From positions 620,001-684,000 of the forward strand of contig NZ_NFSC01000031.1 in assembly GCF_002157505.1 (NCBI RefSeq): a stretch of 64,000 nucleotides of DNA. Reading direction: 5' to 3'. The notes below the pieces were generated by a model that saw nothing but the letters and a program-made list of their open reading frames with translations, ran no database searches and was not told the origin of the DNA. Positions 1 to 64,000 of this stretch are shown here, piece by piece (position 1 is the first letter of the stretch; each line of letters starts with the position of its first letter). Made by a program: the position numbers and the translations under genes. This stretch comes from Arthrobacter agilis. GTDB lineage: Bacteria; Actinomycetota; Actinomycetes; Actinomycetales; Micrococcaceae.

Positions 1-110
1 TCCGCGATGCCGGCCTCGTTCCCGGAGACGCTCTCGAGATCGATCAGTCGGGCTGTCAGCTGGGCGACGTCGGAGGCCGGATCGAGGTCCGCCGAGGGTG
101 TTCGAATCAT
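1..110 (-). CDS. dapE: Succinyl-diaminopimelate desuccinylase, N-terminal fragment
   Basis: Only the first 36 codons lie in the window; the gene runs off the left edge. The residues ([14 protein letters not shown], then [11 protein letters not shown]) resemble the N-terminus of actinobacterial DapE, an M20-family zinc peptidase that removes succinate from N-succinyl-L,L-diaminopimelate for lysine and peptidoglycan synthesis. The metal ligands lie outside the window, so the call rests on the N-terminal motif and on the divergent neighbour dapD from the same pathway. No Shine-Dalgarno is visible. TAGGGT at 117-122 ends six bases before the ATG, which suggests a leaderless mRNA. Confidence 0.8.
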
Positions 111-116
111 GCTGCA

Positions 117-122
117 ACCCTA
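117..122 (-). promoter_or_regulatory. -10 hexamer of leaderless dapE promoter
   Basis: On the minus strand TAGGGT is followed by six bases and then the dapE ATG, with no ribosome binding site. That is the geometry of an actinobacterial leaderless promoter. It lies only nine bases from the dapD -10 on the other strand, so the two promoters overlap. No good -35 is visible. Confidence 0.5.
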
Positions 123-130
123 TCGCTCGG

Positions 131-136
131 TAGACT
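131..136 (+). promoter_or_regulatory. -10 hexamer of leaderless dapD promoter
   Basis: TAGACT sits one base before the first in-frame ATG (138) and seven bases before the second (144). A transcript starting at the usual distance from this hexamer would begin at or near 144, so translation probably starts at the second ATG with no leader. Confidence 0.5.
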
Positions 137-137
137 G

Positions 138-1124
138 ATGCCCATGACTCCTCCCACGCCCAGCTCCCCCCTGCCCGGCGCGTCCCAGCGGACAGCCGGC
201 GGTCTCGGCCTCGCCACGGTGGCCTCGGACGGCACCGTCCTGGACACCTGGTTCCCCGCCCCCTGGCTCGGTGAGGACACGATGGACACCGCCGCGCGGC
301 AGGACCTCCGCGCCACCCTTGAGTCCCTCGCCGGGTCCGGCTCGGACGACGTCCGGCGCGTCACCCAGCGCGTGGTCGACCTCACGGTGGATCCCGGTGA
401 GGCCCCGGCAGACACCCCGGACGCCTACCTGAGGCTCCACCTGCTCTCCCACCGGCTCGTCCAGCCCAACACCATCAACCTCGACGGGATCTTCGGGCTC
501 CTCGCCAATGTCGTGTGGACGAGCCACGGCCCCGCCGCCGTGCAGGGCTTCGAGACCGTCCGGGCCGGCCTGCGGGCCCGGGGGCCCGTGGCGGTCTACG
601 GCGTCGACAAGTTCCCGCGCATGGTGGACTACGTGGTTCCCGCCGGCGTCCGGATCGCCGACGCCGACCGCGTCCGGCTCGGAGCCCACCTGGCCGACGG
701 CACCACCGTGATGCACGAGGGCTTCGTGAACTTCAACGCCGGCACGCTCGGCACCTCGATGGTCGAGGGCCGCATCTCCGCGGGCGTCGTCGTCGGGAAC
801 GGCTCCGACGTCGGCGGTGGCGCCTCGATCATGGGAACGCTGTCCGGCGGCGGGAAGGAACGCATCACCATCGGTGAGCGCTGCCTGCTCGGCGCCGAGT
901 CGGGTGTCGGCATCTCGCTCGGGGACGACTGCGTCGTCGAGGCAGGCCTCTACCTGACGGCGGGCACCAAGGTGACCCTGCAGGACGGATCGCTCGTGAA
1001 GGCGAAGGACCTCTCGGGTGAGCCGGGCATCCTGTTCCTGCGCAACTCCGCCACAGGAGCCGTCGAGGCGCGCCCCCGCACCGGGGAGGGCATCGCCCTC
1101 AACCCGGCCCTGCACGCCAACTAG
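138..1124 (+). CDS. dapD: 2,3,4,5-tetrahydropyridine-2,6-dicarboxylate N-succinyltransferase
   Basis: Cytosolic enzyme that transfers a succinyl group from succinyl-CoA to tetrahydrodipicolinate, opening the succinylase branch to diaminopimelate and lysine. The 328 residues fit the actinobacterial DapD type. The C-terminal half shows the left-handed beta-helix hexapeptide pattern ([20 protein letters not shown], then [18 protein letters not shown] and [20 protein letters not shown]) with the glycine-rich active-site region near residues 220-240. It is divergent from dapE, and dapC lies 4 kb away on the other strand. The start at 138 gives the longest reading. The ATG at 144 fits the leaderless -10 better; the difference is two residues. 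Confidence 0.95.
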
Positions 1125-1127
1125 CGC

Positions 1128-2003
1128 ATGCCGTCGAGGCCTCCTTCCGCTGCTGTCCGTCGTCGCCGCCGCCAGGTGCGCACGGGCGTGATGCTCGCCG
1201 CCCTGGTGACGGTCGTCACGGGCGGCAGCGTCCTGGCGGTCAACCAGCTGGAGGACAGCGAGGTCCTGGTCCGCGAGCGCTGCAGTGCGACCGTGGGGAC
1301 GGACACCTTCGAGCTCAGTCCCACGCAGACAGGGAATGCAGCCCTGATCTCCGGTGTCGCCGTGGCCCGGGGGCTTCCGGCCCGTGCGGCGTCCATCGCG
1401 ATCGCCACCGCCATCCAGGAGTCCCGCCTGGAGAACATCGACTACGGGGACAACGCCGGTCCGGACTCGCGTGGCCTGTTCCAGCAGCGGCCCTCGCAGG
1501 GATGGGGCACGGAGGAGCAGATCATGTCGCCCCTCTACGCCACCGGCGCCTTCTACGACGCCCTCGTCCGGATTCCCGGCTACGAGACGCTGCCCATCAC
1601 CGAGGCCGCGCAGATCGTGCAGCGGTCTGCCCACCCGGAGGCGTACGCGGACCACGAGCCGGAAGGACGGGCCTTCGCCTCCGCGCTGACGGGCAACTCC
1701 CCCGCGGCCCTCGACTGCACCCTGCACGAGCCGGACGGCGCCGGTGACCCCCTGGCGGTCTCGGCCGCGGCCGAGGAGGTCTTCGGACCGCTGGGAGGCG
1801 TGGTCGACTCCACCACGCTGACCCTGGATGTCTCGGGCACCAGCGGCTGGGCCGTCGCCCAGTGGGCGGTGGCGAACGCCTCGACGTTCTCCATCACGTC
1901 GGTGTCCCACTCCGGCCTGCAGTGGGGAAGGGCCGACGGCGGGTGGACGGCGACGACGTCGGAGCCCGGCATCGTCACTGTCACCGTCGGAGTCACGCCC
2001 TGA
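1128..2003 (+). CDS. Secreted or membrane-anchored lysozyme-like protein
   Basis: Hypothetical protein of 291 residues. An arginine-rich N-terminus (residues 4-17) is followed by one hydrophobic segment at about 20-40, giving a signal-anchor or signal peptide. The next region has the pattern seen in actinobacterial lytic-transglycosylase-like domains: IAIATAIQESRLENIDYGD, with E likely catalytic near residue 100, then SRGLFQQRPSQGWGT, and later ASALTGNSPAALDC. The role is inferred to be cell-wall turnover outside the membrane. It starts three bases after the dapD stop with no visible Shine-Dalgarno, so it is probably co-transcribed and translationally coupled. The C-terminal 100 residues are unassigned. 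Confidence 0.75.
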   Translation: MPSRPPSAAVRRRRRQVRTGVMLAALVTVVTGGSVLAVNQLEDSEVLVRERCSATVGTDTFELSPTQTGNAALISGVAVARGLPARAASIAIATAIQESRLENIDYGDNAGPDSRGLFQQRPSQGWGTEEQIMSPLYATGAFYDALVRIPGYETLPITEAAQIVQRSAHPEAYADHEPEGRAFASALTGNSPAALDCTLHEPDGAGDPLAVSAAAEEVFGPLGGVVDSTTLTLDVSGTSGWAVAQWAVANASTFSITSVSHSGLQWGRADGGWTATTSEPGIVTVTVGVTP

Positions 2004-2024
2004 CGGGTCTGCGGGACCCGGCGC

Positions 2025-2639
2025 TCAGGCCAGCATCTTCACGACCGGCTCCACGTAGCTGCGGAAGGAACGCTCGTCGTCGAACAGTTCCTGGCACATG
2101 AGGAGCTTGTCCGGCTCCACCCACCACGCGCGATGCACGCCCAGCGGCAGTTCGACGATCTGGAGCGAGAAGTGCCGGGCGGTACGGCCGAGCTCGAGCT
2201 CCCGCTCCTCCAGGATCCGCGCCAGGAGGTGTTCCATGGTGTCGGCGCCCCGCGCACCCGAATGCAGGGCGTACTCGGCGCACCGCTCCTCGGCCCACGC
2301 CGTTGCGGCACCGAAGTGCGCCCTCATCAGCGCCTTGAGCGCTTCCATCCCGTCGAGGGCCTCCAGGCGCGGCGGCACGGGCAGCACGGCGTCGCTGATC
2401 CGGTGGCGGAGGAGGCTGTGCCACCACGCCTCCCATTCGACCTTCAACGTTCCGGGTCCTCCGACGGGTTCGGTCAGGCGTCGAGTCTCCGCCCTCCGCA
2501 CGGAGGGCACCACGGGCGGCAGGGCAGGACTGCCCACCCCCTGGAGCCCCGAGCAATCCCGCAGGTAGAGCGCTACGAGGAGCACTTCGGACGTGTCCAC
2601 CGTGAAGTGCGCGCTGTAGCCGGGTTCGGAGTATGACAT
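2025..2639 (-). CDS. Conserved hypothetical protein (unknown function)
   Basis: Soluble protein of 204 residues with no signal peptide or membrane segment and no motif I recognise. The C-terminal half is rich in charged and aromatic residues (ILEERELELGRTARHFSLQI, then HRAWWVEPDKLLMC). I chose the ATG at 2639 because AGGGAGG lies just before it; a GTG at 2654 would add five residues that contain that Shine-Dalgarno. It is convergent with the secreted protein upstream and divergent from galE. Confidence 0.7.
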   Translation of the reverse strand: MSYSEPGYSAHFTVDTSEVLLVALYLRDCSGLQGVGSPALPPVVPSVRRAETRRLTEPVGGPGTLKVEWEAWWHSLLRHRISDAVLPVPPRLEALDGMEALKALMRAHFGAATAWAEERCAEYALHSGARGADTMEHLLARILEERELELGRTARHFSLQIVELPLGVHRAWWVEPDKLLMCQELFDDERSFRSYVEPVVKMLA

Positions 2640-2754
2640 GGACCTCCCTTGCACCAGTCAGGCTGCTCCTACAGTAGACCCCGGACCGACGCCGCTCCAG
2701 AGTCCCGGGCACGTTTCGACGCGCGGCCGGGAAAGCACCGGCGGCACGTCGACC

Positions 2755-2760
2755 TAGGAT
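2755..2760 (+). promoter_or_regulatory. -10 hexamer of galE promoter (leaderless candidate)
   Basis: TAGGAT is followed by six bases (GGAAGC) and then the galE ATG. The purines between could act as a short ribosome binding site, but the spacing fits a leaderless start. Confidence 0.4.
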
Positions 2761-2766
2761 GGAAGC

Positions 2767-3792
2767 ATGAAGATCCTCGTTACCGGTGGCAGCGGATACA
2801 TCGGCTCGCACACCGTCCTGACCCTGCTCGAACACGGCCATGACGTCGTCGTCGTCGACAACCTCCTGAACTCCACCGAGACGTCGCTCCAGCGCGTGGC
2901 CGCCCTCGCGGGCCGCACGCCGACGTTCCACCAGGCGGACCTGCTCGACGAACCGCGCCTGCGCACCATCTTCGCCGAGGAGAAGGTCGACGCCGTGATC
3001 CACTTCGCGGGCCTGAAGGCGGTCGGCGAGTCGGTCGAAAAGCCCCTGTACTACTACTCCAACAACGTCGGCGGCACCCTGAACCTGCTGCGGGTGATGG
3101 ACGACGCCGACGTGCGCACCCTCGTCTTCAGCTCCTCCGCCACCGTGTACGGAGCGTCGGAGGAAGTCCCCCTCACCGAGAAGCTCCCCCTCGACGCCGT
3201 GAACCCGTACGGGCGCACCAAGGAACAGATCGAGGACATCCTGACCGATCTGGGCGCAGCCGACCCCCGGTGGAACATCGCCCTGCTGCGCTACTTCAAC
3301 CCCGTGGGCGCCCACGCCTCGGGCACCATCGGTGAGGACCCCACCGGTATCCCCAACAACCTGCTGCCGTTCGTGGCGCAGGTGGCCGTGGGACGGCGCG
3401 AGAAGGTGATGGTGTTCGGCAACGACTACCCGACGCCCGACGGCACGGGCGTGCGCGACTACATCCATGTGGTCGACCTGGCCGAGGGCCACCTCGCGGC
3501 GCTCGACTACCTCGTGGCGCGCGGCGGCGTGCACACCTGGAACCTCGGCACCGGCAACGGCTCCTCCGTCCTCGAGGTCCTCACGGCGTTCTCCGCTGCT
3601 GTCGGCCGCGACATCCCCTACGAATTCGCTCCCCGCCGGCCCGGCGACGCGGCGGTCAGCTACGCGGACCCGTCGTCGGCCCTCGCCGACCTCGGCTGGT
3701 CCGCGACCCGGACCCTCGCCGAGATGTGCGAGGACCACTGGCGCTGGCAGAAGAACAACCCGCAGGGCTACGCGACGGTCCAGGACGACTGA
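2767..3792 (+). CDS. galE: UDP-glucose 4-epimerase
   Basis: NAD-dependent short-chain dehydrogenase/reductase that interconverts UDP-glucose and UDP-galactose for galactose use and cell-surface glycans. The N-terminus has the nucleotide-binding GGSGYIGSH (residues 7-15). The catalytic SSSATVYG region (about residues 122-129) and the YGRTK motif (catalytic Tyr and Lys, about 148-152) are present, as is the C-terminal substrate region AVSYADPSSALADLGW. The length of 341 residues is normal. It is a single-gene unit, convergent with gltA and separated from it by a strong hairpin. The window's galU (50.6 kb) makes the UDP-glucose substrate. Confidence 0.97.
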   Translation: MKILVTGGSGYIGSHTVLTLLEHGHDVVVVDNLLNSTETSLQRVAALAGRTPTFHQADLLDEPRLRTIFAEEKVDAVIHFAGLKAVGESVEKPLYYYSNNVGGTLNLLRVMDDADVRTLVFSSSATVYGASEEVPLTEKLPLDAVNPYGRTKEQIEDILTDLGAADPRWNIALLRYFNPVGAHASGTIGEDPTGIPNNLLPFVAQVAVGRREKVMVFGNDYPTPDGTGVRDYIHVVDLAEGHLAALDYLVARGGVHTWNLGTGNGSSVLEVLTAFSAAVGRDIPYEFAPRRPGDAAVSYADPSSALADLGWSATRTLAEMCEDHWRWQKNNPQGYATVQDD

Positions 3793-3830
3793 CGCCAGGC
3801 CCGGCGTACAGCACAGCCAACGACGCATCG

Positions 3831-3874
3831 ACGACGGCGGCCGCCCACCTGCAGAGGTGGGCGGCAGCCGTCGT
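3831..3874. terminator. Bidirectional terminator hairpin between galE and gltA
   Basis: Two 20-base arms (3831-3850 and 3855-3874) pair with one mismatch around a GCAG loop. The hairpin lies between convergent galE and gltA, and TCGTTGTTG follows on the plus strand. It can stop transcription from both sides. Confidence 0.85.
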
Positions 3875-3900
3875 TGTTGCTGGCGCTTGGGCGCCGGGGA

Positions 3901-5184
3901 TCAGTTCGCGGGGTAGTGCCGCTCTCCCTCGCCCGTGTACAGCTGGCGCGGGCGCCCGATCTTCGTCTGCGGATCCTGCATCATCTCGCGCCACTGGGCG
4001 ATCCAGCCGGGAAGGCGGCCGATCGCGAAGAGGACCGTGAACATCTTCTCCGGGAAGCCCATGGCCTTGTAGATGAGGCCGGTGTAGAAGTCGACGTTCG
4101 GGTAGAGCTTCCGCTCGATGAAGTAGTCGTCGGCCAGGGCCTTCTCCTCGAGCCGCATGGCGATATCGAGCAGTTCGTCGTTGCCGCCGAGCTTGCTGAG
4201 GATGTCGTGGGCCGTTGCCTTCACGATCTTCGCGCGGGGGTCGTAGTTCTTGTAGACGCGGTGCCCGAAGCCCATGAGCTTCACGCCGTCTTCCTTCTTC
4301 TTGACCTTCTCCATGAAGTCCTCGGGCTGCATGCCCTTGGCCTGGATGTCCCGCAGCATGTTCAGCACGGCCTCGTTGGCGCCGCCGTGCAGCGGGCCGA
4401 AGAGCGCGTTGATCCCGGCGGAGACCGAGGCGAACATGTTGGCGTTGGAACTGCCGACGAGGCGCACCGTGGAGGTGGAGCAGTTCTGCTCGTGGTCCGC
4501 GTGCAGGATGAGCAGCAGGTCCAGGGCCTTGACCATCATCGGGTCGAGGTCGTACGGCTCGGCGGGCAGGCCGAAGGAGAGCCGCAGGAAGTTCTCCACG
4601 AGGTTCATGGAGTTGTCCGGGTACAGCATCGGCTGGCCGATGGACTTCTTGTGCGCGTAGGCCGCGATAACGGGGAGCTTTGCCATGAGCCGGAACGTGG
4701 AGAGTTCCACCTGCTCGTCGTCGAACGGGTCCAGGGAGTCCTGGTAGAAGGTGGAGAGCGCCGAGACGGCCGAGGAGAGCACCGGCATCGGGTGCGCGTC
4801 CCGGGGGAAGCCGCCGAAGAAGCCCTTCAGCTCCTCGTGCAGCAGCGTGTGGCGGCGGATCCGGCCGTCGAAGGTGCTCAGCTCCTCGGGCGTCGGCAGG
4901 TTGCCGTAGATGAGGAGGTAGGACACCTCGAGGAAGCTGGAGTTCTTCGCGAGTTCCTCGATGGGGTACCCGCGGTAGCGCAGGATCCCGGCGTCGCCGT
5001 CGATGTAGGTGATCGCGGACGTGGTGGCCGCGGTGTTCATGAAGCCGGGGTCGAAGGTGACCTGGCCCGTCTGCTTCAGCAGTTTCGACACGTCGTAGCC
5101 GTTGTTGCCCTCGACAGCGGGCACCAGCGGCAGGCTGAGTTTCCCGCCGTCGTAGTGCAGGGAAGCAGCATTCTGCTCGGTCAT
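3901..5184 (-). CDS. gltA: Citrate synthase (type II)
   Basis: Condenses oxaloacetate and acetyl-CoA to citrate, the entry step of the TCA cycle. The 427 residues match the hexameric bacterial type. Visible active-site segments are HADHEQNCSTSTVRLVGSS, HGGANEAV and GFGHRVYKNYDPRA, which carry the substrate-binding histidines, plus the C-terminal GRPRQLYTG. I placed the start at the ATG of MTEQNAAS because GAAGGAG lies six bases upstream. The reading frame extends further (to 5229), but those residues are not typical of the family. It is transcribed alone on the minus strand with the galE/gltA terminator at its end. Confidence 0.97.
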   Translation of the reverse strand: MTEQNAASLHYDGGKLSLPLVPAVEGNNGYDVSKLLKQTGQVTFDPGFMNTAATTSAITYIDGDAGILRYRGYPIEELAKNSSFLEVSYLLIYGNLPTPEELSTFDGRIRRHTLLHEELKGFFGGFPRDAHPMPVLSSAVSALSTFYQDSLDPFDDEQVELSTFRLMAKLPVIAAYAHKKSIGQPMLYPDNSMNLVENFLRLSFGLPAEPYDLDPMMVKALDLLLILHADHEQNCSTSTVRLVGSSNANMFASVSAGINALFGPLHGGANEAVLNMLRDIQAKGMQPEDFMEKVKKKEDGVKLMGFGHRVYKNYDPRAKIVKATAHDILSKLGGNDELLDIAMRLEEKALADDYFIERKLYPNVDFYTGLIYKAMGFPEKMFTVLFAIGRLPGWIAQWREMMQDPQTKIGRPRQLYTGEGERHYPAN

Positions 5185-5346
5185 TGATTCTCCTTCAGGA
5201 GCTGGAGCGAGGTCCTCGCCACAAATCATTCGCTACGCAGGAGGACATACGTCCCACCGGCATCGCACATTCAGCTGAAACGCTACCGTCAGCAGGCCCC
5301 GATCACTAATCCTGCGTGCCTGCGTAATGCAACGGCAGGGCTCCGG

Positions 5347-6501
5347 TCAGCGGGCGGTGGCGGCGAGCCGCGCGACCGCCGCCTCGATCCTCTCGTCGCT
5401 GCCCGTGAGGGCGACGCGGATGAATCCTTCTCCCGCGTCGCCGTAGAAGGTGCCGGGACCCGCCAGGATCCCGAGCCCGGCGAGCCACCCGATGGTGTCC
5501 CAGGTGGGCTTCCCGTTCGACGCCCAGAGGTACAGGCCGGCCGCCGATCCGCGAATCGTGAACCCGGCGTCCTCCAGCGCGGGAACGAGCAGCGCGCGAC
5601 GACGGCGGTACAGGTCCTTCTGCCCGGCCACGTGCGCGTCGTCCCCGAGGGCCACGCGCATCGCTTCCTGCACGGGGTAGGGCACGATCATGCCGGCGTG
5701 CTTGCGCGAGTTGACGAGGCTGGCCACGATCGCCGGGTCCCCGGCCGTGAACGCGGCCCGGTAGCCGGCGAGGTTGGACTGCTTGCTCAGCGAGTAGACG
5801 GCCAGCAGGAGCTCGTGGGAACCGCCGGAGACGCGGGGGTCGAGGATGCTGGGCACGGGCTCGCCGCCCTCCGCGGGATCCCAGGGACCCCAGCCGAGCT
5901 CGCCGTAGCACTCGTCGGAGGCCACCACGGCCCCGAGCGACCGGGCGTCGTCGACGATCGCCCGCAGGCCGTCCACGTCGAGCACCTCGCCCGTGGGGTT
6001 GCCCGGCGAGTTGATCCAGACGAGGCGCACTCGGGCGCGCACCTCCTCGGGAAGGTCGGCGAGGGAGTCGGACGCGACCGCCGTGGCCCCCGCGAGGTGG
6101 GCGCCGACGTCGTAGGTGGGATACGCCACCGCGGGACGGACGACGACGTCGCCCTCCCCCAGTCCCAGCAACAGGGGCAGCCACGCGACGAGCTCCTTGG
6201 ACCCCACGGTGGGCAGGATGTCCTTCGGGTCGAGCCCGGGCACTCCCCTGCGGCGCGCGAACCACGCGCTGATCGCTTCGCGCAGGGCAGGCGTGCCGTG
6301 GGTGGTCGGGTAACCGTGTGCATCGGCAGCCGCAGCGAGGGCGGCCTGGATGAGCTCCGGCGTGGGATCGACGGGAGTCCCGATGGACAGGTTGACCATC
6401 CCGCCGGGGTGCTGGGCTGCGATGTCCTGGTAGGGCGCCATCGCGTCCCACGGGTAGTCGGGCAGGTGCAGGCCGAAGGTCCTCGGCTCGCCGGCCGCCA
6501 C
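5347..6501 (-). CDS. dapC: N-succinyldiaminopimelate aminotransferase
   Basis: PLP-dependent class I/II aminotransferase of 384 residues, taken to convert N-succinyl-2-amino-6-ketopimelate to N-succinyl-L,L-DAP between DapD and DapE. Visible motifs are NLSIGTPVDPTP at the N-terminus, GYPTTHGTPALREAI, SPGNPTGEVL, and SLSKQSNLAGYR carrying the PLP-binding lysine. The GTG start follows the fdxA stop codon directly (TAGGTG), with no room for a separate ribosome binding site, so translation is probably coupled to fdxA. The fdxA-dapC pair is usual in this group of bacteria, which together with dapD/dapE nearby supports DapC over a generic aminotransferase. Confidence 0.9.
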   Translation of the reverse strand: MAAGEPRTFGLHLPDYPWDAMAPYQDIAAQHPGGMVNLSIGTPVDPTPELIQAALAAAADAHGYPTTHGTPALREAISAWFARRRGVPGLDPKDILPTVGSKELVAWLPLLLGLGEGDVVVRPAVAYPTYDVGAHLAGATAVASDSLADLPEEVRARVRLVWINSPGNPTGEVLDVDGLRAIVDDARSLGAVVASDECYGELGWGPWDPAEGGEPVPSILDPRVSGGSHELLLAVYSLSKQSNLAGYRAAFTAGDPAIVASLVNSRKHAGMIVPYPVQEAMRVALGDDAHVAGQKDLYRRRRALLVPALEDAGFTIRGSAAGLYLWASNGKPTWDTIGWLAGLGILAGPGTFYGDAGEGFIRVALTGSDERIEAAVARLAATAR

Positions 6502-6828
6502 CTAGGCGGGCTGGTTCTGGGGCGGCAGGGCCGCGATGATCGGGTGGTCGAAGCCCGTGTTGCCGACCTTCGCCGCTCCGCCGGGCGAGCCGAGGTCGTC
6601 GAAGAACTCGACGTTCGCCTTATAGTACTCGGCCCACTGCTCGGGGGTGTCGTCCTCGTAGTAGATCGCCTCCACGGGACAGACGGGTTCGCAGGCGCCG
6701 CAGTCCACGCACTCGTCGGGGTGGATGTAGAGCGACCGCTCTCCCTCGTAGATGCAGTCGACGGGGCACTCCTCGATACAGGCCTTGTCCTTGACATCCA
6801 CGCATGGCTGCGCGATTACGTAGGTCAC
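6502..6828 (-). CDS. fdxA: Seven-iron ferredoxin
   Basis: Small acidic electron carrier of 108 residues with [3Fe-4S] and [4Fe-4S] clusters. Cysteine motifs are visible early (CVDVKDKACIEECPVDC) and again as CVDCGACEPVCP. I chose the GTG at 6828 because it gives the standard start V-T-Y-V-I-A-Q-P-C; upstream in-frame residues are low-complexity and not family-like, and GGAAAGG lies at the right distance. The stop codon abuts the dapC start. The partner enzyme cannot be told from sequence. Confidence 0.93.
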   Translation of the reverse strand: MTYVIAQPCVDVKDKACIEECPVDCIYEGERSLYIHPDECVDCGACEPVCPVEAIYYEDDTPEQWAEYYKANVEFFDDLGSPGGAAKVGNTGFDHPIIAALPPQNQPA

Positions 6829-6959
6829 TTCCCACGCCTTTCCTTGTGACTGGGTCGGCTGCCGCACCCTCGGTGCGGTTCCCAGCTTAACGCAACGCTC
6901 CGCTGCGGCAGGACCACGGGAGCAGGCCACCACATGCCCCGCTCCCGGCCGGAGGGGCC

Positions 6960-6965
6960 TACCCT
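6960..6965 (+). promoter_or_regulatory. -10 hexamer, leaderless start of the small gene at 6972
   Basis: TACCCT is followed by six bases and then the GTG at 6972. No Shine-Dalgarno is present. Same geometry as at dapE and guaA. Confidence 0.4.
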
Positions 6966-6971
6966 TGATGG

Positions 6972-7220
6972 GTGCAGGATCCCTCAGCCCTCCTTGCGGC
7001 GCTTCCCCTCGACACGAGGGTCGTGGTGCGTCGTCGCGTCGCCGACGGGTTCAGCGACTCCCTGGGTGATCTCGTCGCCCGGGACGAGACCACGTGCACG
7101 GTGCGGACACGCAGGGGCGACGACGTCGTCCTGCTCGCGGATGTCACGGCGGCGAAGGCCGTACCGCCCCCTCCGCCCCGCCGGGCCCCGCGGCGCGGAG
7201 GAACTCCGGGGAACCTCTGA
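6972..7220 (+). CDS. Small stand-alone SH3-barrel-like domain protein
   Basis: Protein of 82 residues. The core (residues 15-65: DTRVVVRRRVADG, DSLGDLVA, CTVRTRRGDDVVLLADVTAA, KAVPPPPP) looks like the N-terminal beta-barrel found in front of the GNAT domain of actinobacterial Rv0428c-type acetyltransferases. Here the GNAT part is missing and the protein ends in a basic proline/arginine tail. GTG start, no Shine-Dalgarno, leaderless promoter candidate. It may be an independent small protein or what is left of a longer gene; I see no continuing frame after the stop. Confidence 0.6.
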   Translation: MQDPSALLAALPLDTRVVVRRRVADGFSDSLGDLVARDETTCTVRTRRGDDVVLLADVTAAKAVPPPPPRRAPRRGGTPGNL

Positions 7221-7269
7221 CCCGGGCCCGTTCTCCGTCGGTCCGGCGGGCCGACGCCGTCGATGCGTC

Positions 7270-7290
7270 CCGTCATCGTGCTGATGACGG
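7270..7290. terminator. Weak hairpin between convergent genes
   Basis: Perfect 8-base arms CCGTCATC and GATGACGG around a five-base loop, lying between the stop codons of the 82-residue gene and the convergent membrane-protein gene. There is no T-run, so function is only inferred from position. Confidence 0.4.
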
Positions 7291-7299
7291 TCCGGCTCG

Positions 7300-7872
7300 T
7301 CAGCGTGCTGTACTCCGGCGGAGCCGCGAGGGAGCGAGGACGCCGGCGCCGACCGCCACCGCGGCGAGTGTCACGGCGAGGACGCCGAAGAGCCACAGGT
7401 TGCCCGCGAGGGCCGAGCCCGGAGCGGTGACCGACGACCCGGTGAGGATCAGCGTCTTCGACGAGGTCGAGAGCAGGGCCACTCCGCCGTAGGCGACCGC
7501 CCCCGCCACCGCCGTCAGGACCACGTTCCTGGCCCAGAGCCCGCACAGCAGGAACAGGCTGCCCGCCAGCACGAGCGCACCGAGCGCGCCGACGGGGAGG
7601 GGAACGCCTCCCACGAAGACGAGATGCCCGTGCAGCAGGGTGCCGAAGACCGCGGCCACGATTCCGGCTCCCCCGGCGCCCGCCACGGCCGCCGGCCGCA
7701 CCGGCGCCCGGCGGGTTGCCGGCGCACTCGCCCGTGCGTCCGGTGCGGCAGGCGGGGTACGGGGACGGTCATCCCCGGGGCTGAGCGCGGACGCGCCTGC
7801 TCCGGCCGCGTCCGCAAACGCCGGACGCCGGCCCTCCCCTGCTGGGGAGGTACCGGCGTCGTCGTAGGCCAC
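7300..7872 (-). CDS. Four-helix membrane protein of unknown function
   Basis: 190 residues. The first 60 are a disordered Ala/Pro/Arg-rich cytoplasmic tail. Then come about four hydrophobic helices (near residues 65-85, 90-112, 115-135 and 152-180). No catalytic motif is seen. GTG start 22 bases after the typA stop on the same strand, so it probably belongs to the typA transcript. It resembles unnamed small integral membrane proteins found next to typA in related actinobacteria, but that is from memory and not checked. Confidence 0.7.
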   Translation of the reverse strand: MAYDDAGTSPAGEGRRPAFADAAGAGASALSPGDDRPRTPPAAPDARASAPATRRAPVRPAAVAGAGGAGIVAAVFGTLLHGHLVFVGGVPLPVGALGALVLAGSLFLLCGLWARNVVLTAVAGAVAYGGVALLSTSSKTLILTGSSVTAPGSALAGNLWLFGVLAVTLAAVAVGAGVLAPSRLRRSTAR

Positions 7873-7894
7873 TGTTCTGCTGGTGGTGCTGGCG

Positions 7895-9811
7895 CTATGC
7901 GCGAGCGCGTGAACGCGAGGCGCGCATGCGCTCGTTGGCGTCGAGGATGACCTTGCGGATGCGGATGCTCTCCGGCGTGACCTCGACGCACTCGTCCTCG
8001 CGGGCGAATTCGAGGGATTCCTCGAGCGTGAGGTTGCGCGGCGGGGTCAGGTTCTCGAAGGTGTCGGAGGACGCTGCACGCATGTTGGTGAGCTTCTTCT
8101 CCTTCGTGATGTTGACCTCCATGTCGTCGGCGCGGGAGTTCTCGCCGACGATCATGCCCTCGTACACCTCGGAGGTGGGCTGCACGAAGAAGGAGCCGCG
8201 CTCCTGCAGGTTGATCATGGCGAACGGGGTCACGACGCCGGCACGGTCGGCGATCATCGAACCGTTGGTGCGGTACTCGATGTCACCGGCCCACGGCTCG
8301 TAGCCCTCGGAGATCGACGCCGCGATGCCGGCACCGCGGGTGTCGGTCAGGAAGCGGGTGCGGAAGCCGATCAGGCCTCGCGCGGGGACGATGAACTCCA
8401 TGCGGACCCAGCCGGTGCCGTGGTTGGCCATGTTGGTCATACGGCCCTTGCGGGCGGCCATGAGCTGGGTGACGCCGCCGAGGTACTCCTCGGGCACGTC
8501 GATGGTCATGTGCTCCATCGGTTCGTGGATCTTGCCGTCGATGGTCTTGGTGACCACCTGGGGCTTGCCGACCGTGAGCTCGAAGCCCTCACGGCGCATC
8601 TGCTCCACGAGGATGGCCAGCGCGAGCTCGCCGCGGCCCTGGACCTCCCACGCGTCGGGACGCGCGGTCGGCAGGACACGGAGCGACACGTTGCCGATGA
8701 GCTCCTTGTCGAGGCGGTCCTTGACTTGGCGTGCCGTGACCTTGGCGCCCTTGACCTTGCCGGCGAGCGGCGAGGTGTTGATACCGATGGTCACGGAGAT
8801 CGCGGGATCGTCGACCGTGATGAGAGGCAGCGGCTGCGGGTTGTCGACGTCGGTGAGCGTCTCGCCGATGGTGATGCCCTCGATACCGGCGACGGCGACG
8901 ATCTCGCCGGGTCCGGCGGAGTCGGTGGGAACACGGTCGAGCGCCTTGGTGGCGAGGAGTTCCGTGATCTTGACGGACTTCAGCTCGCCGTTCTGGCGGG
9001 CCCAGGCGACGGTCTGACCCTTGCGGAGCGTTCCGTTGAAGATGCGCAGCAGGGCGAGGCGGCCGAGGAACGGCGACGCGTCCAGGTTGGTGACGTGTGC
9101 CTGCAGGACACCGTTCGGGTTGTAGCGGGGAGCGGGGATGTGCTCGATGATCGTCTGGAACAGGGGCTCCAGGTTGTCGTTCGTCGGGATGGTTCCGTCG
9201 GCGGGCTGCTCGAGCGACGCTGCACCGGCGCGGGCGGCGGCGTAGACGACGGGGACGTTGAGGATCGCGTCGAGGTCGAGGTCGGGGACCTCGTCCGCAA
9301 GGTCGGAGGCGAGGCCGAGGAGGAGGTCCATCGACTCGCTGACGACTTCCTCGATGCGGGAGTCGGGGCGGTCGGTCTTGTTGACCAGCAGGACCACGGG
9401 GAGCTTGGCCGCGAGGGCCTTGCGGAGGACGAAGCGGGTCTGGGGCAGCGGACCCTCGGACGCGTCCACGAGGAGGACGACGCCGTCGACCATGGACAGG
9501 CCGCGCTCCACCTCGCCGCCGAAGTCGGCGTGGCCCGGGGTGTCGATGACGTTGATGGTGATCGTCTCACCCTTGGCGGACGGGCCGTCGTAGAACACCG
9601 TGGTGTTCTTCGCGAGGATGGTGATGCCCTTCTCGCGCTCGAGGTCGCCCGAGTCCATGACGCGGTCGGCGACGTCGCCATGCGCAGCGAACGAGTTGGT
9701 CTGCTTCAGCATGGCATCGACCAGGGTGGTTTTTCCGTGGTCAACGTGAGCCACGATGGCTACGTTGCGGAGATCGCTGCGGACAGCGGTGTTGCCTGTG
9801 GTTTCAGACAT
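7895..9811 (-). CDS. typA: Ribosome-associated GTPase TypA/BipA
   Basis: Translational GTPase of 638 residues related to EF-G. It binds the 70S ribosome and is tied to ribosome assembly and stress growth. G1 (AHVDHGKTTLVDAM, residues 21-34), G3 (DTPGHADFGGEV) and G4 (NKTDRPDSR) are intact, followed by domain II, the EF-G-like domains III and V (GRGELALAILVEQMRREGFE), and the TypA-specific C-terminal part (RIRKVILDANERMRASR). Length is normal. It starts with ATG at 9811 and has no strong Shine-Dalgarno. Confidence 0.97.
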   Translation of the reverse strand: MSETTGNTAVRSDLRNVAIVAHVDHGKTTLVDAMLKQTNSFAAHGDVADRVMDSGDLEREKGITILAKNTTVFYDGPSAKGETITINVIDTPGHADFGGEVERGLSMVDGVVLLVDASEGPLPQTRFVLRKALAAKLPVVLLVNKTDRPDSRIEEVVSESMDLLLGLASDLADEVPDLDLDAILNVPVVYAAARAGAASLEQPADGTIPTNDNLEPLFQTIIEHIPAPRYNPNGVLQAHVTNLDASPFLGRLALLRIFNGTLRKGQTVAWARQNGELKSVKITELLATKALDRVPTDSAGPGEIVAVAGIEGITIGETLTDVDNPQPLPLITVDDPAISVTIGINTSPLAGKVKGAKVTARQVKDRLDKELIGNVSLRVLPTARPDAWEVQGRGELALAILVEQMRREGFELTVGKPQVVTKTIDGKIHEPMEHMTIDVPEEYLGGVTQLMAARKGRMTNMANHGTGWVRMEFIVPARGLIGFRTRFLTDTRGAGIAASISEGYEPWAGDIEYRTNGSMIADRAGVVTPFAMINLQERGSFFVQPTSEVYEGMIVGENSRADDMEVNITKEKKLTNMRAASSDTFENLTPPRNLTLEESLEFAREDECVEVTPESIRIRKVILDANERMRASRSRARA

Positions 9812-9953
9812 GCGTAAGGACTCAATTCAGTATCTACTGCGGGGAAATTGTCGGCGGCTGCAATGCACGCCCTCTTACTAGTCTAGGCGAGAGGTAAAAA
9901 CAGACCTAATGCGCAGGGCCGACGGCGGCCCTTGTCCGCTCTCGGCGCACAAA

Positions 9954-9985
9954 GGCGGCGGCCCTCCAGGGGGAGGACCGCCGCC
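9954..9985 (-). terminator. Terminator of the first oligopeptide ABC operon
   Basis: Arms GGCGGCGG (9954-9961) and CCGCCGCC (9978-9985) pair, with an inner CCTCC/GGAGG extension and a short loop. In minus-strand reading a TTT follows the stem. It lies about 50 bases after the stop of the fused ATPase gene. Confidence 0.75.
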
Positions 9986-10037
9986 GTCGTCGTTGTTCCG
10001 CACCTGCGGGATGCAGGTCGGCAGTGCAGCTGCCGCG

Positions 10038-11783
10038 CTACGCGACCTCGGGGGGCAGGACGAGTCCGGCGCCCGGGATGGCCGCGAGCAGTGCCTGGGT
10101 GTAGGCGGTCTGCGGGTTGTCGAACACCTCGTCGGTGGTCCCCTGCTCCACGAGCCTGCCCTTCTTCATGACGGCGACGGAATCGGCGATCTGCCGGACC
10201 ACGGCGAGGTCGTGCGTGATGAAGAGGTAGCTGAGGCCGAGTTCCGACTGCAGGTCGGCGAGCAGGTTCAGGATCTGTGCCTGGACCAGCACGTCGAGGG
10301 CCGAGACGGCCTCATCACAGATGACCACCTCCGGATCGAGTGCCAGCGCACGGGCGATCGCCACGCGCTGGCGCTGTCCGCCGGAGAGCTCGTTGGGGAA
10401 GCGCTGCATCATCGCGGAGGGCAGCGCCACCTGGTCGAGCAGCTGGCGGACCTTCTTCTCACGGCTCTTCGCGGTGCCGACGCCGTGGACACGGAGCGGC
10501 TCCTCGATGGTCCGGTAGATGTTGTACATCGGGTCCAGCGAGCCGTAGGGGTCCTGGAAGATCGGCTGCACGCGGCGCCGGAAGTCGAACATCTCCTTCC
10601 GTCCGAGCGTGGTGATGTCCACGCCGTCGAAGCGGATACTGCCCGACGTCGCCCCTTCCAGGCCGAGGACCATCTTCGCCACGGTCGACTTGCCCGAGCC
10701 GGACTCGCCGACGACGGCGGTGGTGGTGCCGCGCGCGATCGAGAAGGAGACCCTGTCCACGGCGGTGAAGTCCGTGGACTTGCCCCAGCTGCCGCGGATC
10801 TTGAAGACCTTCGTGAGGTCCTCGACCTCGATCACCCTGTCAAGCGCCGCCTTCTTCGACGCGGTGGGAGCCAGCAGGTCCCCGGTCTCGATGCCGGCCT
10901 TCTTGGCCGACTCGATGCGGCGCGACGCGATCGACGGCGCGGAGGCCACGAGTTTCTGCGTGTACGGGTGGCGCGGGTTGGTCAGCAGCTCGAGCGCGGG
11001 ACCGGCCTCGACGACCTGCCCCTTGTACATGACGATCACCTTGTGCGCCCGCTCGGCTGCGAGGCCGAGGTCGTGCGTGATGAGCAGCACGGCGGTGCCG
11101 AGCTCCTCGGTCATGGTGTCCAGGTGGTCCAGGATCTGCCGCTGCACGGTCACGTCCAGGGCCGACGTCGGCTCATCGGCGATGAGCAAGCGGGGGCGGC
11201 AGGACAGGCCGATCGCGATCAGGGCGCGCTGGCGCATGCCGCCCGAGAACTCGTGCGGGTACTGGTTGGCGCGCGACCCGGCGTCGGGCAGTCCCGCTTC
11301 CGAGAGCACCTTCGCGACGTCCGAGGGACCGCTCGGCAGTCCGTTCGCCCGGAGGGTCTCCCGGACCTGGAATCCGATCTTCCACACCGGGTTCAGGTTG
11401 GACATGGGGTCCTGCGGGACCATGCCGATCGACGATCCGCGGAGTTCGACGATGCGCTTCTCCGACGCGTGCGTGATGTCCTCGCCGTCGAAGATGATGC
11501 TGCCGTCGGAGACGCGCCCGTTGGCGGGCAGGAGGCCGATGGCGGCGAGTGCCGTCGTCGACTTCCCCGAGCCCGACTCCCCCACGATCGCGACGGTCTC
11601 GCCGGGCATCACGGTCAGGTGCGCGTTGCGCACCGCCGGAACGTCCCCGTTCGATGTCGCGAACGTGATGGCGAGGTTCCGGAGTTCGAGCAGCGGCTGG
11701 GGTCCGCCCGACGGCGTCGGAGCCCCTGCGGCGGTGCGGGCGGCGCGGCGGCCGCCCTGGTGGTTGCCCATGCTGGAGCTCAT
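10038..11783 (-). CDS. Oligopeptide ABC transporter, fused double ATPase (DppD-DppF type)
   Basis: Peripheral membrane ATPase that powers the peptide permease below. It is 581 residues because two ABC domains, normally separate subunits, are joined. Domain 1 has Walker A GESGSGKST at about 68-76, signature FSGGMRQR and Walker B LLIADEPTSALD. Domain 2 has GESGSGKST again near 355, signature LSGGQRQR and VICDEAVSALD. Each ends in the NPRHPYT or NPQTAYT motif of the Opp/Dpp family. Its ATG overlaps the stop of the upstream permease (ATGA). It is the last gene of the operon binding protein-permease-permease-ATPase. Confidence 0.93.
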   Translation of the reverse strand: MSSSMGNHQGGRRAARTAAGAPTPSGGPQPLLELRNLAITFATSNGDVPAVRNAHLTVMPGETVAIVGESGSGKSTTALAAIGLLPANGRVSDGSIIFDGEDITHASEKRIVELRGSSIGMVPQDPMSNLNPVWKIGFQVRETLRANGLPSGPSDVAKVLSEAGLPDAGSRANQYPHEFSGGMRQRALIAIGLSCRPRLLIADEPTSALDVTVQRQILDHLDTMTEELGTAVLLITHDLGLAAERAHKVIVMYKGQVVEAGPALELLTNPRHPYTQKLVASAPSIASRRIESAKKAGIETGDLLAPTASKKAALDRVIEVEDLTKVFKIRGSWGKSTDFTAVDRVSFSIARGTTTAVVGESGSGKSTVAKMVLGLEGATSGSIRFDGVDITTLGRKEMFDFRRRVQPIFQDPYGSLDPMYNIYRTIEEPLRVHGVGTAKSREKKVRQLLDQVALPSAMMQRFPNELSGGQRQRVAIARALALDPEVVICDEAVSALDVLVQAQILNLLADLQSELGLSYLFITHDLAVVRQIADSVAVMKKGRLVEQGTTDEVFDNPQTAYTQALLAAIPGAGLVLPPEVA

Positions 11784-12820
11784 CGTTTGCGTGCCTTCGG
11801 ATCGAGAGCGTCACGCAGGGCATCGCCCAGCATGATGAAGCTCAGAACGGTGATCGACAGTGCGAGGCCCGGCCAGAAGATGGCCATCGGGTTGCTGCGC
11901 AGCGACGGCTTCGCCGAGAAGATGTCATTGCCCCAGGACATGACGTCCGGCGGGAGTCCGATGCCGAGGAAGGACAGCGTGGACTCCGCCACGATGAACG
12001 TGCCCAGCGAGATCGTCGCGATGACGATGACCGGTGCGAGTGCGTTCGGGATGACGTGCTTCACGAGGGCGCCCAGGGGCGAGACTCCGAGCGACCGCGC
12101 GGCCGTGACGAAGTCCGCGTTGCGCACCTCGATGACGGCGGCCCGTGTGATGCGCGCGATCTGCGGCCAGCCGAACGCCACGAGGATGACGACGAGCGTC
12201 CAGACGTTGCGGTTCTGCTGGAACACGGGGAGCTGCACGACGACGATCGCGCCGAGGATGAGCGGCAGGGCGAAGAAGATGTCACCCACGCGGGCGAGGA
12301 TGGCATCGACCCAGCCCCCGAAGAACCCGGCCAGCGCGCCGATCAGGCCGCCGATCAGGACCACGCCGAGCGTGGCGAACAGGCCGACGGTGAGCGAGGA
12401 CCGCGTGCCGTGGACCACGCGGGACAGGATGTCACAGCCCTGCACGGTGAAGCCCAGCGGGTGGCCGGCGGTCGGTCCGCCGTCGGAGTTCGCGAGCAGG
12501 CAGTTCTCGTTCGGCGGTTCGTGCGTGAAGATCCCGGGGAACAGCGCCACGAAGATGACCCCGAGGATCAGGATCGAACTGATGAGGAACAGCGGCTGCT
12601 TCCGCAGGCTGCGCCAGGCCTCGCCCCAGAGGCTGCGCGGCGCGACGTCGGACACGACGCTGTCGGTCGCGCGGACCGGCGTCTCGTCGGGGTCCGCGAC
12701 GAAGTGCTCGATCGGATAGGGGGACGTCTTGGTGCGCGCCACAGCCGGCGCCGTCGTGGACGCCGGGGCGGTTGCCACGGTCGGGCGGGATGAGGCGGAT
12801 GGTGATGTTGGTTCAGGCAT
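11780..12820 (-). CDS. Oligopeptide ABC transporter permease (DppC type)
   Basis: Inner-membrane subunit of 346 residues. A cytoplasmic Ala/Thr/Pro-rich N-terminal tail (about 60 residues) precedes a first helix and the OppC N-domain. The five-helix permease core follows, with the coupling (EAA) loop at TAARSLGVSPLGALVKHVIPN. It ends with the family's LGDALRDALDPK. I took the ATG at 12820 because it overlaps the end of the preceding permease gene by eight bases. The reading frame extends to 12874 but those residues are not family-like. Confidence 0.93.
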   Translation of the reverse strand: MPEPTSPSASSRPTVATAPASTTAPAVARTKTSPYPIEHFVADPDETPVRATDSVVSDVAPRSLWGEAWRSLRKQPLFLISSILILGVIFVALFPGIFTHEPPNENCLLANSDGGPTAGHPLGFTVQGCDILSRVVHGTRSSLTVGLFATLGVVLIGGLIGALAGFFGGWVDAILARVGDIFFALPLILGAIVVVQLPVFQQNRNVWTLVVILVAFGWPQIARITRAAVIEVRNADFVTAARSLGVSPLGALVKHVIPNALAPVIVIATISLGTFIVAESTLSFLGIGLPPDVMSWGNDIFSAKPSLRSNPMAIFWPGLALSITVLSFIMLGDALRDALDPKARKR

Positions 12821-13739
12821 ATCGAATCCTTGGGTCCAGCCACGCGTACAGGAGATCCACCAGCAGGTTCGCAAGGCAGAAGATGAGGATCAGGAACGTG
12901 ACGATCGAGACGACCATCGGTCCATCGCCGTTCAAGACGGCGCGGTAGAGCGTGTTGCCGACGCCGTTGACGTTGAAGATCCCCTCGGTGACGATCGCGC
13001 CGCCCATGAGGGCGCCGAGGTCGGCGCCGAGGAAGGTCACGACGGGGATCAGCGAGTTGCGCAGGACGTGCACGACGACGACCCGCTTGCGGCTGAGGCC
13101 CTTGGCCGTCGCCGTCCGCACATAGTCGGCATTCACGTTCTCGATGATGCTGGTGCGGGTCAGGCGCAGGACGTAGGCGAAGGACACCAGTCCGAGGACC
13201 ACGGCCGGCAGCAGGAGTTCGGTGAACGTCGCGTCGCCGCTCACGGTCGGGTTGGTCCACTGCAGCTTGACGCCGATGAGGAACTGCATCAGGAAGCCGA
13301 GCACGAAGATGGGCACGGCGATCACGATCAGGGACAGGACGAGGACCGAGGAGTCGAACAGCTTGCCCTTGCGCAGGCCCGCGATGAGGCCGAAGGCGAT
13401 GCCGAAGACGGCCTCGATGACCAGGGCCATGATGGCGAGCTTCGCCGTGGTCGGGAAGACCTCGGCGATGATCGTCGCGATGGGCCGGCCGGAGAAGTTG
13501 GTGCCCAGGTCGAACGTCACCACGCCCTTCAGGTACAGCAGGTACTGGATCCAGAAGGGCTGGTCGAGGTTGTACTGCTCCCGCAGTCCGGCGATGACGG
13601 CAGGGGTGCAGCCGCGCTCGCCGCAGATGGCGGCGGTGGCGTCGCCGGGAAGGCTGAAGACGAGGAAGTACACCAGCAGCGTGGCGCCGAGGAAGACGGG
13701 GATCAGCTGCAGGAAGCGTCGGACGATGTACCAGGCCAT
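12813..13739 (-). CDS. Oligopeptide ABC transporter permease (DppB type)
   Basis: Inner-membrane subunit of 308 residues, normal for DppB/OppB. It starts MAWYIVRRFLQLIPVFLG, the usual DppB N-terminus. Six helices are visible, with the EAA loop at TATAKGLSRKRVVVVHVLRN and the C-terminal LLYAWLDPRIRYA. A longer in-frame extension to 13826 was rejected because it lacks family residues and overlaps the attenuator hairpin region. Second gene of the operon, after a hairpin that separates it from the binding protein. Confidence 0.94.
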   Translation of the reverse strand: MAWYIVRRFLQLIPVFLGATLLVYFLVFSLPGDATAAICGERGCTPAVIAGLREQYNLDQPFWIQYLLYLKGVVTFDLGTNFSGRPIATIIAEVFPTTAKLAIMALVIEAVFGIAFGLIAGLRKGKLFDSSVLVLSLIVIAVPIFVLGFLMQFLIGVKLQWTNPTVSGDATFTELLLPAVVLGLVSFAYVLRLTRTSIIENVNADYVRTATAKGLSRKRVVVVHVLRNSLIPVVTFLGADLGALMGGAIVTEGIFNVNGVGNTLYRAVLNGDGPMVVSIVTFLILIFCLANLLVDLLYAWLDPRIRYA

Positions 13740-13832
13740 CAGTGCGCACCCCCCGGTGTGGCGTGCGTCCGGACGGGACGCGGGTGGGAAAGGCTCATGA
13801 GGTGTTGCACCTTTTCGTTGGAGCACGGAAAA

Positions 13833-13860
13833 GGGGCCTGCCCTGTGCCGGGCAGGCCCC
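13833..13860 (-). terminator. Hairpin between binding-protein and permease genes
   Basis: Perfect 11-base arms GGGGCCTGCCC and GGGCAGGCCCC around a six-base loop, followed on the minus strand by TTTTCC. It sits 15 bases past the binding-protein stop and before the first permease, so it should act as a partial terminator or an mRNA 3'-end stabiliser, giving more binding protein than permease. Confidence 0.8.
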
Positions 13861-13874
13861 GAGTCCGTTACGGG

Positions 13875-15512
13875 TTACTTGCCGGTGATGGCGTAGTAGA
13901 GCGGAACACCGTTCCAGCCGAACTCGACGTTGTCCACGTTGTTGCTCCAGCCGCCCTGGGCGACCTGGTACCACAGCGGGATGGCCGGGAGGTCCTCCAG
14001 GAGCTGCTCCTGGGCCTTGTTCATGGCCTCGTTGCCCTCCTCGACGGAGCTGGCGGCGAGTCCGTCGGTCAGCTCCTGGTCGAACTCCGGGTTGCTGTAG
14101 CGGGCATCGTTGGACCCGGCGCCGGTGGCGTAGATCGGTCCGAGGAAGTTGTACAGCGACGGGTAGTCGGCCTGCCAGCCGGAACGCAGGGCACCCGTGA
14201 GGGTCTCCTCCGTGGCTTCCGTGCGCGCTTCCTTGAAGGTCGCGTACGGCTTGCCCTCGACCTCGATACCGAGGTTGTTCTTGATGTTGTTCACCACGGC
14301 CTCGACCCACGTCTTGTGGTCGCCCTTGTCGGCGTTGTAGCCGATGGTCAGGGGCTGCGACTCGTCGTAGGGCGAAATCTTCTCGGCGTCGGCCCAGAGC
14401 TTCTTGGCCTCCTCCGGGTTGTACTCGAGGTTCTCGCTGCCCGGCAGGTCCGCGCTGTAGCCCTCGAGGACGGGAGCGGTGAAGTCCTTCGCGGGTTCAC
14501 GACCGCCGTTGAAGATGACCTCGGTGATCTCGTCCCGGTTGATCGCCATCGACAGCGCCTGGCGCCGCAGCTTGCCCGCCTCACCCTCCCAGTTCGGGAG
14601 GTAGTACGGCACGGCGATCGTCTGGTTGCCCGCGTAGGGCGACTCGATGGAGCGCTCGCCGAGGTCGTTCTTGAAGTTCTTGATGTCACTCGTCGGGATC
14701 GTCTTCAGGACGTCGAGGTTGTCCGAGATCAGGTCCTGGTACGCCGTCGTGTCGTTCTGGTAGATCTTGAACGTCACGCCACCGTTCTGGGCGGCCTGCG
14801 GGCCTTCGTACTCCTCGTTCGGAACGAGTTCGATCTGCTGGTTGTGCTGCCAGGCGCCCTCGGAAGCGAACTTGTAGGGTCCGTTGCCGATCGGGTTCTC
14901 GCCGAAGGCTGCAGGGTCCTCGAGCGCGGCGGCGGGCAGCGGGAAGAATGCGCTGTAGCCCAGGCGCAGCGGCCAGTCGGACTCGGGCTGCGACAGCTTG
15001 ACGGTGAACGTCCGGTCGTCGACGACGGTGAGGCCGCTCATGGTCTCCACGGTGGAGCCCTCGGCGCTGGCCTCGTCGTAGCCTTCGATGCTCTCGAAGA
15101 AGTAGCTCGAGAGCTGTGCGTTCTTCGCGGCGGCGCCGTAGTTCCAGGCGTCCACGAAGGAGCTCGCGGTGACGGGGTCGCCGTTGGTGAAGGTCTTGCC
15201 TTCCTTGAGCGTGATCGTGTAGTTCTGCGCGTCCTCGGTCTCGATGGACTCTGCCATCTCGTTCTGGGGCTTGCCGTCGGCGTCGTAGCTGACGAGGCCC
15301 GCGAAGATGAGGTCGAGGATCGCTCCGCCGCCCACCTCGTTGGTGCTGGTGGGGATCAGCGGGTTCTGGGGCTCGGATCCGTCCACCACGATGACGGCGT
15401 CCGTGGTGCCGGCCTCCGTGCTGGATTCAGTGCTTCCGCCGCCGCATGCACTCAGCGACAGGACGGCGATGGCCGCGACGCTGAGCATTTGGGAAGTGCG
15501 CGTGAAACGCAT
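13875..15512 (-). CDS. Oligopeptide-binding lipoprotein (SBP family 5)
   Basis: Extracytoplasmic substrate-binding protein of 545 residues that delivers peptides to the permease. A signal peptide with lipobox LSAC places the mature cysteine at residue 23, so it is membrane-anchored by lipid. The family-5 pattern follows: PQNPLIPTSTNEVGGG, TFTNGDPVTASSFVDAWNYG, and a C-terminal AIPLWYQVAQGG. A strong ribosome site (AGGAGGCGGA-ATG) is nearly identical to that of the second binding protein at 24790, so the two operons are likely paralogous. The exact ligand cannot be told. Confidence 0.93.
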   Translation of the reverse strand: MRFTRTSQMLSVAAIAVLSLSACGGGSTESSTEAGTTDAVIVVDGSEPQNPLIPTSTNEVGGGAILDLIFAGLVSYDADGKPQNEMAESIETEDAQNYTITLKEGKTFTNGDPVTASSFVDAWNYGAAAKNAQLSSYFFESIEGYDEASAEGSTVETMSGLTVVDDRTFTVKLSQPESDWPLRLGYSAFFPLPAAALEDPAAFGENPIGNGPYKFASEGAWQHNQQIELVPNEEYEGPQAAQNGGVTFKIYQNDTTAYQDLISDNLDVLKTIPTSDIKNFKNDLGERSIESPYAGNQTIAVPYYLPNWEGEAGKLRRQALSMAINRDEITEVIFNGGREPAKDFTAPVLEGYSADLPGSENLEYNPEEAKKLWADAEKISPYDESQPLTIGYNADKGDHKTWVEAVVNNIKNNLGIEVEGKPYATFKEARTEATEETLTGALRSGWQADYPSLYNFLGPIYATGAGSNDARYSNPEFDQELTDGLAASSVEEGNEAMNKAQEQLLEDLPAIPLWYQVAQGGWSNNVDNVEFGWNGVPLYYAITGK

Positions 15513-15833
15513 TCCGCCTCCTAGTTATCTGGGTCGTTCCGGCACTGATGTGGCCGGATAGTTGTCCCGCAGGTAGCGAGAGCCAACTCACACCGGAAGA
15601 TTCTATGCCCGTTCTGTTGCTTTCCTGAACATCCTGGAGGGGAGCGCTCCCAGCGGGCTCTCAGCTTGGGCGGTCCTCCCCGTGTTTCCGCAGGCCAGCG
15701 GGGAAAGGGGGCGGCATCACGCTTTGATAACGGGTACGGATGAAAGCGCTACTCGACACCTGCCGGGCCCGCGTAGGAGGCCCGCCGGCCGGTCCGCGTA
15801 GCGGGCCCGAGCAGGAGGCAGGAACGGACAGCG
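15513..15833. other. 321-base non-coding gap
   Basis: No convincing gene. On the minus strand TAGAAT at 15600-15605 is a plausible -10 for the binding-protein gene. At the other end, 8-base arms (15765-15772 and 15801-15808, GGGCCCGC/GCGGGCCC) may form the terminator of the LTA-synthase-like gene. The 66-codon open frame inside has no family features. Confidence 0.5.
15765..15808 (-). terminator. Possible terminator after the LTA-synthase-like gene
   Basis: GGGCCCGC and GCGGGCCC arms are separated by 28 bases that are themselves GC-rich and partly self-complementary. It lies just past the stop at 15834. There is no T-run. Confidence 0.35.
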
Positions 15834-17456
15834 CTACGGGGCGGCGTCCTCGGCTGCCCATGCCCCGGCGTAGAACAACGGGGACAGCGAGTTGAGCAGC
15901 TCGGTGTAGGCGTCGGGCTCCATCGCCTGCGCTGAACCGGTCGGGACCTCCGAGGCGAAGGCGGACACGCCCAGCCCGGCCTCCGAGTCCTGCAGGGTCA
16001 GGCCGGCGGCCTCCAGGATCGTGGGGTACAGATTCAGCTGGTCCACGCGAGGACGCAACCCGCCGCTCGTGTCCCCGCCCGGGACCCAGATCCGGTTGAA
16101 GACGGTGCGGTTCTCGTGATCGTCCAGCTGCTCGTGGAACGCGTCACCCGCGCTCATGTGCTTGACGTGGTCGCCGGTGATCACGACGGCGGTGTCCTCG
16201 AGGTAGCCCTTGTCCTTCATGTAGTCCACGAATCCGGCCACCTGGGTCATGGAGCAGGAGTACACGGAGGTGACCACGTTCTCGGTGTCCACATCGCAGT
16301 AGTCGTAGACGTGCACCGGCTCGTGGGTGTCCAGGGTCAGCAGAGACAGATTGAACGGCTCGCCGGTTGCCTTCGCCTCGGCGTGCAGCCGGTCGATCTC
16401 GTCCCGGGCGTGGGACATCAGTCGTTCATCGCTCAGGCCCCAGTCGCTGCGGAAGCTCTCCTCCGGGTCGCCCGCGGCGCGCCAGTCGGAGAGGTCCTTC
16501 TCCTCGGAGTAGCCGTGGGTGCTCAGGAAGACGTCCTTCGCGGCGAACGAGGCGTTGGCACCGCCCAGGAAGGCGCTGGTGTAGCCGTGGTCCTCCAGGA
16601 CATCGCCCAGGCACGTGGCCCCGCCCAGGTAGGTGTCGGCGCCGCCGCCGAGGTCGTTGGAGGAGGCGCTGCTGCCCCCCGCGGTGTCGGCACCCTTCAG
16701 CGGGACGCCGCACTGCGTCCCGACGAGGCCGGCCATGGTCCAGCCTCCTCCCTGGTACTGCTGGAGATCCTCCACGTGCTGCCAGCCGTCCGCGGCCCGG
16801 GTGGCATCCTTGAGGGGAGCGAACGCATCCTTCTCGAAGAGCTGGTCGTCCTCGAGGGTGGCCTCGCCGGACTCGAGGTAGATCAGCACCAGGTTGCGCT
16901 TGTGCTCGTCACTGGTGACGGTCGGTTCTACGTAGTAGTCGCCGAGGTCGTAGTCGGAGTTCGCGGCCTTGATGTAGTCCCCCACGCCGACCGTGGTGGA
17001 GAAGGCCGTGGCCCCGCCGAGAACCACCGCGGCCACCAGGGCGGTGGAGACGGTACGCAGGATCCACTGCCGGCGGCCCGGACGCAGGTCCTCGCCCCTG
17101 CGGTGGCGCGCGCGGCGCCGGTCATCTCCGCTCGGGCGGCGCGCGTGGTGCAGCTCGTCCCCACCGCGGCGCGCACGGCGCCGGTAGTGCTGCCACACGG
17201 CGATCCCGACGGTGATGAGCAGGGGCACGACACCGACCCCCAGGATGCCGACCCAGACGACGGGTCCCCCTCCGCCGTCGGTCTCGACGGAGACGAGGTT
17301 CATGAGCATCTGGCTGACGGAGATCGTGCCCCAGTAGAGACGGATGCCCGCAGCGGCGATGAGCAGTGCGAGTCCCGCCCAGATCAGGACGTAGACCAGG
17401 GCGCGCCCCAGAACGCCGCCGACCCGTCGGGTCACGTGAAGAATCCGGCCAGACAT
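15834..17456 (-). CDS. LTA synthase/OpgB-like phosphoglycerol transferase (sulfatase fold)
   Basis: Membrane protein of 540 residues. Three hydrophobic helices (about 15-37, 65-88 and 135-155) with a strongly basic cytoplasmic loop lead to an external alkaline-phosphatase/sulfatase domain. Likely metal and catalytic residues are in YLESGEATL (Glu and the nucleophile Thr, as in LtaS/OpgB), THEPVH and TGDHVKH. Family members transfer glycerol phosphate from phosphatidylglycerol to surface polymers. The substrate here is unknown; a lipoteichoic or lipoglycan role is inferred. It lies alone between the two peptide ABC operons. Confidence 0.8.
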   Translation of the reverse strand: MSGRILHVTRRVGGVLGRALVYVLIWAGLALLIAAAGIRLYWGTISVSQMLMNLVSVETDGGGGPVVWVGILGVGVVPLLITVGIAVWQHYRRRARRGGDELHHARRPSGDDRRRARHRRGEDLRPGRRQWILRTVSTALVAAVVLGGATAFSTTVGVGDYIKAANSDYDLGDYYVEPTVTSDEHKRNLVLIYLESGEATLEDDQLFEKDAFAPLKDATRAADGWQHVEDLQQYQGGGWTMAGLVGTQCGVPLKGADTAGGSSASSNDLGGGADTYLGGATCLGDVLEDHGYTSAFLGGANASFAAKDVFLSTHGYSEEKDLSDWRAAGDPEESFRSDWGLSDERLMSHARDEIDRLHAEAKATGEPFNLSLLTLDTHEPVHVYDYCDVDTENVVTSVYSCSMTQVAGFVDYMKDKGYLEDTAVVITGDHVKHMSAGDAFHEQLDDHENRTVFNRIWVPGGDTSGGLRPRVDQLNLYPTILEAAGLTLQDSEAGLGVSAFASEVPTGSAQAMEPDAYTELLNSLSPLFYAGAWAAEDAAP

Positions 17457-17596
17457 GCAACCCTCGCGTTCCAGATGCCCGGGGTTTCGCCGAACGCCCT
17501 TGACATCGGACCCGTTCTCGGGCCCATAGCAGACTAGTACCGTTACGCTACCCGTTCAACCGGGGCTGCGCAGATGGTGATGGCGGTCCGAGGCCG

Positions 17597-19426
17597 CTAG
17601 TCGGTCGACGCGAGGAGCTTGGCCCGCAGCTCGCGGCGTTCGCGCTGCTTGTCCGGATCCGGCAGCGGCACGGCCGCGAGCAGTCGCTGTGTGTAGGGGT
17701 CCTGGGGACTGCGCAGGATCTGGTCGCGTGTGCCCTGCTCCACGATCCGGCCGCGCTTCATCACACAGATGTAGTCGGCGAGCACATCGACGACGGCGAG
17801 GTCGTGGGTGACGAACAGGCAGGCGAATCCGAGTTCGCGCTGCAGGTTCTGGAAGAGCTCCAGGACCTTCGCCTGCACGGACACATCCAGGGCCGACGTC
17901 GGCTCATCCGCGACCATCAGCTTCGGCTTGAGCGACAGCGCGCGGGCGATACCCACGCGCTGCTTCTGCCCGCCGGACAGTTCGTGCGGATACCGGTTGC
18001 GGTAGGAGCGCGGGAGCTCGACCTGGTCGAGGAGGCTTTCGATGCGCTTCTGCAGCTCACCGCCCTTGGCCTCGCCGGCGAGGAACATCGGCTCACCGAT
18101 GCTCTCACCGATCGGGAGCCGGGGATTCAGCGACGACGACGGATCCTGGAACACCATGCCGACGTGGCGCCGCACCTTGACGAGTTCCTTGGAGGTGGGG
18201 CGGAGGCCCGAGATGTCGGTGCCGACGACCTTCAGCGAACCCTCCGCGACCGGCAGCAGCCCGACCGCGGCCCGGCCGATCGTCGTCTTGCCCGAGCCCG
18301 ACTCCCCGACGAGGCCGATGACCTGGCCCGGGTAGACGGTGAGGTTGGCTCCCTCGACGGCGCGGAACGCGGGGACCCTGCCCTGCTTGGGGTACTCGAT
18401 GGCGACGTCGACGAGCTGGAGCACCGCCTCGGCAGGCGGGTGCGCCACCGCCTGGTCCTCGGCGAGCTGTGCCAGCACTTCCTGCTCGCGTCGCTCCAGC
18501 TCGTCGCGGTCCACCGTCTGCAGTTCGGTGTGGGTCGCCGCCGCCAGTGCAGCGGTGATGTCGACGTCGTCGTTCCCGTCCCCCTGCCCCAGGTGGGGAA
18601 CGGCAGCGAGCAGCTCCCGGGTGTACTCGTGCTGCGGGTTGTTGAAGATCTGCTCGGCGGTGCCGGTCTCCACGATGCGCCCCTTGCGCATGACGGCGAT
18701 CCGGTCGGCGAGGTCCGCCACCACGCCCATGTCGTGCGTGATCAGGACGATCGCGCTGTTGAGCTGGTTCCGCAGGTTGCGCATGAGGTCCAGGATCTCG
18801 GCCTGCACGGTGACGTCGAGGGCCGTGGTGGGCTCGTCGGCGATCAGGAGCTTGGGATCGCAGGACAGCGACTGGGCGATCATCGCGCGCTGGCGCTGGC
18901 CTCCGGAGAGCTGGTGGGGGTAGGAACGGAAGGCCTTGTCCGGATCCGGCAGCTCCACCATCCGCAGCAGGCGCAGGGCACGCTGCTTCGCCTCGTCCGG
19001 CGAAATCTCGTTGTGCAGGCGCAGGGTCTCCACGATCTGGAACCCCACCGTGTAGACGGGGTTCAGTGCCGTCATGGGTTCCTGGAAGATGACCGCGACG
19101 TCGTTGCCGCGGATCTGTCGCAGCTTGGCAGGCGACATCGTCAGGACGGACTTGCCGTTGAGCAGCACCTCGCCTGTGACGCGGCTGTTGGAGGGCAGCA
19201 GCCCGAGCAGGGACATGGAGCTGGCACTCTTGCCGGATCCGGACTCCCCCACGATGGCGAGCACCTCACCGGCCTTCACCTCGTAGGTGAGGTCGATGGC
19301 CGCCGGGACCCACTTCTTGTCGACGCCGAAGTCGACACTGAGGTTCCGGACCTCGAGCACGGGCCCCTGGGACGACGATCGGTCCGCGCCGGTGTCTCCG
19401 GTGCCGCCGATGACCTGAGTACTCAT
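17597..19426 (-). CDS. Second oligopeptide ABC transporter, fused double ATPase
   Basis: 609 residues with two ABC domains, built like the ATPase at 10038. The first domain has GESGSGKSAS at about 60-69, signature LSGGQRQR and LLIADEPTTALD. The second has GESGSGKTT, signature LSGGQKQR and LMVADEPTSALD. The linker (about residues 290-340) is acidic and rich in Ala/Glu/Gln. It serves the permeases at 20151-22771 but is separated from them by a gene on the opposite strand (19516-20142), which is unusual for this operon type. It may therefore have its own promoter or be reached by read-through. Confidence 0.92.
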   Translation of the reverse strand: MSTQVIGGTGDTGADRSSSQGPVLEVRNLSVDFGVDKKWVPAAIDLTYEVKAGEVLAIVGESGSGKSASSMSLLGLLPSNSRVTGEVLLNGKSVLTMSPAKLRQIRGNDVAVIFQEPMTALNPVYTVGFQIVETLRLHNEISPDEAKQRALRLLRMVELPDPDKAFRSYPHQLSGGQRQRAMIAQSLSCDPKLLIADEPTTALDVTVQAEILDLMRNLRNQLNSAIVLITHDMGVVADLADRIAVMRKGRIVETGTAEQIFNNPQHEYTRELLAAVPHLGQGDGNDDVDITAALAAATHTELQTVDRDELERREQEVLAQLAEDQAVAHPPAEAVLQLVDVAIEYPKQGRVPAFRAVEGANLTVYPGQVIGLVGESGSGKTTIGRAAVGLLPVAEGSLKVVGTDISGLRPTSKELVKVRRHVGMVFQDPSSSLNPRLPIGESIGEPMFLAGEAKGGELQKRIESLLDQVELPRSYRNRYPHELSGGQKQRVGIARALSLKPKLMVADEPTSALDVSVQAKVLELFQNLQRELGFACLFVTHDLAVVDVLADYICVMKRGRIVEQGTRDQILRSPQDPYTQRLLAAVPLPDPDKQRERRELRAKLLASTD

Positions 19427-19515
19427 GAGGAGATCTCCTTCGTGGCAGAGGCACCGCGGGATCGCGGGCGCTCCTGGATTGTCGCGGGCGGCTGCAGTGC
19501 TGGGACTATGGAGCC

Positions 19516-20142
19516 ATGGGACGCTCGATGGAAGTGGCCGGGGCCACCGTTTTCAAGCCGCGCACGAGTGGATGGTTCACGGGCATCGCCGTACTCGTCG
19601 CCGGAGGTGGCCTGGTATCCGTCGTCGCGACCGAGGGCCTGCCGGGCCTGCTGGCGGGCTGGCCGCTTCTCGGCATCGCGTACGTCGGATGGTGGCTGTT
19701 CTGGTACCCGGCGGTGGTGTTCGCCGAGGACTCCGTCACCCTGCGCAATCCCCTGGCGACCGTCCGCGTCCCCTGGGCCGCGCTGATCGACGTCGACACC
19801 AAGTACGCCCTCAAGCTGGTGACGCCGTCGGGCTCCTTCACCGCCTGGGCGGCGCCCGCTCCAGGCGTCTGGGGAACCCACGCCGGCAAGCCCGAGCACG
19901 TGACGAACCTGCCCTCCACGAGCTACGGCCCGGGCCGGTCGATCCGCCCGGGGGACCTCAAGAACACCGATTCGGGTTACGCCGCCTACCTGGTCCGCTC
20001 CCGCTGGCAGGACCTGGTGGAGAACGGCGCCGTCGACATCGACCAGCCGGCACGTGTGCGCCGCACGTGGAACTGGCGGCACCTCGCCGCGGCCGCCCTG
20101 CTGGTCGCAGCAGCTGCCGTCTCGCTGAACTTGGCCCCCTAG
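19516..20142 (+). CDS. PH-domain-like membrane protein
   Basis: 208 residues. Two adjacent hydrophobic helices (about 20-62) precede a bacterial PH-like beta domain: VVFAEDSVTLRNPLATVRVP, then WAALIDVDTKYALKLVT. A C-terminal helix (about 188-205) ends the protein. Similar actinobacterial proteins are annotated only as PH-domain proteins and no function is known to me. It lies on the plus strand inside the second peptide ABC operon, 8 bases from the stop of one permease and 89 bases from the start of the ATPase gene. Confidence 0.75.
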   Translation: MGRSMEVAGATVFKPRTSGWFTGIAVLVAGGGLVSVVATEGLPGLLAGWPLLGIAYVGWWLFWYPAVVFAEDSVTLRNPLATVRVPWAALIDVDTKYALKLVTPSGSFTAWAAPAPGVWGTHAGKPEHVTNLPSTSYGPGRSIRPGDLKNTDSGYAAYLVRSRWQDLVENGAVDIDQPARVRRTWNWRHLAAAALLVAAAAVSLNLAP

Positions 20143-20150
20143 CGACGTCC

Positions 20151-21233
20151 TCACGCGGCTGCGGGCTTCTCTGCGTCCTTGGCCCGGCCGGCATTGAACT
20201 TCTTCTGCCGCGGGTCGAAGGCGTCGCGCAGGCCGTCGCCGATGAAGTTGATGCACAGGCAGATGAGCACGATGAACAGGCCGGGGAACCAGAACAGCCA
20301 CGGGCGCGTCTGGAAGGCTTCCTGGTTCTGGCTGATGATCAGGCCCAGGGACACGTCCGGGGCTTTCACGCCGAAGCCGATGTAGCTCAGAGCAGTCTCG
20401 AGCAGGATCGCCGAGGACATGAGCAGCGTGGTGTTCACGATGATGACACCGACCGCGTTGGGCAGGATGTGCTTGAAGATGATCCGCCTGTTGGATGCTC
20501 CTGCGATCTTGGCCGCGTCGACGAACTCGCGTTCACGGAGCGTCAGGAATTCACCGCGGACGAGCCGTGCGAGGCCGGTCCACAGCACCAGCCCGAGGAA
20601 CAGACCGAGGAGCCAGATCTGGGCCCCCGAACCGACGTAGCGGTTGACCGCTTGCCCGAGCGTCGCAGCGGCGAGGACAACAGGGATGATGATGACGATG
20701 TCCGTGAAGCGCATCAGCACGGCTTCGGGCCAGCCGCGGAAGTACCCCGAGCAGGCACCGATCACGACGCCCACCAGACCGGCGAGCAGTCCGATGATGA
20801 ACATGATGATGATCGAGTTCTGCGTCCCGCGCATCGTCATGGCGAAGTAGTCGCGTCCGATCGAGTCCTGGCCGAAGGGGTGCTCACCCCAGCTGAAAGG
20901 ACCGGTGACGGTCGGCGCCCCGCCGTCTATCAGGGGAAGGAACTCCGTGTGGTTGTACTTCCACCAGCCCGGTATCCCGGCGAAGCCCACCGAGGTGAAC
21001 GCCAGGACGAAGATGATGGCGAACACGACGAGGCTGATGATCGCGGCCGTGTTGTCGAAGAACTTCCGGCGGACGATCTGGCCCTGGGAGAGCCCTCGGG
21101 CCTCCTGATCCGCAGCCGGCGCCTGCTCCACATCCGGCGTCGGATCCGCATCCGGCGTCGGTTCCTTGTGCACCGGCCCCGTGACGGTCGACGTCGAACG
21201 GTTCGGGAAGTCCGAGGGACTCTGCGTCGTCAT
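20151..21233 (-). CDS. Second oligopeptide ABC transporter permease (DppC type)
   Basis: 360 residues. A 55-residue Pro/Asp/Thr-rich cytoplasmic tail, then the OppC N-domain helix and the five-helix core. The coupling loop is DAAKIAGASNRRIIFKHILP, and the end IGDGLRDAFDPRQKK is typical. I placed the start at the ATG at 21233, which overlaps the preceding permease stop (ATGA). The open frame continues upstream through that gene in another frame but is not real. Its stop is eight bases from the antisense PH-domain gene. Confidence 0.93.
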   Translation of the reverse strand: MTTQSPSDFPNRSTSTVTGPVHKEPTPDADPTPDVEQAPAADQEARGLSQGQIVRRKFFDNTAAIISLVVFAIIFVLAFTSVGFAGIPGWWKYNHTEFLPLIDGGAPTVTGPFSWGEHPFGQDSIGRDYFAMTMRGTQNSIIIMFIIGLLAGLVGVVIGACSGYFRGWPEAVLMRFTDIVIIIPVVLAAATLGQAVNRYVGSGAQIWLLGLFLGLVLWTGLARLVRGEFLTLREREFVDAAKIAGASNRRIIFKHILPNAVGVIIVNTTLLMSSAILLETALSYIGFGVKAPDVSLGLIISQNQEAFQTRPWLFWFPGLFIVLICLCINFIGDGLRDAFDPRQKKFNAGRAKDAEKPAAA

Positions 21234-22771
21234 GTTTTCACCCTTACGCGCGGATCGAGGAACGAGTACACAATGTCGGCCACGAGGTTGAAGACGAGGG
21301 CCAGGATGCCCGCCACCAGGAAGAAGCCCATGATGGGATCGGGGTCGGTGCGCTGCAGTGCCTGCACGAAGAGTTGCCCCATCCCGGCGAAGGCGAAGAC
21401 CTGCTCCGTGATGATGGCGCCGCCGATGAGCGCTCCGATATCGAAGGCGACGAGAGTGGCCAGCGGGATGAGCGCGTTGCGGAACGCGTGGCGCATGACC
21501 ACAGTCCGCTCGCTGAGTCCCTTCGCGCGGGCCGTGCGGATGTAGTCCATGTTCATGATCTCCAGCATGGAGGCACGGGAGTACCTGCTGTAGCTCGCGA
21601 GCGAGGCGAGGAGCAGTGCGAGGGTCGGCAGCAGAAGGTGCGTGAACGTATCCAGGCCGTTGACCCAGAACGTGCCGTCGAGGCCCGGAGTCTCGGCACC
21701 CACGGTGGCGATCGGCCTGCCGCGCACGCGTGGGTTGTTGACATAGGACGGCCATGTGACCATGAACCGGTCCACCACGATGAGGAAGCCCACCAGCAGG
21801 CCCGTCAGCGCGGCGGCACGCATGCTCTGTCCGCGGTCATACCCGCCCATGGCGTATCCGACGCCGATGCCGACCAGCACGGTGACCACGGCGAAGATGA
21901 TGATCATCCAGATGGTCGCCGCGTTGAGGATCGGGTTGACGACGTAGTAGGCGACGAGGCCCAGCGCCACCATGATCAGGGCCGAGAACAGGGCCTTGCG
22001 GTTCCGCAGGCCCGCGGTGAGCAGCACGATGCCGAAGGCGATGCCGACTCCGGTGACGAGGATGATGATGGGTCCGAGCCCCGGGCTGGAGAACCAGTCC
22101 GCGAGGTCGAGGACGAACAGGAGGACCGCGGCGACGACGGCGCCGAGGACGAACGCGATGCCCTTGCGTTTCCACGACCTGCTCGCGAACAACGCCCAGA
22201 TGAGTCCGCTGGCTATCGCGACGACGAGGATCGTGGACCCGGGTATCTCGGGATCCGAAAGGAAGTTGTTGAACCCGATGGCGCCGAATTCCTTGAGCAG
22301 GACGGCCAGCCAGAAGATAGGCAGCGAGAAGAACAGGAAGGACATGAAGGTCACGCCGTAGTCGAGGCCGCTGTACTGCCGCAGGGCCGTGATGATGCCC
22401 AGGGAGATACCGATGATGATGGCGAGCACCGTGGCGGTGGTGACGAGCGTGATGGTGTTGCCCATGGCCCGTGCCAGGGCGGTGGCGACGGCCTCACCCT
22501 GAATACTCGATCCGAGGTCACAGGTGGCAGCGAAGGGAACGAGGCATTTTGCGGCACCGGCCAGCCACCCGAAGTAGCGCAGCGGAGCCGGCGTGTTGAG
22601 GTCGAGGAGCTCGGTGCGTGCCTGGATGAGCTGCTCCCGGTTCGGCGCGTTGCTGGCCCTCAGGTCTTCAAGGGGATCCCCGGACAGGGCAGTGAGCTGG
22701 TAGACGACGAAGGACGCGCCGAAGAGGATGAGGACGGCCGTCACCAGCCGTCGAACGATGTAGGTCACCAT
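21230..22771 (-). CDS. Second oligopeptide ABC transporter permease (DppB type), long form
   Basis: 513 residues against the usual 305-335. The N-terminus (MVTYIVRRLVTAVLILFGAS) and C-terminus (coupling loop RTARAKGLSERTVVMRHAFR, then VYSFLDPRVRVKT) are standard DppB. Between the normal second/third helix region and the coupling helix lies an extra block of about 160-180 residues (roughly 180-350) with several more hydrophobic helices (GIAFVLGAVVAAVLLFVLDL, IIILVTGVGIAFGIVLL, IWMIIIFAVVTVLVGIGV). The frame is intact, so this is an insertion, not a fusion error visible here. First permease of the operon. Confidence 0.9.
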   Translation of the reverse strand: MVTYIVRRLVTAVLILFGASFVVYQLTALSGDPLEDLRASNAPNREQLIQARTELLDLNTPAPLRYFGWLAGAAKCLVPFAATCDLGSSIQGEAVATALARAMGNTITLVTTATVLAIIIGISLGIITALRQYSGLDYGVTFMSFLFFSLPIFWLAVLLKEFGAIGFNNFLSDPEIPGSTILVVAIASGLIWALFASRSWKRKGIAFVLGAVVAAVLLFVLDLADWFSSPGLGPIIILVTGVGIAFGIVLLTAGLRNRKALFSALIMVALGLVAYYVVNPILNAATIWMIIIFAVVTVLVGIGVGYAMGGYDRGQSMRAAALTGLLVGFLIVVDRFMVTWPSYVNNPRVRGRPIATVGAETPGLDGTFWVNGLDTFTHLLLPTLALLLASLASYSRYSRASMLEIMNMDYIRTARAKGLSERTVVMRHAFRNALIPLATLVAFDIGALIGGAIITEQVFAFAGMGQLFVQALQRTDPDPIMGFFLVAGILALVFNLVADIVYSFLDPRVRVKT

Positions 22772-22923
22772 GGGTTTTCACGCCTCACGATCGAATTCGG
22801 GTGGGTGTTCCCGTGCTTTCGCTGAAGTGTAGTGCAGAGCCTGACGCATGAGCGTTTCCCACCACACCGGCCGAGCGGCTACTCCCCCGGGCGGTGAGAC
22901 AGCGGCGCGAAGCACAAGAAGAA

Positions 22924-22957
22924 GCGCCGGGACGGGCGAGTTCCCCGGTCCCGGCGC
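22924..22957 (-). terminator. Hairpin between second binding protein and its permeases
   Basis: 10-base perfect arms GCGCCGGGAC (22924-22933) and GTCCCGGCGC (22948-22957). On the minus strand TTCTTC follows. It occupies the same operon position as the hairpin at 13833, so both systems probably make excess binding protein by partial termination. Confidence 0.75.
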
Positions 22958-22993
22958 CTCTCGCCTACAGGTGTACTGATTCCTACGCTGAAA

Positions 22994-24790
22994 CTACTGG
23001 ACGACCTGCCAATCCCAGAAGTTCCACCACACGCCCGTCTGGTTGGGCATGTATTCCATGCCCGTGACGTTGTCGCTATGTGCGTCGACGCCCGGCACCT
23101 GGAACAGGGGCAGTCCGTACCTGGAATCCCAGATCAGCTTGTCGATCTGAATCTGGATCTGCTCCTGCTCAGCCGGATCGGTAGTGACAATGAGCTCGTC
23201 CATCAATTTGTCGGCCTCGGCACTCGAGAACCCGCTGTAATTCGAGCCGGTGCCGGTCTTGAAGATTTGCGGCACACCGGACACACCGACGCCCGAGTTG
23301 ATCCAGCCGAAGATCGTGGCGTCCCAAGTGTCGGTAGTGAGTGCTGCTCCCCAGTCGGAGGATCCGAGCCCGCCGTCGACGACCTTGAAGCCGGCCTGCG
23401 CAGCGGATTCCGCGATCAGGCTATAGGAATTGAGGCGGTTCGGGTTGTCGCGGTTGTACATGATCCGCACCTCGGGGGTCGCCCCGTCAAGCAGCTCCTT
23501 GGCGCCTTCGATGTCAACCTCGTCGTAGGCTTCCGAACCGTTGTTGGCCACAGTCTCCTCGTAGGGCTCCTGGTCGGCGAGGAATATCTGCGAGTCGACG
23601 GGCTCGGCGTCCGGGTTGATTTTCTTCACGATGGTGTCGACGATCTGCTGGCGGGGAACCGTCTTCATGAACGCCTCACGGACACTTTCATCCGCGAAGA
23701 CACCCTCGAATTTCAGGTCGAGGTGGTCGTAGGAGAGCTCATTGCCCTGGTTGATCGTGACGCCCTCGAGTCCCTCGAGCTGCTCGACGGTGTCGGCCGA
23801 GGCTTGCGGCGCGATGATGTCGACCTCGCCGTTCTGCAGCGCCTGGACCTGCGCGGGAGCCTCGCCGATGTAGCGGACGGTGATCTCGTCCACCTTCGGC
23901 ATCGGGCCCCAGGTGTAGTCCTCGTTGCGGATCAGCGTCATCGATTGGTCCGGGGTCATGGCGGACGCAATGAACGGACCGTTGGAGAGGAACAGCGATG
24001 GGTCCGTGGGCAGCGACTTGGTGTCGAAACCCGTGTTCCAGAAGTCGGCCAGCGCCTTGACTTCGGGACGCTCCACGGGGTTCTCGGGGTCCCCCGCGGG
24101 CTCGGTCTGAATGAGCTCGATCAGCGCGTCCTCGTCAGCGAGGCCGGCTTTTTCGGCCATCACGTGGGCCGGCGTATCGATACCACCCTCGCTCAAGGTA
24201 CCGAAAGCGACTTCATAGTCCGCGAAGGGCTTGGAGTAGTTGAGGGTGATCGAGCGCCCGTCGTCATCGATCTCGGGAAGCTCGGTCAGCGCGAGACCGC
24301 TCGTATCGCCGGCGTAGCTGAAGTAGTTGGCGCCCGAAACAGTTTCACCGGATTCATCCGTGGTGGCATCGTTGAAGTAGCCCGAGCTTATAACCCATTC
24401 GAGCAGCAGATCGCCGCCGTCGACTGGTTCGCCGTCGGACCAGCTGACACCTTCCTTGACCGTGTACTTGACGCTCAGCGGGTCCTCGGAGAGAACTTCG
24501 ATGGTGCCGAAGTCCTCATTCGCTACCACTTCGAGGTCGTTGTTGATGTAGTTGAAGCCGGAGTGGGTCGCATAGGCGATCTTGTTGTTGATGTCGACGT
24601 TGCCCTCGGGGGTATCCGAGTTGAACGAAGTGAAGGCATTCACTTCGACAACACGGATGTTTCCGCCCGATGCTTCGCCCTCGGCACTCTCCTCGGGTGT
24701 TTCAGTACCCGTATTGGCAGCGCAGGCACTGAGTGCGAGCGCTGCTGCAGCAGCGACCCCCACAGCTTTGGAAGTACGTCCGAAACGCAT
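22994..24790 (-). CDS. Second oligopeptide-binding lipoprotein (SBP family 5)
   Basis: 598 residues, secreted and lipid-anchored: signal peptide with lipobox LSAC (cysteine at residue 23). Family-5 features include an N-terminal domain with EGVSWSDGEPVDGGDLLLEW and the C-terminal RYGLPLFQVPGVDAHS. The strong ribosome site AGGAGGCGGA-ATG matches the paralogue at 15512, as do the first residues (MRF.RTS). It heads the operon to 17597. It is likely to bind peptides or other oligomers, but the ligand cannot be read from sequence. A few codons (ATA, TTT, AAT) make it slightly less GC-biased than its neighbours. Confidence 0.92.
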   Translation of the reverse strand: MRFGRTSKAVGVAAAAALALSACAANTGTETPEESAEGEASGGNIRVVEVNAFTSFNSDTPEGNVDINNKIAYATHSGFNYINNDLEVVANEDFGTIEVLSEDPLSVKYTVKEGVSWSDGEPVDGGDLLLEWVISSGYFNDATTDESGETVSGANYFSYAGDTSGLALTELPEIDDDGRSITLNYSKPFADYEVAFGTLSEGGIDTPAHVMAEKAGLADEDALIELIQTEPAGDPENPVERPEVKALADFWNTGFDTKSLPTDPSLFLSNGPFIASAMTPDQSMTLIRNEDYTWGPMPKVDEITVRYIGEAPAQVQALQNGEVDIIAPQASADTVEQLEGLEGVTINQGNELSYDHLDLKFEGVFADESVREAFMKTVPRQQIVDTIVKKINPDAEPVDSQIFLADQEPYEETVANNGSEAYDEVDIEGAKELLDGATPEVRIMYNRDNPNRLNSYSLIAESAAQAGFKVVDGGLGSSDWGAALTTDTWDATIFGWINSGVGVSGVPQIFKTGTGSNYSGFSSAEADKLMDELIVTTDPAEQEQIQIQIDKLIWDSRYGLPLFQVPGVDAHSDNVTGMEYMPNQTGVWWNFWDWQVVQ

Positions 24791-25158
24791 TCCGCCTCCT
24801 AATTCTTAGTGTGGTTCCGGCTTCAGGCGGTGTTGCATGACAGCCGATACGTGACCCGGAAGGGTGACGCCACTCACGTGAGCAAAAGCCTAGGGGCACT
24901 TTGTTACCAGCAGGTGCCCTTGCCCGGACTGCTCCCGTGTTGTTATCGAGATGCAACCAAATACTTTCAGGCTCGTCCCCGCTGCTTCCCGGCTGGACGT
25001 GGGAACGCCTGCTGACGCCTGCTCCGGGTGGCCCCTTGATATCGTTCTCGACTCGGTGTTTTGCTAGGGAGAGCCGGCGGCAGCTGGAGGCGGCTGCCCG
25101 TGTGGCGGGAACGCACGGGTCCGCTGCGGAGGCTCAGCCGGGACGGACAGGGAGCATC
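24791..25158. other. 368-base non-coding gap
   Basis: Upstream region of the second binding-protein gene. A perfect 10-base palindrome CTCACGTGAG lies at 24873-24882, about 85 bases before that start codon on the minus strand, and could be an operator. A short direct repeat ACGCCTGCT occurs twice near 25006-25025. No gene is supported. Confidence 0.4.
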
Positions 25159-25473
25159 ATGGCGTGGCTTTTCGTGGACAGGCACGCAGCGGTCTGGGAC
25201 GACGACGCGAATGTCCAGGCCGCGATCGGAGCGCTCAAGGTACGGCTGGACCAGCACGCCGAGGTCCACCTGTCCATCCAGAGCAAGGGGATGAAGGGAC
25301 CCGTGTTCGTCATCACCCGGGACACCGTGCTGAGTTCCCCGGAGCTGAGCAACCGCTTCAACGCGGACCTCTTCGCGGAGCTCACGACGCCGACCGCCCG
25401 GAACAGCCCGACGATCCACTGGTTCTCCGACGGCCGCGGATTCGTGTCGGAAACCACCAGCCGCATGTGGTGA
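25159..25473 (+). CDS. Small hypothetical protein
   Basis: 104 residues, soluble, starting MAWLFVDRHAAVWDDD with a Shine-Dalgarno GGGAG seven bases upstream. No known motif. The body looks like a mixed alpha/beta fold (HAEVHLSIQSKGMKGPVFVI, then TIHWFSDGRGFVSET). An upstream in-frame extension to 24901 has no ribosome site and low-complexity residues, so I rejected it. Function unknown. Confidence 0.6.
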   Translation: MAWLFVDRHAAVWDDDANVQAAIGALKVRLDQHAEVHLSIQSKGMKGPVFVITRDTVLSSPELSNRFNADLFAELTTPTARNSPTIHWFSDGRGFVSETTSRMW

Positions 25474-25536
25474 CCGGCGGAAAGCCCGGCACATAGTCTG
25501 GGGATGAGCCGTCCGCCGATCCTGAAGAGGAAGCCC

Positions 25537-26595
25537 ATGCCCGACTCCACCCGTCCGCTCCGCAAGCTGGGATTCCTCACCATCGGCCTGTTCGATCCGG
25601 CGGATCCGGCTGCAGGGCACGAATCGACACTGCAGATCATCGAACTGGGCGAGCGGCTGGGATTCGACAGCGCCTGGCTGCGCCACCGCCATCTGCAGTT
25701 CGGCATCTCCTCCCCTATCGCGATGATGGCCGCCGCGAGCCAGCGCACCTCCCGGATCGAGATCGGAACAGCTGTGACCCCGCTCGGCTGGGAGAACCCC
25801 CTGCGCCTGGCCGAGGACCTCGCTACCGTCGATCTGCTCGCCGGCGGACGCCTCAATCCGGGCCTGAGCGTCGGCGAGCCGATGCACTACGACACCGTGA
25901 AGCACGAGTTGTACCCGGACTCTTCGGAGGTGGAGGACTTCAGCTACGCACGCGTCGAGCGGCTCGCCCGTCTGGTCGCAGGGGAACCGGTTCGGGCCTT
26001 CTCCGGCAGGCAGGGGGTCGTCGAGGAATTCTCCAACCGGGTCGAGCCGCACTCTCCCGGGCTGGGGCAACGCCTCTGGTACGGCGCAGGAAGTAGGAAA
26101 TCGGCTGTCTGGGCCGGGACGAACGGCTTCAACCTGCTCTCCAGCAGCGTCATCTTCCCCGAGAAGGATCAGGAACCGGTCTTCGCCGACGTCCAGCAAT
26201 CCCAGATCCGTGCCTACCGCGAAGCCGCGGCCGCGTCACGACGGGCCGAGGGATCGGCCCGGATCTCGCAGGGGTTGGTGGTGATCCCGACCGACTCGGC
26301 GTCGTCGGACCAGCGGGAGAAGTACCAGAGGTACGTCGATCAACGCCTCCCCCGGACCCTCGCACTTCAGGGGCCGAAAGGGATGCTGTTCGCACCGGAC
26401 CTCATCGGGACCAGCGATGAGATCGCCGAGCAACTGTATGCCCACGCGGGGTTCCGGGAGGTCGACGAGGTGGCGTTCGCGCTGCCCTTCAGCTTCGATC
26501 ACGAGGACTACGTCCAGATCCTCACCGACATCGCCGAAAAACTGGGGCCCGCCCTCGGGTGGACTCCCTTCGGCGTTGGGCAGGGCGTCCAGTAG
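25537..26595 (+). CDS. LLM-class flavin-dependent oxidoreductase
   Basis: Bacterial-luciferase-like TIM barrel of 352 residues that would use FMN or F420. Seen are ERLGFDSAWLRHRHLQFGIS near the N-terminus, SRIEIGTAVTPLGWENPLRLAEDLATVD and LSVGEP, typical of the family. I took the ATG at 25537, which has AGAGGAAG just upstream. An ATG at 25504 is only four bases past a TAGTCT -10 candidate (25494-25499), too close to be transcribed. The substrate is unknown; related enzymes act on sulfonates, alkanes or N-oxides. Confidence 0.85.
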   Translation: MPDSTRPLRKLGFLTIGLFDPADPAAGHESTLQIIELGERLGFDSAWLRHRHLQFGISSPIAMMAAASQRTSRIEIGTAVTPLGWENPLRLAEDLATVDLLAGGRLNPGLSVGEPMHYDTVKHELYPDSSEVEDFSYARVERLARLVAGEPVRAFSGRQGVVEEFSNRVEPHSPGLGQRLWYGAGSRKSAVWAGTNGFNLLSSSVIFPEKDQEPVFADVQQSQIRAYREAAAASRRAEGSARISQGLVVIPTDSASSDQREKYQRYVDQRLPRTLALQGPKGMLFAPDLIGTSDEIAEQLYAHAGFREVDEVAFALPFSFDHEDYVQILTDIAEKLGPALGWTPFGVGQGVQ

Positions 26596-26714
26596 GTCGC
26601 TCGTGACGGCTTGCGGATCGGAAGTATACGTCGGAGGTAGCTGCGGTGTAAGGCGAATTGCCGGCGGGGCTTCGTCTACCGTTGATACTGACTGATTGGA
26701 CCTCGGAGGCATCC

Positions 26715-27719
26715 TTGGCGACCCTGCACGCACGAGCACCAGCCGTTCCAGCGACCCGATCCGGAGCCATCGACGCACTCCGGGTCCTCGCGGTCGTCGC
26801 GGTCGTCACAGGGCACGTCTGGTCGGGCGCGCTCATCGACGCCGGCCTCTACACCTGGCACGTACCTGCGTTCTTCCTGCTCTCCGGGTACCTCTGGAAG
26901 CCCCGCGAACCGGACGCGCGATGGGCCGTCGCGGCGGAAGCCAAAAAGCGATTCAGAACCATCATGATCCCCTATCTCGCATGGTTGGTCGTGACGCTCC
27001 TCGTTCACATCCCCATCCACATCCACCGCGGCACCCTCACGAGCGAAGCCGTGATCCTGCCTCTCATCGGCGGATCCCTCAATGCGGGACCATTCGGTGC
27101 GTACTGGTTCATGAGTGCACTGTTCATCTCAGCCATTATGTTCCGGGCACTGGAGCGGGTACCCCTTGTCCTCCGGGTCGCACTCATCGCGGGGATCACC
27201 GTCGTCATCTACCTGTTCGGGGACGTCCTCGCCCCGCTGCCCTTCTCGCTCGGGGTCGCCGGCGCGGCGCTCATCTTTCTGCTCGCCGGTCAGGCCCTCC
27301 GGCACGTCCGCAGCCGGGTCAAAGCACCGATCCGGTTCGGCGCGGTGTGTCTCGTTGCGGGTGCCGCACCTGTACTCGCCGGCAGGTCAGCGTCACTGGA
27401 CATGAAGTACAACGAGCTCGGAACGCCGGTCCTCAGTATCGTCGTAGCGGTGCTGATCAGTTGCGGCCTCCTCTTGATCCTCGAGGGTGTGTTCTCCCGG
27501 CTGCCGGTATGGGTTCACGCGATGTCCACGAAACTCGCCGCGGGCTGCCTGATGGTGGTGCTGACTCATACATACGTTCTGTGGTTACTTGCTGTTCCAG
27601 ATACGGAGCGGTCGTTCTGGGTACTGATCGTGGCACTGGTCCTGCCGTGGGCTGTCGCTATGTTCCTCAACCGGACGCCGCTCTCTCGAATCTTCCTTGG
27701 AACACGACGCGCGACCTGA
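26715..27719 (+). CDS. Acyltransferase family 3 membrane protein
   Basis: Integral membrane O-acyltransferase of 334 residues with about ten helices. The conserved start IDALRVLAVVAVVTGHVW carries the catalytic His, and VPAFFLLSGYLW is the second family motif. Members acetylate or succinylate surface polysaccharides or peptidoglycan. I chose the TTG at 26715 because GGAGG (26705-26709) sits five bases upstream; the frame opens earlier (26658) but without a ribosome site. It is convergent with the GH16-like gene, 8 bases away, and starts the surface block. Confidence 0.85.
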   Translation: MATLHARAPAVPATRSGAIDALRVLAVVAVVTGHVWSGALIDAGLYTWHVPAFFLLSGYLWKPREPDARWAVAAEAKKRFRTIMIPYLAWLVVTLLVHIPIHIHRGTLTSEAVILPLIGGSLNAGPFGAYWFMSALFISAIMFRALERVPLVLRVALIAGITVVIYLFGDVLAPLPFSLGVAGAALIFLLAGQALRHVRSRVKAPIRFGAVCLVAGAAPVLAGRSASLDMKYNELGTPVLSIVVAVLISCGLLLILEGVFSRLPVWVHAMSTKLAAGCLMVVLTHTYVLWLLAVPDTERSFWVLIVALVLPWAVAMFLNRTPLSRIFLGTRRAT

Positions 27720-27727
27720 CAGGATTT

Positions 27728-28621
27728 CTACCGGCCAGCCGCCGCATACACGCGAACCCAGTCCACGCGCATCTCACCGGCGCCGTCAGCAGTGCTGTCC
27801 GGGAACCAGTCCAGTTGTAGCGTCTGGTGCATCGAACCTGGAGGCTGGTGCGTTGGGTCGTTGTCCTCGAACCACTTCACCCCATCGATGTAGCCGACGA
27901 TCCCACGCTGAGACCAATCAACCGCGTAGTTGTGGAACTCCGTGACGTCCAGGGCCTTGAACGCCGACGTCTGCGAGTTCGAACAGCCATAGTGGTGGAA
28001 GAACTTGATGACGTTCCAGTCACCAGTCGTCTCCGCGTAGTTGACTTCGCCGTCGCACGGCCAGTTCCCGCTATCCGGCCAGAGGATGGACACCAAATGG
28101 TATTCATCATCACCGGACCCGGCCGCTCGGACTTCCCACCGCCCGTACTTCTGGCGTGCGAACTTCGCGCCCATGCCGGCGGTCGTGCCATCCGGAGTTC
28201 CACTCATGACCATCGTGGAACCGTCCACGGTCACTTGCCGTGGACTCCGGATCCCCTTTCCCGCGTGCCCGACGCTGTTGTAGACGCTCCACTTCGTGGC
28301 ATCCGGCGCACCGGTGTAATCGAACTCGTCGCCGGTTACACGCGTACCCCAACCATGGACTACCGCCGCCTCCGTAGGTGCTGCCGCCTCAGGCGCGGTC
28401 GTCACGACCAGTCCTGGACGCGTGTTTCGCGAGATGGTCGCACGACCCTCCATGGACAAACGGACGCTGGCCCCGAAGTTGGTAGTCGCCTCGTCCGGCT
28501 GTTCGTATGTGTCCATGGTCAGCGAGGTCGTCGTCGCTGTGGTGCTTGCCGTTGTTGGAGTGATGAGTGCCAACCCAACCAGGAGAGACGATGCAATCAC
28601 CCCGCATTTACGCCACAACAT
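27728..28621 (-). CDS. Secreted GH16-like protein with altered catalytic motif
   Basis: 297 residues with a signal peptide (about 1-26). Residues 35-70 (DTYEQPDEATTNFGASVRL) look like the start of a DNRLRE carbohydrate-associated domain that is cut short. The rest matches a GH16 concanavalin-like fold: GDEFDYTGAPDATKW, KYGRWEVRA, VRVYAAAGR. The GH16 active site is normally E-x-D-x-x-E; here it reads E-V-N-Y-A-E, so the middle aspartate is Asn while both glutamates remain. Likely target is an external beta-glucan or similar polymer, but activity is uncertain. Confidence 0.75.
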   Translation of the reverse strand: MLWRKCGVIASSLLVGLALITPTTASTTATTTSLTMDTYEQPDEATTNFGASVRLSMEGRATISRNTRPGLVVTTAPEAAAPTEAAVVHGWGTRVTGDEFDYTGAPDATKWSVYNSVGHAGKGIRSPRQVTVDGSTMVMSGTPDGTTAGMGAKFARQKYGRWEVRAAGSGDDEYHLVSILWPDSGNWPCDGEVNYAETTGDWNVIKFFHHYGCSNSQTSAFKALDVTEFHNYAVDWSQRGIVGYIDGVKWFEDNDPTHQPPGSMHQTLQLDWFPDSTADGAGEMRVDWVRVYAAAGR

Positions 28622-28629
28622 CAGCCCGC

Positions 28630-29160
28630 CTAGGAGTTGCGGGCCAGACTTCTAGCGGCGCTTGCGGCGAGGAGGAATGCCTTACAGAGCCAGCGGACGT
28701 CGCTTCCATAATCATCGCAGTTTCTACTGGGGATTGAAGTACCCGGCTGGTTCGAGGAAGCGTAGACCCAGGAACAGTGACGGCCAAAGCCCAGCCATGC
28801 CGAAGCGTAGAGCAGAAGCGAAACGCTCAGCAACCCATTCGTTCTACCCCATGGCGAGTGAAGCTTCAGGTAAACCTGCGGACTCATGTGGACTGGCACC
28901 GCACGACCCTCGATTTTCAGGCGAAGCCCGCCGGGGTCAGACGTTGAGCCGCACCCGACAGAAGGGCTATTTCCTGACTTCTGCATTGCTGGTGGGAGCC
29001 AAGTGCTGAGGGCACCGGCCCGCTCAAGGTCGACGGAAGGCAGCCGATGCTGCCGCACTCCGGTCGCCACAGCGGCGACGAGTTCGTCCTGCCGGCCGGG
29101 AAGTGCGGGCGAATCCCGGTCGTACCCTTCGGATTCGACCTTCGCGTTGGCGCCGATCAT
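28630..29160 (-). CDS. Unassigned open frame, possibly a decayed gene
   Basis: Between the two secreted proteins lies 573 bases with no recognisable gene. One minus-strand frame is open for 176 codons from an ATG at 29160. Its first 60 codons have the high GC third position of real genes (MIGANAKVESEGYDRDSPAL). The later part has more mixed codons and many Trp, Cys and Ser residues, as expected of non-coding DNA. No Shine-Dalgarno is clear. It could be an orphan protein, a truncated gene or chance. Confidence 0.25.
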   Translation of the reverse strand: MIGANAKVESEGYDRDSPALPGRQDELVAAVATGVRQHRLPSVDLERAGALSTWLPPAMQKSGNSPSVGCGSTSDPGGLRLKIEGRAVPVHMSPQVYLKLHSPWGRTNGLLSVSLLLYASAWLGFGRHCSWVYASSNQPGTSIPSRNCDDYGSDVRWLCKAFLLAASAARSLARNS

Positions 29161-29194
29161 GGCGGCGACGTCTGCCTGGCGGGAGAAATGCGCG

Positions 29195-30808
29195 CTACCC
29201 GCCGGTTCTGGGTGCGAGGAGGATCTGCACGGCCTCGATCCGTTTGCCCATACCCGATGTGCCCGCCGTTCCGCCGTCCGCGACCCATGACTGCCAGCCC
29301 ACATCTTGCACATGCGCGCGGTAGTAAATCCTGTAATGGCTTGCCATCTCGCCGGTCAGCCTGATTTCGAACGCTTCCAAACGTAGTTCTTGCCCGGACG
29401 TGCCGATGGGATTGGCCGAGGATGTCCACGGCTGCCAGCCGATCGACTCCACATGCCCCCGCCACTCGATGTCCCCGGCATAAGCCGTGCTGGCCACCTT
29501 GAGGCGCAACGCCTCAACGCGAAGGGCCCGACCCGTGGTCCCGGCGACGGTCCCATCCGAAACGTTCGGCAGCCAGCCGAGGTTCTGAACGTGGGCGGCG
29601 TACACGGCAGTGGATGCCGGTGCGACCTTCGGAACCAACTGGATCGTAACGGCCTCCACCCGCCGTTCTTGCCCGACGGTGCCGGCCGTGGCCCCGTCGA
29701 TCCTGTAGGGCTGCCAGCCGACGTTCTGCACGTGGGCTCGATACCTGATGCTGTACCGCGAGGCCAGATCCCCGGTCAACCGCAGCTCGAACGCTTCCAG
29801 GCGCAGGCCGCGCCCGGTCGTTCCGATCGGGGACGCCGACGTCGTCCATGGCTGCCAGCCGATGTTCTGCACATGCCCCCTCCACAGGATGTCGCCCGAC
29901 AGGCGGTCTCCTGCCACCGACAGGCGCAGCGCCTCCATCGGCAGTTCCCGGCCGGTCGTTCCTGCGGTGGCGCCGTCCGAGACGCTCGACTGCCACCCGA
30001 TGGTCGCGACGTGGGCCTGGTAGACCCCGATGCACGTCATGTCGTAGTCGTAGGTACCGTCGGTCCATTGCGCGATGTGGACGGTGCCGCCGGAAAAGCT
30101 GCGATTCACACAGAGGTTGGATGCTTCACTGGCGAAGTCGAGACGCCCCGCCGGTGACCAGACGGGCACGCCGGGAAGCTGCCAGGATCCGGTGATTGCC
30201 TCCCAACCGCTCAGATAGGAATAGATACCGTGCGGGTACCCGGCGTCCGCGAGTGCGGCCAGGAGCCCGGAGATGACGTACCGGTTCTCCTGCCGCTGGG
30301 CTGCTGTCGAGCTGGGCCAGGGCTGTCGCGGGCGGGGTTCGACGTCGACCCAGACTCTCTCCGGTCGCCATCCCACCTCATCGAGAGACGCTAGAGCCGC
30401 GCGGCCCTCGGCGTACCCGACGTTGCGCAGCCGGTCCGGCCTGGTGCTCGCAGCCCAGGGGCCGTCGTCGCCGTAGCTGTCGTACTGTGCGGTGGTGGGA
30501 AAGGTAGCCATGGCGTAGGCCTGAGCCCTGACGCCTCGGTCGCGCACCCACTGGTACTGCCAGTCCAGGCAGGGGTTCTCGGTGAACGCGAGTCCGTTCG
30601 TCAACCCCACGACCACGAACTCCGTGTCTCCCGGCGGCATCGGTCCACCGCCCGGACACTGAGGCCACGAGACGTCATATCCGTAGTCGACTGCTCGGGC
30701 GGGTGCAGCGAACAACACACCGAGTGCGAGCACGAGTAAAACCGCCAGGAGCCGGGGCGCGGATGCCCGGTAGCGGCGGCCAGGTCGAAGAGCACCAAGG
30801 CCGGCCAT
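29195..30808 (-). CDS. Secreted GH25-like protein with six ChW repeats
   Basis: 537 residues. A signal peptide (basic start, then LLAVLLVLALGVLFAAPARA, cut after about residue 39). Residues 42-265 resemble the GH25/Rv2525c-like hydrolase fold found in actinobacterial secreted proteins (YGYDVSWPQCPGG, VWVDVEP, GIYSYLSGWE, HIAQWTDGTYDYD). Residues 270-535 are six repeats of about 45 residues with the core GHVQNIGWQPW and GTTGRxLRLEAFELRL, which is the ChW (clostridial hydrophobic Trp) repeat used in surface binding. ATG start with AGGGGGG upstream. Probably binds and acts on a cell wall or polysaccharide. Confidence 0.8.
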   Translation of the reverse strand: MAGLGALRPGRRYRASAPRLLAVLLVLALGVLFAAPARAVDYGYDVSWPQCPGGGPMPPGDTEFVVVGLTNGLAFTENPCLDWQYQWVRDRGVRAQAYAMATFPTTAQYDSYGDDGPWAASTRPDRLRNVGYAEGRAALASLDEVGWRPERVWVDVEPRPRQPWPSSTAAQRQENRYVISGLLAALADAGYPHGIYSYLSGWEAITGSWQLPGVPVWSPAGRLDFASEASNLCVNRSFSGGTVHIAQWTDGTYDYDMTCIGVYQAHVATIGWQSSVSDGATAGTTGRELPMEALRLSVAGDRLSGDILWRGHVQNIGWQPWTTSASPIGTTGRGLRLEAFELRLTGDLASRYSIRYRAHVQNVGWQPYRIDGATAGTVGQERRVEAVTIQLVPKVAPASTAVYAAHVQNLGWLPNVSDGTVAGTTGRALRVEALRLKVASTAYAGDIEWRGHVESIGWQPWTSSANPIGTSGQELRLEAFEIRLTGEMASHYRIYYRAHVQDVGWQSWVADGGTAGTSGMGKRIEAVQILLAPRTGG

Positions 30809-30838
30809 GATGGCCCCCCTATTCGAAGGATGAGCAGA

Positions 30839-31039
30839 TTATCCCACTCGGCCGCCTTCGCCGCTAGGGGAAACCGCCCCGCTGGCCGCATCGATGTCCG
30901 GCGTCTCGACGTCGGCCTCGTCGACGTCGAGGAGTGCGGCATCCTGCTCGACCGGCTCCCCGGCGACCGCATCGCTGTCGACGGCCTGCCGCGCGAGAGA
31001 TTCTTCGCCCTGGGGGGCTCCGGGACCGCCGACCCGTTG
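30839..31039 (-). pseudogene. Start-less acidic open frame after ychF (gene remnant)
   Basis: On the minus strand, just past the ychF stop, one frame stays open for 66 codons and ends in TAA at 30839. Codons have a very high GC third position and encode an acidic, low-complexity C-terminus (QAVDSDAVAGEPVEQDA, LLDVDEADVETPDIDA). There is no ATG, GTG or TTG in usable position and a stop lies directly upstream. It reads like the tail of a gene whose front was lost, possibly when the surface block entered. The -10 of the ChW protein (GGATAAT) overlaps its stop codon. Confidence 0.4.
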
Positions 31040-31068
31040 TTACTTCTTTCCCTGGCGTTATGTCCCGG

Positions 31069-32154
31069 TCAGACGTTGAAGCGGAACTCCACGACGTCGC
31101 CGTCGGACATGACGTACTCCTTGCCCTCGATGCGCACCTTGCCACGGGACTTGGCTTCGGCCATCGTCCGGGCCTCCATGAGGTCCTCGAAGTGGACAAC
31201 CTCGGCCTTGATGAAGCCACGCTGGAAATCGGAGTGGATGACCCCTGCGGCCTCCGGGGCCGTGGCACCTTTCTTGATCGTCCAGGCGCGGGTTTCCTTG
31301 GGACCGGCGGTGAGGTAGGTCTGCAACCCGAGCGTATGGAAGCCGACGCGTGCCAGCTGATCCAGCCCCGACTCCTCCTGGCCGTTCATCTCGAGCATCT
31401 CGCGGGCCTCGGCCTCATCGAGCTCCACGAGGTCGGCCTCCAGTTTGGCGTCGAGGAAGATGGCGTCGGCGGGAGCCACGAGCTGGCGCAACTCCTCCTG
31501 GCGCTCCGGGTTCCCGAGCACCGCGTCGTCGACATTGAAGACGTAGATGAAGGGCTTGGCGGTGAGCAGGCTCAGCTCACGCAGGTGTTCCATTTCGAGC
31601 TTGTCGCTCTTCACCGAGGAGAAGATCGTGTCACCGCGTTCGAGGACGGCCTGGGCCGCCTGCATCGCGGTGAGCTGTGCGGCCTCGCGCTTCTTGATCT
31701 TCACTTCCTTCTCGACGCGCGGGATGGCCTTCTCGAGCGTCTGCAGGTCGGCGAGGATCAGCTCGGTGTTGATGGTCTCCATGTCGGAGCGGGGATCGAC
31801 CTTGCCGTCGACGTGGATGACGTCCGGATCGTCGAACACGCGGATGACCTGGGCGATGGCCTCGGCCTCACGGATGTTCGCGAGGAACTGGTTGCCGAGG
31901 CCCTCACCCTCGGAGGCCCCCTTGACGATGCCGGCAATGTCGACGAAGGAGACGGTGGCCGGCAGGATCTGCTTCGACCCGAAGACCTCGGCGAGCTGCG
32001 CAAGGCGCGGGTCGGGCAGGCTGACCACGCCGACATTCGGCTCGATGGTCGCGAACGGATAGTTCGCCGCCAGGACGTTGTTGCGCGTCAGCGCATTGAA
32101 GAGGGTTGATTTGCCGACGTTGGGCAGTCCGACGATGCCGATAGTAAGAGCCAC
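31069..32154 (-). CDS. ychF: Redox-regulated ATPase/GTPase YchF (OLA1 family)
   Basis: 361 residues, the standard YchF length. Obg-like P-loop GLPNVGKSTLFNALT, G3 DIAG, the NXXE-type specificity region characteristic of YchF (FNVDD in place of NKxD), an inserted coiled-coil helix pair, and a C-terminal TGS domain (AWTIKKGATAPEAAGVIHSD, then YVMSDGDVVEFRFNV). YchF binds the ribosome and prefers ATP. Start is GTG at 32154, the V-A-L-T-I-G-I-V-G reading of the family. TAGACT lies eight bases upstream and no Shine-Dalgarno is seen, so translation is probably leaderless. Confidence 0.96.
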   Translation of the reverse strand: MALTIGIVGLPNVGKSTLFNALTRNNVLAANYPFATIEPNVGVVSLPDPRLAQLAEVFGSKQILPATVSFVDIAGIVKGASEGEGLGNQFLANIREAEAIAQVIRVFDDPDVIHVDGKVDPRSDMETINTELILADLQTLEKAIPRVEKEVKIKKREAAQLTAMQAAQAVLERGDTIFSSVKSDKLEMEHLRELSLLTAKPFIYVFNVDDAVLGNPERQEELRQLVAPADAIFLDAKLEADLVELDEAEAREMLEMNGQEESGLDQLARVGFHTLGLQTYLTAGPKETRAWTIKKGATAPEAAGVIHSDFQRGFIKAEVVHFEDLMEARTMAEAKSRGKVRIEGKEYVMSDGDVVEFRFNV

Positions 32155-32162
32155 GGGAGACA

Positions 32163-32168
32163 AGTCTA
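32163..32168 (-). promoter_or_regulatory. -10 hexamer of leaderless ychF promoter
   Basis: TAGACT on the minus strand, then eight bases, then the GTG start. No ribosome binding site is present between. Confidence 0.45.
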
Positions 32169-32238
32169 CCGGGCAGCGGACGGCCGTCCGGCGGTGTCGC
32201 GTCCACCGAATGTCGGAGGTTCCTGCGACAGTGTGGAC

Positions 32239-33552
32239 ATGAGCACCACGGCCGTCCTCCTCGTTCTCCTCGCCTTCGTCCTCGGGAGCGCCGTCGGCGC
32301 CTTCCTGGTGGCGCGCTATCTCACGCCGCGCACGGCGGACCTCCGTGCCGAGCTCGATGACGCGACAGCGCGCCTCGGGAGCACGACGACGGACCTGGCG
32401 GCAGCGGTCGCCCAGCGCGACCTCCTGCAGCAGCACAACCGGGAGCTGACCGGCAAGACGTCCACGGACAACGACGTCCTGCGTGCGCTCGCTCCCGTCG
32501 CGGAGAAGCTGACCCAGGTCCAGCGGCAGGTGGGCCTGCTCGAGCGTGACCGCTTGGAACAGTACGGGCAGCTCGCACGGCAGCTCGAGGAGGCACGCGA
32601 AGCGGATGCCCGTCTCCTCTCGACGACCTCCTCGCTCGCGGGCGCCCTGCGCAGCAACAGTGCACGCGGCCAATGGGGTGAGATCCAGTTGCGCCGCGTC
32701 GTGGAGGCAGCCGGCATGCTCTCACGCGTGGACTTCCTGGAGCAGGTGTCCTTCAGTGCGGGCGACGACGGCGAGCGCGCCCGGCCGGACATGGTGGTGC
32801 AGCTTCCGGGTGACAAGCAACTGGTCATCGACGCCAAGGTGCCCCTGACCGCCTTCCTCGCCGCGCAGGAGCTTGCGGGCACGGCCGGCAGCGACACCGA
32901 CACCGCCGCCCTCGAGTCCCGGCGCGCCGAGTTGCTCCGGCAGCACGGCAAGGCGCTGCGCGCCCACATCGACGCCCTGGCGCGGAAGAAGTACTGGGAA
33001 GGCGCGGCGAACTCCCCCGAACTGGTCATCTGCTTCATCCCGGTCGAGTCGGTACTCTCCGAGGCCCTGCGCGCAGATCCCGAACTGCTCGACTACGCCT
33101 TCGGCCAGAACGTCGCCCTCGCGTCACCGGTGTCCCTGCTCGGCATCCTCAAGGGTGCTGCCTTCAGCTGGCGGCAGGCCGTGCTCACCGACAACGCGCG
33201 GGAGCTCTTCGACCTGTCGAAGCAGCTGTACGAGCGCCTGGGCACCATGGGTGGGCATGTCACCCGCCTGGGAGCGTCGCTGAAGTCCTCGGTGGAACGC
33301 TACAACTCCTTCGTGGGCGCCCTCGAATCCCGTGTGCTTCCCACGGCCCGGCGCATCGGGGCGTTCGATTCGGCATCCCTCGACGTCGTCGATGCGGCAG
33401 CCGGTGGTGCGGAGGAAGGCGCCGACGTGAGCATGCTCGGCACGGCCCGTGCACAGCGCGCCGGTGCGCCGGGCAGCCCGGGTCAGGCCGCGATCGACGC
33501 CACTCCCCGCTCCCTCACGGCCCACGAGCTCCTCGACGGGACGGACGGGTAG
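32239..33552 (+). CDS. rmuC: DNA recombination protein RmuC homologue
   Basis: 437 residues. An N-terminal membrane helix (about 4-25), a long coiled coil (residues 30-140), and the RmuC endonuclease-like domain: NSARGQWGEIQLRRVVEAAG, RPDMVVQLPGDKQLVIDAKV (D and K of a PD-(D/E)XK core), and PVSLLGILKGAAFSWRQ. In E. coli RmuC limits inversions at short repeats. I chose the ATG at 32239, 84 bases from divergent ychF; the frame opens at 32194 but the extra residues are not helix-like. The last 60 residues are low-complexity. Confidence 0.9.
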   Translation: MSTTAVLLVLLAFVLGSAVGAFLVARYLTPRTADLRAELDDATARLGSTTTDLAAAVAQRDLLQQHNRELTGKTSTDNDVLRALAPVAEKLTQVQRQVGLLERDRLEQYGQLARQLEEAREADARLLSTTSSLAGALRSNSARGQWGEIQLRRVVEAAGMLSRVDFLEQVSFSAGDDGERARPDMVVQLPGDKQLVIDAKVPLTAFLAAQELAGTAGSDTDTAALESRRAELLRQHGKALRAHIDALARKKYWEGAANSPELVICFIPVESVLSEALRADPELLDYAFGQNVALASPVSLLGILKGAAFSWRQAVLTDNARELFDLSKQLYERLGTMGGHVTRLGASLKSSVERYNSFVGALESRVLPTARRIGAFDSASLDVVDAAAGGAEEGADVSMLGTARAQRAGAPGSPGQAAIDATPRSLTAHELLDGTDG

Positions 33553-33613
33553 GGAGCGGCGAACTCCGTACTCGCCGACACAGGGGCGGCCCACAGGCAT
33601 CGCCCGGACATGA

Positions 33614-33648
33614 CAACGGCGGCCCTTCCATGGGAAGAGCCGCCGTTG
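33614..33648. terminator. Bidirectional terminator between rmuC and ispH
   Basis: Arms CAACGGCGGC (33614-33623) and GCCGCCGTTG (33639-33648) pair perfectly, with an inner CTTCC/GGAAG stem after one mismatch and a tiny loop. It lies between convergent rmuC and ispH. Confidence 0.85.
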
Positions 33649-33657
33649 CCGCGATGA

Positions 33658-34752
33658 TCAGTTGAGCGTGGTGCGATCCTGCCGCTGGCCCCGGCCGCCA
33701 CGACCCTGCGACGGGTCACCCATGGCCTTCAGAGCGGCCCGGATCTCCTTGGGCAGGGAGAAGATGATGTCCTCCTGGGCCGTCACGACCTCCTCGACCT
33801 GTCCGTAGCCGTACTCGGCGAGCAGTCGAAGCACGTCCTGCACGAGGTTCTCCGGCACGGAGGCTCCCGAGGAGATACCGACGGTGGCCACGCCCTCGAA
33901 CCAGGACTCGTCGACCTCGTTGGCGAAGTCGACGCGGTGGGCTGCCTTTGCCCCGTACTCGAGCGCGACTTCCACCAGGCGGACGGAGTTCGAGGAGTTG
34001 GCGGACCCGACGACGATCACGAGGTCCGTCTGCGGCGCGATCTTCTTGATGGCGGCCTGGCGGTTCGACGTGGCGTAGCAGATATCGTCGCTGGGCGGAT
34101 CCTGGAGGGTCGGGAAGCGCTCCTTGAGCAGGTTCACCGTCAGCATGGTCTCGTCCACGCTCAGGGTGGTCTGCGAGAGCCAGATGAGCCTCTCGGGGTC
34201 ACGCACCTGGACCTTGTCGACGTCCTCCGGGCCGTTGACGATCTGGATGTGCTCGGGGGCCTCGCCCGCCGTGCCCTCCACTTCCTCGTGGCCCTCGTGG
34301 CCGATCAGGAGGATGTCGAAGTCGTCGCGGGCGAAGCGCTGCGCCTCTTTGTGCACCTTGGTGACGAGGGGGCAGGTGGCGTCGATGGTCCGCAGTCCCC
34401 GGTCCTCCGCGGACTGCACGACGGCGGGTGAGACGCCGTGGGCCGAGAAGACCAGGAGCGCGCCCTCGGGGACCTCGTCGGTCTCCTCCACGAAGATGGC
34501 GCCCTTCGCCTCGAGCGTGGAGACGACATGCAGGTTGTGCACGATCTGCTTGCGCACGTACACCGGCGGCCCGTAGTGCTCCAGAGCCTTCTCGACGGCG
34601 ATGACGGCGCGGTCCACCCCGGCGCAATAGCCGCGGGGCGCTGCGAGCAGTACCTTCTTCTCCCCGACCGGCGCGGCGGCGAGCACGTCCTCGGGGGAAC
34701 GACGCCTGCGCGGGATGGTGGGCATGGGGACCTGAACGGTGGTACTGGTCAT
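33658..34752 (-). CDS. ispH: 4-hydroxy-3-methylbut-2-enyl diphosphate reductase
   Basis: Last enzyme of the MEP isoprenoid pathway, reducing HMBPP to IPP and DMAPP with a [4Fe-4S] cluster. All three cluster cysteines are visible: [11 protein letters not shown] (near residue 43), [11 protein letters not shown] and [16 protein letters not shown] and FSAHGVSP hold substrate histidines. 364 residues with a disordered Arg/Gly C-terminal tail. ATG at 34752; TAGAAT six bases upstream suggests a leaderless mRNA. Electrons may come from a ferredoxin such as the FdxA in this window, but that is inference. Confidence 0.97.
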
Positions 34753-34758
34753 TCCCCG

Positions 34759-34764
34759 ATTCTA
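34759..34764 (-). promoter_or_regulatory. -10 hexamer of leaderless ispH promoter
   Basis: TAGAAT on the minus strand, six bases (CGGGGA), then the ispH ATG. The purines are too close to the start to be a normal ribosome site. Confidence 0.45.
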
Positions 34765-34807
34765 CCGGGTCGCGAACGCTCGACCCTCTCCACCGGCAGC
34801 TCCCGAG

Positions 34808-35650
34808 CTAAGCCCTCCGCCCGCGGCCGAAGGCGAGTTGCCCGACCACGCCGACCAGAACGGCGACGAGCCCGCCGACGACCACCGGCACGCTCGAGTC
34901 CGCGATGTCCGCTCCGGCCCGTTCCGCCAGCCCCCGGATGAACACGTCGGCGACCGCACCCGTACCGGGTGCCCTGGTTGCGGCGTCGGGCACCCAGTCC
35001 CCTGCGAGGATGCCGAGCACACCGATGCCCACGACCCCGAGGCCCAGGAGCGCGAGCGTGGTGCCCCGCCGTCGTGCGATCACGAGGGCCAGCAGCGCCA
35101 GCACCGCAGCACCCGCGAGGTACAGCCGCCAGTCCTGGACGGCGTCGGCGATGCCGTGCAGGAGCCCGCCCCGCTCGAGGGTGCCGACCTCGACGGTTGT
35201 GTCCTCCGGGATCCGGATGTCCACGCCCAGGCCCGCTCCGACGCTGTCCGCGACGAGCCCGACGACCGGCCCGAGATCGAGGGTCAGGACGGCCGGTGCC
35301 GATTCCGAGGGATCGGGCGCCCGCGTGAAGGTGACGGCGTGGGAGAGGCGCAGGGTCTCGGCCCATGCAGCCGGATAACCGGACGAGCGGGTGACCGCCC
35401 CCGCAGCATCCCGGATGAGTGGTTCGACGAATGAGTCGAACTGCTCGGGCAGTTCGGTGTTCGCTGTCACTTCCTGCGCCAGTGACTCCGCGAGCGCCGC
35501 CTGGAAGTCGGCGTCGTCACCCAGCGGAGCCGCCAGCGCGATGAACCCGGACTCCTCCACGAGGTTCTCGTCGAGCCAGGCCGACACCAGTCCGCCTGAG
35601 GCGACGACGAGCGCGAGGAGGCCCAGGAGGGCAGAGACGAACGTCCGCAT
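34808..35650 (-). CDS. Membrane protein of unknown function
   Basis: 280 residues. An N-terminal helix (about 4-24) leads to an external domain of about 140 residues with no cysteines. Then three hydrophobic helices follow (about 173-190, 197-217 and 252-272). The external part reads AAPLGDDADFQAALAESLAQ and VTANTELPEQFDSFVEPLI, a style seen in uncharacterised actinobacterial proteins next to ispH/xseA. ATG start preceded by AAAGGA. It lies upstream of ispH on the same strand and divergent from xseA. Confidence 0.75.
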   Translation of the reverse strand: MRTFVSALLGLLALVVASGGLVSAWLDENLVEESGFIALAAPLGDDADFQAALAESLAQEVTANTELPEQFDSFVEPLIRDAAGAVTRSSGYPAAWAETLRLSHAVTFTRAPDPSESAPAVLTLDLGPVVGLVADSVGAGLGVDIRIPEDTTVEVGTLERGGLLHGIADAVQDWRLYLAGAAVLALLALVIARRRGTTLALLGLGVVGIGVLGILAGDWVPDAATRAPGTGAVADVFIRGLAERAGADIADSSVPVVVGGLVAVLVGVVGQLAFGRGRRA

Positions 35651-35663
35651 GGAATCCTTTACT

Positions 35664-35678
35664 GGAGGTCGAACCTCC
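35664..35678. repeat. Small palindrome in the 35650 gene leader
   Basis: GGAGGT-CGA-ACCTCC, a 6-base perfect inverted repeat in the short region just upstream of the Shine-Dalgarno of the membrane-protein gene. It could mask the ribosome site or be an operator; nothing more can be said. Confidence 0.35.
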
Positions 35679-35840
35679 GATTATGCCCGCTCCAGCGACA
35701 GCCGGCACGGTGCGACAGGGGGCCGGCTGCCCACTTGGTCCTGCCGGACAGGATGCTGTGGGTCGGGGGTGGTAGAGATGGACAGTGCATTTTCCAGTGG
35801 AACACCCGGGGGCAACCGCCTCCCCGAGGACAGGAGACCG

Positions 35841-37142
35841 ATGACGAGCGAGGGAATCCGCGCGCAGCCCGCCGGCGTGGCAGGGTCACCCCGGTCGGCG
35901 TCGACGGTCCCCGCGACGGCAGCGGAGACGTCGCCGGACGCGCCATGGCCGCTCCATCTCCTGTCCGAGAAACTGAAGGCACATATCGAGCGTGCCCCCG
36001 CGGCGTGGGTCGAGGGGCAGGTCATCGAACTCAACCGCCGCGCGAGCATGTGCTACATCACGCTGCGCGACGTCGACTCGGAGGTGTCCCTGTCCCTCTC
36101 GGTGTACGGCAGCGTGATGGACCGGGTGTCCGCACCCCTTGATCGTGGCTCACGGGTCGTGGCCCGCCTCAAGCCGGATTTCTGGGTCAAGACGGGACGC
36201 CTGTCGATGCTGACGATCGACATCCGACCTGTCGGGATCGGGGATCTCCTCGCCCGGATCGAGCGGCTGCGGCAGGCCCTGGCGTCCGAAGGACTGTTCG
36301 CGGCGGCCCGCAAGAAGCAGCTGCCCCTCCTCCCCCACCGCATCGGGCTCATCACCGGCCGGGATTCCGACGCGATGAAGGACGTCATGCGCAACGCCGC
36401 ACTGCGGTGGCCGGCCGTCGAGTTCGAGGTGCGCGAGGTGGCCGTCCAGGGCGTCAGCAGCGTCGCCCAGGTCACCGCTGCGCTCGCCGAGCTGGACGCC
36501 CACCCGCAGGTCGACGTCATCATCATCGCCCGCGGCGGAGGTGCGCTCGAGGACCTCCTGCCGTTCAGCGATGAATCCCTGGTGCGGGCCGTCGCCCTGG
36601 CCCGCACCCCGGTGGTCAGCGCCATCGGCCACGAGGCGGACCGGCCCCTGCTCGACGAGGTGGCCGACCTGCGCGCCTCGACGCCGACGGATGCAGCGAA
36701 ACGCGTGGTTCCCGATGTCTCGGAGGAGCTCGGCCGGATCGGCCAGGCGCGTGCCGCACTCGAGCGGTCGATCCGGGTTCTGGTGCACCGTGAGAGCGAG
36801 AGCCTCTCCAACCTGAGGTCCCGCCCGTCGCTGGCCAGGCCGGAAGGGATGATCGACGTCCGCGAAGCCGACGTCGAGAGGCTTCGATCCCGCGCACTGC
36901 GCTGTACGTCCGCTGCAGTCGAGCGGGAAGCGGACTCCATCCATCACCTGCGCGAACGCGTCCGGTCCCTGTCGCCGCAGAAGACGCTGGACCGCGGGTA
37001 CGCGGTGGTGCAGAAGGCAGACGGGCACGTGGTCAGGTATCCGGAGGACGTTCAGCCCGGAGAAACCCTGCGCATCCGGGTCGCCGGCGGGCAGTTCGGT
37101 GCGGTCGCCCAGGATGCGTCCGCGCAGGCCGGCGCCCGGTGA
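35841..37142 (+). CDS. xseA: Exodeoxyribonuclease VII large subunit
   Basis: 433 residues. N-terminal OB-fold ([20 protein letters not shown]) for single-stranded DNA binding, then the catalytic core with [38 protein letters not shown] and [26 protein letters not shown], and a coiled-coil C-terminus ending [11 protein letters not shown]. With XseB it digests single-stranded DNA from both ends in repair. I placed the start at the ATG at 35841, which has CAGGAG four bases upstream; the open frame to 35391 is not family-like. Followed by xseB after 70 bases. Confidence 0.96.
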
Positions 37143-37212
37143 CCAGGGCCACACCACAGTCCCCGGTCCCCGCCGCCGGACTCCAGACCACCCAGCAGAC
37201 GAGGAAGACACC

Positions 37213-37476
37213 ATGAGCCAGAACAACCAGCCCGAGAACACCCAGCCGGACACCAGCCAGCCGGAGACACGCCGCCCGGATGTGGACACGCTGTCCTACG
37301 AGCAGGCACGGGAGGAACTCGTGGCTGTCGTCGCGCGGCTCGAGGCAGGGGGCGTGAGCCTCGAGGAGTCGCTGGCGCTCTGGGAGCGCGGCGAGGCACT
37401 GGCCGATCGCTGCGAGGCGTGGCTGGAGGGAGCGAAGGTGAGGCTCGCGGCCGCACGGGACAAGGCCGAGGGGTAA
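37213..37476 (+). CDS. xseB: Exodeoxyribonuclease VII small subunit
   Basis: 87 residues. The family core is [20 protein letters not shown] and [17 protein letters not shown], predicted to form the helical coiled coil that binds XseA. A 25-residue Asn/Gln/Pro/Thr-rich N-terminal tail precedes it. ATG at 37213 with GAGGAAG upstream; earlier in-frame codons belong to the end of xseA in another frame. In operon with xseA. Its stop is only 12 bases from the convergent ppk2 stop. Confidence 0.95.
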
Positions 37477-37488
37477 CCCCGGGGCGGC

Positions 37489-38388
37489 TCAGGACGCGGC
37501 GAGGCGTTTCTTCTCGGCCTCGACGTCGAAGGTCGCCGCCGGCCAGCTCAACTGCATGTCCTCCAGGGTCGCAGTGAGCAGGTGCTGCACCGCGAGCCGG
37601 GCGTACCACTTGCGGTCGGCGGGAACCACGTACCACGGGGTGTCCGGCGTGCTCGTCCGCTCGATGGCCGTCTGGTACGCCTCCTGGTACTGCTGCCAGT
37701 ACCCGCGCTCGTCGACATCGCCGGGGTTGTACTTCCAGTACTTGTCCTTGCGTTCGAGCCGTTCGGCGAGCCGCGCCTTCTGCTCGTCCTTGCTGATGTG
37801 CAGCATGACCTTCAGCACCCGGGTGCCGGACGCCGCGACCTCGTTCTCGAACGCCCGGATGGCTCCGTAGCGCTTCTCGACCACATCGGCGGGAGAGAGG
37901 CCCCGCACGCGATGGACGAGGACATCCTCGTAGTGGGACCGGTCGAAGACCCCGATCCTGCCCGCTTCAGGGAGTCGCCGGCGGACGCGCCAGAGGAAGT
38001 CGTGGCTCCGTTCCTCCTCCGTCGGAGCCTTGAACGCGTGGTGCTGCACGCCCTGCGGGTCGACCAGCCCGACGACGTGGCGGACGATCCCGCCCTTGCC
38101 CGAGGTATCCATTCCCTGCAGGAGGAGCAGCACGGCGATGCCGCTTCCGGTGCGGCTCTCAGCGAAGAGTTTCTCCTGGAGCGACGAGAGAGCATCCGCG
38201 CCGGCGGCGAGTGCAGCGATACCCGCCTTCTTGCCGCCGTCGAATCCCGGCGTGGAATGCGGGTCAACGGCGTCCAGAGAGAAATCCGGACCCGCCAGGA
38301 GGAGCCGCCGCAACTCGGCAGTGTCGGCGGTCCTCCTGTCGGCCTTCTTGCTGTCGGCTTTCGCAGTGCTGGAAGCTTTCGGTGCCAT
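37489..38388 (-). CDS. ppk2: Polyphosphate:nucleotide phosphotransferase, PPK2 family
   Basis: Cytosolic P-loop kinase of 299 residues that moves phosphate between polyphosphate and nucleotides. Walker A is LLQGMDTSGKGG and Walker B is GVFDRSHYEDVLV. The lid region has KDEQKARLAERLERKDKYWK, and the C-terminal PWYVVPADRKWYARLAV is typical of PPK2. The N-terminal 30 residues are Lys/Ala-rich. ATG at 38388 with AGGAGG upstream; 32 bases after the aminotransferase gene, so probably an operon. Direction and nucleotide preference (ADP or AMP, GDP) cannot be told. Confidence 0.92.
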   Translation of the reverse strand: MAPKASSTAKADSKKADRRTADTAELRRLLLAGPDFSLDAVDPHSTPGFDGGKKAGIAALAAGADALSSLQEKLFAESRTGSGIAVLLLLQGMDTSGKGGIVRHVVGLVDPQGVQHHAFKAPTEEERSHDFLWRVRRRLPEAGRIGVFDRSHYEDVLVHRVRGLSPADVVEKRYGAIRAFENEVAASGTRVLKVMLHISKDEQKARLAERLERKDKYWKYNPGDVDERGYWQQYQEAYQTAIERTSTPDTPWYVVPADRKWYARLAVQHLLTATLEDMQLSWPAATFDVEAEKKRLAAS

Positions 38389-38420
38389 GGATCCTCCTGC
38401 GTCGGGCGTCTCGGGAACGG

Positions 38421-39638
38421 TCAGGGCTTGTAGGTGGACAGGAAGTCTGCGAGCCTCCCGATGGCGTCCTCGATGACCTCCACGCTCGGCAGGGTCACCA
38501 TGCGGAAGTGGTCCGTGTTGATCCAGTTGAAGGCGCTGCCGTGCGAGATCAGGATCTTCTGCTGCTTGAGGAGGTCGAGGGCGAACTTCTCGTCGTCCTT
38601 GATGGGATAGACCTCGGGATCGAGCTTCGGGAAGAGGTACAGGGCCCCCTGCGCGATCTCGCAGCTCACGCCGGGAATGGCATTGAGCATCTGCGCGGCC
38701 TTGTCGCGCTGCTGCTTCAGGCGCCCCCCGGGCAGGATCAGGTCGTTGATGCTCTGGTAGCCGCCCAGCGCCGTCTGGATGGCGTGCTGCGCGGGGACGT
38801 TGGCGCACAGCCGCATGTTGGCCAGAAGGTTGATGCCCTCGATGTAGTTCGCGGCGTCGCGTTTGGGCCCGGAGATGGCCATCCAGCCGCTGCGGAACCC
38901 GGCGATGCGGTAGGCCTTGGAGAGGCCGCTGAAGGTCAGGCAGAGGACGTCGTCGCCTGCGACCGACGCCGCATTGATGTGGACGGCGTCGTCGTAGAGG
39001 ATCTTCTCGTAGATCTCGTCGGCGAACAGGATGAGCCCGTGCTCGCGGGCGAGGCGGACGATCCCCTCGAGGATGGGCCGCGGGTACACCGAACCCGTCG
39101 GGTTGTTCGGGTTGATCAGGACGATGCCCTTGGTATTGGGGGTGATCTTCGAGGCCATGTCCTCGAGGTCCGGCCACCAGTGGCTGTCCTCGTCGCACAG
39201 GTAGTGGACAGGCGTGCCGCTGGCGAGGGCCACGGACGCGGTCCAGAGGGGGTAGTCCGGTGTCGGGATCAGGATCTCGTCGCCGGCGTTGAGCAGGGCC
39301 TGCATGGAGAGCGTGATGAGTTCGCTGACGCCGTTGCCGAGGTAGACGTCGTCGACGTCGATCGAGTTGATGCCGCGGCTCTGGTAGTACTGCACCACGG
39401 CGGTGCGCGCGGAGAAGATGCCGCGGGAGTCGCTGTAGCCCTGGGCCTTCGGCAGGTTGCGGATCATGTCCACGAGGATGGCGTCGGGTGCTTCGAACCC
39501 GAAGGGCGCCGGGTTGCCGATGTTGAGCTTCAGGATCCGGTGGCCCTGGGCCTCCATGGTCATGGCATGTTCGAGCAGCGGCCCCCTGATGTCGTAGAGG
39601 ACGTTACGGAGCTTTTCCGACTGCTTGTACGTGGCCAT
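38421..39638 (-). CDS. Alanine/aspartate-type PLP aminotransferase (AlaA-like)
   Basis: 405 residues, class I fold. Seen are NIGNPAPFGFEAPD, GYSDSRGIFSAR, NPNNPTGSVYPR, LCLTFSGLSKAYRIAGFR (PLP lysine), and the C-terminal GSAFNWINTDHFRMVTLP. The closest E. coli type is AlaA (YfbQ), a glutamate-pyruvate aminotransferase. I used the ATG at 39638; in-frame residues up to 39692 fall inside the terminator hairpin of the next operon. No clear Shine-Dalgarno. Confidence 0.9.
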   Translation of the reverse strand: MATYKQSEKLRNVLYDIRGPLLEHAMTMEAQGHRILKLNIGNPAPFGFEAPDAILVDMIRNLPKAQGYSDSRGIFSARTAVVQYYQSRGINSIDVDDVYLGNGVSELITLSMQALLNAGDEILIPTPDYPLWTASVALASGTPVHYLCDEDSHWWPDLEDMASKITPNTKGIVLINPNNPTGSVYPRPILEGIVRLAREHGLILFADEIYEKILYDDAVHINAASVAGDDVLCLTFSGLSKAYRIAGFRSGWMAISGPKRDAANYIEGINLLANMRLCANVPAQHAIQTALGGYQSINDLILPGGRLKQQRDKAAQMLNAIPGVSCEIAQGALYLFPKLDPEVYPIKDDEKFALDLLKQQKILISHGSAFNWINTDHFRMVTLPSVEVIEDAIGRLADFLSTYKP

Positions 39639-39655
39639 TTGATCAGGATGCCACA

Positions 39656-39702
39656 GCAGGGGCCCGGTGCGCGGCATAGCAATGCCGAACACCGGGCCCT
39701 GC
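39656..39702 (-). terminator. Terminator of the osmoprotectant ABC operon
   Basis: Long hairpin: outer arms GCAGGGGCCCGGTG (39656-39669) and CACCGGGCCCTGC (39690-39702) with one bulged G, inner arms CGGCAT/ATGCCG, and an AGCA loop. Located 21 bases past the stop of the binding-protein gene (minus strand). Confidence 0.85.
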
Positions 39703-39722
39703 AGGAACCGGGTCCGCAGGAC

Positions 39723-40688
39723 TCAGCCCGCAAGCCCCTTCTCGGCAAGCCAGTCTGCAGCCGCGTCCGCCGGGTTCCGCTTCTCGTCTCCGCTGACCTC
39801 GCGGTTCAGCGACAGGAGGTCCTCGGTGGTCAGCTGGGCCGACACCTCGTTGAGGACGTTCTGCGCTTCCTCGCCGACCGTCTCCGTGTTGACGAGCGGC
39901 AGGACCTGCTGGGCGATGAAGTTATTCTCCGGGTCCTCGAGGACCACGAGGTCGTTGTCCTCGATCGACGGTGTCGTCGTGTAGATGTCGGCTGCCTGCA
40001 CGTCGTCGTTCAGCAGTGCCTGCAGCGTGACCTCGCCACCGCCGTCGTTGATGGCCTTGAAGCCGCCGGGCTCGCAGTCGTACTTCTCCTTGAGGCCGGG
40101 CAGGCCGTAGGCGCGCTCCTGGAAGGTGCTCGGGGCGCCGATCGTGATCTCCCCGCAGACCTTCGCGAGGTCCGCGATGGACTCGAGGCTGTACTTCTCC
40201 GCGGTCGCGGCCGTGACGACGAGCGCGTCCTTGTCCTCGGCCTGCGAGGGCTCGAGCACGCCGAGCTTCAGGTCGGGCGACTTGGCGGAGAGTGCGTCGG
40301 GAAGGGCGGCGACGATGTCCTCGGCGGACTCGGCGGTGGCGTCGGGATCGGCGAACAGCAGCAGGTTGCCGCTGTAGTCGGGCATGATGTCGACCGACCC
40401 GTCCTCGACGGCGGAGTAGTAGATCTCACGCGAGCCGATGTTGGGTTTGGTCGTCGCCTCGACGCCGGCCGCGGTGAGTGCGCCCGCGTAGATCTCGGCG
40501 ATGATCTGGCTCTCGGGGAAATCAGCTGAACCGACGACGACGGAGCCGCCTGCCGCGGCGGTTTCCGTTGTCTCGCCCTGGGGATCGCTGTTGGCCCCGC
40601 AGGCGGTCAGCGCCAGCGTGGCCGTGAGACCGCCCGCCAGTCCCATCAAAGCGCGCCGTCCGGCGCGTTGTGCTGACAGGTTCTTCAT
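39723..40688 (-). CDS. Glycine betaine/choline-binding lipoprotein (OpuCC/ProX type)
   Basis: 321 residues, secreted and lipid-anchored (lipobox LTAC, cysteine at residue 30). It has the OpuAC/QAT-type binding fold: SADFPESQIIAEIYAGALTA, NIGSREIYYSAVEDGSVDIM and PDYSGNLL, followed by YTTTPSIEDNDLVVLEDP. Ligand is expected to be betaine, choline or carnitine, so the system would serve osmoprotection. ATG at 40688 with AAGGAGG upstream and overlapping the permease stop. Last gene of the four-gene operon. Confidence 0.9.
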   Translation of the reverse strand: MKNLSAQRAGRRALMGLAGGLTATLALTACGANSDPQGETTETAAAGGSVVVGSADFPESQIIAEIYAGALTAAGVEATTKPNIGSREIYYSAVEDGSVDIMPDYSGNLLLFADPDATAESAEDIVAALPDALSAKSPDLKLGVLEPSQAEDKDALVVTAATAEKYSLESIADLAKVCGEITIGAPSTFQERAYGLPGLKEKYDCEPGGFKAINDGGGEVTLQALLNDDVQAADIYTTTPSIEDNDLVVLEDPENNFIAQQVLPLVNTETVGEEAQNVLNEVSAQLTTEDLLSLNREVSGDEKRNPADAAADWLAEKGLAG

Positions 40689-41431
40689 GGTGTTCCTCCT
40701 TGTGCACTGGCGACGGCCTTCTGCCGGCCAGATCCTTGGGTCTTTCCCGGGCCGGACGTCCGCAGTCCCGGTGAGATGGCGAGCTTCTGCAGCAGTCCCA
40801 TCAGCAGATCGACGGCGATCGCGAGGACGGTGATGATGACGGCGCCGCCGAAGAGGCGCCCGTAGTCCGCGAGCTGCGTCCCCTCGACGAGGAAGACCCC
40901 GAGTCCCCCGAGGTTGATGAAGGCGACGACGGCGGCGGTCGCGATGACCTGCAGGACGGCCGCGCGCACTCCGCCGAGGATGACCTGAAGGCCATTGGGT
41001 ATCTCGACCCGGAACAGGATCTGCAGCTCGGTCATGCCCATGCTCCGGGCGGCGTCGACCAGTGAGCGGCTGACGGACGAGATGCCCGCGTAGACGCCGC
41101 CCAGCAGCGGCGGGACGGCGAGCAGCACGAGCGCCCAGATGGGCGGCATGAGGCCCAGGCCCGCGAGCAGTACGAAGAGGAACACCACGCCGAGGGTCGG
41201 CAGCGCCCGGAGGATGCCGACGCCGGAGACGATGACGACGCGGCCTCGCCCCGTGTGCCCTACGTAGAGGCCGACCGGAACCGCGATCGCCAGCGCGATG
41301 AGCATGGTCAGACCGGTGTACCCCAGGTGCTCGAGAACGCGTGTCGGGATGCCGCGGTCCCCTTCCCAGTTGGCGGGGGCGGTGAGCCACTCCGCCATCT
41401 GCACCAGGAGGTTGTCACTGGAGTAGTCCAT
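40685..41431 (-). CDS. Osmoprotectant ABC transporter permease (OpuCD/B type)
   Basis: 248 residues, five to six helices. The coupling motif region reads SLVDAARSMGMTELQILFRV and is preceded by LGVVFLFVLLAGLGLMP. The C-terminal 30 residues are a hydrophilic tail. ATG start overlaps the preceding permease stop by one base (TGATG), and its own stop overlaps the binding-protein ATG (ATGA). Pairs with the permease at 41431 to form the channel. Confidence 0.9.
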   Translation of the reverse strand: MDYSSDNLLVQMAEWLTAPANWEGDRGIPTRVLEHLGYTGLTMLIALAIAVPVGLYVGHTGRGRVVIVSGVGILRALPTLGVVFLFVLLAGLGLMPPIWALVLLAVPPLLGGVYAGISSVSRSLVDAARSMGMTELQILFRVEIPNGLQVILGGVRAAVLQVIATAAVVAFINLGGLGVFLVEGTQLADYGRLFGGAVIITVLAIAVDLLMGLLQKLAISPGLRTSGPGKTQGSGRQKAVASAQGGTP

Positions 41432-42126
41432 CAGGCGCCCGCCACCTTCGCCTCCAGTGCCACGATCTCCTCCGCCGGCCGGCCGTCGGCCGATGCCTTC
41501 CGTGCCCAGGGTGTCAGCAGCCGTTCGATGAGCACGAGGACGAGGTCCAGCACGAGGGCCAGTAGGAGGATGATCGCGATACCGACGGCGATCTCGGTCG
41601 GGAAGGACCGGAACAGCCCGTCGGTGAACAGCGTCCCGAGGCTCGGGACCCCGATGAGCGCGCCCACGCTGACGAGCGAGATGTTGGTGACCGAGACGAC
41701 GCGCAGTCCGGCGAACAGGACGGGCAGCGACAGCGGGAGGTCCACGGTCAGGAACCGGCGGACGGGTGTGTAGCCCATCGCGATGGCGGCTTGGCGCACG
41801 CCGTCGTCGATGGAGTTGAGCGCGTCGAGCGTGGACCGGACGAGGAGCGAGAAGGCGTAGATCGCCAGCGCCACGATGACGTTGACGGGGTCGATCACCT
41901 TGGTGCCGAGGACCACGGGGAGGAACACGAACATCGCGAGGGACGGGATCGTGTAGAGGATGGACGAGCCGGTCAGCAGGACGGATCCCACTACGGGATT
42001 CCTGCGGGCGAGCTGGGCCATCGGCACGGCGGCGAGGACGCCGAGGAGCAGCGGAACGATCGCCTGGAACAGGTGGATGCGCGTATGCAGCCAGACGAAA
42101 TCGAGGTTTGCGAGGAACCAGTCCAT
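41431..42126 (-). CDS. Osmoprotectant ABC transporter permease (OpuCB type)
   Basis: 231 residues with about six helices, starting MDWFLANLDFVWLHTRIHLF. The coupling loop is VRQAAIAMGYTPVRRFLTVDL. Start codon two bases after the ATPase stop, within the same operon. The open frame continues further upstream but overlaps the ATPase gene and is not real. Confidence 0.92.
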   Translation of the reverse strand: MDWFLANLDFVWLHTRIHLFQAIVPLLLGVLAAVPMAQLARRNPVVGSVLLTGSSILYTIPSLAMFVFLPVVLGTKVIDPVNVIVALAIYAFSLLVRSTLDALNSIDDGVRQAAIAMGYTPVRRFLTVDLPLSLPVLFAGLRVVSVTNISLVSVGALIGVPSLGTLFTDGLFRSFPTEIAVGIAIILLLALVLDLVLVLIERLLTPWARKASADGRPAEEIVALEAKVAGA

Positions 42127-42128
42127 GA

Positions 42129-43283
42129 CTAGACCGCCGTGTTGTGCTCGGCGCGGCCCCGGTCCAGCCGCGCGGATTCGATGAGGTCGAAGATCTCGGC
42201 GGCGCGGACGACGCCGATGGCCCGTCCGTCGTCGTCCACCGTCACGCCCAGGCCCGACGGCGAGGACAGGGCGGCGTCGAGCGCGCGCCGCAGGGTGTCG
42301 CCCCGCCGGTACAGGGACCCTCCGGGGACCGCATCCGCCTGCCGGGTGATGCTGCCCCGCGTGGCCTGCGGGACCCACCCGTGGGGACGCCCGCCGGCGT
42401 CCACCAGCAGGGTCCACGGCGAGCGCACCGAGACGGTGGGGTCCGCGAGTCGGTCCACCTCGATCGTCTCGACGGGGTGGATGGTCACGTTGTGGCCCTC
42501 CTGGAAGGAGAGGTGGCGGAAGCCCCGGTCCCGTCCGACGAATCCCGCCACGAAGTCGTCCACGGGTGCGCGGAGGATCTCCTCGGGCGCCGCGTACTGC
42601 GCGAGCCTGCCGCCGACGGCGAACACGGCCACCTTGTCGCCGAGGATCGTCGCCTCGTCGATGTCGTGGGTCACGAACACGATGGTCCTCGCGAGGTCCC
42701 GCTGCAGGCGCAGCAGTTCCTCCTGCAGTTCGGCGCGGACCACGGGGTCCACTGCGCTGAAGGGCTCGTCCATGAGGAGGACGGGCGGATCGGCGGCAAG
42801 GGCGCGTGCCACTCCGACGCGCTGCTGCTGCCCGCCGGAGAGCTGGCCGGGATAGCGGCGGCCCAGGTCAGGGGACAGGCCGACGACGTCGAGCAGTTCC
42901 TGTGCCCGCTTGCGGGCGTCGGCTTTCCCGACCCCGTTGAGACGTGGCACCGTCGCGATGTTGTCGAGCACGGAGCGGTGCGGCAGGAGGCCTGAGGACT
43001 GCATGACGTAGCCCATGGAGCGCCGCAGTTCCGCGGCCTTCCGGTGCGAGACGTCCTGGCCTTCGAGGAGGATTCCCCCGGAGGTGGGCTCGACCATCCT
43101 GTTGATCATGCGCAGCGATGTGGTCTTGCCGCAGCCGGACGGCCCGACGAACACGGTGATCCTGCCGCGGTCGATGTCCATGGTGAGGTCGTCCACGGCC
43201 GGGCGTCCGCCGTCATAGGTCTTGGTGACGTTGCGGAACTCGATCATGGGGCGCTGGCCGGAAGCCTGGTCGGGGGATGTCAT
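42129..43283 (-). CDS. Osmoprotectant ABC transporter ATPase with CBS domains (OpuCA type)
   Basis: 384 residues. ABC core with Walker A GPSGCGKTTSLRMINR, Q-loop YVMQSSGLLPHRSVLDNIAT, signature QLSGGQQQRVGVARALA and Walker B LLMDEPFSAVD. The C-terminal 110 residues look like a tandem CBS pair, which in OpuA/OpuC systems senses ionic strength. First gene of the operon ATPase-permease-permease-binding protein. ATG at 43283 with GAAAGG upstream at slightly long spacing. Osmotic control is inferred from the CBS domains and from the family. Confidence 0.93.
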   Translation of the reverse strand: MTSPDQASGQRPMIEFRNVTKTYDGGRPAVDDLTMDIDRGRITVFVGPSGCGKTTSLRMINRMVEPTSGGILLEGQDVSHRKAAELRRSMGYVMQSSGLLPHRSVLDNIATVPRLNGVGKADARKRAQELLDVVGLSPDLGRRYPGQLSGGQQQRVGVARALAADPPVLLMDEPFSAVDPVVRAELQEELLRLQRDLARTIVFVTHDIDEATILGDKVAVFAVGGRLAQYAAPEEILRAPVDDFVAGFVGRDRGFRHLSFQEGHNVTIHPVETIEVDRLADPTVSVRSPWTLLVDAGGRPHGWVPQATRGSITRQADAVPGGSLYRRGDTLRRALDAALSSPSGLGVTVDDDGRAIGVVRAAEIFDLIESARLDRGRAEHNTAV

Positions 43284-43617
43284 GGCAGCTGTGCCTTTCG
43301 TGGCAGGAGCTTCTCGGCCGGACTGCACCCGCGGACCGCACGATGCGGTTCCGGCTTGCCGTCTGGATTTCTGCTGCGCCGGGGCGCAGCGGTCGGTTCA
43401 AGCTGTCGGAGGTTCTGAGTCTAACCATGAGTTCGCAGCAGGCAAGGCCGGGTATGGGTGCCGGATATGGGTTACGGCTGCAATCCGCCGTCGACCCCGA
43501 TGCGCCCGGTCCGTCCAGAACCCCGCCGGTCGGCGCCCCCGCCGGTCGGAACCGGAGCCTCCGGCCGGCCCATGGAGGACCTGTCCTATCGAGCACCAGT
43601 CCTGTTGAGCACGAAGC
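43284..43617. other. 334-base intergenic region upstream of the osmoprotectant operon
   Basis: No gene is supported. A 13-base direct repeat CCCCGCCGGTCGG occurs at 43521-43533 and 43537-43549. The rest should hold the promoter of the operon, but no strong -10/-35 pair stands out. Confidence 0.4.
43521..43549. repeat. 13-base direct repeat pair
   Basis: CCCCGCCGGTCGG twice, 16 bases apart start to start, between the NagK-like gene stop and the osmoprotectant operon. It lies near the NagK stop, so it is an unlikely operator of the operon 240 bases away. Confidence 0.5.
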
Positions 43618-44595
43618 CTATGGAGCGCCGGTGACGAGGAACCGGACACCCATCACCGGGTCCTCGTCGAGGAACACGACCTCGGTGATGCCCTCCGCCG
43701 CGAGACGGGCGCGGAGGCGGGCCTGCAGGTCCGGCTGATGCATCGCGAGGCCCCCGCCCAGGACCACCGGTCCCGGCACGCCGATCACGCTTGCGACGTC
43801 GAGGACGAGTTGTGTGAGGTCGGTGGCCGCGCGGTCGATGATGTCCGCCGCGTCCGGGTGGCCGTCCCGCGCCGCGTCGAAGACGGCCCTGGACTGCGCG
43901 GCCCAGTAGGTGCGCCCGGCCCCGGAGTGGAAGAGCCCGATCAGCTCCGTCGGCGTCCCCACGGCGTTGAGGGCGAGGACGGCCTCGTCGAGCGCGTCCG
44001 GACGCATGCCGAGGTCGTGGCGGTGCAGTGTCCGCCGTACGGCTTCGCGCGCCACCCAGTAGCCGCTGCCCTCATCACCGAGGAGGTATCCCCACCCGCC
44101 GGAGCGCGCTTCCCTGCCGTCCTCCCCGACTCCCCAGGCGACGGAGCCGGTACCGGCGATGACGGCGATGCCCACCTGCGCACCTCCGGCGGCCAGGATC
44201 AGCCGCGTGTCGTGGACGACGTCGATGCCGGCTCCCGCCGCGTGGGGAGCGATCAGGGCCCGGAGACGCTCGGCGTCCGCAGCGGTGTCCACTCCCCCGG
44301 ATCCGGCGACGACGCGGTCGATCCCGGCGGCCTGCCCCTCCGGCACGAGCTCGCGGAAGAGCCGGCTGAGGCTGCGGGCGGCTTCTTCCGGTGTCACATT
44401 CTGCACGTTGGCGCTTCCTGCCTTGGCCTCCGCTGCGAGCGTGCCGTCGCGCCACAGCACACCGTGGGTCTTGGAACCTCCGATATCGAGGCCGACGACG
44501 ACGCGGGGTGCGCTTCCCGCGGCGCCGCCGGCAGGGCCGTCCGGGTTGGGACCGGAGGATGGGCTCGGAGGCTGCGGCGCGGTGGTGTTCGACAT
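43618..44595 (-). CDS. N-acetylglucosamine kinase-like (BadF/BadG/BcrA/BcrD ATPase fold)
   Basis: 325 residues, cytosolic sugar kinase fold. A disordered Pro/Ser/Gly-rich N-terminal tail (1-30) precedes phosphate-1 GLDIGGSKTHGVLW, the motif AGTGSVAWGVGEDG, and GGWGYLLGDEGSGYW, the typical NagK-like second half. Likely phosphorylates an amino sugar recovered from cell-wall turnover. It is convergent with nothing and reads in the same direction as the MFS gene upstream, with its own leaderless promoter 27 bases after that gene's stop. Confidence 0.85.
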   Translation of the reverse strand: MSNTTAPQPPSPSSGPNPDGPAGGAAGSAPRVVVGLDIGGSKTHGVLWRDGTLAAEAKAGSANVQNVTPEEAARSLSRLFRELVPEGQAAGIDRVVAGSGGVDTAADAERLRALIAPHAAGAGIDVVHDTRLILAAGGAQVGIAVIAGTGSVAWGVGEDGREARSGGWGYLLGDEGSGYWVAREAVRRTLHRHDLGMRPDALDEAVLALNAVGTPTELIGLFHSGAGRTYWAAQSRAVFDAARDGHPDAADIIDRAATDLTQLVLDVASVIGVPGPVVLGGGLAMHQPDLQARLRARLAAEGITEVVFLDEDPVMGVRFLVTGAP

Positions 44596-44601
44596 GCCTA
44601 C

Positions 44602-44607
44602 AGCCTA
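44602..44607 (-). promoter_or_regulatory. -10 hexamer, leaderless NagK-like gene
   Basis: TAGGCT on the minus strand, six bases, then the ATG at 44595. No Shine-Dalgarno is present. Confidence 0.4.
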
Positions 44608-44621
44608 CAAACAGGCGGGGC

Positions 44622-45863
44622 CTACCGAGCGGCGCGGACCCAGGAGACCAGTGAACCCGCTGCGAGCAGCGCGCACACCCCGCAGATCGCGAGGGCGAAG
44701 ACGGTGACCGAGGCGTTCAGCCCCCAGACGCCGGCGGCCGCGCCGAGTCCGAGCACGGGTACGGCACTGCCGAGGTAGGTGAGGACGTACACGGCGCTCA
44801 CCGTCTGGGCGTGGAGGGCCGGATCGACCTTCACCGACACCTCGTTGAAGACGACGCGGAAGGCCATGCCCTGTCCGAAGCCTGCCACGATGCATGCTCC
44901 GACCAGCAGCGGCAGGCTGCCCGTGCCCTCGGCGAGCGGCAGGAGGCCTATTCCGAGCGCCATGCCGGCGAGGCCCACCGGAACCACGAACCGGCCCCGG
45001 GGGGACAGCACCTGGCTGACGGCCGACGATCCGAGGACGAGCGCTGCGAGGAGACCGATCAGTGGCCGGGAGGAGGTGCCCGCGATGCCCGCGAACCAGG
45101 TGGGGGCCAGGCTCAGCGTGAAGCCGAAGACGGCGAAGCTGAGGAAACCGACGGCCGAGGCGGTCCAGAAGGACCGGCGCGCATCCCGCGATACCGCCGG
45201 TCTGCGGGGACGCAGGGCCGCGAGCGGGTGGTCGGCAGCCGCGGGCCGGATCGCGGGCCGGGCGCGGAGCAGCAGGAGCGGGACCAGGAGGCTGGCGAGC
45301 ACCACGAGGTAGATGGTGAACGGCGTGCGGGTCGGGGCCGGCAGGAGTGAGAGGAGCCCGCCGATCACGGGACCGGCCGCGACTCCCCCGGCCGAGGCCA
45401 TCAGCGTGAACCTCGAGGCCCAGTCCGGCCGCGTCGGCAGGAGGTCGCGGAGGGCGGCGGCGCTCGCACCCGTGGCCAGCGCCACCGCGCCGCCCTGCAG
45501 CGCGCGTCCCGCCGCCAGCATCGGCAGCGAGGTGGCGACGGCGAACAGTGCGGCGCCGAGCAGCCCGAGGACGATGGCGAGGACCAGCGCCGCGCGCCGT
45601 CCGATGTGGTCCGACCAGTGGCCTGCCAGGACGAGGCCGCCGATCAGCGCCATGACGTAGGACGCGAAGGCGACGGTGACGGCGAACGGTGTCAGCCCGA
45701 GGCCGGCCTGGATGAGCGGATAGATCGGCGTGGCGAGGTTTGCCCCGATCAGGAGGGTCGAGATCACCGTCACGGCGAGCGCGAGGCGGGCGGCCAGGGA
45801 CGCGTCCCAGCTGCGGCGCTCCGTCGCTGCCGGTCTCATCCGGAGTTCGTTGAGAACGCTCAT
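44622..45863 (-). CDS. Major facilitator superfamily transporter
   Basis: 413 residues with twelve predicted helices. The MFS loop 2-3 motif appears as LAGHWSDHIGRRAALVLA, and its N-terminus (MSVLNELRMRPAATERR) is cytosolic. The family is broad: related proteins export drugs, amino acids or sugars, and the substrate cannot be told. It is divergent from the Lrp/AsnC regulator gene with a palindrome between them, so it is the most likely target of that regulator. Confidence 0.85.
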   Translation of the reverse strand: MSVLNELRMRPAATERRSWDASLAARLALAVTVISTLLIGANLATPIYPLIQAGLGLTPFAVTVAFASYVMALIGGLVLAGHWSDHIGRRAALVLAIVLGLLGAALFAVATSLPMLAAGRALQGGAVALATGASAAALRDLLPTRPDWASRFTLMASAGGVAAGPVIGGLLSLLPAPTRTPFTIYLVVLASLLVPLLLLRARPAIRPAAADHPLAALRPRRPAVSRDARRSFWTASAVGFLSFAVFGFTLSLAPTWFAGIAGTSSRPLIGLLAALVLGSSAVSQVLSPRGRFVVPVGLAGMALGIGLLPLAEGTGSLPLLVGACIVAGFGQGMAFRVVFNEVSVKVDPALHAQTVSAVYVLTYLGSAVPVLGLGAAAGVWGLNASVTVFALAICGVCALLAAGSLVSWVRAAR

Positions 45864-45947
45864 CCCACTTCTTCCTGCTCGTACGCGTCGGCGCTCACCG
45901 GGGCGCGGTTCGGCCCGGACCTCTATAGAATGAGCTGGATCGACCGC

Positions 45948-45963
45948 CCTGCAAAAATGCAGG
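45948..45963. promoter_or_regulatory. Candidate Lrp/AsnC operator (perfect palindrome)
   Basis: CCTGCA-AAAA-TGCAGG, a 16-base perfect palindrome with an A-tract centre between divergent MFS and Lrp/AsnC genes. TATAGAAT at 45924-45931 can serve as a -10 for the regulator gene, and its palindromic core TCTATAGA allows one on the other strand too. The palindrome would lie just past the transcription start, which suits autorepression. Confidence 0.5.
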
Positions 45964-46013
45964 ATGCTCTTTTGAGCGTCATGCGCAACACAGGCGGAGC
46001 CGACTGACGGGAA

Positions 46014-46505
46014 GTGAGCTTTGTGAGCAAGCTGGACAACCTCGACCTGCGCCTGCTGCTCGAGCTGGTGCGGGATCCCAGGGCCCAGGTGAGTGACTTG
46101 AGCGAGATCCTCGGCGTCGCCCGCAACACGGCGCAGAGCCGGATCCGCCGGCTCCTGCGCACCGGGGCGCTGCGTCGGAGCGGCCGCGAGCTCGACCTCG
46201 AGGCGCTCGGCTACGACGTCGTCGCTTTCGTCACCATCGAGGTCTCACACCGCGAGCTCGACGGCGTCATCACCGGGCTGCGCACCCTCAACCAGGTGCT
46301 GGAAGTGCACGAGATCTCCGGCCGGGGTGATGTCTGGTGCCGCGTCGCCGCGACCGACACGCACAACCTGCAGGCGGCACTGCGGTCGGTCCTGAAGATC
46401 AAGGGCGTGATCCGCACCGAGACCGTCCTCGCCCTCCACGAGCACATCCCCTACCGCACCGAGCCCCTGCTCGCACGGTTGGCGCAACGGCCCGACGACA
46501 CCTGA
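46014..46505 (+). CDS. Lrp/AsnC-family transcriptional regulator
   Basis: 163 residues. N-terminal winged helix-turn-helix (LDNLDLRLLLELVRDPR, then VSDLSEILGVARNTAQSRIR) and a C-terminal RAM/AsnC ligand-binding domain (ALGYDVVAFVTIEVSHRELD, EISGRGDVWCRVAATDTHN). Members sense amino acids. Two GTG starts are possible (46014 and 46023); the longer is given and the difference is three residues. Divergent from the MFS gene and followed by the AlaX-type gene, so it likely controls one or both. Confidence 0.9.
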   Translation: MSFVSKLDNLDLRLLLELVRDPRAQVSDLSEILGVARNTAQSRIRRLLRTGALRRSGRELDLEALGYDVVAFVTIEVSHRELDGVITGLRTLNQVLEVHEISGRGDVWCRVAATDTHNLQAALRSVLKIKGVIRTETVLALHEHIPYRTEPLLARLAQRPDDT

Positions 46506-46515
46506 ATCGCGCTAC

Positions 46516-46537
46516 CGGACCGCTGACACCCGGTCCG
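46516..46537. terminator. Short hairpin after the Lrp/AsnC gene
   Basis: 7-base arms CGGACCG and CGGTCCG around an eight-base loop, 11 bases past the regulator stop. Could be a terminator or a second operator ahead of the AlaX-type gene. Confidence 0.4.
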
Positions 46538-46552
46538 TACCAGCCCCACCCA

Positions 46553-46586
46553 GCATCGACACCCCGCATCGACACCCCGCATCGAC
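46553..46586. repeat. 13-base tandem repeat before the AlaX-type gene
   Basis: GCATCGACACCCC occurs twice head to tail (46553-46565, 46566-46578), with eight bases of a third copy (46579-46586), immediately upstream of the Shine-Dalgarno. It may be a slippage product that varies between strains, or an iterated binding site. Confidence 0.7.
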
Positions 46587-46601
46587 CTACCAAGGAGCAC
46601 C

Positions 46602-47468
46602 ATGGCCCTGCCGAGGACCGACACCCGCGTCACCTATCCCCAGGGGGCCGTCGAATCGGCCTCCCGCGTCCTCCACGTCGAGGTCCGGGACGACGGCCGG
46701 TGCGCGGTCCTGCTGGACACCACGGCCTTCCATCCGGTGGATTCTGCCTGGCCGGACCAGGGGCCGGATCGCGGCGCACTCCAGGTGGGGTCGCGCAGCT
46801 GGCCCGTGGCCGACTGCGTGGTGGGAGCCACCGACGGGACCACGCTGTACCTGGGCAGTGAGGCGCCCGTGCGCAAGGGCGCGGAGGGCTGGGCCTTCGT
46901 CGTCGTGCACCTCATCGACGGTGAGGGACCGGCCGAGGGCGACGACGTCGTCGTGCGGGTCGACAGCGTGCACCGCGCGGCCGTGTCCGCCGGGCACACC
47001 GGATGCCACCTCGCCTCGCTGGCCCTCAACCGGGCCCTGGCCGGCCGGTGGAAGAAGGACGTGACCCCGGACGCCCTCGGCGCACCGAACTTCGACGCAC
47101 TGGCGATCGACACGACGGTCATCGGGGAGTTCGGCTCCGTCGACAGGTACCGCCTGGGCAAGTCCCTGCGGCGGAAGGGCTTCAGCGGAGAGGACCTGGA
47201 GACGGATGCCATTGCCGCGGCAGTCAACGCGACGCTCGCCGTGTGGACGGCGACAGGAGCACGGATCGGCATCGAGACGGACGGACCGGGCCTCACCGAC
47301 CGGCGCCGGTGGATCTGCGACCTCCCGGAGGAACGGGCGGAGATTCCCTGCGGCGGGACGCACCTGACCTCCCTGGCCGGGGTCGACGTCGCGGTGCAGC
47401 TCGAGCTGTCGGACGCGGACGGCACGCCGGTCCTGCGGATGGATACGCGGGTCCGGCCGCCGGCGTGA
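46602..47468 (+). CDS. AlaX-type alanyl-tRNA editing protein homologue
   Basis: 288 residues. The AlaRS editing-domain fold is indicated by two metal-binding motifs: HTGCH (near residue 132, the HxxxH motif) and CGGTH (near 245, the CxxxH motif). Such proteins hydrolyse Ser- or Gly-tRNA(Ala) mischarged by AlaRS, but broad AlaX-like families of unknown substrate also exist. ATG with AAGGAG upstream. It follows the Lrp/AsnC gene on the same strand after a 13-base tandem repeat, and is convergent with the APH-fold gene. Confidence 0.8.
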   Translation: MALPRTDTRVTYPQGAVESASRVLHVEVRDDGRCAVLLDTTAFHPVDSAWPDQGPDRGALQVGSRSWPVADCVVGATDGTTLYLGSEAPVRKGAEGWAFVVVHLIDGEGPAEGDDVVVRVDSVHRAAVSAGHTGCHLASLALNRALAGRWKKDVTPDALGAPNFDALAIDTTVIGEFGSVDRYRLGKSLRRKGFSGEDLETDAIAAAVNATLAVWTATGARIGIETDGPGLTDRRRWICDLPEERAEIPCGGTHLTSLAGVDVAVQLELSDADGTPVLRMDTRVRPPA

Positions 47469-47484
47469 GAACGGCCTGAGGACG

Positions 47485-47517
47485 GCCCGTCCGGCGTCGT
47501 CCGTATGCGGGACGGGC
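47485..47517. terminator. Hairpin between convergent AlaX-type and APH-fold genes
   Basis: 8-base arms GCCCGTCC (47485-47492) and GGACGGGC (47510-47517) around a 17-base loop. Located 17 bases after the AlaX-type stop. Moderate support only. Confidence 0.45.
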
Positions 47518-47561
47518 AGGCGGGCGGGGACAACCGCAGCGCGCGTCACATCCGGCTGTTC

Positions 47562-48839
47562 CTAGCCGCTGTCGCGCCACCGCTCGGAGCCCAGGGTCCG
47601 GGCCTCGGCGAGGAACTGCTCGGCGATCTCCAGCCGGGACAGCGCCTCGCCGGCCCCGTCCGTGCCCGCAGTCCCCCGCCGTGCTCCCGCGATGAGGGTC
47701 AGACTCACCGCCGCGGCGCGGCTCCTGAGGGCTGCGGGATCGACATGACGGTCGAAGGCCCGCAGGAACCGCAGCAGCGCACAGGGTACGTGGGCGTAGC
47801 CCGCGTGCAGTCCGGGCAAGACGGCGACGTGGCCGAGGAAGCAGGCCAGGTCGTCGACGAGGTGTCCCGGTCCGAGCGCGTCGACGTCCAGGAGCCCGGA
47901 CACAGCGCCGTCCGTGATGAGGAGGTTGCCCTCGTAGAAGTCGCCGTGGGTCGGCACCAGCGGGCCTGCGTCGCTCGACCGGACGGCGTCGTCGATCCCT
48001 GCGGCCAGCTGCCGGATCCGGTAGGCCTCTGCCGGCAGGGCGGCAACCGCGCCTTCGGCGTAGTCCCGGACCCGGGCCGACCAGGGCTGACGCGCCGGTA
48101 GTCCGAGGACGGCGGGAGGCAGTGAGGTGAGGACCCGCACCAGCGCGGAGGGATCGACGTCGGACGCGCCGTCGTGCATGAGGAGCTCGGCGAGCGGTGT
48201 CCCCGGAGCGGGATGCATGACGACGACGTCCTGCACGGGCTCACCAGTCAGCGCGGGCGCCGGAACGCCCGCAGCGCGCAGCATGCGGTGCCGTTCCGCG
48301 AGCGGCCCCGCCTCATGGCGGCGGAGCACCTTCAGGTAGCGGCGGTCGTTCCCGTTCGTTCCAAGGACCACGGCCCGCCGCAGCGGCCGGTAGCTCCTGG
48401 TCTCGATGACGGTCTCTTCGGGGTCGTGCTCCGCGCCGAACGCGAAGGGAGTGATGCGCACGGGGTCGAGTGCCAGCGGGAGGCCCGGCAACAGCGGATC
48501 GGCGGGATGCACCCAGACCGAGAGGGTGTCCGCGCCCCGGCGGTGGAACACCTCCACGCGGGCTGCGGGAGAATCGATGGCGCAGGACGTGATGCAGGCG
48601 TGCGCCGGCACAGGCGCCGCTGCCCCCCGGCGGTCCCGGCCGGAGGGTGCGCGCACCTCGAGGGAGAAGATCCCCGTCACTCCGGCACCGGGCCGGTGGT
48701 GCAGCGGTCCCAGCTGCCAGGAGACCAGCTCCCATCCCGCGGTGGCGAGCGCAGAGCGCAGGAGCTCCGACGGCGCATCCGATTCGAGGAGCGCGATCGT
48801 CTCCTGCTCCCGGAGGACGCGTGCCTCCCTCGCCCTCAC
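47562..48839 (-). CDS. APH-fold phosphotransferase of unknown substrate
   Basis: 425 residues. The second half has the aminoglycoside-phosphotransferase/choline-kinase core: VVMHPAPGTPLAELL, catalytic loop THGDFYEGNLLI (HGDxxxxN) and SGLLDVDALGPG (metal aspartate). The first 170 residues form an extra domain with RRYLKVLRR at its end, the likely ATP-binding lysine region. This architecture is common in housekeeping actinobacterial proteins, so a resistance role should not be assumed. GTG start at 48839, no clear ribosome site. Confidence 0.75.
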   Translation of the reverse strand: MRAREARVLREQETIALLESDAPSELLRSALATAGWELVSWQLGPLHHRPGAGVTGIFSLEVRAPSGRDRRGAAAPVPAHACITSCAIDSPAARVEVFHRRGADTLSVWVHPADPLLPGLPLALDPVRITPFAFGAEHDPEETVIETRSYRPLRRAVVLGTNGNDRRYLKVLRRHEAGPLAERHRMLRAAGVPAPALTGEPVQDVVVMHPAPGTPLAELLMHDGASDVDPSALVRVLTSLPPAVLGLPARQPWSARVRDYAEGAVAALPAEAYRIRQLAAGIDDAVRSSDAGPLVPTHGDFYEGNLLITDGAVSGLLDVDALGPGHLVDDLACFLGHVAVLPGLHAGYAHVPCALLRFLRAFDRHVDPAALRSRAAAVSLTLIAGARRGTAGTDGAGEALSRLEIAEQFLAEARTLGSERWRDSG

Positions 48840-48899
48840 GCAGCGCCTACGCGGGGACTACGGACGGCATCGGGGAACGGCCCTGGCATCCCGGAGGTG

Positions 48900-49928
48900 T
48901 CAGGCGCGACGGCGCTGCAGCACGTCGTCGAGGTTGATGCGTCCTGTGGCGGGATCGGAGCCGACCGATGCGTCCGCGGTGCCGGCGGTATCTGCTGCGC
49001 CGGCGGTGTCGGCTGCTGCGGCGACACGGGCAGCTGCTTCCGATGCCTTGATGGGTGTCCTGGTCGACGCCTTCGGCGCCTCGGGGAGGTCCAGGGGGGC
49101 CGGCGCCTGGCGTTCGGCCTTCGCCGCATCGACGTAGGTGGGACGGGGTACCTCGACCGGGGCCCACGCCGTCGCCCCTGCCGGCTGGGCCGCTTCGTCC
49201 GTCTCGGCCGCACCGGCCGTTTCGGCGGCTTCGGCCGGCACCGCCCGGCCACGGACATCCACGACGGACGAACCTGCCGCGGCGAGCGCCGCCGTCCGCC
49301 GTTCCATGGCCGTCAGGGGCCGTTCAGCGGTCTCTTCGGCGTTGAACAGGGTGGTCGGACGTCTCGGTGCGGGCGGAGCCACCGGAACCGCCGGAACGAC
49401 CTCGACACGTGCCGAGGCAGGTGCGCGCGCGGGTGCCATGGCATCGGCGAAGGCACGATTGACGCGCGCCTCCCGGCTACGGACGGCGAGCAGCCTCAGG
49501 ACAGCGACGGCCACGGCGGCGAGGCCGACGCAGGCGAGGGGAACGAGGAGGGAGACGACACCTACGGCTCCGAGGACGAGCGTGACGAGGGCGGCGCAGA
49601 GCGCGAGGAGTCCTACCAGCGCCACTGCGATGCGTCCCCACCGCGGCGTGAAGGGCCTGGGCGAGGGACCCGGCCGCACAGCGGACGGCGACGGGGCCGT
49701 CGCCGTGAAGGGCGGTTCCAGGGTCTCTCCCGGTCGTGCGGCATCGTCCTGCGGCGCGGTCATTGTCATCATGCTCCCTCCAGGACTGCCCGTCCTGGCT
49801 TTCGGCGATCGGCGTCTGCTGCCGGCGGCTGCCGGCACGGTCTTTCGAAGGACGAACGGCGCTACCCACACCAGCCACAATCCGACGATTGCGGCGAGCA
49901 CCAACGAGCTATCCAGGGAGAAGACCAC
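48900..49928 (-). CDS. Membrane-anchored Ala/Pro-rich protein of unknown function
   Basis: 342 residues. An N-terminal helix (about 5-23: SLVLAAIVGLWLVWVAPFVL), a short basic loop, a second hydrophobic pair (about 90-135) and a long Ala/Glu/Pro-rich cytoplasmic or external tail of 190 residues without folded-domain features. I chose the GTG at 49928 (V-V-F-S-L-D-S-S); TACCGT seven bases before it gives a leaderless promoter. Later in-frame ATG codons would remove the first helix. Possibly a cell-envelope or division-associated protein, but there is no proof. Confidence 0.65.
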   Translation of the reverse strand: MVFSLDSSLVLAAIVGLWLVWVAPFVLRKTVPAAAGSRRRSPKARTGSPGGSMMTMTAPQDDAARPGETLEPPFTATAPSPSAVRPGPSPRPFTPRWGRIAVALVGLLALCAALVTLVLGAVGVVSLLVPLACVGLAAVAVAVLRLLAVRSREARVNRAFADAMAPARAPASARVEVVPAVPVAPPAPRRPTTLFNAEETAERPLTAMERRTAALAAAGSSVVDVRGRAVPAEAAETAGAAETDEAAQPAGATAWAPVEVPRPTYVDAAKAERQAPAPLDLPEAPKASTRTPIKASEAAARVAAAADTAGAADTAGTADASVGSDPATGRINLDDVLQRRRA

Positions 49929-49935
49929 ACCTAGA

Positions 49936-49941
49936 ACGGTA
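49936..49941 (-). promoter_or_regulatory. -10 hexamer, leaderless gene at 49928
   Basis: TACCGT on the minus strand, seven bases, then the GTG start. No Shine-Dalgarno. Confidence 0.35.
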
Positions 49942-50017
49942 GGAGCAGTTGGCCCCCTGCTCCCGCATTGATCCCGGTGTGTCGGCACGTAGTATGCCCC
50001 GAAGGGCATTCGAGTGC

Positions 50018-50647
50018 TCAGTCGGCATGTGGCTGCCTGCTCTCCAGCCACGGCGCCAGCAGACCGCGCGGAACCTCCTCGGAGGTCAGGGCGAAGCTCC
50101 TGTGGTCCGCCCACTGTCCTGCGATGTGGAGGTAGCGCGGCCGGAGCCCCTCGTCCCGGAAGGACAGTTTCTCCACGACCCGGAGGCTCGCGCGGTTCTC
50201 GGGGCGGATGTTGATCTCCATCCGGTGCAGCCCGAGGTCCCCGAAGCAGTAGTCCGTGGCAAGGGCCACCGCGGTGGGCGCGATTCCGCGCCCGGCCCGG
50301 TCGAAGTCCACCCAGTAGCCGAGCGTCGCAGTCATGGCGGATCCCCAGGTGATGCCGGAGACCGTCAGCTGACCTACGAGGCTGTCCTCCCGTGAGCCGG
50401 GCTCCTGCTCCGTGATCAGGAACGGCAGGGCAGATCCGGCCCGGGCCTGTGCGGACAGGGAGCGCACCATCTGGTGGTAGGTGGGCAGGAACCCCTCGGG
50501 ATCCGGATTGGATGCCTCCCAGGGTGCAAGCCACTGGGCATTTCGATGACGCAATGCCGTCCAGGCTGCCTTGTCCCTGTGGCGGATGGGCCTCAGGGAC
50601 AAGGCGCCTGTCCTCAGGGTCACGGGCCAGCTGCTCGCCGACCACAT
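50018..50647 (-). CDS. GNAT acetyltransferase (RimJ/RimL type)
   Basis: 209 residues. Substrate-binding beta-strands at LSLRPIRHRDKAAW, the acetyl-CoA loop region GYWVDFDRAGRGIAPTAVAL (Q/RxxGxG/A-like), and the C-terminal HRMEINIRPENRASLRVVEK are the RimJ/RimL pattern. Targets in this subfamily include ribosomal protein N-termini; here the target is unknown. It starts six bases after the galU stop on the same strand, so the two are one transcript. Confidence 0.85.
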   Translation of the reverse strand: MWSASSWPVTLRTGALSLRPIRHRDKAAWTALRHRNAQWLAPWEASNPDPEGFLPTYHQMVRSLSAQARAGSALPFLITEQEPGSREDSLVGQLTVSGITWGSAMTATLGYWVDFDRAGRGIAPTAVALATDYCFGDLGLHRMEINIRPENRASLRVVEKLSFRDEGLRPRYLHIAGQWADHRSFALTSEEVPRGLLAPWLESRQPHAD

Positions 50648-50653
50648 GGCGTG

Positions 50654-51556
50654 CTAGACCGAGATGTCTTTGCTGAAGTCCTTGATCCAGGCGCGGAGGT
50701 CCGGACCGAGGTCCTCGCGCTCGGACGCCAGCGTCACAACGGCCTTCAGGTAGCTCAGCTTGTCACCGGTGTCGTAGCGGCGGCCGCGGAAGACCACGCC
50801 GTACACGCCGGATCCCTCGCCGTCGGCGGCGGCAAGGGTCTGCAGCGCGTCCGTCAGCTGGATCTCGTCGCCGCGGCCCGGCTTCGTGGTCTCGAGGACC
50901 TCGAACACCCGGGGGTGGAGCACGTAGCGCCCGATCACGGCGAGGTTCGACGGCGCGTCCGCGACGGAGGGCTTCTCGACGAGCTGGTTGACGCGGACGT
51001 GGTTCTCGCCGTCGATCTCCGTGATGTCGGCGCAGCCGTAGGCACTGATCTGTTCCGGATCCACCTCGATGAGGGCGATCACGGAACCGCCCGTCTTCGC
51101 CTGGACATCGATCATGGTCTCGAGCAGGGAATCGCGCTCGTCGATCAGGTCGTCACCGAGCAGGACGGCGAACGGCTCGTTGCCGACGTGCAGCTTGGCG
51201 CGGAGGACAGCGTGCCCCAGACCCTTCGGATCGCCCTGGCGCAGGTAGTGGATGTCCCCGAGCTCGGACGGACGGCGCACCGCGGCGAGCTTGTCGTGGT
51301 CACCCTTGGCTTCGAGCGTCTGCTCGATGAAGGGAACGCGGTCGAAGTGGTCCTCGAGCGCGCGCTTGTTCCGCCCCGTGATCATCAGGACGTCGGACAG
51401 GCCCGCATCGACGGCCTCCTGGACGACGTACTGGATAGCCGGCTTGTCGACGACGGGCAGCATTTCCTTCGGCATCGCCTTGGTGGCGGGAAGGAAACGG
51501 GTCCCGAGGCCGGCCGCGGGGATAACGGCCTTCGTCACACGTGATTGCAAAGTCAT
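50654..51556 (-). CDS. galU: UTP-glucose-1-phosphate uridylyltransferase
   Basis: 300 residues. Makes UDP-glucose for glycans, glycogen-like polymers and galE in this window. Nucleotide-binding AVIPAAGLGTRFLPATKAMPK is complete, as are MLPVVDKPAIQYVVQEA and the C-terminal GRRYDTGDKLSYLKAVV. ATG at 51556 chosen: no Shine-Dalgarno, but TAGTGT seven bases upstream makes it a leaderless start. Divergent from the 5-FCL gene with a 56-base gap that holds both promoters. Confidence 0.96.
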   Translation of the reverse strand: MTLQSRVTKAVIPAAGLGTRFLPATKAMPKEMLPVVDKPAIQYVVQEAVDAGLSDVLMITGRNKRALEDHFDRVPFIEQTLEAKGDHDKLAAVRRPSELGDIHYLRQGDPKGLGHAVLRAKLHVGNEPFAVLLGDDLIDERDSLLETMIDVQAKTGGSVIALIEVDPEQISAYGCADITEIDGENHVRVNQLVEKPSVADAPSNLAVIGRYVLHPRVFEVLETTKPGRGDEIQLTDALQTLAAADGEGSGVYGVVFRGRRYDTGDKLSYLKAVVTLASEREDLGPDLRAWIKDFSKDISV

Positions 51557-51563
51557 GATGACC

Positions 51564-51569
51564 ACACTA
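51564..51569 (-). promoter_or_regulatory. -10 hexamer of leaderless galU promoter
   Basis: TAGTGT on the minus strand, seven bases, then the galU ATG. Confidence 0.4.
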
Positions 51570-51612
51570 CATAACGGCCGCAGAATTCCCGGGTCGTTGC
51601 CACAATGGTGAC

Positions 51613-52266
51613 ATGACACCTTCCACTCGTGATACGGAGAAGGCCCGCTTGCGTGCCTCGCTGCGCAGTGCCCGTGCAGCCCTGGACCCTGCGGACCGGC
51701 AGGAGCAGTCACGGGCACTGGCCCGGGTCGTGGTGGAACACGTTCGCAGTCTCCCCTCCGCCCCGAGCGGCACCCCGCGGCAGAGGCCGACCATCGCCGC
51801 CTATCTCGGCGTCGGCCCGGAGCCGGACACCGCGCCGCTGCTCGAGGAACTGCACGGCCTCGGCTTCGGCGTCGTCGTTCCCGTCTGCGAGCCGGAGTAC
51901 CGATTGTCCTGGGCCTCCTGGTTCCCCGGGATTCCCCTGCAGCGGTCGGTGCGCGCGCACGTCCACGAACCGACAGGCACGCGGTTCTCCTTCGACGAGG
52001 TGCAGGATGTGGCCGTCATCCTCGTACCGGCGCTGGGCATCGACGCCTCGGGCCACCGCGTCGGCCAGGGCGGGGGCTACTACGACCGCTTCCTCGCCCG
52101 CTACCCGCTGGGCGCGCCGGGAGCGGTCCCCCGGCTGGGCGTGGTCTACCGGTCCGAGGTCCTCCCGGCAGGCACCATCCCGTCCGAGCCCTACGACCAG
52201 CCGCTGGGCGGGGTCTTCACCCCGGACGGACTGCTCCGCTTCGGGACGGACGGCTCGTCGGTGTAG
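51613..52266 (+). CDS. 5-formyltetrahydrofolate cyclo-ligase
   Basis: 217 residues. Converts 5-formyl-THF to 5,10-methenyl-THF with ATP, a folate salvage step. The family signature GHRVGQGGGYYDRFL is complete (about residues 150-165), and the N-terminal lysine/arginine region EKARLRASLRSARAAL matches the ATP site. It may lack a leader: CACAAT lies six bases before the ATG. Followed by the fmdB gene, with a heat-shock operator in the gap. Confidence 0.92.
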   Translation: MTPSTRDTEKARLRASLRSARAALDPADRQEQSRALARVVVEHVRSLPSAPSGTPRQRPTIAAYLGVGPEPDTAPLLEELHGLGFGVVVPVCEPEYRLSWASWFPGIPLQRSVRAHVHEPTGTRFSFDEVQDVAVILVPALGIDASGHRVGQGGGYYDRFLARYPLGAPGAVPRLGVVYRSEVLPAGTIPSEPYDQPLGGVFTPDGLLRFGTDGSSV

Positions 52267-52267
52267 A

Positions 52268-52294
52268 CTGGCACTCGACCCCGGAGAGTGCCAA
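52268..52294 (+). promoter_or_regulatory. CIRCE-type HrcA operator overlapping the fmdB promoter
   Basis: CTGGCACTC, nine bases, then GAGTGCCAA: arms pair perfectly over eight bases. This is the CIRCE arrangement (TTAGCACTC-N9-GAGTGCTAA) in the GC-rich variant seen at actinobacterial groES/groEL genes. TAGACT at 52264-52269 is a -10 that overlaps both the 5-FCL stop codon and the operator arm, so HrcA binding there should block transcription of fmdB. The operator precedes the fmdB start by about 57 bases. Confidence 0.8.
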
Positions 52295-52351
52295 CAGCAG
52301 TCGTCCGAACGAGCCATCCGGGGACCGCGAAGTTCGTCCAGGAGGATTTCC

Positions 52352-52654
52352 ATGCCCATGTACGCCTATGCCTGCAAGGACTGCGGCCACGCCTTCGACA
52401 TCCAGCAGTCGTTCTCCGACGACTCGCTGACCGACTGCCCCGAATGTGGCGGAACGCTGCGCAAGAAGTTCAACAGCGTCGGGGTCGTCTTCAAGGGCTC
52501 GGGCTTCTACCGCACCGACTCGCGCGACACGAAGTCGAGCACGGATGCCGGGGCGTCCCCGAGCACCAAGGCTCCGAGCACGACGGCGTCCTCCCCGTCT
52601 CCCGCACCGGCCGCGGCGTCCCCGTCGAGCGGCAAGGCTGCCGCATCGTCCTGA
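52352..52654 (+). CDS. FmdB-family zinc-ribbon protein
   Basis: 100 residues. The zinc ribbon is YACKDCGHAFDIQQSFSDD and CPECGGTLRKKF (two CxxC pairs), followed by FKGSGFYRTDSRD, the family's conserved tail motif. The last 45 residues are disordered, rich in Ser, Ala, Pro and Thr. Start ATG with GGAGG eight bases upstream. Role unknown; family members are regulatory or redox-associated small proteins. A CIRCE operator upstream suggests heat-shock control. Confidence 0.9.
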   Translation: MPMYAYACKDCGHAFDIQQSFSDDSLTDCPECGGTLRKKFNSVGVVFKGSGFYRTDSRDTKSSTDAGASPSTKAPSTTASSPSPAPAAASPSSGKAAASS

Positions 52655-52714
52655 GGCTCACGCCCCGACCTGCACCATCCTGGCGGCGCTGAGCGCGCAG
52701 GCAGGTTGCACCGG

Positions 52715-52742
52715 CCCGATGTCCACCTGACCCGATGTCCAC
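52715..52742. repeat. 12-base direct repeat pair
   Basis: CCCGATGTCCAC occurs at 52715-52726 and 52731-52742, 16 bases apart, in the gap between fmdB and the SAF gene. Could be a slippage duplication. No operator is proven. Confidence 0.5.
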
Positions 52743-52780
52743 ATAGCCCGGCTACGGGAGGGCCTGCGGGTCCTGCCGCC

Positions 52781-52786
52781 TAGGGT
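52781..52786 (+). promoter_or_regulatory. -10 hexamer, leaderless SAF-domain gene
   Basis: TAGGGT, six bases, then the ATG at 52793. No Shine-Dalgarno. Confidence 0.4.
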
Positions 52787-52792
52787 CGGTCC

Positions 52793-53476
52793 ATGACGCC
52801 GTCCAGCCGCCCGTTACGGGCACCAATACGGGCACCGTTCCGGTACCGGCTCCGCCGGCTCATGCACCGCCACAAACGGCTTCTCGCCTGCCTGCTCCTC
52901 AGTGCGGCGGCCGGGGTCGCCGTCGAGGCGGCGGTGGGCGACGACTACCCGACGACGGCGGTGGTCAGCGCGTCCCATGACCTCGCGGTCGGGGCGGTCC
53001 TGACGGAGGCCGACGTCGCCATGGTCCAGCTCCCCGAAGAGGCCCTCAGCAGGGACACCTTCAGCCTGCCCGAGCAGGTGCTCGGGCAGCAGTTGGCCGT
53101 TCCCCTGTCCCAGGGGTCCCCCGTGGCCGCGACCGCCCTCGTAGGGGACGGACTGCTGACGGGCACCGCACCCGGCACCGTCGCGGTCCCCCTCCGCCCG
53201 GCCGACCCCGCCACCGTCCAGCTGCTCGCCCCGGGCCAGCTCGTCGACGTGATCCTCAGTACGGGCAACGGCTACGACGCCGCTGCGGAGTCCACCGTCC
53301 TGGCCCGCTCCGTCGCCGTCCTCTGGACGTCCCCGGGCGGTACCGGAAGCACCTGGCCAGGCGCGGGGGACGCAGGCGGGCTGGTGGTCATTGCCGCCCG
53401 CGCGGCCGACGCCGAGGCCCTCGCCGGGTCCTCCAGCGCGGGCGACGTCCACCTCGTCCTGACCGCCGGGCGGTGA
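52793..53476 (+). CDS. Orphan SAF/CpaB-type pilus-assembly-like protein
   Basis: 227 residues. A basic N-terminus with a hydrophobic helix (about 30-48) is followed by an SAF-like domain (VVSASHDLAVGAVLTEADVAMVQLPEEAL) and an RcpC/CpaB-like second domain (GTVAVPLRPADPATVQLLAPGQLVDVILS). CpaB proteins link the Flp/Tad pilus to the wall, but no other tad gene is in the window. Convergent with the helicase-like gene, 37 bases away. A cell-envelope role is inferred. Confidence 0.75.
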   Translation: MTPSSRPLRAPIRAPFRYRLRRLMHRHKRLLACLLLSAAAGVAVEAAVGDDYPTTAVVSASHDLAVGAVLTEADVAMVQLPEEALSRDTFSLPEQVLGQQLAVPLSQGSPVAATALVGDGLLTGTAPGTVAVPLRPADPATVQLLAPGQLVDVILSTGNGYDAAAESTVLARSVAVLWTSPGGTGSTWPGAGDAGGLVVIAARAADAEALAGSSSAGDVHLVLTAGR

Positions 53477-53513
53477 GGGGCGCCTACGGACGCCGATTGG
53501 CGCCGAGAGGCGA

Positions 53514-56500
53514 TCAGCCCCAGTGCGGCGGACGCTGCTCCCTGAGCCACTCGTCGTGGTTGTTCTCGGCGTCTCCCCAGGACCGGGGATCGTCCTCGCC
53601 CGCGGTCGTCGGGATGGCGGGCGACGCGTCGCCGGTCCCGTCGGGCTCACCGTCTATGGTGGTCCAGCCACCGGGGTGCTGCTCGTCCTTCCGCATCCTG
53701 GCGGGGTCCTTTCCTGTCCGTGCCTGGTCCGGGGTCTCGCGCGGCGGCAGCCCGATGAGGGCCGACGCACGCTCCGCGCAACCATCGGGATCGGTGAAGA
53801 CCTCGATGGTCCAGAGCGGCATGTACCGCCAGCCCATGCGCTCGAGGACCTGGGGGCGCAGGCGGCTGCGCTCCCGCACGGACATCGACCCGTAGCGGCT
53901 GGTGCCGTCCGATTCGATGGCCAGCGGAGCGGGGCGCTCGTCCTGTACCGCAGCGGCGCTCCCGTCCGCCCGGAGGTCCGCCGGTCGTACCGCGACGATG
54001 TCCAGGACGCCGGCGTAGTGGTCCCACACCTCTGCGCCGCGGTGCCGCAGCCGGTCCACGAGGTCCGCCACCAGCGGATCCTCGTTGCCGCCGGACGCGG
54101 CAGGGCTTCGCCCTGCACCGCTGCCGAGTTCGCGCTGGAGCAACTCGAAGAAGTCCAGGGCACCCGTGGTGAGCCGGTCCGGATCCAGGTCGGACGGCTC
54201 GAAGCACGTCAGCACATGCTGCAGGCGCCGGGCCCGCGTCATCGCCATGACGAAGTTGCGGCGGCCATCCGGGCCCGACAGCGGACCGAACGTGTGCAGT
54301 GCCCGCCCATGCGGAGTCCGCCCGTACCCGAGCGAGAAGATGATGTCGTCGCGGACGAGGCCGCCCGCGCGCTCGACGGGGACCACACGGAAAGCCTCCC
54401 TGCCCGGAGTGAAGAAGCCGGCGGCCCACGGGAATTCCGCCATCTGCATGCGGATGGCTTCCCCCACCCGGGCCGCGTGCCGGGCGCTGGCCGTCACGAC
54501 GGCCAGGGAGAGGTTGGGGCGGCGGCGGATGTGGTCGAAGACGAGTTCGACGACCCGGTTAACCTCGACGGCGACGCTCTCCACGCCGTCGTGCTCGGAG
54601 CTCGGCATCCCGGTGCCGTTCGGAAGGTACTCGACCACCAGGCCGCGTCCCTCCCCCGTCACCTCGGAGGCCTGCGGAAGCCGGGAGAGCTTCCCGCCGT
54701 AGAACGATTCGCTGAGATAGGTGTCCAAAGCCCGGTCGACGCCGCGGTAGATCTCGGTGAGTCCGCGGACGGGCAGCACCTCGCGCAGGGAGTCGAACGC
54801 ACTCGGCAGGGGCTCGAGCGTGGACGCGCGGTCGGCGGACTGCACCTCGATACTGAAGCGGGTGGGGCCGGCGAGGCGATCGTCGCCGAACACCAGGACC
54901 TGGGAGGCCCGCGCCACGCAGGGCACCGCACTCTGCAGCGACATCGACTCCCCATCGAGGATGACGGCGGTGTCGAAGGTGTACCCCTCGGGCACGGCGC
55001 CCCTGATGGTGAGCGGACTGACCGCCCAGACCGGCACCAGTGCAGCCACGAGGTCCCGGTGCAGGCCCGCGAAGACCTCGAGGGTGAGCGTGCCGTCCTT
55101 GAGTTCCTGCCGCAGGCGTGCGGCGTCCTCCGGGTGGGCCTCCACCGCGGCGCGCCAGCGCTCGGCGAGCGTCCACCGGATGCGGGCCGGCCCGGAAGCG
55201 ACGTGGGCGTTGTCCGCAAGGCGGTATTCGGCCTCCAGCTTGCGGAGGCTGTCGCCGTCCGACATGGCGAGGTAGTCATCGCCGCTGATCATCGCCTCGA
55301 GGGCGGACTGCCACCAGGCGAGTTCGAGTTCGGGTCCCACGCGCTCGGCGGGGACCTCCCGTGCTGCGAGGTCGGCGAGCAGTTCACCCAGCCCCTGCTC
55401 GCGCATCTCGTCGAGCAGCAGCGTGCGCTCCGGCAACGTCTCCAGGGTGTCCTTGTCCAGCGCGAGGTCACGCAGGAGGGCTTCGAGGCCGTCCAGGTCG
55501 AGTGCCGCGAGGTCAGGGCTGCCGGCGGTGGGCCGCAGGATCGTGGTCAGCTCCGCGAGAAGGACCTCGACGGCGCGGTAGGACGCGTGGATCTCCGCCA
55601 GCCCCGTCGGAACGGACGGGTGCCGTTCGGTGAGGGCGTAGCGGGTCCACAGCGTACGCTGCTGCTGCACCTCGAGCAGGGAGGTGTGCAGGTCCGAGAT
55701 GTGCACACCCGGCCGGATGTACTCCTTGGCAACGCGCCGCAGCCTCGACCTCGTCATCGAGCTCATCTCGATGTCGCGCTCCTTGCGCCACGACGATGGC
55801 GCCGTCGCGGAGATCAGGTCGGTGACGGGACGGTCGAAGATGTCCGACGTGAACTTGTCGAGGCTCTCACGCACCGCGACCAGGAGCTCGAGCTGCTCGC
55901 CCCACTCCTTGAACGTTCCGCCGAGCGTGATGTGCGAATGCTCCGCGACGCGCTGCACCTTGCCCCGGAGCTCGGGGATCTCGGTGGACAGCTGCTCGGC
56001 GAGACCGTGCGCGTGCTCGGTCTCCTTGCGGTTGAGCAGCTGCGCCCCGTACCAGGGGCTCTCGGTCGAGGCCTTGCTGAAGCTGCCCAGCTCGGCGGCC
56101 CGCTGGAGCCGCTCGGTCAGACCCCTGCGGTCCGCGATGGAGTCGAGCACGCTGCGCTTGAGGCGCACCGTCGTGGACGGCGAGGGGTCGAGCGCGGTGA
56201 GGCCGGCGAGCGACTGCATGGCCTGGTAGGGCGAGCATCCCCAGCGGCTGCGGACGTTGTGGAGGCTCCGGACGTGCTCCATCAGCTGGTGGCGGTGTCC
56301 GGTCAGCGTGGAATGCAGCGTTTCGAGTTGCGGTTCGACGGCCTTCTCGTTGCGGACGAGGGCGCGGATGACGGCCTCGCGCAGCTGCGCCGGACCGGTC
56401 TGGCTGCCTACCTGGAGCACGAGGGACCCGAGGTTGAGGCCGTCGAGGTCCTGCACGAATTCGTTGAGGCTGCCCCGGCGCTCCGCCGCGACGACGACAC

Positions 56501-57578
56501 GCTTGCCGGCGGCGGCGGACCTGGCGGCCACGTTCAGGGCGGTCTGGGTCTGGCCCGTGCCCGGCGGTGTGGCGACGGCGACGCTGACGCCGGCGGAGGC
56601 GAGGTCGAGCACATCCTGCTGCGCCCGGTCCGCGTCGAGGATCAGGAGTTCCTCGACGGGGTCCCGCTCGTCGGCGGGAGGGAAGGACAGTTCGTCCGCG
56701 CTCCCCGACAGGGCCGAGGCGGCCGCGGCGTCGCCCCTGGCCGAAGCCATGAGTGCGGCGAGGACCGGGTGGTCGGGGCGCAGGGCCGGATCTCCCTTGA
56801 CGCCGGCGAGGTCGGCGAAGGTCGACACCAGGATCCGGTGTTCGACGGACATCCCGCGGACGTCGGCGCTCAGCGCCCGCATGCGCTCCAGGACCGGGTG
56901 CGGGTCGAAGCGGGCAGTGCCGTAGGCGAGCCGGGCGATGGCGGGAGGATCCACCTGGAGGCCCTGATGGTGGCGCAGGTGGCGCACGAGGGCAGGATTC
57001 ATCCGGGCCTGCTCGGTGATCTGCAGCTCGTAGTCGTCCTGCGACGGGTGCACCGTCAGGGAGACCGCCGTGAGGAGTATCGGTGCGTTCAGGGTCTCGG
57101 AGCGTCCGGAGTCGTCCACCGAACGCCACGACGCGGTGCCGGCGGCCAGGTACCCGACGTCGATGCCGCGCTCGGTGCCGAGTTCGAAGATCTTCGCGCG
57201 CAGGGCACGGGCAGCGGCTTTCGCGGCGCTGTACTGGACCGGATCGCGCAGGAGCGTCGACAGGCGCGTGCGGCGCCCGGCGAGGAGCTGCGCGAGTCCC
57301 GAGGGGTGCGCGTGGGTCAGGTCGATGCTCGTACCGGCAGACGGCCGGAAATGGAGCAGCGTATCCCCCGTCGCCTGCGGTCCGAGCCCCTCGAGCCAGG
57401 GCAGGAGGAAGTCCTGGGCGGCATCGTCGGACGGTGCCGGGTGCTGCTCCGACCGGGCGCCCTGTCGGTCCGCGTGCGGCTGATCCGCCGGCGTCCCTAC
57501 CGCATCCCGCTGGTCCTGCTCCGGCACGACCGCCTTCTTTCCTGCATTGTCACGTGCTGATCTCGACCAGATGGGCAT
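53514..57578 (-). CDS. Degenerate SF1-helicase-like protein with Vsr/MTES_1575-type nuclease domain
   Basis: 1354 residues, by far the largest protein here. Residues 45-290 resemble DUF4011-type N-domains. A helicase core follows whose Walker A reads TPPGTGQTQTA (Gln343 in place of the lysine). Walker B region reads ILDGESMSLQSA near residue 875, with DGES for DEAS. Motif V (expected QGxExD) reads AGGLVRDD; motif VI MAMTRARR remains. Residues about 1195-1310 match a Vsr-like REase domain: LDIVAV, LAIESDGTSRYGS, RLRPQVLERMGWRY, WTIEVF. ATP hydrolysis is doubtful; the nuclease looks intact. ATG at 57578; a TTG 45 bases earlier is possible. Confidence 0.8.
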   Translation of the reverse strand: MPIWSRSARDNAGKKAVVPEQDQRDAVGTPADQPHADRQGARSEQHPAPSDDAAQDFLLPWLEGLGPQATGDTLLHFRPSAGTSIDLTHAHPSGLAQLLAGRRTRLSTLLRDPVQYSAAKAAARALRAKIFELGTERGIDVGYLAAGTASWRSVDDSGRSETLNAPILLTAVSLTVHPSQDDYELQITEQARMNPALVRHLRHHQGLQVDPPAIARLAYGTARFDPHPVLERMRALSADVRGMSVEHRILVSTFADLAGVKGDPALRPDHPVLAALMASARGDAAAASALSGSADELSFPPADERDPVEELLILDADRAQQDVLDLASAGVSVAVATPPGTGQTQTALNVAARSAAAGKRVVVAAERRGSLNEFVQDLDGLNLGSLVLQVGSQTGPAQLREAVIRALVRNEKAVEPQLETLHSTLTGHRHQLMEHVRSLHNVRSRWGCSPYQAMQSLAGLTALDPSPSTTVRLKRSVLDSIADRRGLTERLQRAAELGSFSKASTESPWYGAQLLNRKETEHAHGLAEQLSTEIPELRGKVQRVAEHSHITLGGTFKEWGEQLELLVAVRESLDKFTSDIFDRPVTDLISATAPSSWRKERDIEMSSMTRSRLRRVAKEYIRPGVHISDLHTSLLEVQQQRTLWTRYALTERHPSVPTGLAEIHASYRAVEVLLAELTTILRPTAGSPDLAALDLDGLEALLRDLALDKDTLETLPERTLLLDEMREQGLGELLADLAAREVPAERVGPELELAWWQSALEAMISGDDYLAMSDGDSLRKLEAEYRLADNAHVASGPARIRWTLAERWRAAVEAHPEDAARLRQELKDGTLTLEVFAGLHRDLVAALVPVWAVSPLTIRGAVPEGYTFDTAVILDGESMSLQSAVPCVARASQVLVFGDDRLAGPTRFSIEVQSADRASTLEPLPSAFDSLREVLPVRGLTEIYRGVDRALDTYLSESFYGGKLSRLPQASEVTGEGRGLVVEYLPNGTGMPSSEHDGVESVAVEVNRVVELVFDHIRRRPNLSLAVVTASARHAARVGEAIRMQMAEFPWAAGFFTPGREAFRVVPVERAGGLVRDDIIFSLGYGRTPHGRALHTFGPLSGPDGRRNFVMAMTRARRLQHVLTCFEPSDLDPDRLTTGALDFFELLQRELGSGAGRSPAASGGNEDPLVADLVDRLRHRGAEVWDHYAGVLDIVAVRPADLRADGSAAAVQDERPAPLAIESDGTSRYGSMSVRERSRLRPQVLERMGWRYMPLWTIEVFTDPDGCAERASALIGLPPRETPDQARTGKDPARMRKDEQHPGGWTTIDGEPDGTGDASPAIPTTAGEDDPRSWGDAENNHDEWLREQRPPHWG

Positions 57579-57585
57579 GTCTTCC

Positions 57586-57591
57586 AAGCTA
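57586..57591 (-). promoter_or_regulatory. -10 hexamer of the helicase-like gene
   Basis: TAGCTT on the minus strand, seven bases, then the ATG at 57578. GGAAG within the spacer could also act as a weak ribosome site. It lies just past the guaA terminator. Confidence 0.35.
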
Positions 57592-57633
57592 TCCGAAAAG
57601 CGAACGGACCCCGCGGATAGCAACGCGGCCCGT

Positions 57634-57671
57634 GCGGACCGGAGTGGGTTCGATCCCGCTCCGGAGTCCGC
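57634..57671 (-). terminator. Terminator of guaA
   Basis: 15-base stem with one two-base bulge: GCGGAC/GTCCGC, CGGAG/CTCCG and TGGG/CCCG around a TTCGAT loop, directly abutting the guaA stop codon. No T-run, as is common in actinobacteria. The loop can be mistaken for a tRNA T-arm. Confidence 0.75.
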
Positions 57672-59258
57672 CTACTCCCATTCGATGGTTCCCGGCGGCT
57701 TGCTCGTCACGTCGAGCACCACGCGGTTGACCCCGTCCACCTCGTTGGTGATCCGGTTGGAGATCCGGGCCAGGAGGTCGTACGGCAGGCGCGACCAGTC
57801 GGCCGTCATGGCGTCCTCGCTCGATACCGGACGCAGCACGATCGGGTGGCCGTACGTGCGTCCGTCACCCTGGACACCGACGCTGCGCACGTCGGCGAGC
57901 AGGACGACCGGCATCTGCCACACCTCGTTGTCGAGCCCTGCCGCCGTGAGCTCGGCGCGGGCTATCGCGTCGGCCTTGCGCAGGAGCTCGAGGCGCTCCT
58001 CGGTCACGTCGCCGACGATGCGGATGCCGAGCCCGGGGCCGGGGAACGGCTGGCGTCCCACGATCTCCGCGGGCAAACCGAGCTGGGCTCCGACGGCACG
58101 CACCTCGTCCTTGAAGAGGGTCCGGAGCGGTTCCACGAGCTCGAACTGCAGGTCCTCGGGCAGGCCTCCCACGTTGTGGTGGCTCTTGATGTTGGCGGCG
58201 CCTTCTCCTCCGCCCGATTCGACGACGTCGGGGTAGAGGGTGCCCTGCACCAGGAAGCGGATGGGCTCGCCCTCGGCTTCCGCCTCCCGCATGATGGCGC
58301 GTTCGGCTTCCTCGAACGCGCGGATGAACTCGCGCCCGATGATCTTGCGCTTGGTCTCGGGGTCCGAGACGCCGGCGAGTGCGTCGAGGAACCGCTTCTG
58401 CTCGTTGGCGACGTAGAGCTTCACGCCGGTCGCGGCGACGAAGTCGCGCTCCACCTGCTCGGCCTCACCCTCGCGGAGGAGTCCGTGGTCCACGAAGACG
58501 CAGGTGAGCTGGTCGCCGACCGCACGCTGCACGAGCGCGGCGGCGACGGCGGAGTCGACGCCTCCGGAGAGTCCGCAGATCACGCGGGAGTCGCCGATCT
58601 GCTCGCGGATGCGCTCCACCTGTTCCTCGAGGATGTTCCGCGTGGTCCAGTTCGGGTCGAGCCGCGCACCCCGGAAGAGGAAGTTCTCGATCACGGCCTG
58701 GCCGTGCTGGGAATGCTTGACCTCCGGGTGCCACTGCACGCCGTAGAGGCTCTTCTCCTCGTTCGCGAAGGCGGCCACCGGGGCGCCTGCAGTGCTGGCG
58801 AGGACGTCGAAGCCCTCCGGAGCGGACTGGACGCTGTCGCCGTGGCTCATCCAGGCGTTCTGGTGTTCGGGGGTGCCGCTGAGGATGGACCGGGCTTCGC
58901 CGTCGGACCGGACGTCCGTGGAGCCGTATTCCCGCAGGCCCGTCTTTGCAACGGTGCCCCCGAGGGCGTTGGCCATGGCCTGGAACCCGTAGCAGATCCC
59001 GAGGACGGGCACGCCGGCGTCGAACAGATCCGCGTCCACCCGGGGCGCACCTTCCGCGTACACGCTGGAAGGACCACCCGAGAGGATGATGGCTGCGGGG
59101 TTCTTCGCGAGGATCTGCTGCGTGCTGAGCGTGTGCGGCACGATCTCGGAGTAGACGTCGGCCTCGCGGACGCGGCGTGCGATCAGCTGGGCGTACTGTG
59201 CGCCGTAGTCCACGACGAGGACAGGGCGGTGTTCAGAGCCGTTCTCGGGGGTAGTCAC
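57672..59258 (-). CDS. guaA: GMP synthase (glutamine-hydrolysing)
   Basis: 528 residues. N-terminal class I amidotransferase ([10 protein letters not shown] with the nucleophile Cys, and the His/Glu of [10 protein letters not shown]), then the ATP-pyrophosphatase loop [16 protein letters not shown] and the C-terminal dimer domain ending [10 protein letters not shown]- like residues and PPGTIEWE. Converts XMP to GMP, the last step of guanylate synthesis. GTG at 59258; TATTGT six bases upstream suggests leaderless translation. GuaB3 at the right edge belongs to the same purine branch. Confidence 0.97.
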
Positions 59259-59264
59259 CCATCA

Positions 59265-59270
59265 ACAATA
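59265..59270 (-). promoter_or_regulatory. -10 hexamer of leaderless guaA promoter
   Basis: TATTGT on the minus strand, six bases, then the guaA GTG. No Shine-Dalgarno. Confidence 0.45.
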
Positions 59271-59334
59271 GTCTGCGGGAACCGGCGCCGCACGTTGATG
59301 AACCGGCTGTGGAGCAGGTTCGGCGGCGCAGCCG

Positions 59335-59838
59335 TCAGTAACGGGGTGCGGCCTCGGGGTGCGCCACGAGGTCTTCCTCGGCCTGGCGGTGGATCCGCTT
59401 CTCGACGATGAACGACAGCAGCGGCACCACACCGCCGAGCGCGATGAGGACGAAGCGGCTGAACGGCCAGCGCAGGAACTGCCAGAGCCGGAAGTCGGCG
59501 ATGAGGTAGACCACGTAGAGCCACCCGTGCACGATCAGCACCGCCGTCGACAGGTTGAGGCCGCCGGCCGTCTCCGCGACCACCTCGGGCAGGAACTGGA
59601 GGGGTGCACCGCCACCTGTGACGATCTCCGAGTCGAAGCCGTACTTCGCGACCATCTCGACGACAACGAGCAGCAGCATGACGCCCGTGGCGTACGCGAG
59701 CACCTTGTAGAACGTCAGCGCCGAACGGATCTGCGCGTGCGTGCCGCCGAACCTCCGCTTCGGCTTCCCCTTCGACGGCGTGCGGCCGGTTCCGGCAGGG
59801 TCGAGGGCTGGCTCAGTCACGGTGGGCACCGCTTTCAT
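59335..59838 (-). CDS. DUF3817 membrane protein
   Basis: 167 residues. After a basic 35-residue tail, three helices (about 47-67, 95-117 and 125-145) with the family pattern FYKVLAYATGVMLLLVVVEM, HGWLYVVYLIADFRLW. Function unknown. ATG at 59838 overlaps the end of the SURF1 gene by 26 bases; a GTG at 59820 is a shorter option. Part of the SURF1 operon. Confidence 0.8.
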   Translation of the reverse strand: MKAVPTVTEPALDPAGTGRTPSKGKPKRRFGGTHAQIRSALTFYKVLAYATGVMLLLVVVEMVAKYGFDSEIVTGGGAPLQFLPEVVAETAGGLNLSTAVLIVHGWLYVVYLIADFRLWQFLRWPFSRFVLIALGGVVPLLSFIVEKRIHRQAEEDLVAHPEAAPRY

Positions 59839-60688
59839 GGTCGGATACGGGGGCGGAGAGAACGACGGCGGGCTCGACCGCGCCTGGGTGGGCGCCGCCG
59901 GTGCGAGCTTCCTCGGCCGCGTCGGCCTCGTCCTCGAGCGTGCGGCGGTAGTCGTCGGCGACGAGGCGCCACCAGAGGAAGAACGCGAAGCCGGCGAAGA
60001 CCACCCACTCCACGGCGTAGAAGATGTTCAGCCAGTTGACGGGCGTCTCCTGCGGCTGGGGGCCGACGACGACCTGCTCCAGTCCGGCGGCGAAGGGGAC
60101 CTCCACACCGTCGACCGCCACGTCGGACGCCACGACGAAGGCCGCGTACGAGGACCGGTCCCACAGGTTGGACAGTTCAGCCGTCGACAGGGTGGGGATC
60201 TGGCCCTCCACGGGACGCTGCACCTCGGGGGCCTCGGGCGGCAGCAGGCGTCCGACGACGGTGGCCATACCCTGCTGCTCGGGTACGGACGCGGCATCCT
60301 GGGCATCGGGCACCCATCCGAGGACAACGGGGATGACCGATGCTCCGTCCGTGCCCGCCGGGACTCCGGACCCGTCGACCTCGAAGGCCTGGAGGACCCA
60401 GAGGCCCTCCTCGTCACCGAGCAGCCGGTCCTGCACCAGGACGCGGGTGCCGGCCAGGAAGGTGCCCTCGAACGAGACGACCTGGTCGGCATTCGCAGCG
60501 GACAGCGGAGTCCGTGGCGGGAGGACACCGGTCAGGGGGCGGACGTTCTCCGTGGTGCTCGGAGCGGGCGGCGGCGCCTCCCTCGAGGAGTTGAACTGCC
60601 ACTGGCTGAGGAGCACGAAGACCGCGGCGATCGTCATCGCGAGGATCAGCATGAGGATCCATCGAGGCTTGAGGGCGGTCTTCAACAC
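59813..60688 (-). CDS. SURF1-family protein
   Basis: 291 residues with a helix at each end (about 12-30 and 218-238) around an external beta domain: GTFLAGTRVLVQDRLLGDEEG, VIPVVLGWVPDA, NWLNIFYAVEWVVFAGFAFFLWWRLV. SURF1 proteins assist assembly of the cytochrome aa3 oxidase. The last 45 residues form an acidic Ala-rich tail. It overlaps the DUF3817 gene, which supports one operon. Confidence 0.85.
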   Translation of the reverse strand: MLKTALKPRWILMLILAMTIAAVFVLLSQWQFNSSREAPPPAPSTTENVRPLTGVLPPRTPLSAANADQVVSFEGTFLAGTRVLVQDRLLGDEEGLWVLQAFEVDGSGVPAGTDGASVIPVVLGWVPDAQDAASVPEQQGMATVVGRLLPPEAPEVQRPVEGQIPTLSTAELSNLWDRSSYAAFVVASDVAVDGVEVPFAAGLEQVVVGPQPQETPVNWLNIFYAVEWVVFAGFAFFLWWRLVADDYRRTLEDEADAAEEARTGGAHPGAVEPAVVLSAPVSDHESGAHRD

Positions 60689-60734
60689 CCCTTAAAGGTA
60701 CTTCGTGCCGCTGTAGAACAACGAATGCCGCCGG

Positions 60735-60768
60735 CGCCGGACGCTGTGGTCAAGCGGCCGGTCCGGCG
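60735..60768 (-). terminator. Possible terminator downstream of the PTS IIA gene
   Basis: 8-base arms CGCCGGAC (60735-60742) and GTCCGGCG (60761-60768) in the 141-base gap between the IIA gene stop and the SURF1 start. No T-run. Confidence 0.35.
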
Positions 60769-60797
60769 AGCGGTTCAGTGGGCGATCAAGCGGCCGG
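60750..60797. repeat. 12-base direct repeat pair
   Basis: TCAAGCGGCCGG occurs at 60750-60761 and 60786-60797, 36 bases apart, in the region upstream of the SURF1 operon. Spacing near three helical turns could suit a regulator, but nothing confirms it. Confidence 0.5.
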
Positions 60798-60829
60798 AAG
60801 TCCGAGGAGCAGCCCGGAGCGTTCGGGGC

Positions 60830-61321
60830 CTAGTGGTCGAAGAACACCAGCGACGAGTTGATCAGCTCGGCGATCACCTCGGCGTCGTGCGCGCGGCGCA
60901 GGGACTCGCGGAAGTTCTCTTTGAAGAGGCTCCGCGCGATCGTGGCGAGGACCTCGAGGTGCTCGGAGAAGGACTGTGCCGGTGTCGCCATGAGGAGCAC
61001 GAGCGTTGCCGGGCCGTCCACCGCACCGAAGTCGAGGCTGTACCCGAACCGCGTGACGCCGACGGCGATCGAGGTCTGGTTGACGTATTCGCTGCGGGCG
61101 TGCGGGAGCCCGACCCCGCCGGGGAGCCCTGTGGCCATCTGGTGCTCGCGCGAGTTGACCTGGCCGAGGAACGCCTCGAGGTCGGAGATGCGTCCTGCCT
61201 CGTACATCCTCCCGGCGAGCTGCGCCGCGGCATCCTCCTTCGAGGAGGCTTCCATCTCGAGGATCACGAGGTCGGGGGTGGTGAGAACGGCGTCGTGCAG
61301 CTCAAGGGACAGATCGCTCAC
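60830..61321 (-). CDS. Stand-alone PTS EIIA domain protein (fructose/mannitol family)
   Basis: 163 residues. EIIA type 2 fold with the phosphorylated His in GVGLPHARSEYV (about residue 75) and MYEAGRISDLEAFLGQVNSREHQMATGLPGG. In full PTS systems this domain passes phosphate from HPr to EIIB; here no EIIB/EIIC is adjacent, so it may be regulatory, like PtsN. GTG start with GAAAGG upstream. It precedes (in transcription order follows) the glycerol-3-phosphate dehydrogenase gene. Confidence 0.85.
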   Translation of the reverse strand: MSDLSLELHDAVLTTPDLVILEMEASSKEDAAAQLAGRMYEAGRISDLEAFLGQVNSREHQMATGLPGGVGLPHARSEYVNQTSIAVGVTRFGYSLDFGAVDGPATLVLLMATPAQSFSEHLEVLATIARSLFKENFRESLRRAHDAEVIAELINSSLVFFDH

Positions 61322-61416
61322 TGGATGCCTTTCGAAGTTCCCGCCAGCATCGGCGGTCCGGGAACCGGCCGCCGCGCGCCGGATGCAGCCGCCGATCGCG
61401 GCCTCCCCCGGCCCTC

Positions 61417-63141
61417 CTAGCTTAGCGGGACGATGTCATGCACACCCATGCGGGCGCTGTCGGCGGAGATGTCGTCGGGCTGTTCCTGGCTGAGCCGCTC
61501 GGCAGCCACACGGGCCTGGTAGTGCTTCACCTCGCGGTCCACCTGCTGGTCGCTCCACCCGAGGAACGGCGCCATCAAGTCGGCCACCACCGGCGCAGCG
61601 GAGACCCCGCGGTCCCACGCCTCGATGGAGATCCGCGTGCGGCGGGTGAGCACGTCGTCCACGTGCCGGGCGCCCTCGTGCGTGACGGCGAACACGACTT
61701 CGGCGCGCAGGTAGTCGTCCGCCCCCGGCAGCGGCTGCCCCAGCCCGGGGTCCTGCCGGATGAGGTCCAGCACCTCGGTGGCCTGGGTGCCGAACCGCTG
61801 CAGGAGGTGCTCGACGCGCGCGACGTGCACGCCGGCGTCGTCGGCGAGCCGGGCTCGCATGTTCCACGCGGCCCTGAATCCCTCGGCGCCCAGCAGCGGC
61901 ACGGTCTCGGTGCAGCTCTCCGGCACCTTCTCGTCGAGCGCACGGGTGGCCTCGTCGACGGCGTCCTTGGCCATGACGCGGTAGGTGGTCCACTTGCCGC
62001 CGGCGACGACCACCAGTCCAGGGACGGGGTGCGCGACGACGTGCTCCCGCGATAGTTTCGCTGACGAGTCGTTCTCGCCCGCCAGCAGCGGGCGCAGGCC
62101 AGCGTACACGCCCTCGACGTCCTCACGCGTCAGGGGGCGTTTCAGCACCCGGTTCACGTGTTCCAGCACGTAGTCGATGTCCTTCGAGGACGCTGCAGGG
62201 TGCGCCTTGTCGAGGTTCCAGTCCGTGTCGGTGGTGCCGATGATCCAGTGGCGGCCCCAGGGGATGACGAAGAGCACGGATTTCTCGGTCCGGAGGATCA
62301 GCCCGACCGTGGACTGGAAGCGGTCGCGCGGCACCACGAGGTGGATGCCCTTGGAGGCCCGCACCTTCAGCTGTCCGCGGTCGGTCACCATGGCCTGGGT
62401 CTCGTCGGTCCAGACACCCGTAGCGTTGACGACCTGCTTGGCGCGGATGGCGAACTCGTCGCCGCTCTCCTGGTCCCTGACCCGCGCGCCGACCACGCGC
62501 TCGCCTTCGCGGAGGAAGTCCACCACGCTGACGCGGTTCGCCGCCCGCGCGCCGTAGTGCTGGGCGGTGCGCACCATGTTGACCACGTACCGCGCGTCGT
62601 CGACCTGCGCGTCGTAGTAGCGGATGGAGCCGACCATCGCGTCGTCCTTGAGGCTCGGTGCCGCGCGCAGCGTGGCCTTCCGGCTCAGGTGCTTGTGGAA
62701 CGGGACACCGCGCGAGTTGCCGCCGCTCATGCTCATGGCGTCGTATAGGGCGATCCCGGCGCCGACATAGGGGCGCTCCACGAAGCGCCTGGTCAGCGGG
62801 TACAGGAACGGGACCGGCTTCACGAGGTGCGGCGCGATGCGCTGGATCAGCAGCCCGCGTTCCTTGAGGGCTTCCTGCACGAGCGCGAAGTCCAGCATCT
62901 CCAGGTAGCGCAGGCCGCCGTGGATCAGTTTGGACGAGCGCGATGACGTCCCGGACGCCCAGTCGCGGGCCTCGACGATGCCGGTGGAGAGACCTCGCGT
63001 GACGGCGTCGAGCGCGGCTCCGACGCCCACCACGCCTCCCCCGACGATCAGCAGGTCGAGTTCCTGTCCGGGTTCCGAGGTAGCCCTCAGCGCCCGGAGC
63101 GCGTCGTCACGGTTCTGCGGACTGAGTGCACCGGATGCCAT
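61417..63141 (-). CDS. glpD: Glycerol-3-phosphate dehydrogenase, aerobic FAD type
   Basis: 574 residues. Peripheral membrane flavoenzyme that oxidises glycerol-3-phosphate to DHAP and passes electrons to quinone. FAD motif LLIVGGGVVGVGAALDAVTR, then WASGTSSRSSKLIHGGLRYLE, GTTDTDWN and the C-terminal regulatory domain (TRRTRISIEAWDRG). I chose the ATG at 63141, with AAGGG seven bases upstream; ATG at 63156 would add five residues but has no ribosome site. Upstream of the PTS IIA gene, same strand, so the IIA protein may link it to sugar status. Confidence 0.95.
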   Translation of the reverse strand: MASGALSPQNRDDALRALRATSEPGQELDLLIVGGGVVGVGAALDAVTRGLSTGIVEARDWASGTSSRSSKLIHGGLRYLEMLDFALVQEALKERGLLIQRIAPHLVKPVPFLYPLTRRFVERPYVGAGIALYDAMSMSGGNSRGVPFHKHLSRKATLRAAPSLKDDAMVGSIRYYDAQVDDARYVVNMVRTAQHYGARAANRVSVVDFLREGERVVGARVRDQESGDEFAIRAKQVVNATGVWTDETQAMVTDRGQLKVRASKGIHLVVPRDRFQSTVGLILRTEKSVLFVIPWGRHWIIGTTDTDWNLDKAHPAASSKDIDYVLEHVNRVLKRPLTREDVEGVYAGLRPLLAGENDSSAKLSREHVVAHPVPGLVVVAGGKWTTYRVMAKDAVDEATRALDEKVPESCTETVPLLGAEGFRAAWNMRARLADDAGVHVARVEHLLQRFGTQATEVLDLIRQDPGLGQPLPGADDYLRAEVVFAVTHEGARHVDDVLTRRTRISIEAWDRGVSAAPVVADLMAPFLGWSDQQVDREVKHYQARVAAERLSQEQPDDISADSARMGVHDIVPLS

Positions 63142-63201
63142 GGCCAGACCCTTCATTGGGAGGTTAAGCGCCCCTGGGGAGCTAGGCCAACTCTAATCCC
63201 A

Positions 63202-64000
63202 TCAGTCGTTGGAGATATAGGGCGAGAGCACCACTTCGACCCGCTGGAACTCCTTGAGGTCCGAGTAGCCGGTGGTGGCCATGGCCCGGCGCAACGCCCC
63301 GATTAGGTTCGATGTCCCGTCCGTGTGGTGGGACGGTCCCCACAGCACTTCCTGGAGGGGGCCGACGGTCCCGATGTTGACCCTGTCGCCGCGCGGGAGC
63401 TCGTGGTGGTGCGCTTCCTGGCCCCAGTGCCAGCCCTTGCCCGGCGCCTCTTCCGCGCGGGCGAGCGCCGAACCGAGCATGACGGCGTCCGCACCCATGG
63501 CGATGGCCTTCACGATGTCGCCGCTCGCGCCCATCCCGCCGTCGGCGATGACGTGCACGTACCGGCCGCCGGACTCGTCCATGTAGTCGCGGCGGGCACC
63601 GGCGACGTCGGCGATGGCCGAGGCGAGCGGCGAGTGGATGCCGAGGGCCCTGCGGGTCGTCGTCGTCGCTCCTCCGCCGAAGCCCACGAGCACACCGGCG
63701 GCACCCGTGCGCATGAGGTGGAGCGCAGGCGTGTAGCCGGCGGCGCCGCCGACGATGACCGGGACATCGAGTTCGTAGATGAACTTCTTGAGGTCGAGCG
63801 GCTGCTCGTTCTTGGACACGTGCTCGGCGGACACGGTGGTGCCGCGGATGACGAAGATGTCGACGCCCGCCGCGAGGACCGTCTTGTAGAACTGCTGGGT
63901 CCGCTGCGGCGTGAGCGAACCGGCGACCGTCACGCCGGCCTCACGGATCTCGGCCAGGCGGCTGGTGATGAGTTCGGCCCGGATGGGCGCGTCGTACAGC
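63202..64000 (-). CDS. guaB3: GuaB3-type IMP dehydrogenase-family protein, 5' end cut
   Basis: Partial: the frame is open to the right edge, so the N-terminus lies outside. The TIM-barrel part shows the GuaB3 pattern (VIRGTTVSAEHVSKNEQPLD, HVIADGGMGASGDIVKAIAM and the end SDLKEFQRVEVVLSPY). At the place of the IMPDH catalytic loop (GxGSxCTT) it has GFGGGATTTTRRALGI, so the cysteine is Thr. As far as I recall, actinobacterial GuaB3 proteins also lack it, so this enzyme may not act as a normal IMPDH. Confidence 0.85.
   Translation of the reverse strand, partial: LYDAPIRAELITSRLAEIREAGVTVAGSLTPQRTQQFYKTVLAAGVDIFVIRGTTVSAEHVSKNEQPLDLKKFIYELDVPVIVGGAAGYTPALHLMRTGAAGVLVGFGGGATTTTRRALGIHSPLASAIADVAGARRDYMDESGGRYVHVIADGGMGASGDIVKAIAMGADAVMLGSALARAEEAPGKGWHWGQEAHHHELPRGDRVNIGTVGPLQEVLWGPSHHTDGTSNLIGALRRAMATTGYSDLKEFQRVEVVLSPYISND

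Follow-up and report, generated by a model that had tools for sequence, protein, structure and literature searches.

In the window, a stretch of 64,000 nucleotides from Arthrobacter agilis, we found a gene for a 1354-aa protein (minus strand, ATG at 57578, stop codon ending at 53514) that probably descends from an ATP-driven helicase-nuclease and has lost the motifs of the motor. The loss of the motor, the near-universal presence of the gene in its actinobacterial order and its usual position beside, or fusion with, an undescribed small protein suggest that the product is probably a scaffold that holds DNA or RNA, not an engine or a phage-defence weapon. The gene, its parts and its neighbours are laid out as follows:

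53514..57578, minus strand: whole gene, 1354 aa, encoding DUF4011, a degenerate UPF1-like SF1 helicase, a Vsr/MTES_1575-type nuclease fold, a disordered linker and a PPHW tip
56976..57362, minus strand: DUF4011 domain, residues 73-201 (Pfam PF13195, 34.1 bits, cut-off 22.2)
56541..56567, minus strand: degenerate Walker A PPGTGQTQT, residues 338-346 (Gln343 codon CAG at 56550-56552)
55659..55901, minus strand: all-helical middle region, residues 560-640, with order-specific conserved R598, R610, R612, R622, D629, H631 and L634
54945..54965, minus strand: degenerate Walker B VILDGES, residues 872-878, placed by alignment
54861..54893, minus strand: motif III VFGDDRLAGPT, residues 896-906, GD retained and Gln lost
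54726..54755, minus strand: motif IV region, residues 942-951 (WHYRSxDERL in intact forms)
54348..54368, minus strand: motif V remnant AGGLVRD, residues 1071-1077 (VQGDERD in intact forms)
54303..54329, minus strand: order-specific loop GYGRTPHGR, residues 1084-1092, placed by alignment
54225..54245, minus strand: motif VI AMTRARR, residues 1112-1118, retained in the window and lost in several families
53724..54086, minus strand: predicted nuclease fold, residues 1165-1285 (PF18741, 35.7 bits, E 9.3e-9; model)
53601..53711, minus strand: fast-evolving disordered linker, residues 1290-1326 (pooled dN/dS 0.40; pLDDT about 30)
53517..53600, minus strand: conserved C-terminal tip GEDDPRSWGDAENNHDEWLREQRPPHWG, residues 1327-1354 (pooled dN/dS 0.117)
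57672..59258, minus strand: guaA, the upstream neighbour, adjoining the gene in 32/33 genus loci and in 9/10 other sampled genera of the family
52793..53476, plus strand: SAF/RcpC-domain protein, the convergent downstream neighbour, common to several families

An earlier reading of the sequence alone had proposed a search with the DUF4011 and REase_MTES_1575 profiles; the former scored above its cut-off, and the latter (PF18741) stayed just under it (35.7 vs 38.2 bits). The AAA_11 match reached an E-value of 0.24 only, and no relative of solved structure was found by sequence. Structure prediction, likewise proposed earlier, gave a model of residues 78-1277 (pLDDT 84.5) whose best Foldseek matches were Setx (E 7.5e-12) and spliceosomal Aquarius, with IGHMBP2, Dna2 and Upf1 also within the first ten. 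The predicted structure has the tandem RecA-like core of the UPF1/IGHMBP2-type fold; the TM-scores are low (0.28 by query and 0.43 by target for the top match). As a point against nucleic-acid binding, the net charge is neutral or negative along most of the chain, and its most basic stretch of 60 residues, 591-650, reaches +5. The listed positions of the all-helical middle region are conserved in the ATPase-dead forms and in most of the six intact rows from within the order, and in 0 to 3 of the 5 outgroup rows. Intact and dead forms alike keep, among others, G898-D899, H1034, R1076, D1224 and Arg 1235/1237/1239.

In a gap-free alignment with intact relatives, whose Walker A reads PPGTGKSQT, Gln343 stands opposite the lysine. 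The Walker B segment, aligned without gaps to VFDEASQ or similar in the intact forms, has its Asp one residue later and no Glu at the Glu position. Together with the loss of motif V and the retention of TRARR, these changes agree with what the sequence-only reading had described, as do LDIVAV and IESDG in the C-terminal part, both of which are present. The protein lacks the signature of a UPF1-like SF1 enzyme, which consists of Lys in Walker A, DE in Walker B, Q in motif III and QGxExD in motif V. A merely shifted lysine, which would have spoken against the earlier reading, was ruled out, as there is no GK[ST] anywhere in the protein and K is absent from residues 330-352 in 50 of the 52 ATPase-dead rows; a sequencing error at Gln343 was ruled out by the codon CAG in 28/28 aligned coding sequences of the genus. 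GQTQT was found in 33/33 readable genus rows and Gln at position 343 in 80/80 named Micrococcaceae loci (the best 80 of 501 relatives), and the helicase half appears to be a pseudo-ATPase that is fixed in the family, in line with its dead appearance in the first reading. Across the order, the motif III glutamine (Q902) is retained in 0/52 dead rows and Arg1076 of the motif V remnant in 49/52; these 52 rows leave out L120, L124 and L140. The rows of the window protein itself (L001/L002) were dropped, the Walker loop is unreadable in L022, and G023 is not among the rows. Of 197 columns that never vary among 11 intact forms, the ones surviving in at most 5% of the dead rows numbered 18/69 inside the helicase motif segments, which were delimited by hand, vs 3/128 outside (Fisher p 6e-7). 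Taken over all helicase motif columns, erosion was only modestly above that of the other invariant columns (mean 0.43 vs 0.56 kept, p 0.03).

The ATPase motifs are retained in relatives outside the order, in one family within it and in part of another family. Five short relatives from outside the order have intact motifs; the five outgroup rows were selected for high scores. A single loss of the Walker A lysine was rejected both for the order (p-AU 1.5e-6) and for family f17 (p-AU 4.7e-34), with groups that were defined by motif state after a tree was known. The trees leave out L085, which is truncated, and L097, whose motif row is the same as that of L066, and the f17 tree also leaves out L294, L275 and the window row. 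One clade of 53 rows could be accounted for by a single loss. Family f17 shows the whole series, with dead forms coexisting with intact and half-lost ones, its motif counts being given without L275, which has a broken loop.

The candidate catalytic residues of the nuclease fold (D1193, E1222 and D1224) are all present in the window protein, and together with the RERSRL/GW elements they are retained in most rows of the genus, L010 being without the Glu. Since the triad is mostly intact there, the nuclease of the window lineage may still cut. A dead helicase that regulates or aims a live nuclease, which would cut when the scaffold senses a structure, is consistent with these residues and with a dN/dS of 0.092 for the nuclease part in the genus. 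However, the triad is altered in 37 of the 52 dead rows, including 5 of the 11 Micrococcaceae rows, and the gene is retained nonetheless, so that nuclease cleavage is improbable as the role shared by the family. In f17, the triad is altered in 1/26 ATPase-intact rows vs 11/30 degraded rows (10/29 without L277, which has no nuclease part and was counted as altered), suggesting that nuclease loss tends to accompany motor loss. We therefore regard the aimed nuclease as unlikely, and the earlier suggestion that the helicase half guides or holds back the nuclease found no support as a conserved role.

The gene was matched in 295/297 genomes and in 92/92 genera of the order; outside of it, 18 genomes matched in a phylum sample of 296. 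Its neighbours are housekeeping genes, and the neighbourhood is common to dead and intact families. We take the gene to be a vertically inherited core component of the order; it does not have the scattered occurrence of a defence gene, and purifying selection acts on it, with a median dN/dS of 0.112 over 55 genus pairs and of 0.066 for residues 841-1140. A role in defence, raised as a possibility by the sequence-only reading, would mean an ATP-free relative of ProA, Hhe or PDC-S37 that is fixed in the chromosome and acts against phages. The nearest annotated models are indeed anti-phage, and more distant relatives, all below 60% identity, occur on 285 plasmid records; among the 15 plasmid matches listed, most annotated ones read DUF3320 or DUF4011. 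However, the scores for ProA (NF058533, 293.2 bits) and Hhe (NF042953, 143.3 bits) lie far under the curated cut-offs of 1500 and 2000; two ATPase-intact orthologues reached 804.3 and 815.6 bits for ProA and 519 and 547 bits for Hhe. The match to PDC-S37 (PADLOC PDLC05009, 333.9 bits), for which the library shows no cut-off, has its best stretch over profile positions 694-1351 of 1550, and a PADLOC result published for a Paenarthrobacter names no PDC-S37 in the accessible text (PMC11719660). Phage records gave one weak match only. The near-universal presence in the order and the shared housekeeping locus differ from the patchy, mobile distribution expected of a phage-defence system, and on these grounds, together with the low scores, the defence reading is unsupported and, in our judgement, improbable.

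In favour of a still active NTPase with a Gln P-loop, the sampled Micrococcaceae have Gln343 and most of its loop fixed, which indicates constraint on the loop there. Such an enzyme is very improbable, as motif V is lost along with the Walker B Glu and the motif III Gln, and other families vary at the Lys position (V, A, G, L, S, T, P, I, H or R) or have lost the whole loop. A decaying gene, to which in-frame stops in four genomes of the genus (G003, G017, G026 and G032) and separated gene pieces in two (G009 and G023) might point, is hardly credible given the dN/dS of 0.11 and the long open frames in most genus genomes.

The protein ends in the conserved tip WLREQRPPHWG. The earlier reading mentioned neither this tip nor its usual existence as a separate gene. 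Most loci sampled from other genera and families carry the tip at the end of a small gene of its own, immediately downstream. Between -300 and +900 nt relative to the gene end, 48 of 60 loci of the order have an end of the type PPH[WYF], whereas the remaining sequence of these loci predicts 0.0016 such ends per locus. The 60 loci were hand-chosen for family and genus spread and are not random; the 12 with no tip include 5/5 of family f6 and 2/2 of f4. The same end was found in 55/57 loci of f17 and in 77/77 named loci retained for the count, L159, L172 and L224, whose record titles are at odds with the sequence, being left out here and included among the 80 Gln343 loci. On the tree of the order, the tip switches between fused and separate 11 times; the small partner was joined on or split off repeatedly. 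In the predicted model, the tip is undocked and mostly below pLDDT 50, which fits a partner in trans and proves nothing. Among frames that stop at TAA or TGA, the window genome has one exact PPHW end, that of this gene. No PPHH end was found; a second tip match (E 0.96) had no convincing gene end. Neither Pfam nor NCBIfam has a family for three of the small proteins or for the last 62 residues of the window protein.

Among known systems, the DUF4011 helicase-nucleases ProA, Hhe and PDC-S37 match best by profile, across the helicase core and the nuclease; their names are those of anti-phage proteins, whereas the window protein is the product of a core gene and has no motor. The namesake of the Pfam model, MTES_1575 of Microbacterium testaceum, is described in the accessible text as an SF-I helicase with a Vsr-type REase; unlike the window protein, it has more than 2000 aa with HEPN, transglutaminase and two wHTH parts (PMC3710099). 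RecC and AddB, according to the available portions of the sources, have an SF1 helicase fold without motifs, RecC also a nuclease-like fold without catalytic residues, and both handle DNA (PMC1185551, PMC4824097). The window protein resembles them in its inactivated SF1 helicase fold and, by analogy, may also bind DNA, but RecC and AddB are UvrD-like, not UPF1-like, and belong to a known resection complex. Replacement of a missing break-resection enzyme is unlikely, since the window genome encodes two other PDDEXK_1 proteins (1113-aa and 1166-aa frames separated by about 3 kb), a pair which we take to be AdnAB-like; the window protein therefore probably does not replace the resection complex. 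The Deinococcus PriA pseudohelicase, also a conserved helicase homologue with lost ATPase, retained DNA and partner binding according to the text available; it is a different helicase, and its change is Lys to Arg across Deinococcus-Thermus (PMC4504706). A DUF4011 gene beside cDHS1 of Pseudomonas aeruginosa, reported in the accessible text in every isolate (PMC10250203), is likewise core in its species; this comparison is by presence, not by motifs.

A nucleic-acid-binding scaffold would be the most natural reading of the helicase half. The explanation that we consider best, and reasonably probable, is that of a protein passed on vertically which, much like RecC/AddB, serves as a scaffold for nucleic acid without the use of ATP and recruits a partner through its tail; both the binding and the partner are inferred. 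The ancestor would have been an ATP-driven protein composed of DUF4011, a UPF1-like SF1 helicase and a Vsr-type nuclease, which then lost its motor. Fold and surface would have been retained, and the protein most likely holds DNA or RNA without ATP. The Trp/PPHW tip on its flexible linker, or the separate small protein with this tip, most likely recruits or positions a partner, and the role would lie in chromosome or RNA maintenance, not in immunity. More tentatively, and with less than even confidence, we propose that an immune-type helicase-nuclease was taken over at the root of the order as a core, non-catalytic nucleoprotein scaffold, forming a two-part system with the small PPHW-tail protein, and that ATPase and nuclease were shed several times independently, with living intermediates.

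In the accessible portion of the literature, in which the term 'PPHW' was too unspecific to inform, we found no described function for this gene, which almost all sampled members of a large bacterial order retain, and no description of the family's motif loss or of the tip. DUF4011 helicases should not be labelled defence genes from profile similarity alone. The evolution of the gene is unusual in that family f17 amounts to a natural experiment on the reasons for which a helicase can come to do without its motor, and the small downstream protein provides a handle on the pathway, any binder of the PPHW tip being a candidate partner. If the tentative proposal of a takeover at the root of the order is true, the family would be a second case, unrelated to the first, of a RecC-like solution, with nucleic acid being read or held by the folds of dead enzymes and passed to a partner through the tail.

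The large helicase-like gene and its immediate neighbours lie as follows.

53514-57578, minus strand: open reading frame of the large helicase-like protein, 1354 aa
57672-59258: guaA, immediate upstream neighbour
Immediately downstream, convergent: gene with a SAF/RcpC domain

In Pfam searches with the large protein, the DUF4011 match was over the cut-off, the MTES_1575 nuclease match was slightly under it and none of the AAA models was reached. The fold in the predicted model (residues 78-1277, pLDDT 84.5) is of the UPF1-like SF1 type, as assigned from the presence of Setx, Aquarius, IGHMBP2, Dna2 and Upf1 among the leading Foldseek hits (E 7.5e-12 at best, with low TM-scores). Among the best 80 of 501 relatives, the closest named ones are Arthrobacter species, including A. 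ruber, A. cheniae, A. bussei and A. echini. An antisense open frame of 1345 aa (window 53523-57560, plus strand) spans nearly the whole gene and probably reflects codon usage at high G+C.

The Walker A lysine of the large protein is replaced by Gln343, the Walker B glutamate is absent, with motifs III, IV and V eroded as well; judged from these residues, the helicase motor is gone. Glutamine occupies the lysine position in every one of the 33 genus rows that could be read and in 80 of 80 named loci (the best 80 of 501 relatives, including three with record titles at odds with their sequence). In 52 order-wide homologues lacking the ATPase motifs ("dead" rows), valine is the most frequent residue there (18), followed by A (10), Q (9), G (4), L (3), S and T (2 each) and single cases of P, I, H and R. 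The most eroded columns cluster in the helicase motifs, and the difference between all motif columns pooled and the other invariant columns is only modest (p 0.03). Records titled Vibrio cholerae (L159), Acidobacteria bacterium (L172) and Sporosarcina (L224) carry Micrococcaceae-like copies of 89%, 55% and 54% identity, and their titles or assemblies are probably wrong.

Decay of the gene is contradicted for the genus by the median dN/dS of 0.112 over 55 genus pairs, compared to 0.038 for guaA on the same pairs. By part, the values were 0.066 for residues 841-1140, 0.092 for the nuclease part, 0.27 for the C-terminal tail and 0.50 for the N-terminal 50 residues. Matches were found in 57/57 genomes of the relatives search, window genome included, and order-wide in 295 of 297 genomes and 92 of 92 genera (E at most 1e-20, a threshold at which a few weak cases may be paralogues). 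The two order genomes without a match, G100 and G158, are fragmented assemblies of about 170 and 580 contigs. A sample of 296 genomes from the phylum yielded 29 with a match, 11 of them in the order and 18 outside.

The position of the gene was also assessed. guaA adjoins it in 32/33 genus loci and in 9/10 other sampled genera of the family and, in a survey of 60 order loci over up to 20 kb, a 5-formyltetrahydrofolate cyclo-ligase or galU gene was present near its end side in many families. Downstream, over 30 loci from 17 families, 11 families had an ORF group whose representative is an MscL and 9 had a SAF group, including the ATPase-intact families f5 and f17. In an annotated Actinomyces oris record, the order is helicase, small hypothetical gene, mscL, SAF and cyclo-ligase, and this copy has lost both ATPase and nuclease residues. 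A 415-kb A. oris record filed as a plasmid (L235, NZ_CP116225.1) may instead be a chromosome fragment; it carries the large gene with its mscL, SAF and folate cyclo-ligase neighbours. Order-wide presence and conserved place rule out a patchy defence gene.

The Walker A lysine is absent in 55 of 60 order loci, the five keeping it belonging to f5 and f17, and the ATPase motifs are intact in five short relatives from outside the order, selected for high score. On trees that were quick, without bootstrap and containing long branches, the lysine state changed three times in the order (computed without motif columns) and, in the f17 analysis, eight times over 59 rows; a single clade was rejected both for all dead order rows (p-AU 1.5e-6) and for the f17 lysine losers (p-AU 4.7e-34). 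In f17, the gene is present in 57 of 59 genomes and the loop was readable in 56 rows: 26 were fully intact by our own rule, 10 kept the lysine, having lost other motif residues, and 20 had lost the lysine. Read from these alignments and trees, ATPase loss is repeated. One f17 tree placed the window row within f17, which we took for an artefact; this row was removed from the tree giving p-AU 4.7e-34.

The large protein ends, after a linker, in GEDDPRSWGDAENNHDEWLREQRPPHWG. Among 11 genus rows the linker evolves fast (pooled dN/dS 0.40) and this tip slowly (0.117). Of 77 named loci, 60 have the tip at the close of the large frame, and in the remaining 17, without exception, it lies downstream in another frame. 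Order-wide, a PPH[WYF] end was found at -300 to +900 nt of the large gene's end in 48 of 60 loci (11 fused, 37 separate; 35 of 60 with a stricter pattern), compared to a background in the rest of the same loci of 3 ends (2 strict) per 2.19 million strand-bases, or 0.0016 per search window. It was absent in 12 of the 60 (all five of f6, both of f4 and one each of f1, f10, f13, f14 and f20) and from five outgroup loci within the flanks covered. In f17, 55 of 57 have it (17 fused, 38 separate), including all 26 ATPase-intact rows.

With the start codon taken nearest the large gene's stop, a choice biased to short distances, the 37 separate small genes encode 46 to 124 aa, apart from one of 175 aa and one frame without a start; many of the small proteins have an Arg-rich stretch. 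On this choice the start overlaps the large gene in 25/37, by exactly 4 nt in 13, which suggests translational coupling. The order tree shows 11 switches between fused and separate states and f17 shows five, and this recurrent fusion or splitting argues that the large protein and the small partner act together. A second model including the tip left it undocked, at low confidence. The small PPHW gene is undescribed: three of the proteins had no match to any Pfam or NCBIfam model, and the A. oris one (WP_271289504.1) is annotated as hypothetical protein only. Such a PPHW-ending gene lies beside the helicase gene at L235:12662-12976 and downstream in many order loci.

D1193, E1222 and D1224 are all present in the window protein. 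Scored with D or E accepted at the first two positions, 37 of 52 order-wide dead rows depart from this nuclease triad, as do, in f17, 1/26 ATPase-intact versus 11/30 other rows (p 0.003, kinship ignored); as these rows read, nuclease loss tends to follow motor loss. D1224 is kept in 52/52 dead rows and Arg 1235/1237/1239 in about 90%, which suggests that the nuclease fold remains in use. Intact and dead forms share 60 positions, and a further 48 are conserved in dead forms and less so in intact ones; several of these order-specific positions fall in residues 560-640 and one in the GYGRTPHGR loop. Since, for 40 of the 48, at least 5/6 intact forms inside the order already carry the residue, the order-specific role seems older than the ATPase loss.

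The closest named profiles are those of anti-phage ProA, Hhe and PDC-S37; membership of ProA or Hhe was rejected, the large protein falling below both curated cut-offs. Some genus and order genomes have additional genes for long Hhe-like relatives whose ATPase motifs are intact (L058, L059, L061-L064). By sequence match, distant relatives do travel on plasmids (285 records, identity under 60%, one covering 80% or more of the protein). In Pseudomonas aeruginosa, the DUF4011 gene PA14_RS11765 is described in PMC10250203 as core in the species and flanking a defence hotspot. Precedents for a different, ATP-independent role are RecC and AddB, whose inactive helicase and nuclease folds handle and read DNA (PMC1185551 and PMC4824097), and Deinococcus PriA, according to PMC4504706 a pseudohelicase retaining DNA binding and partner binding. 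By analogy with these, we infer nucleic-acid binding, a partner and a pathway for the large protein, which would be a scaffold holding nucleic acid independently of ATP, with a tail that would recruit the partner.
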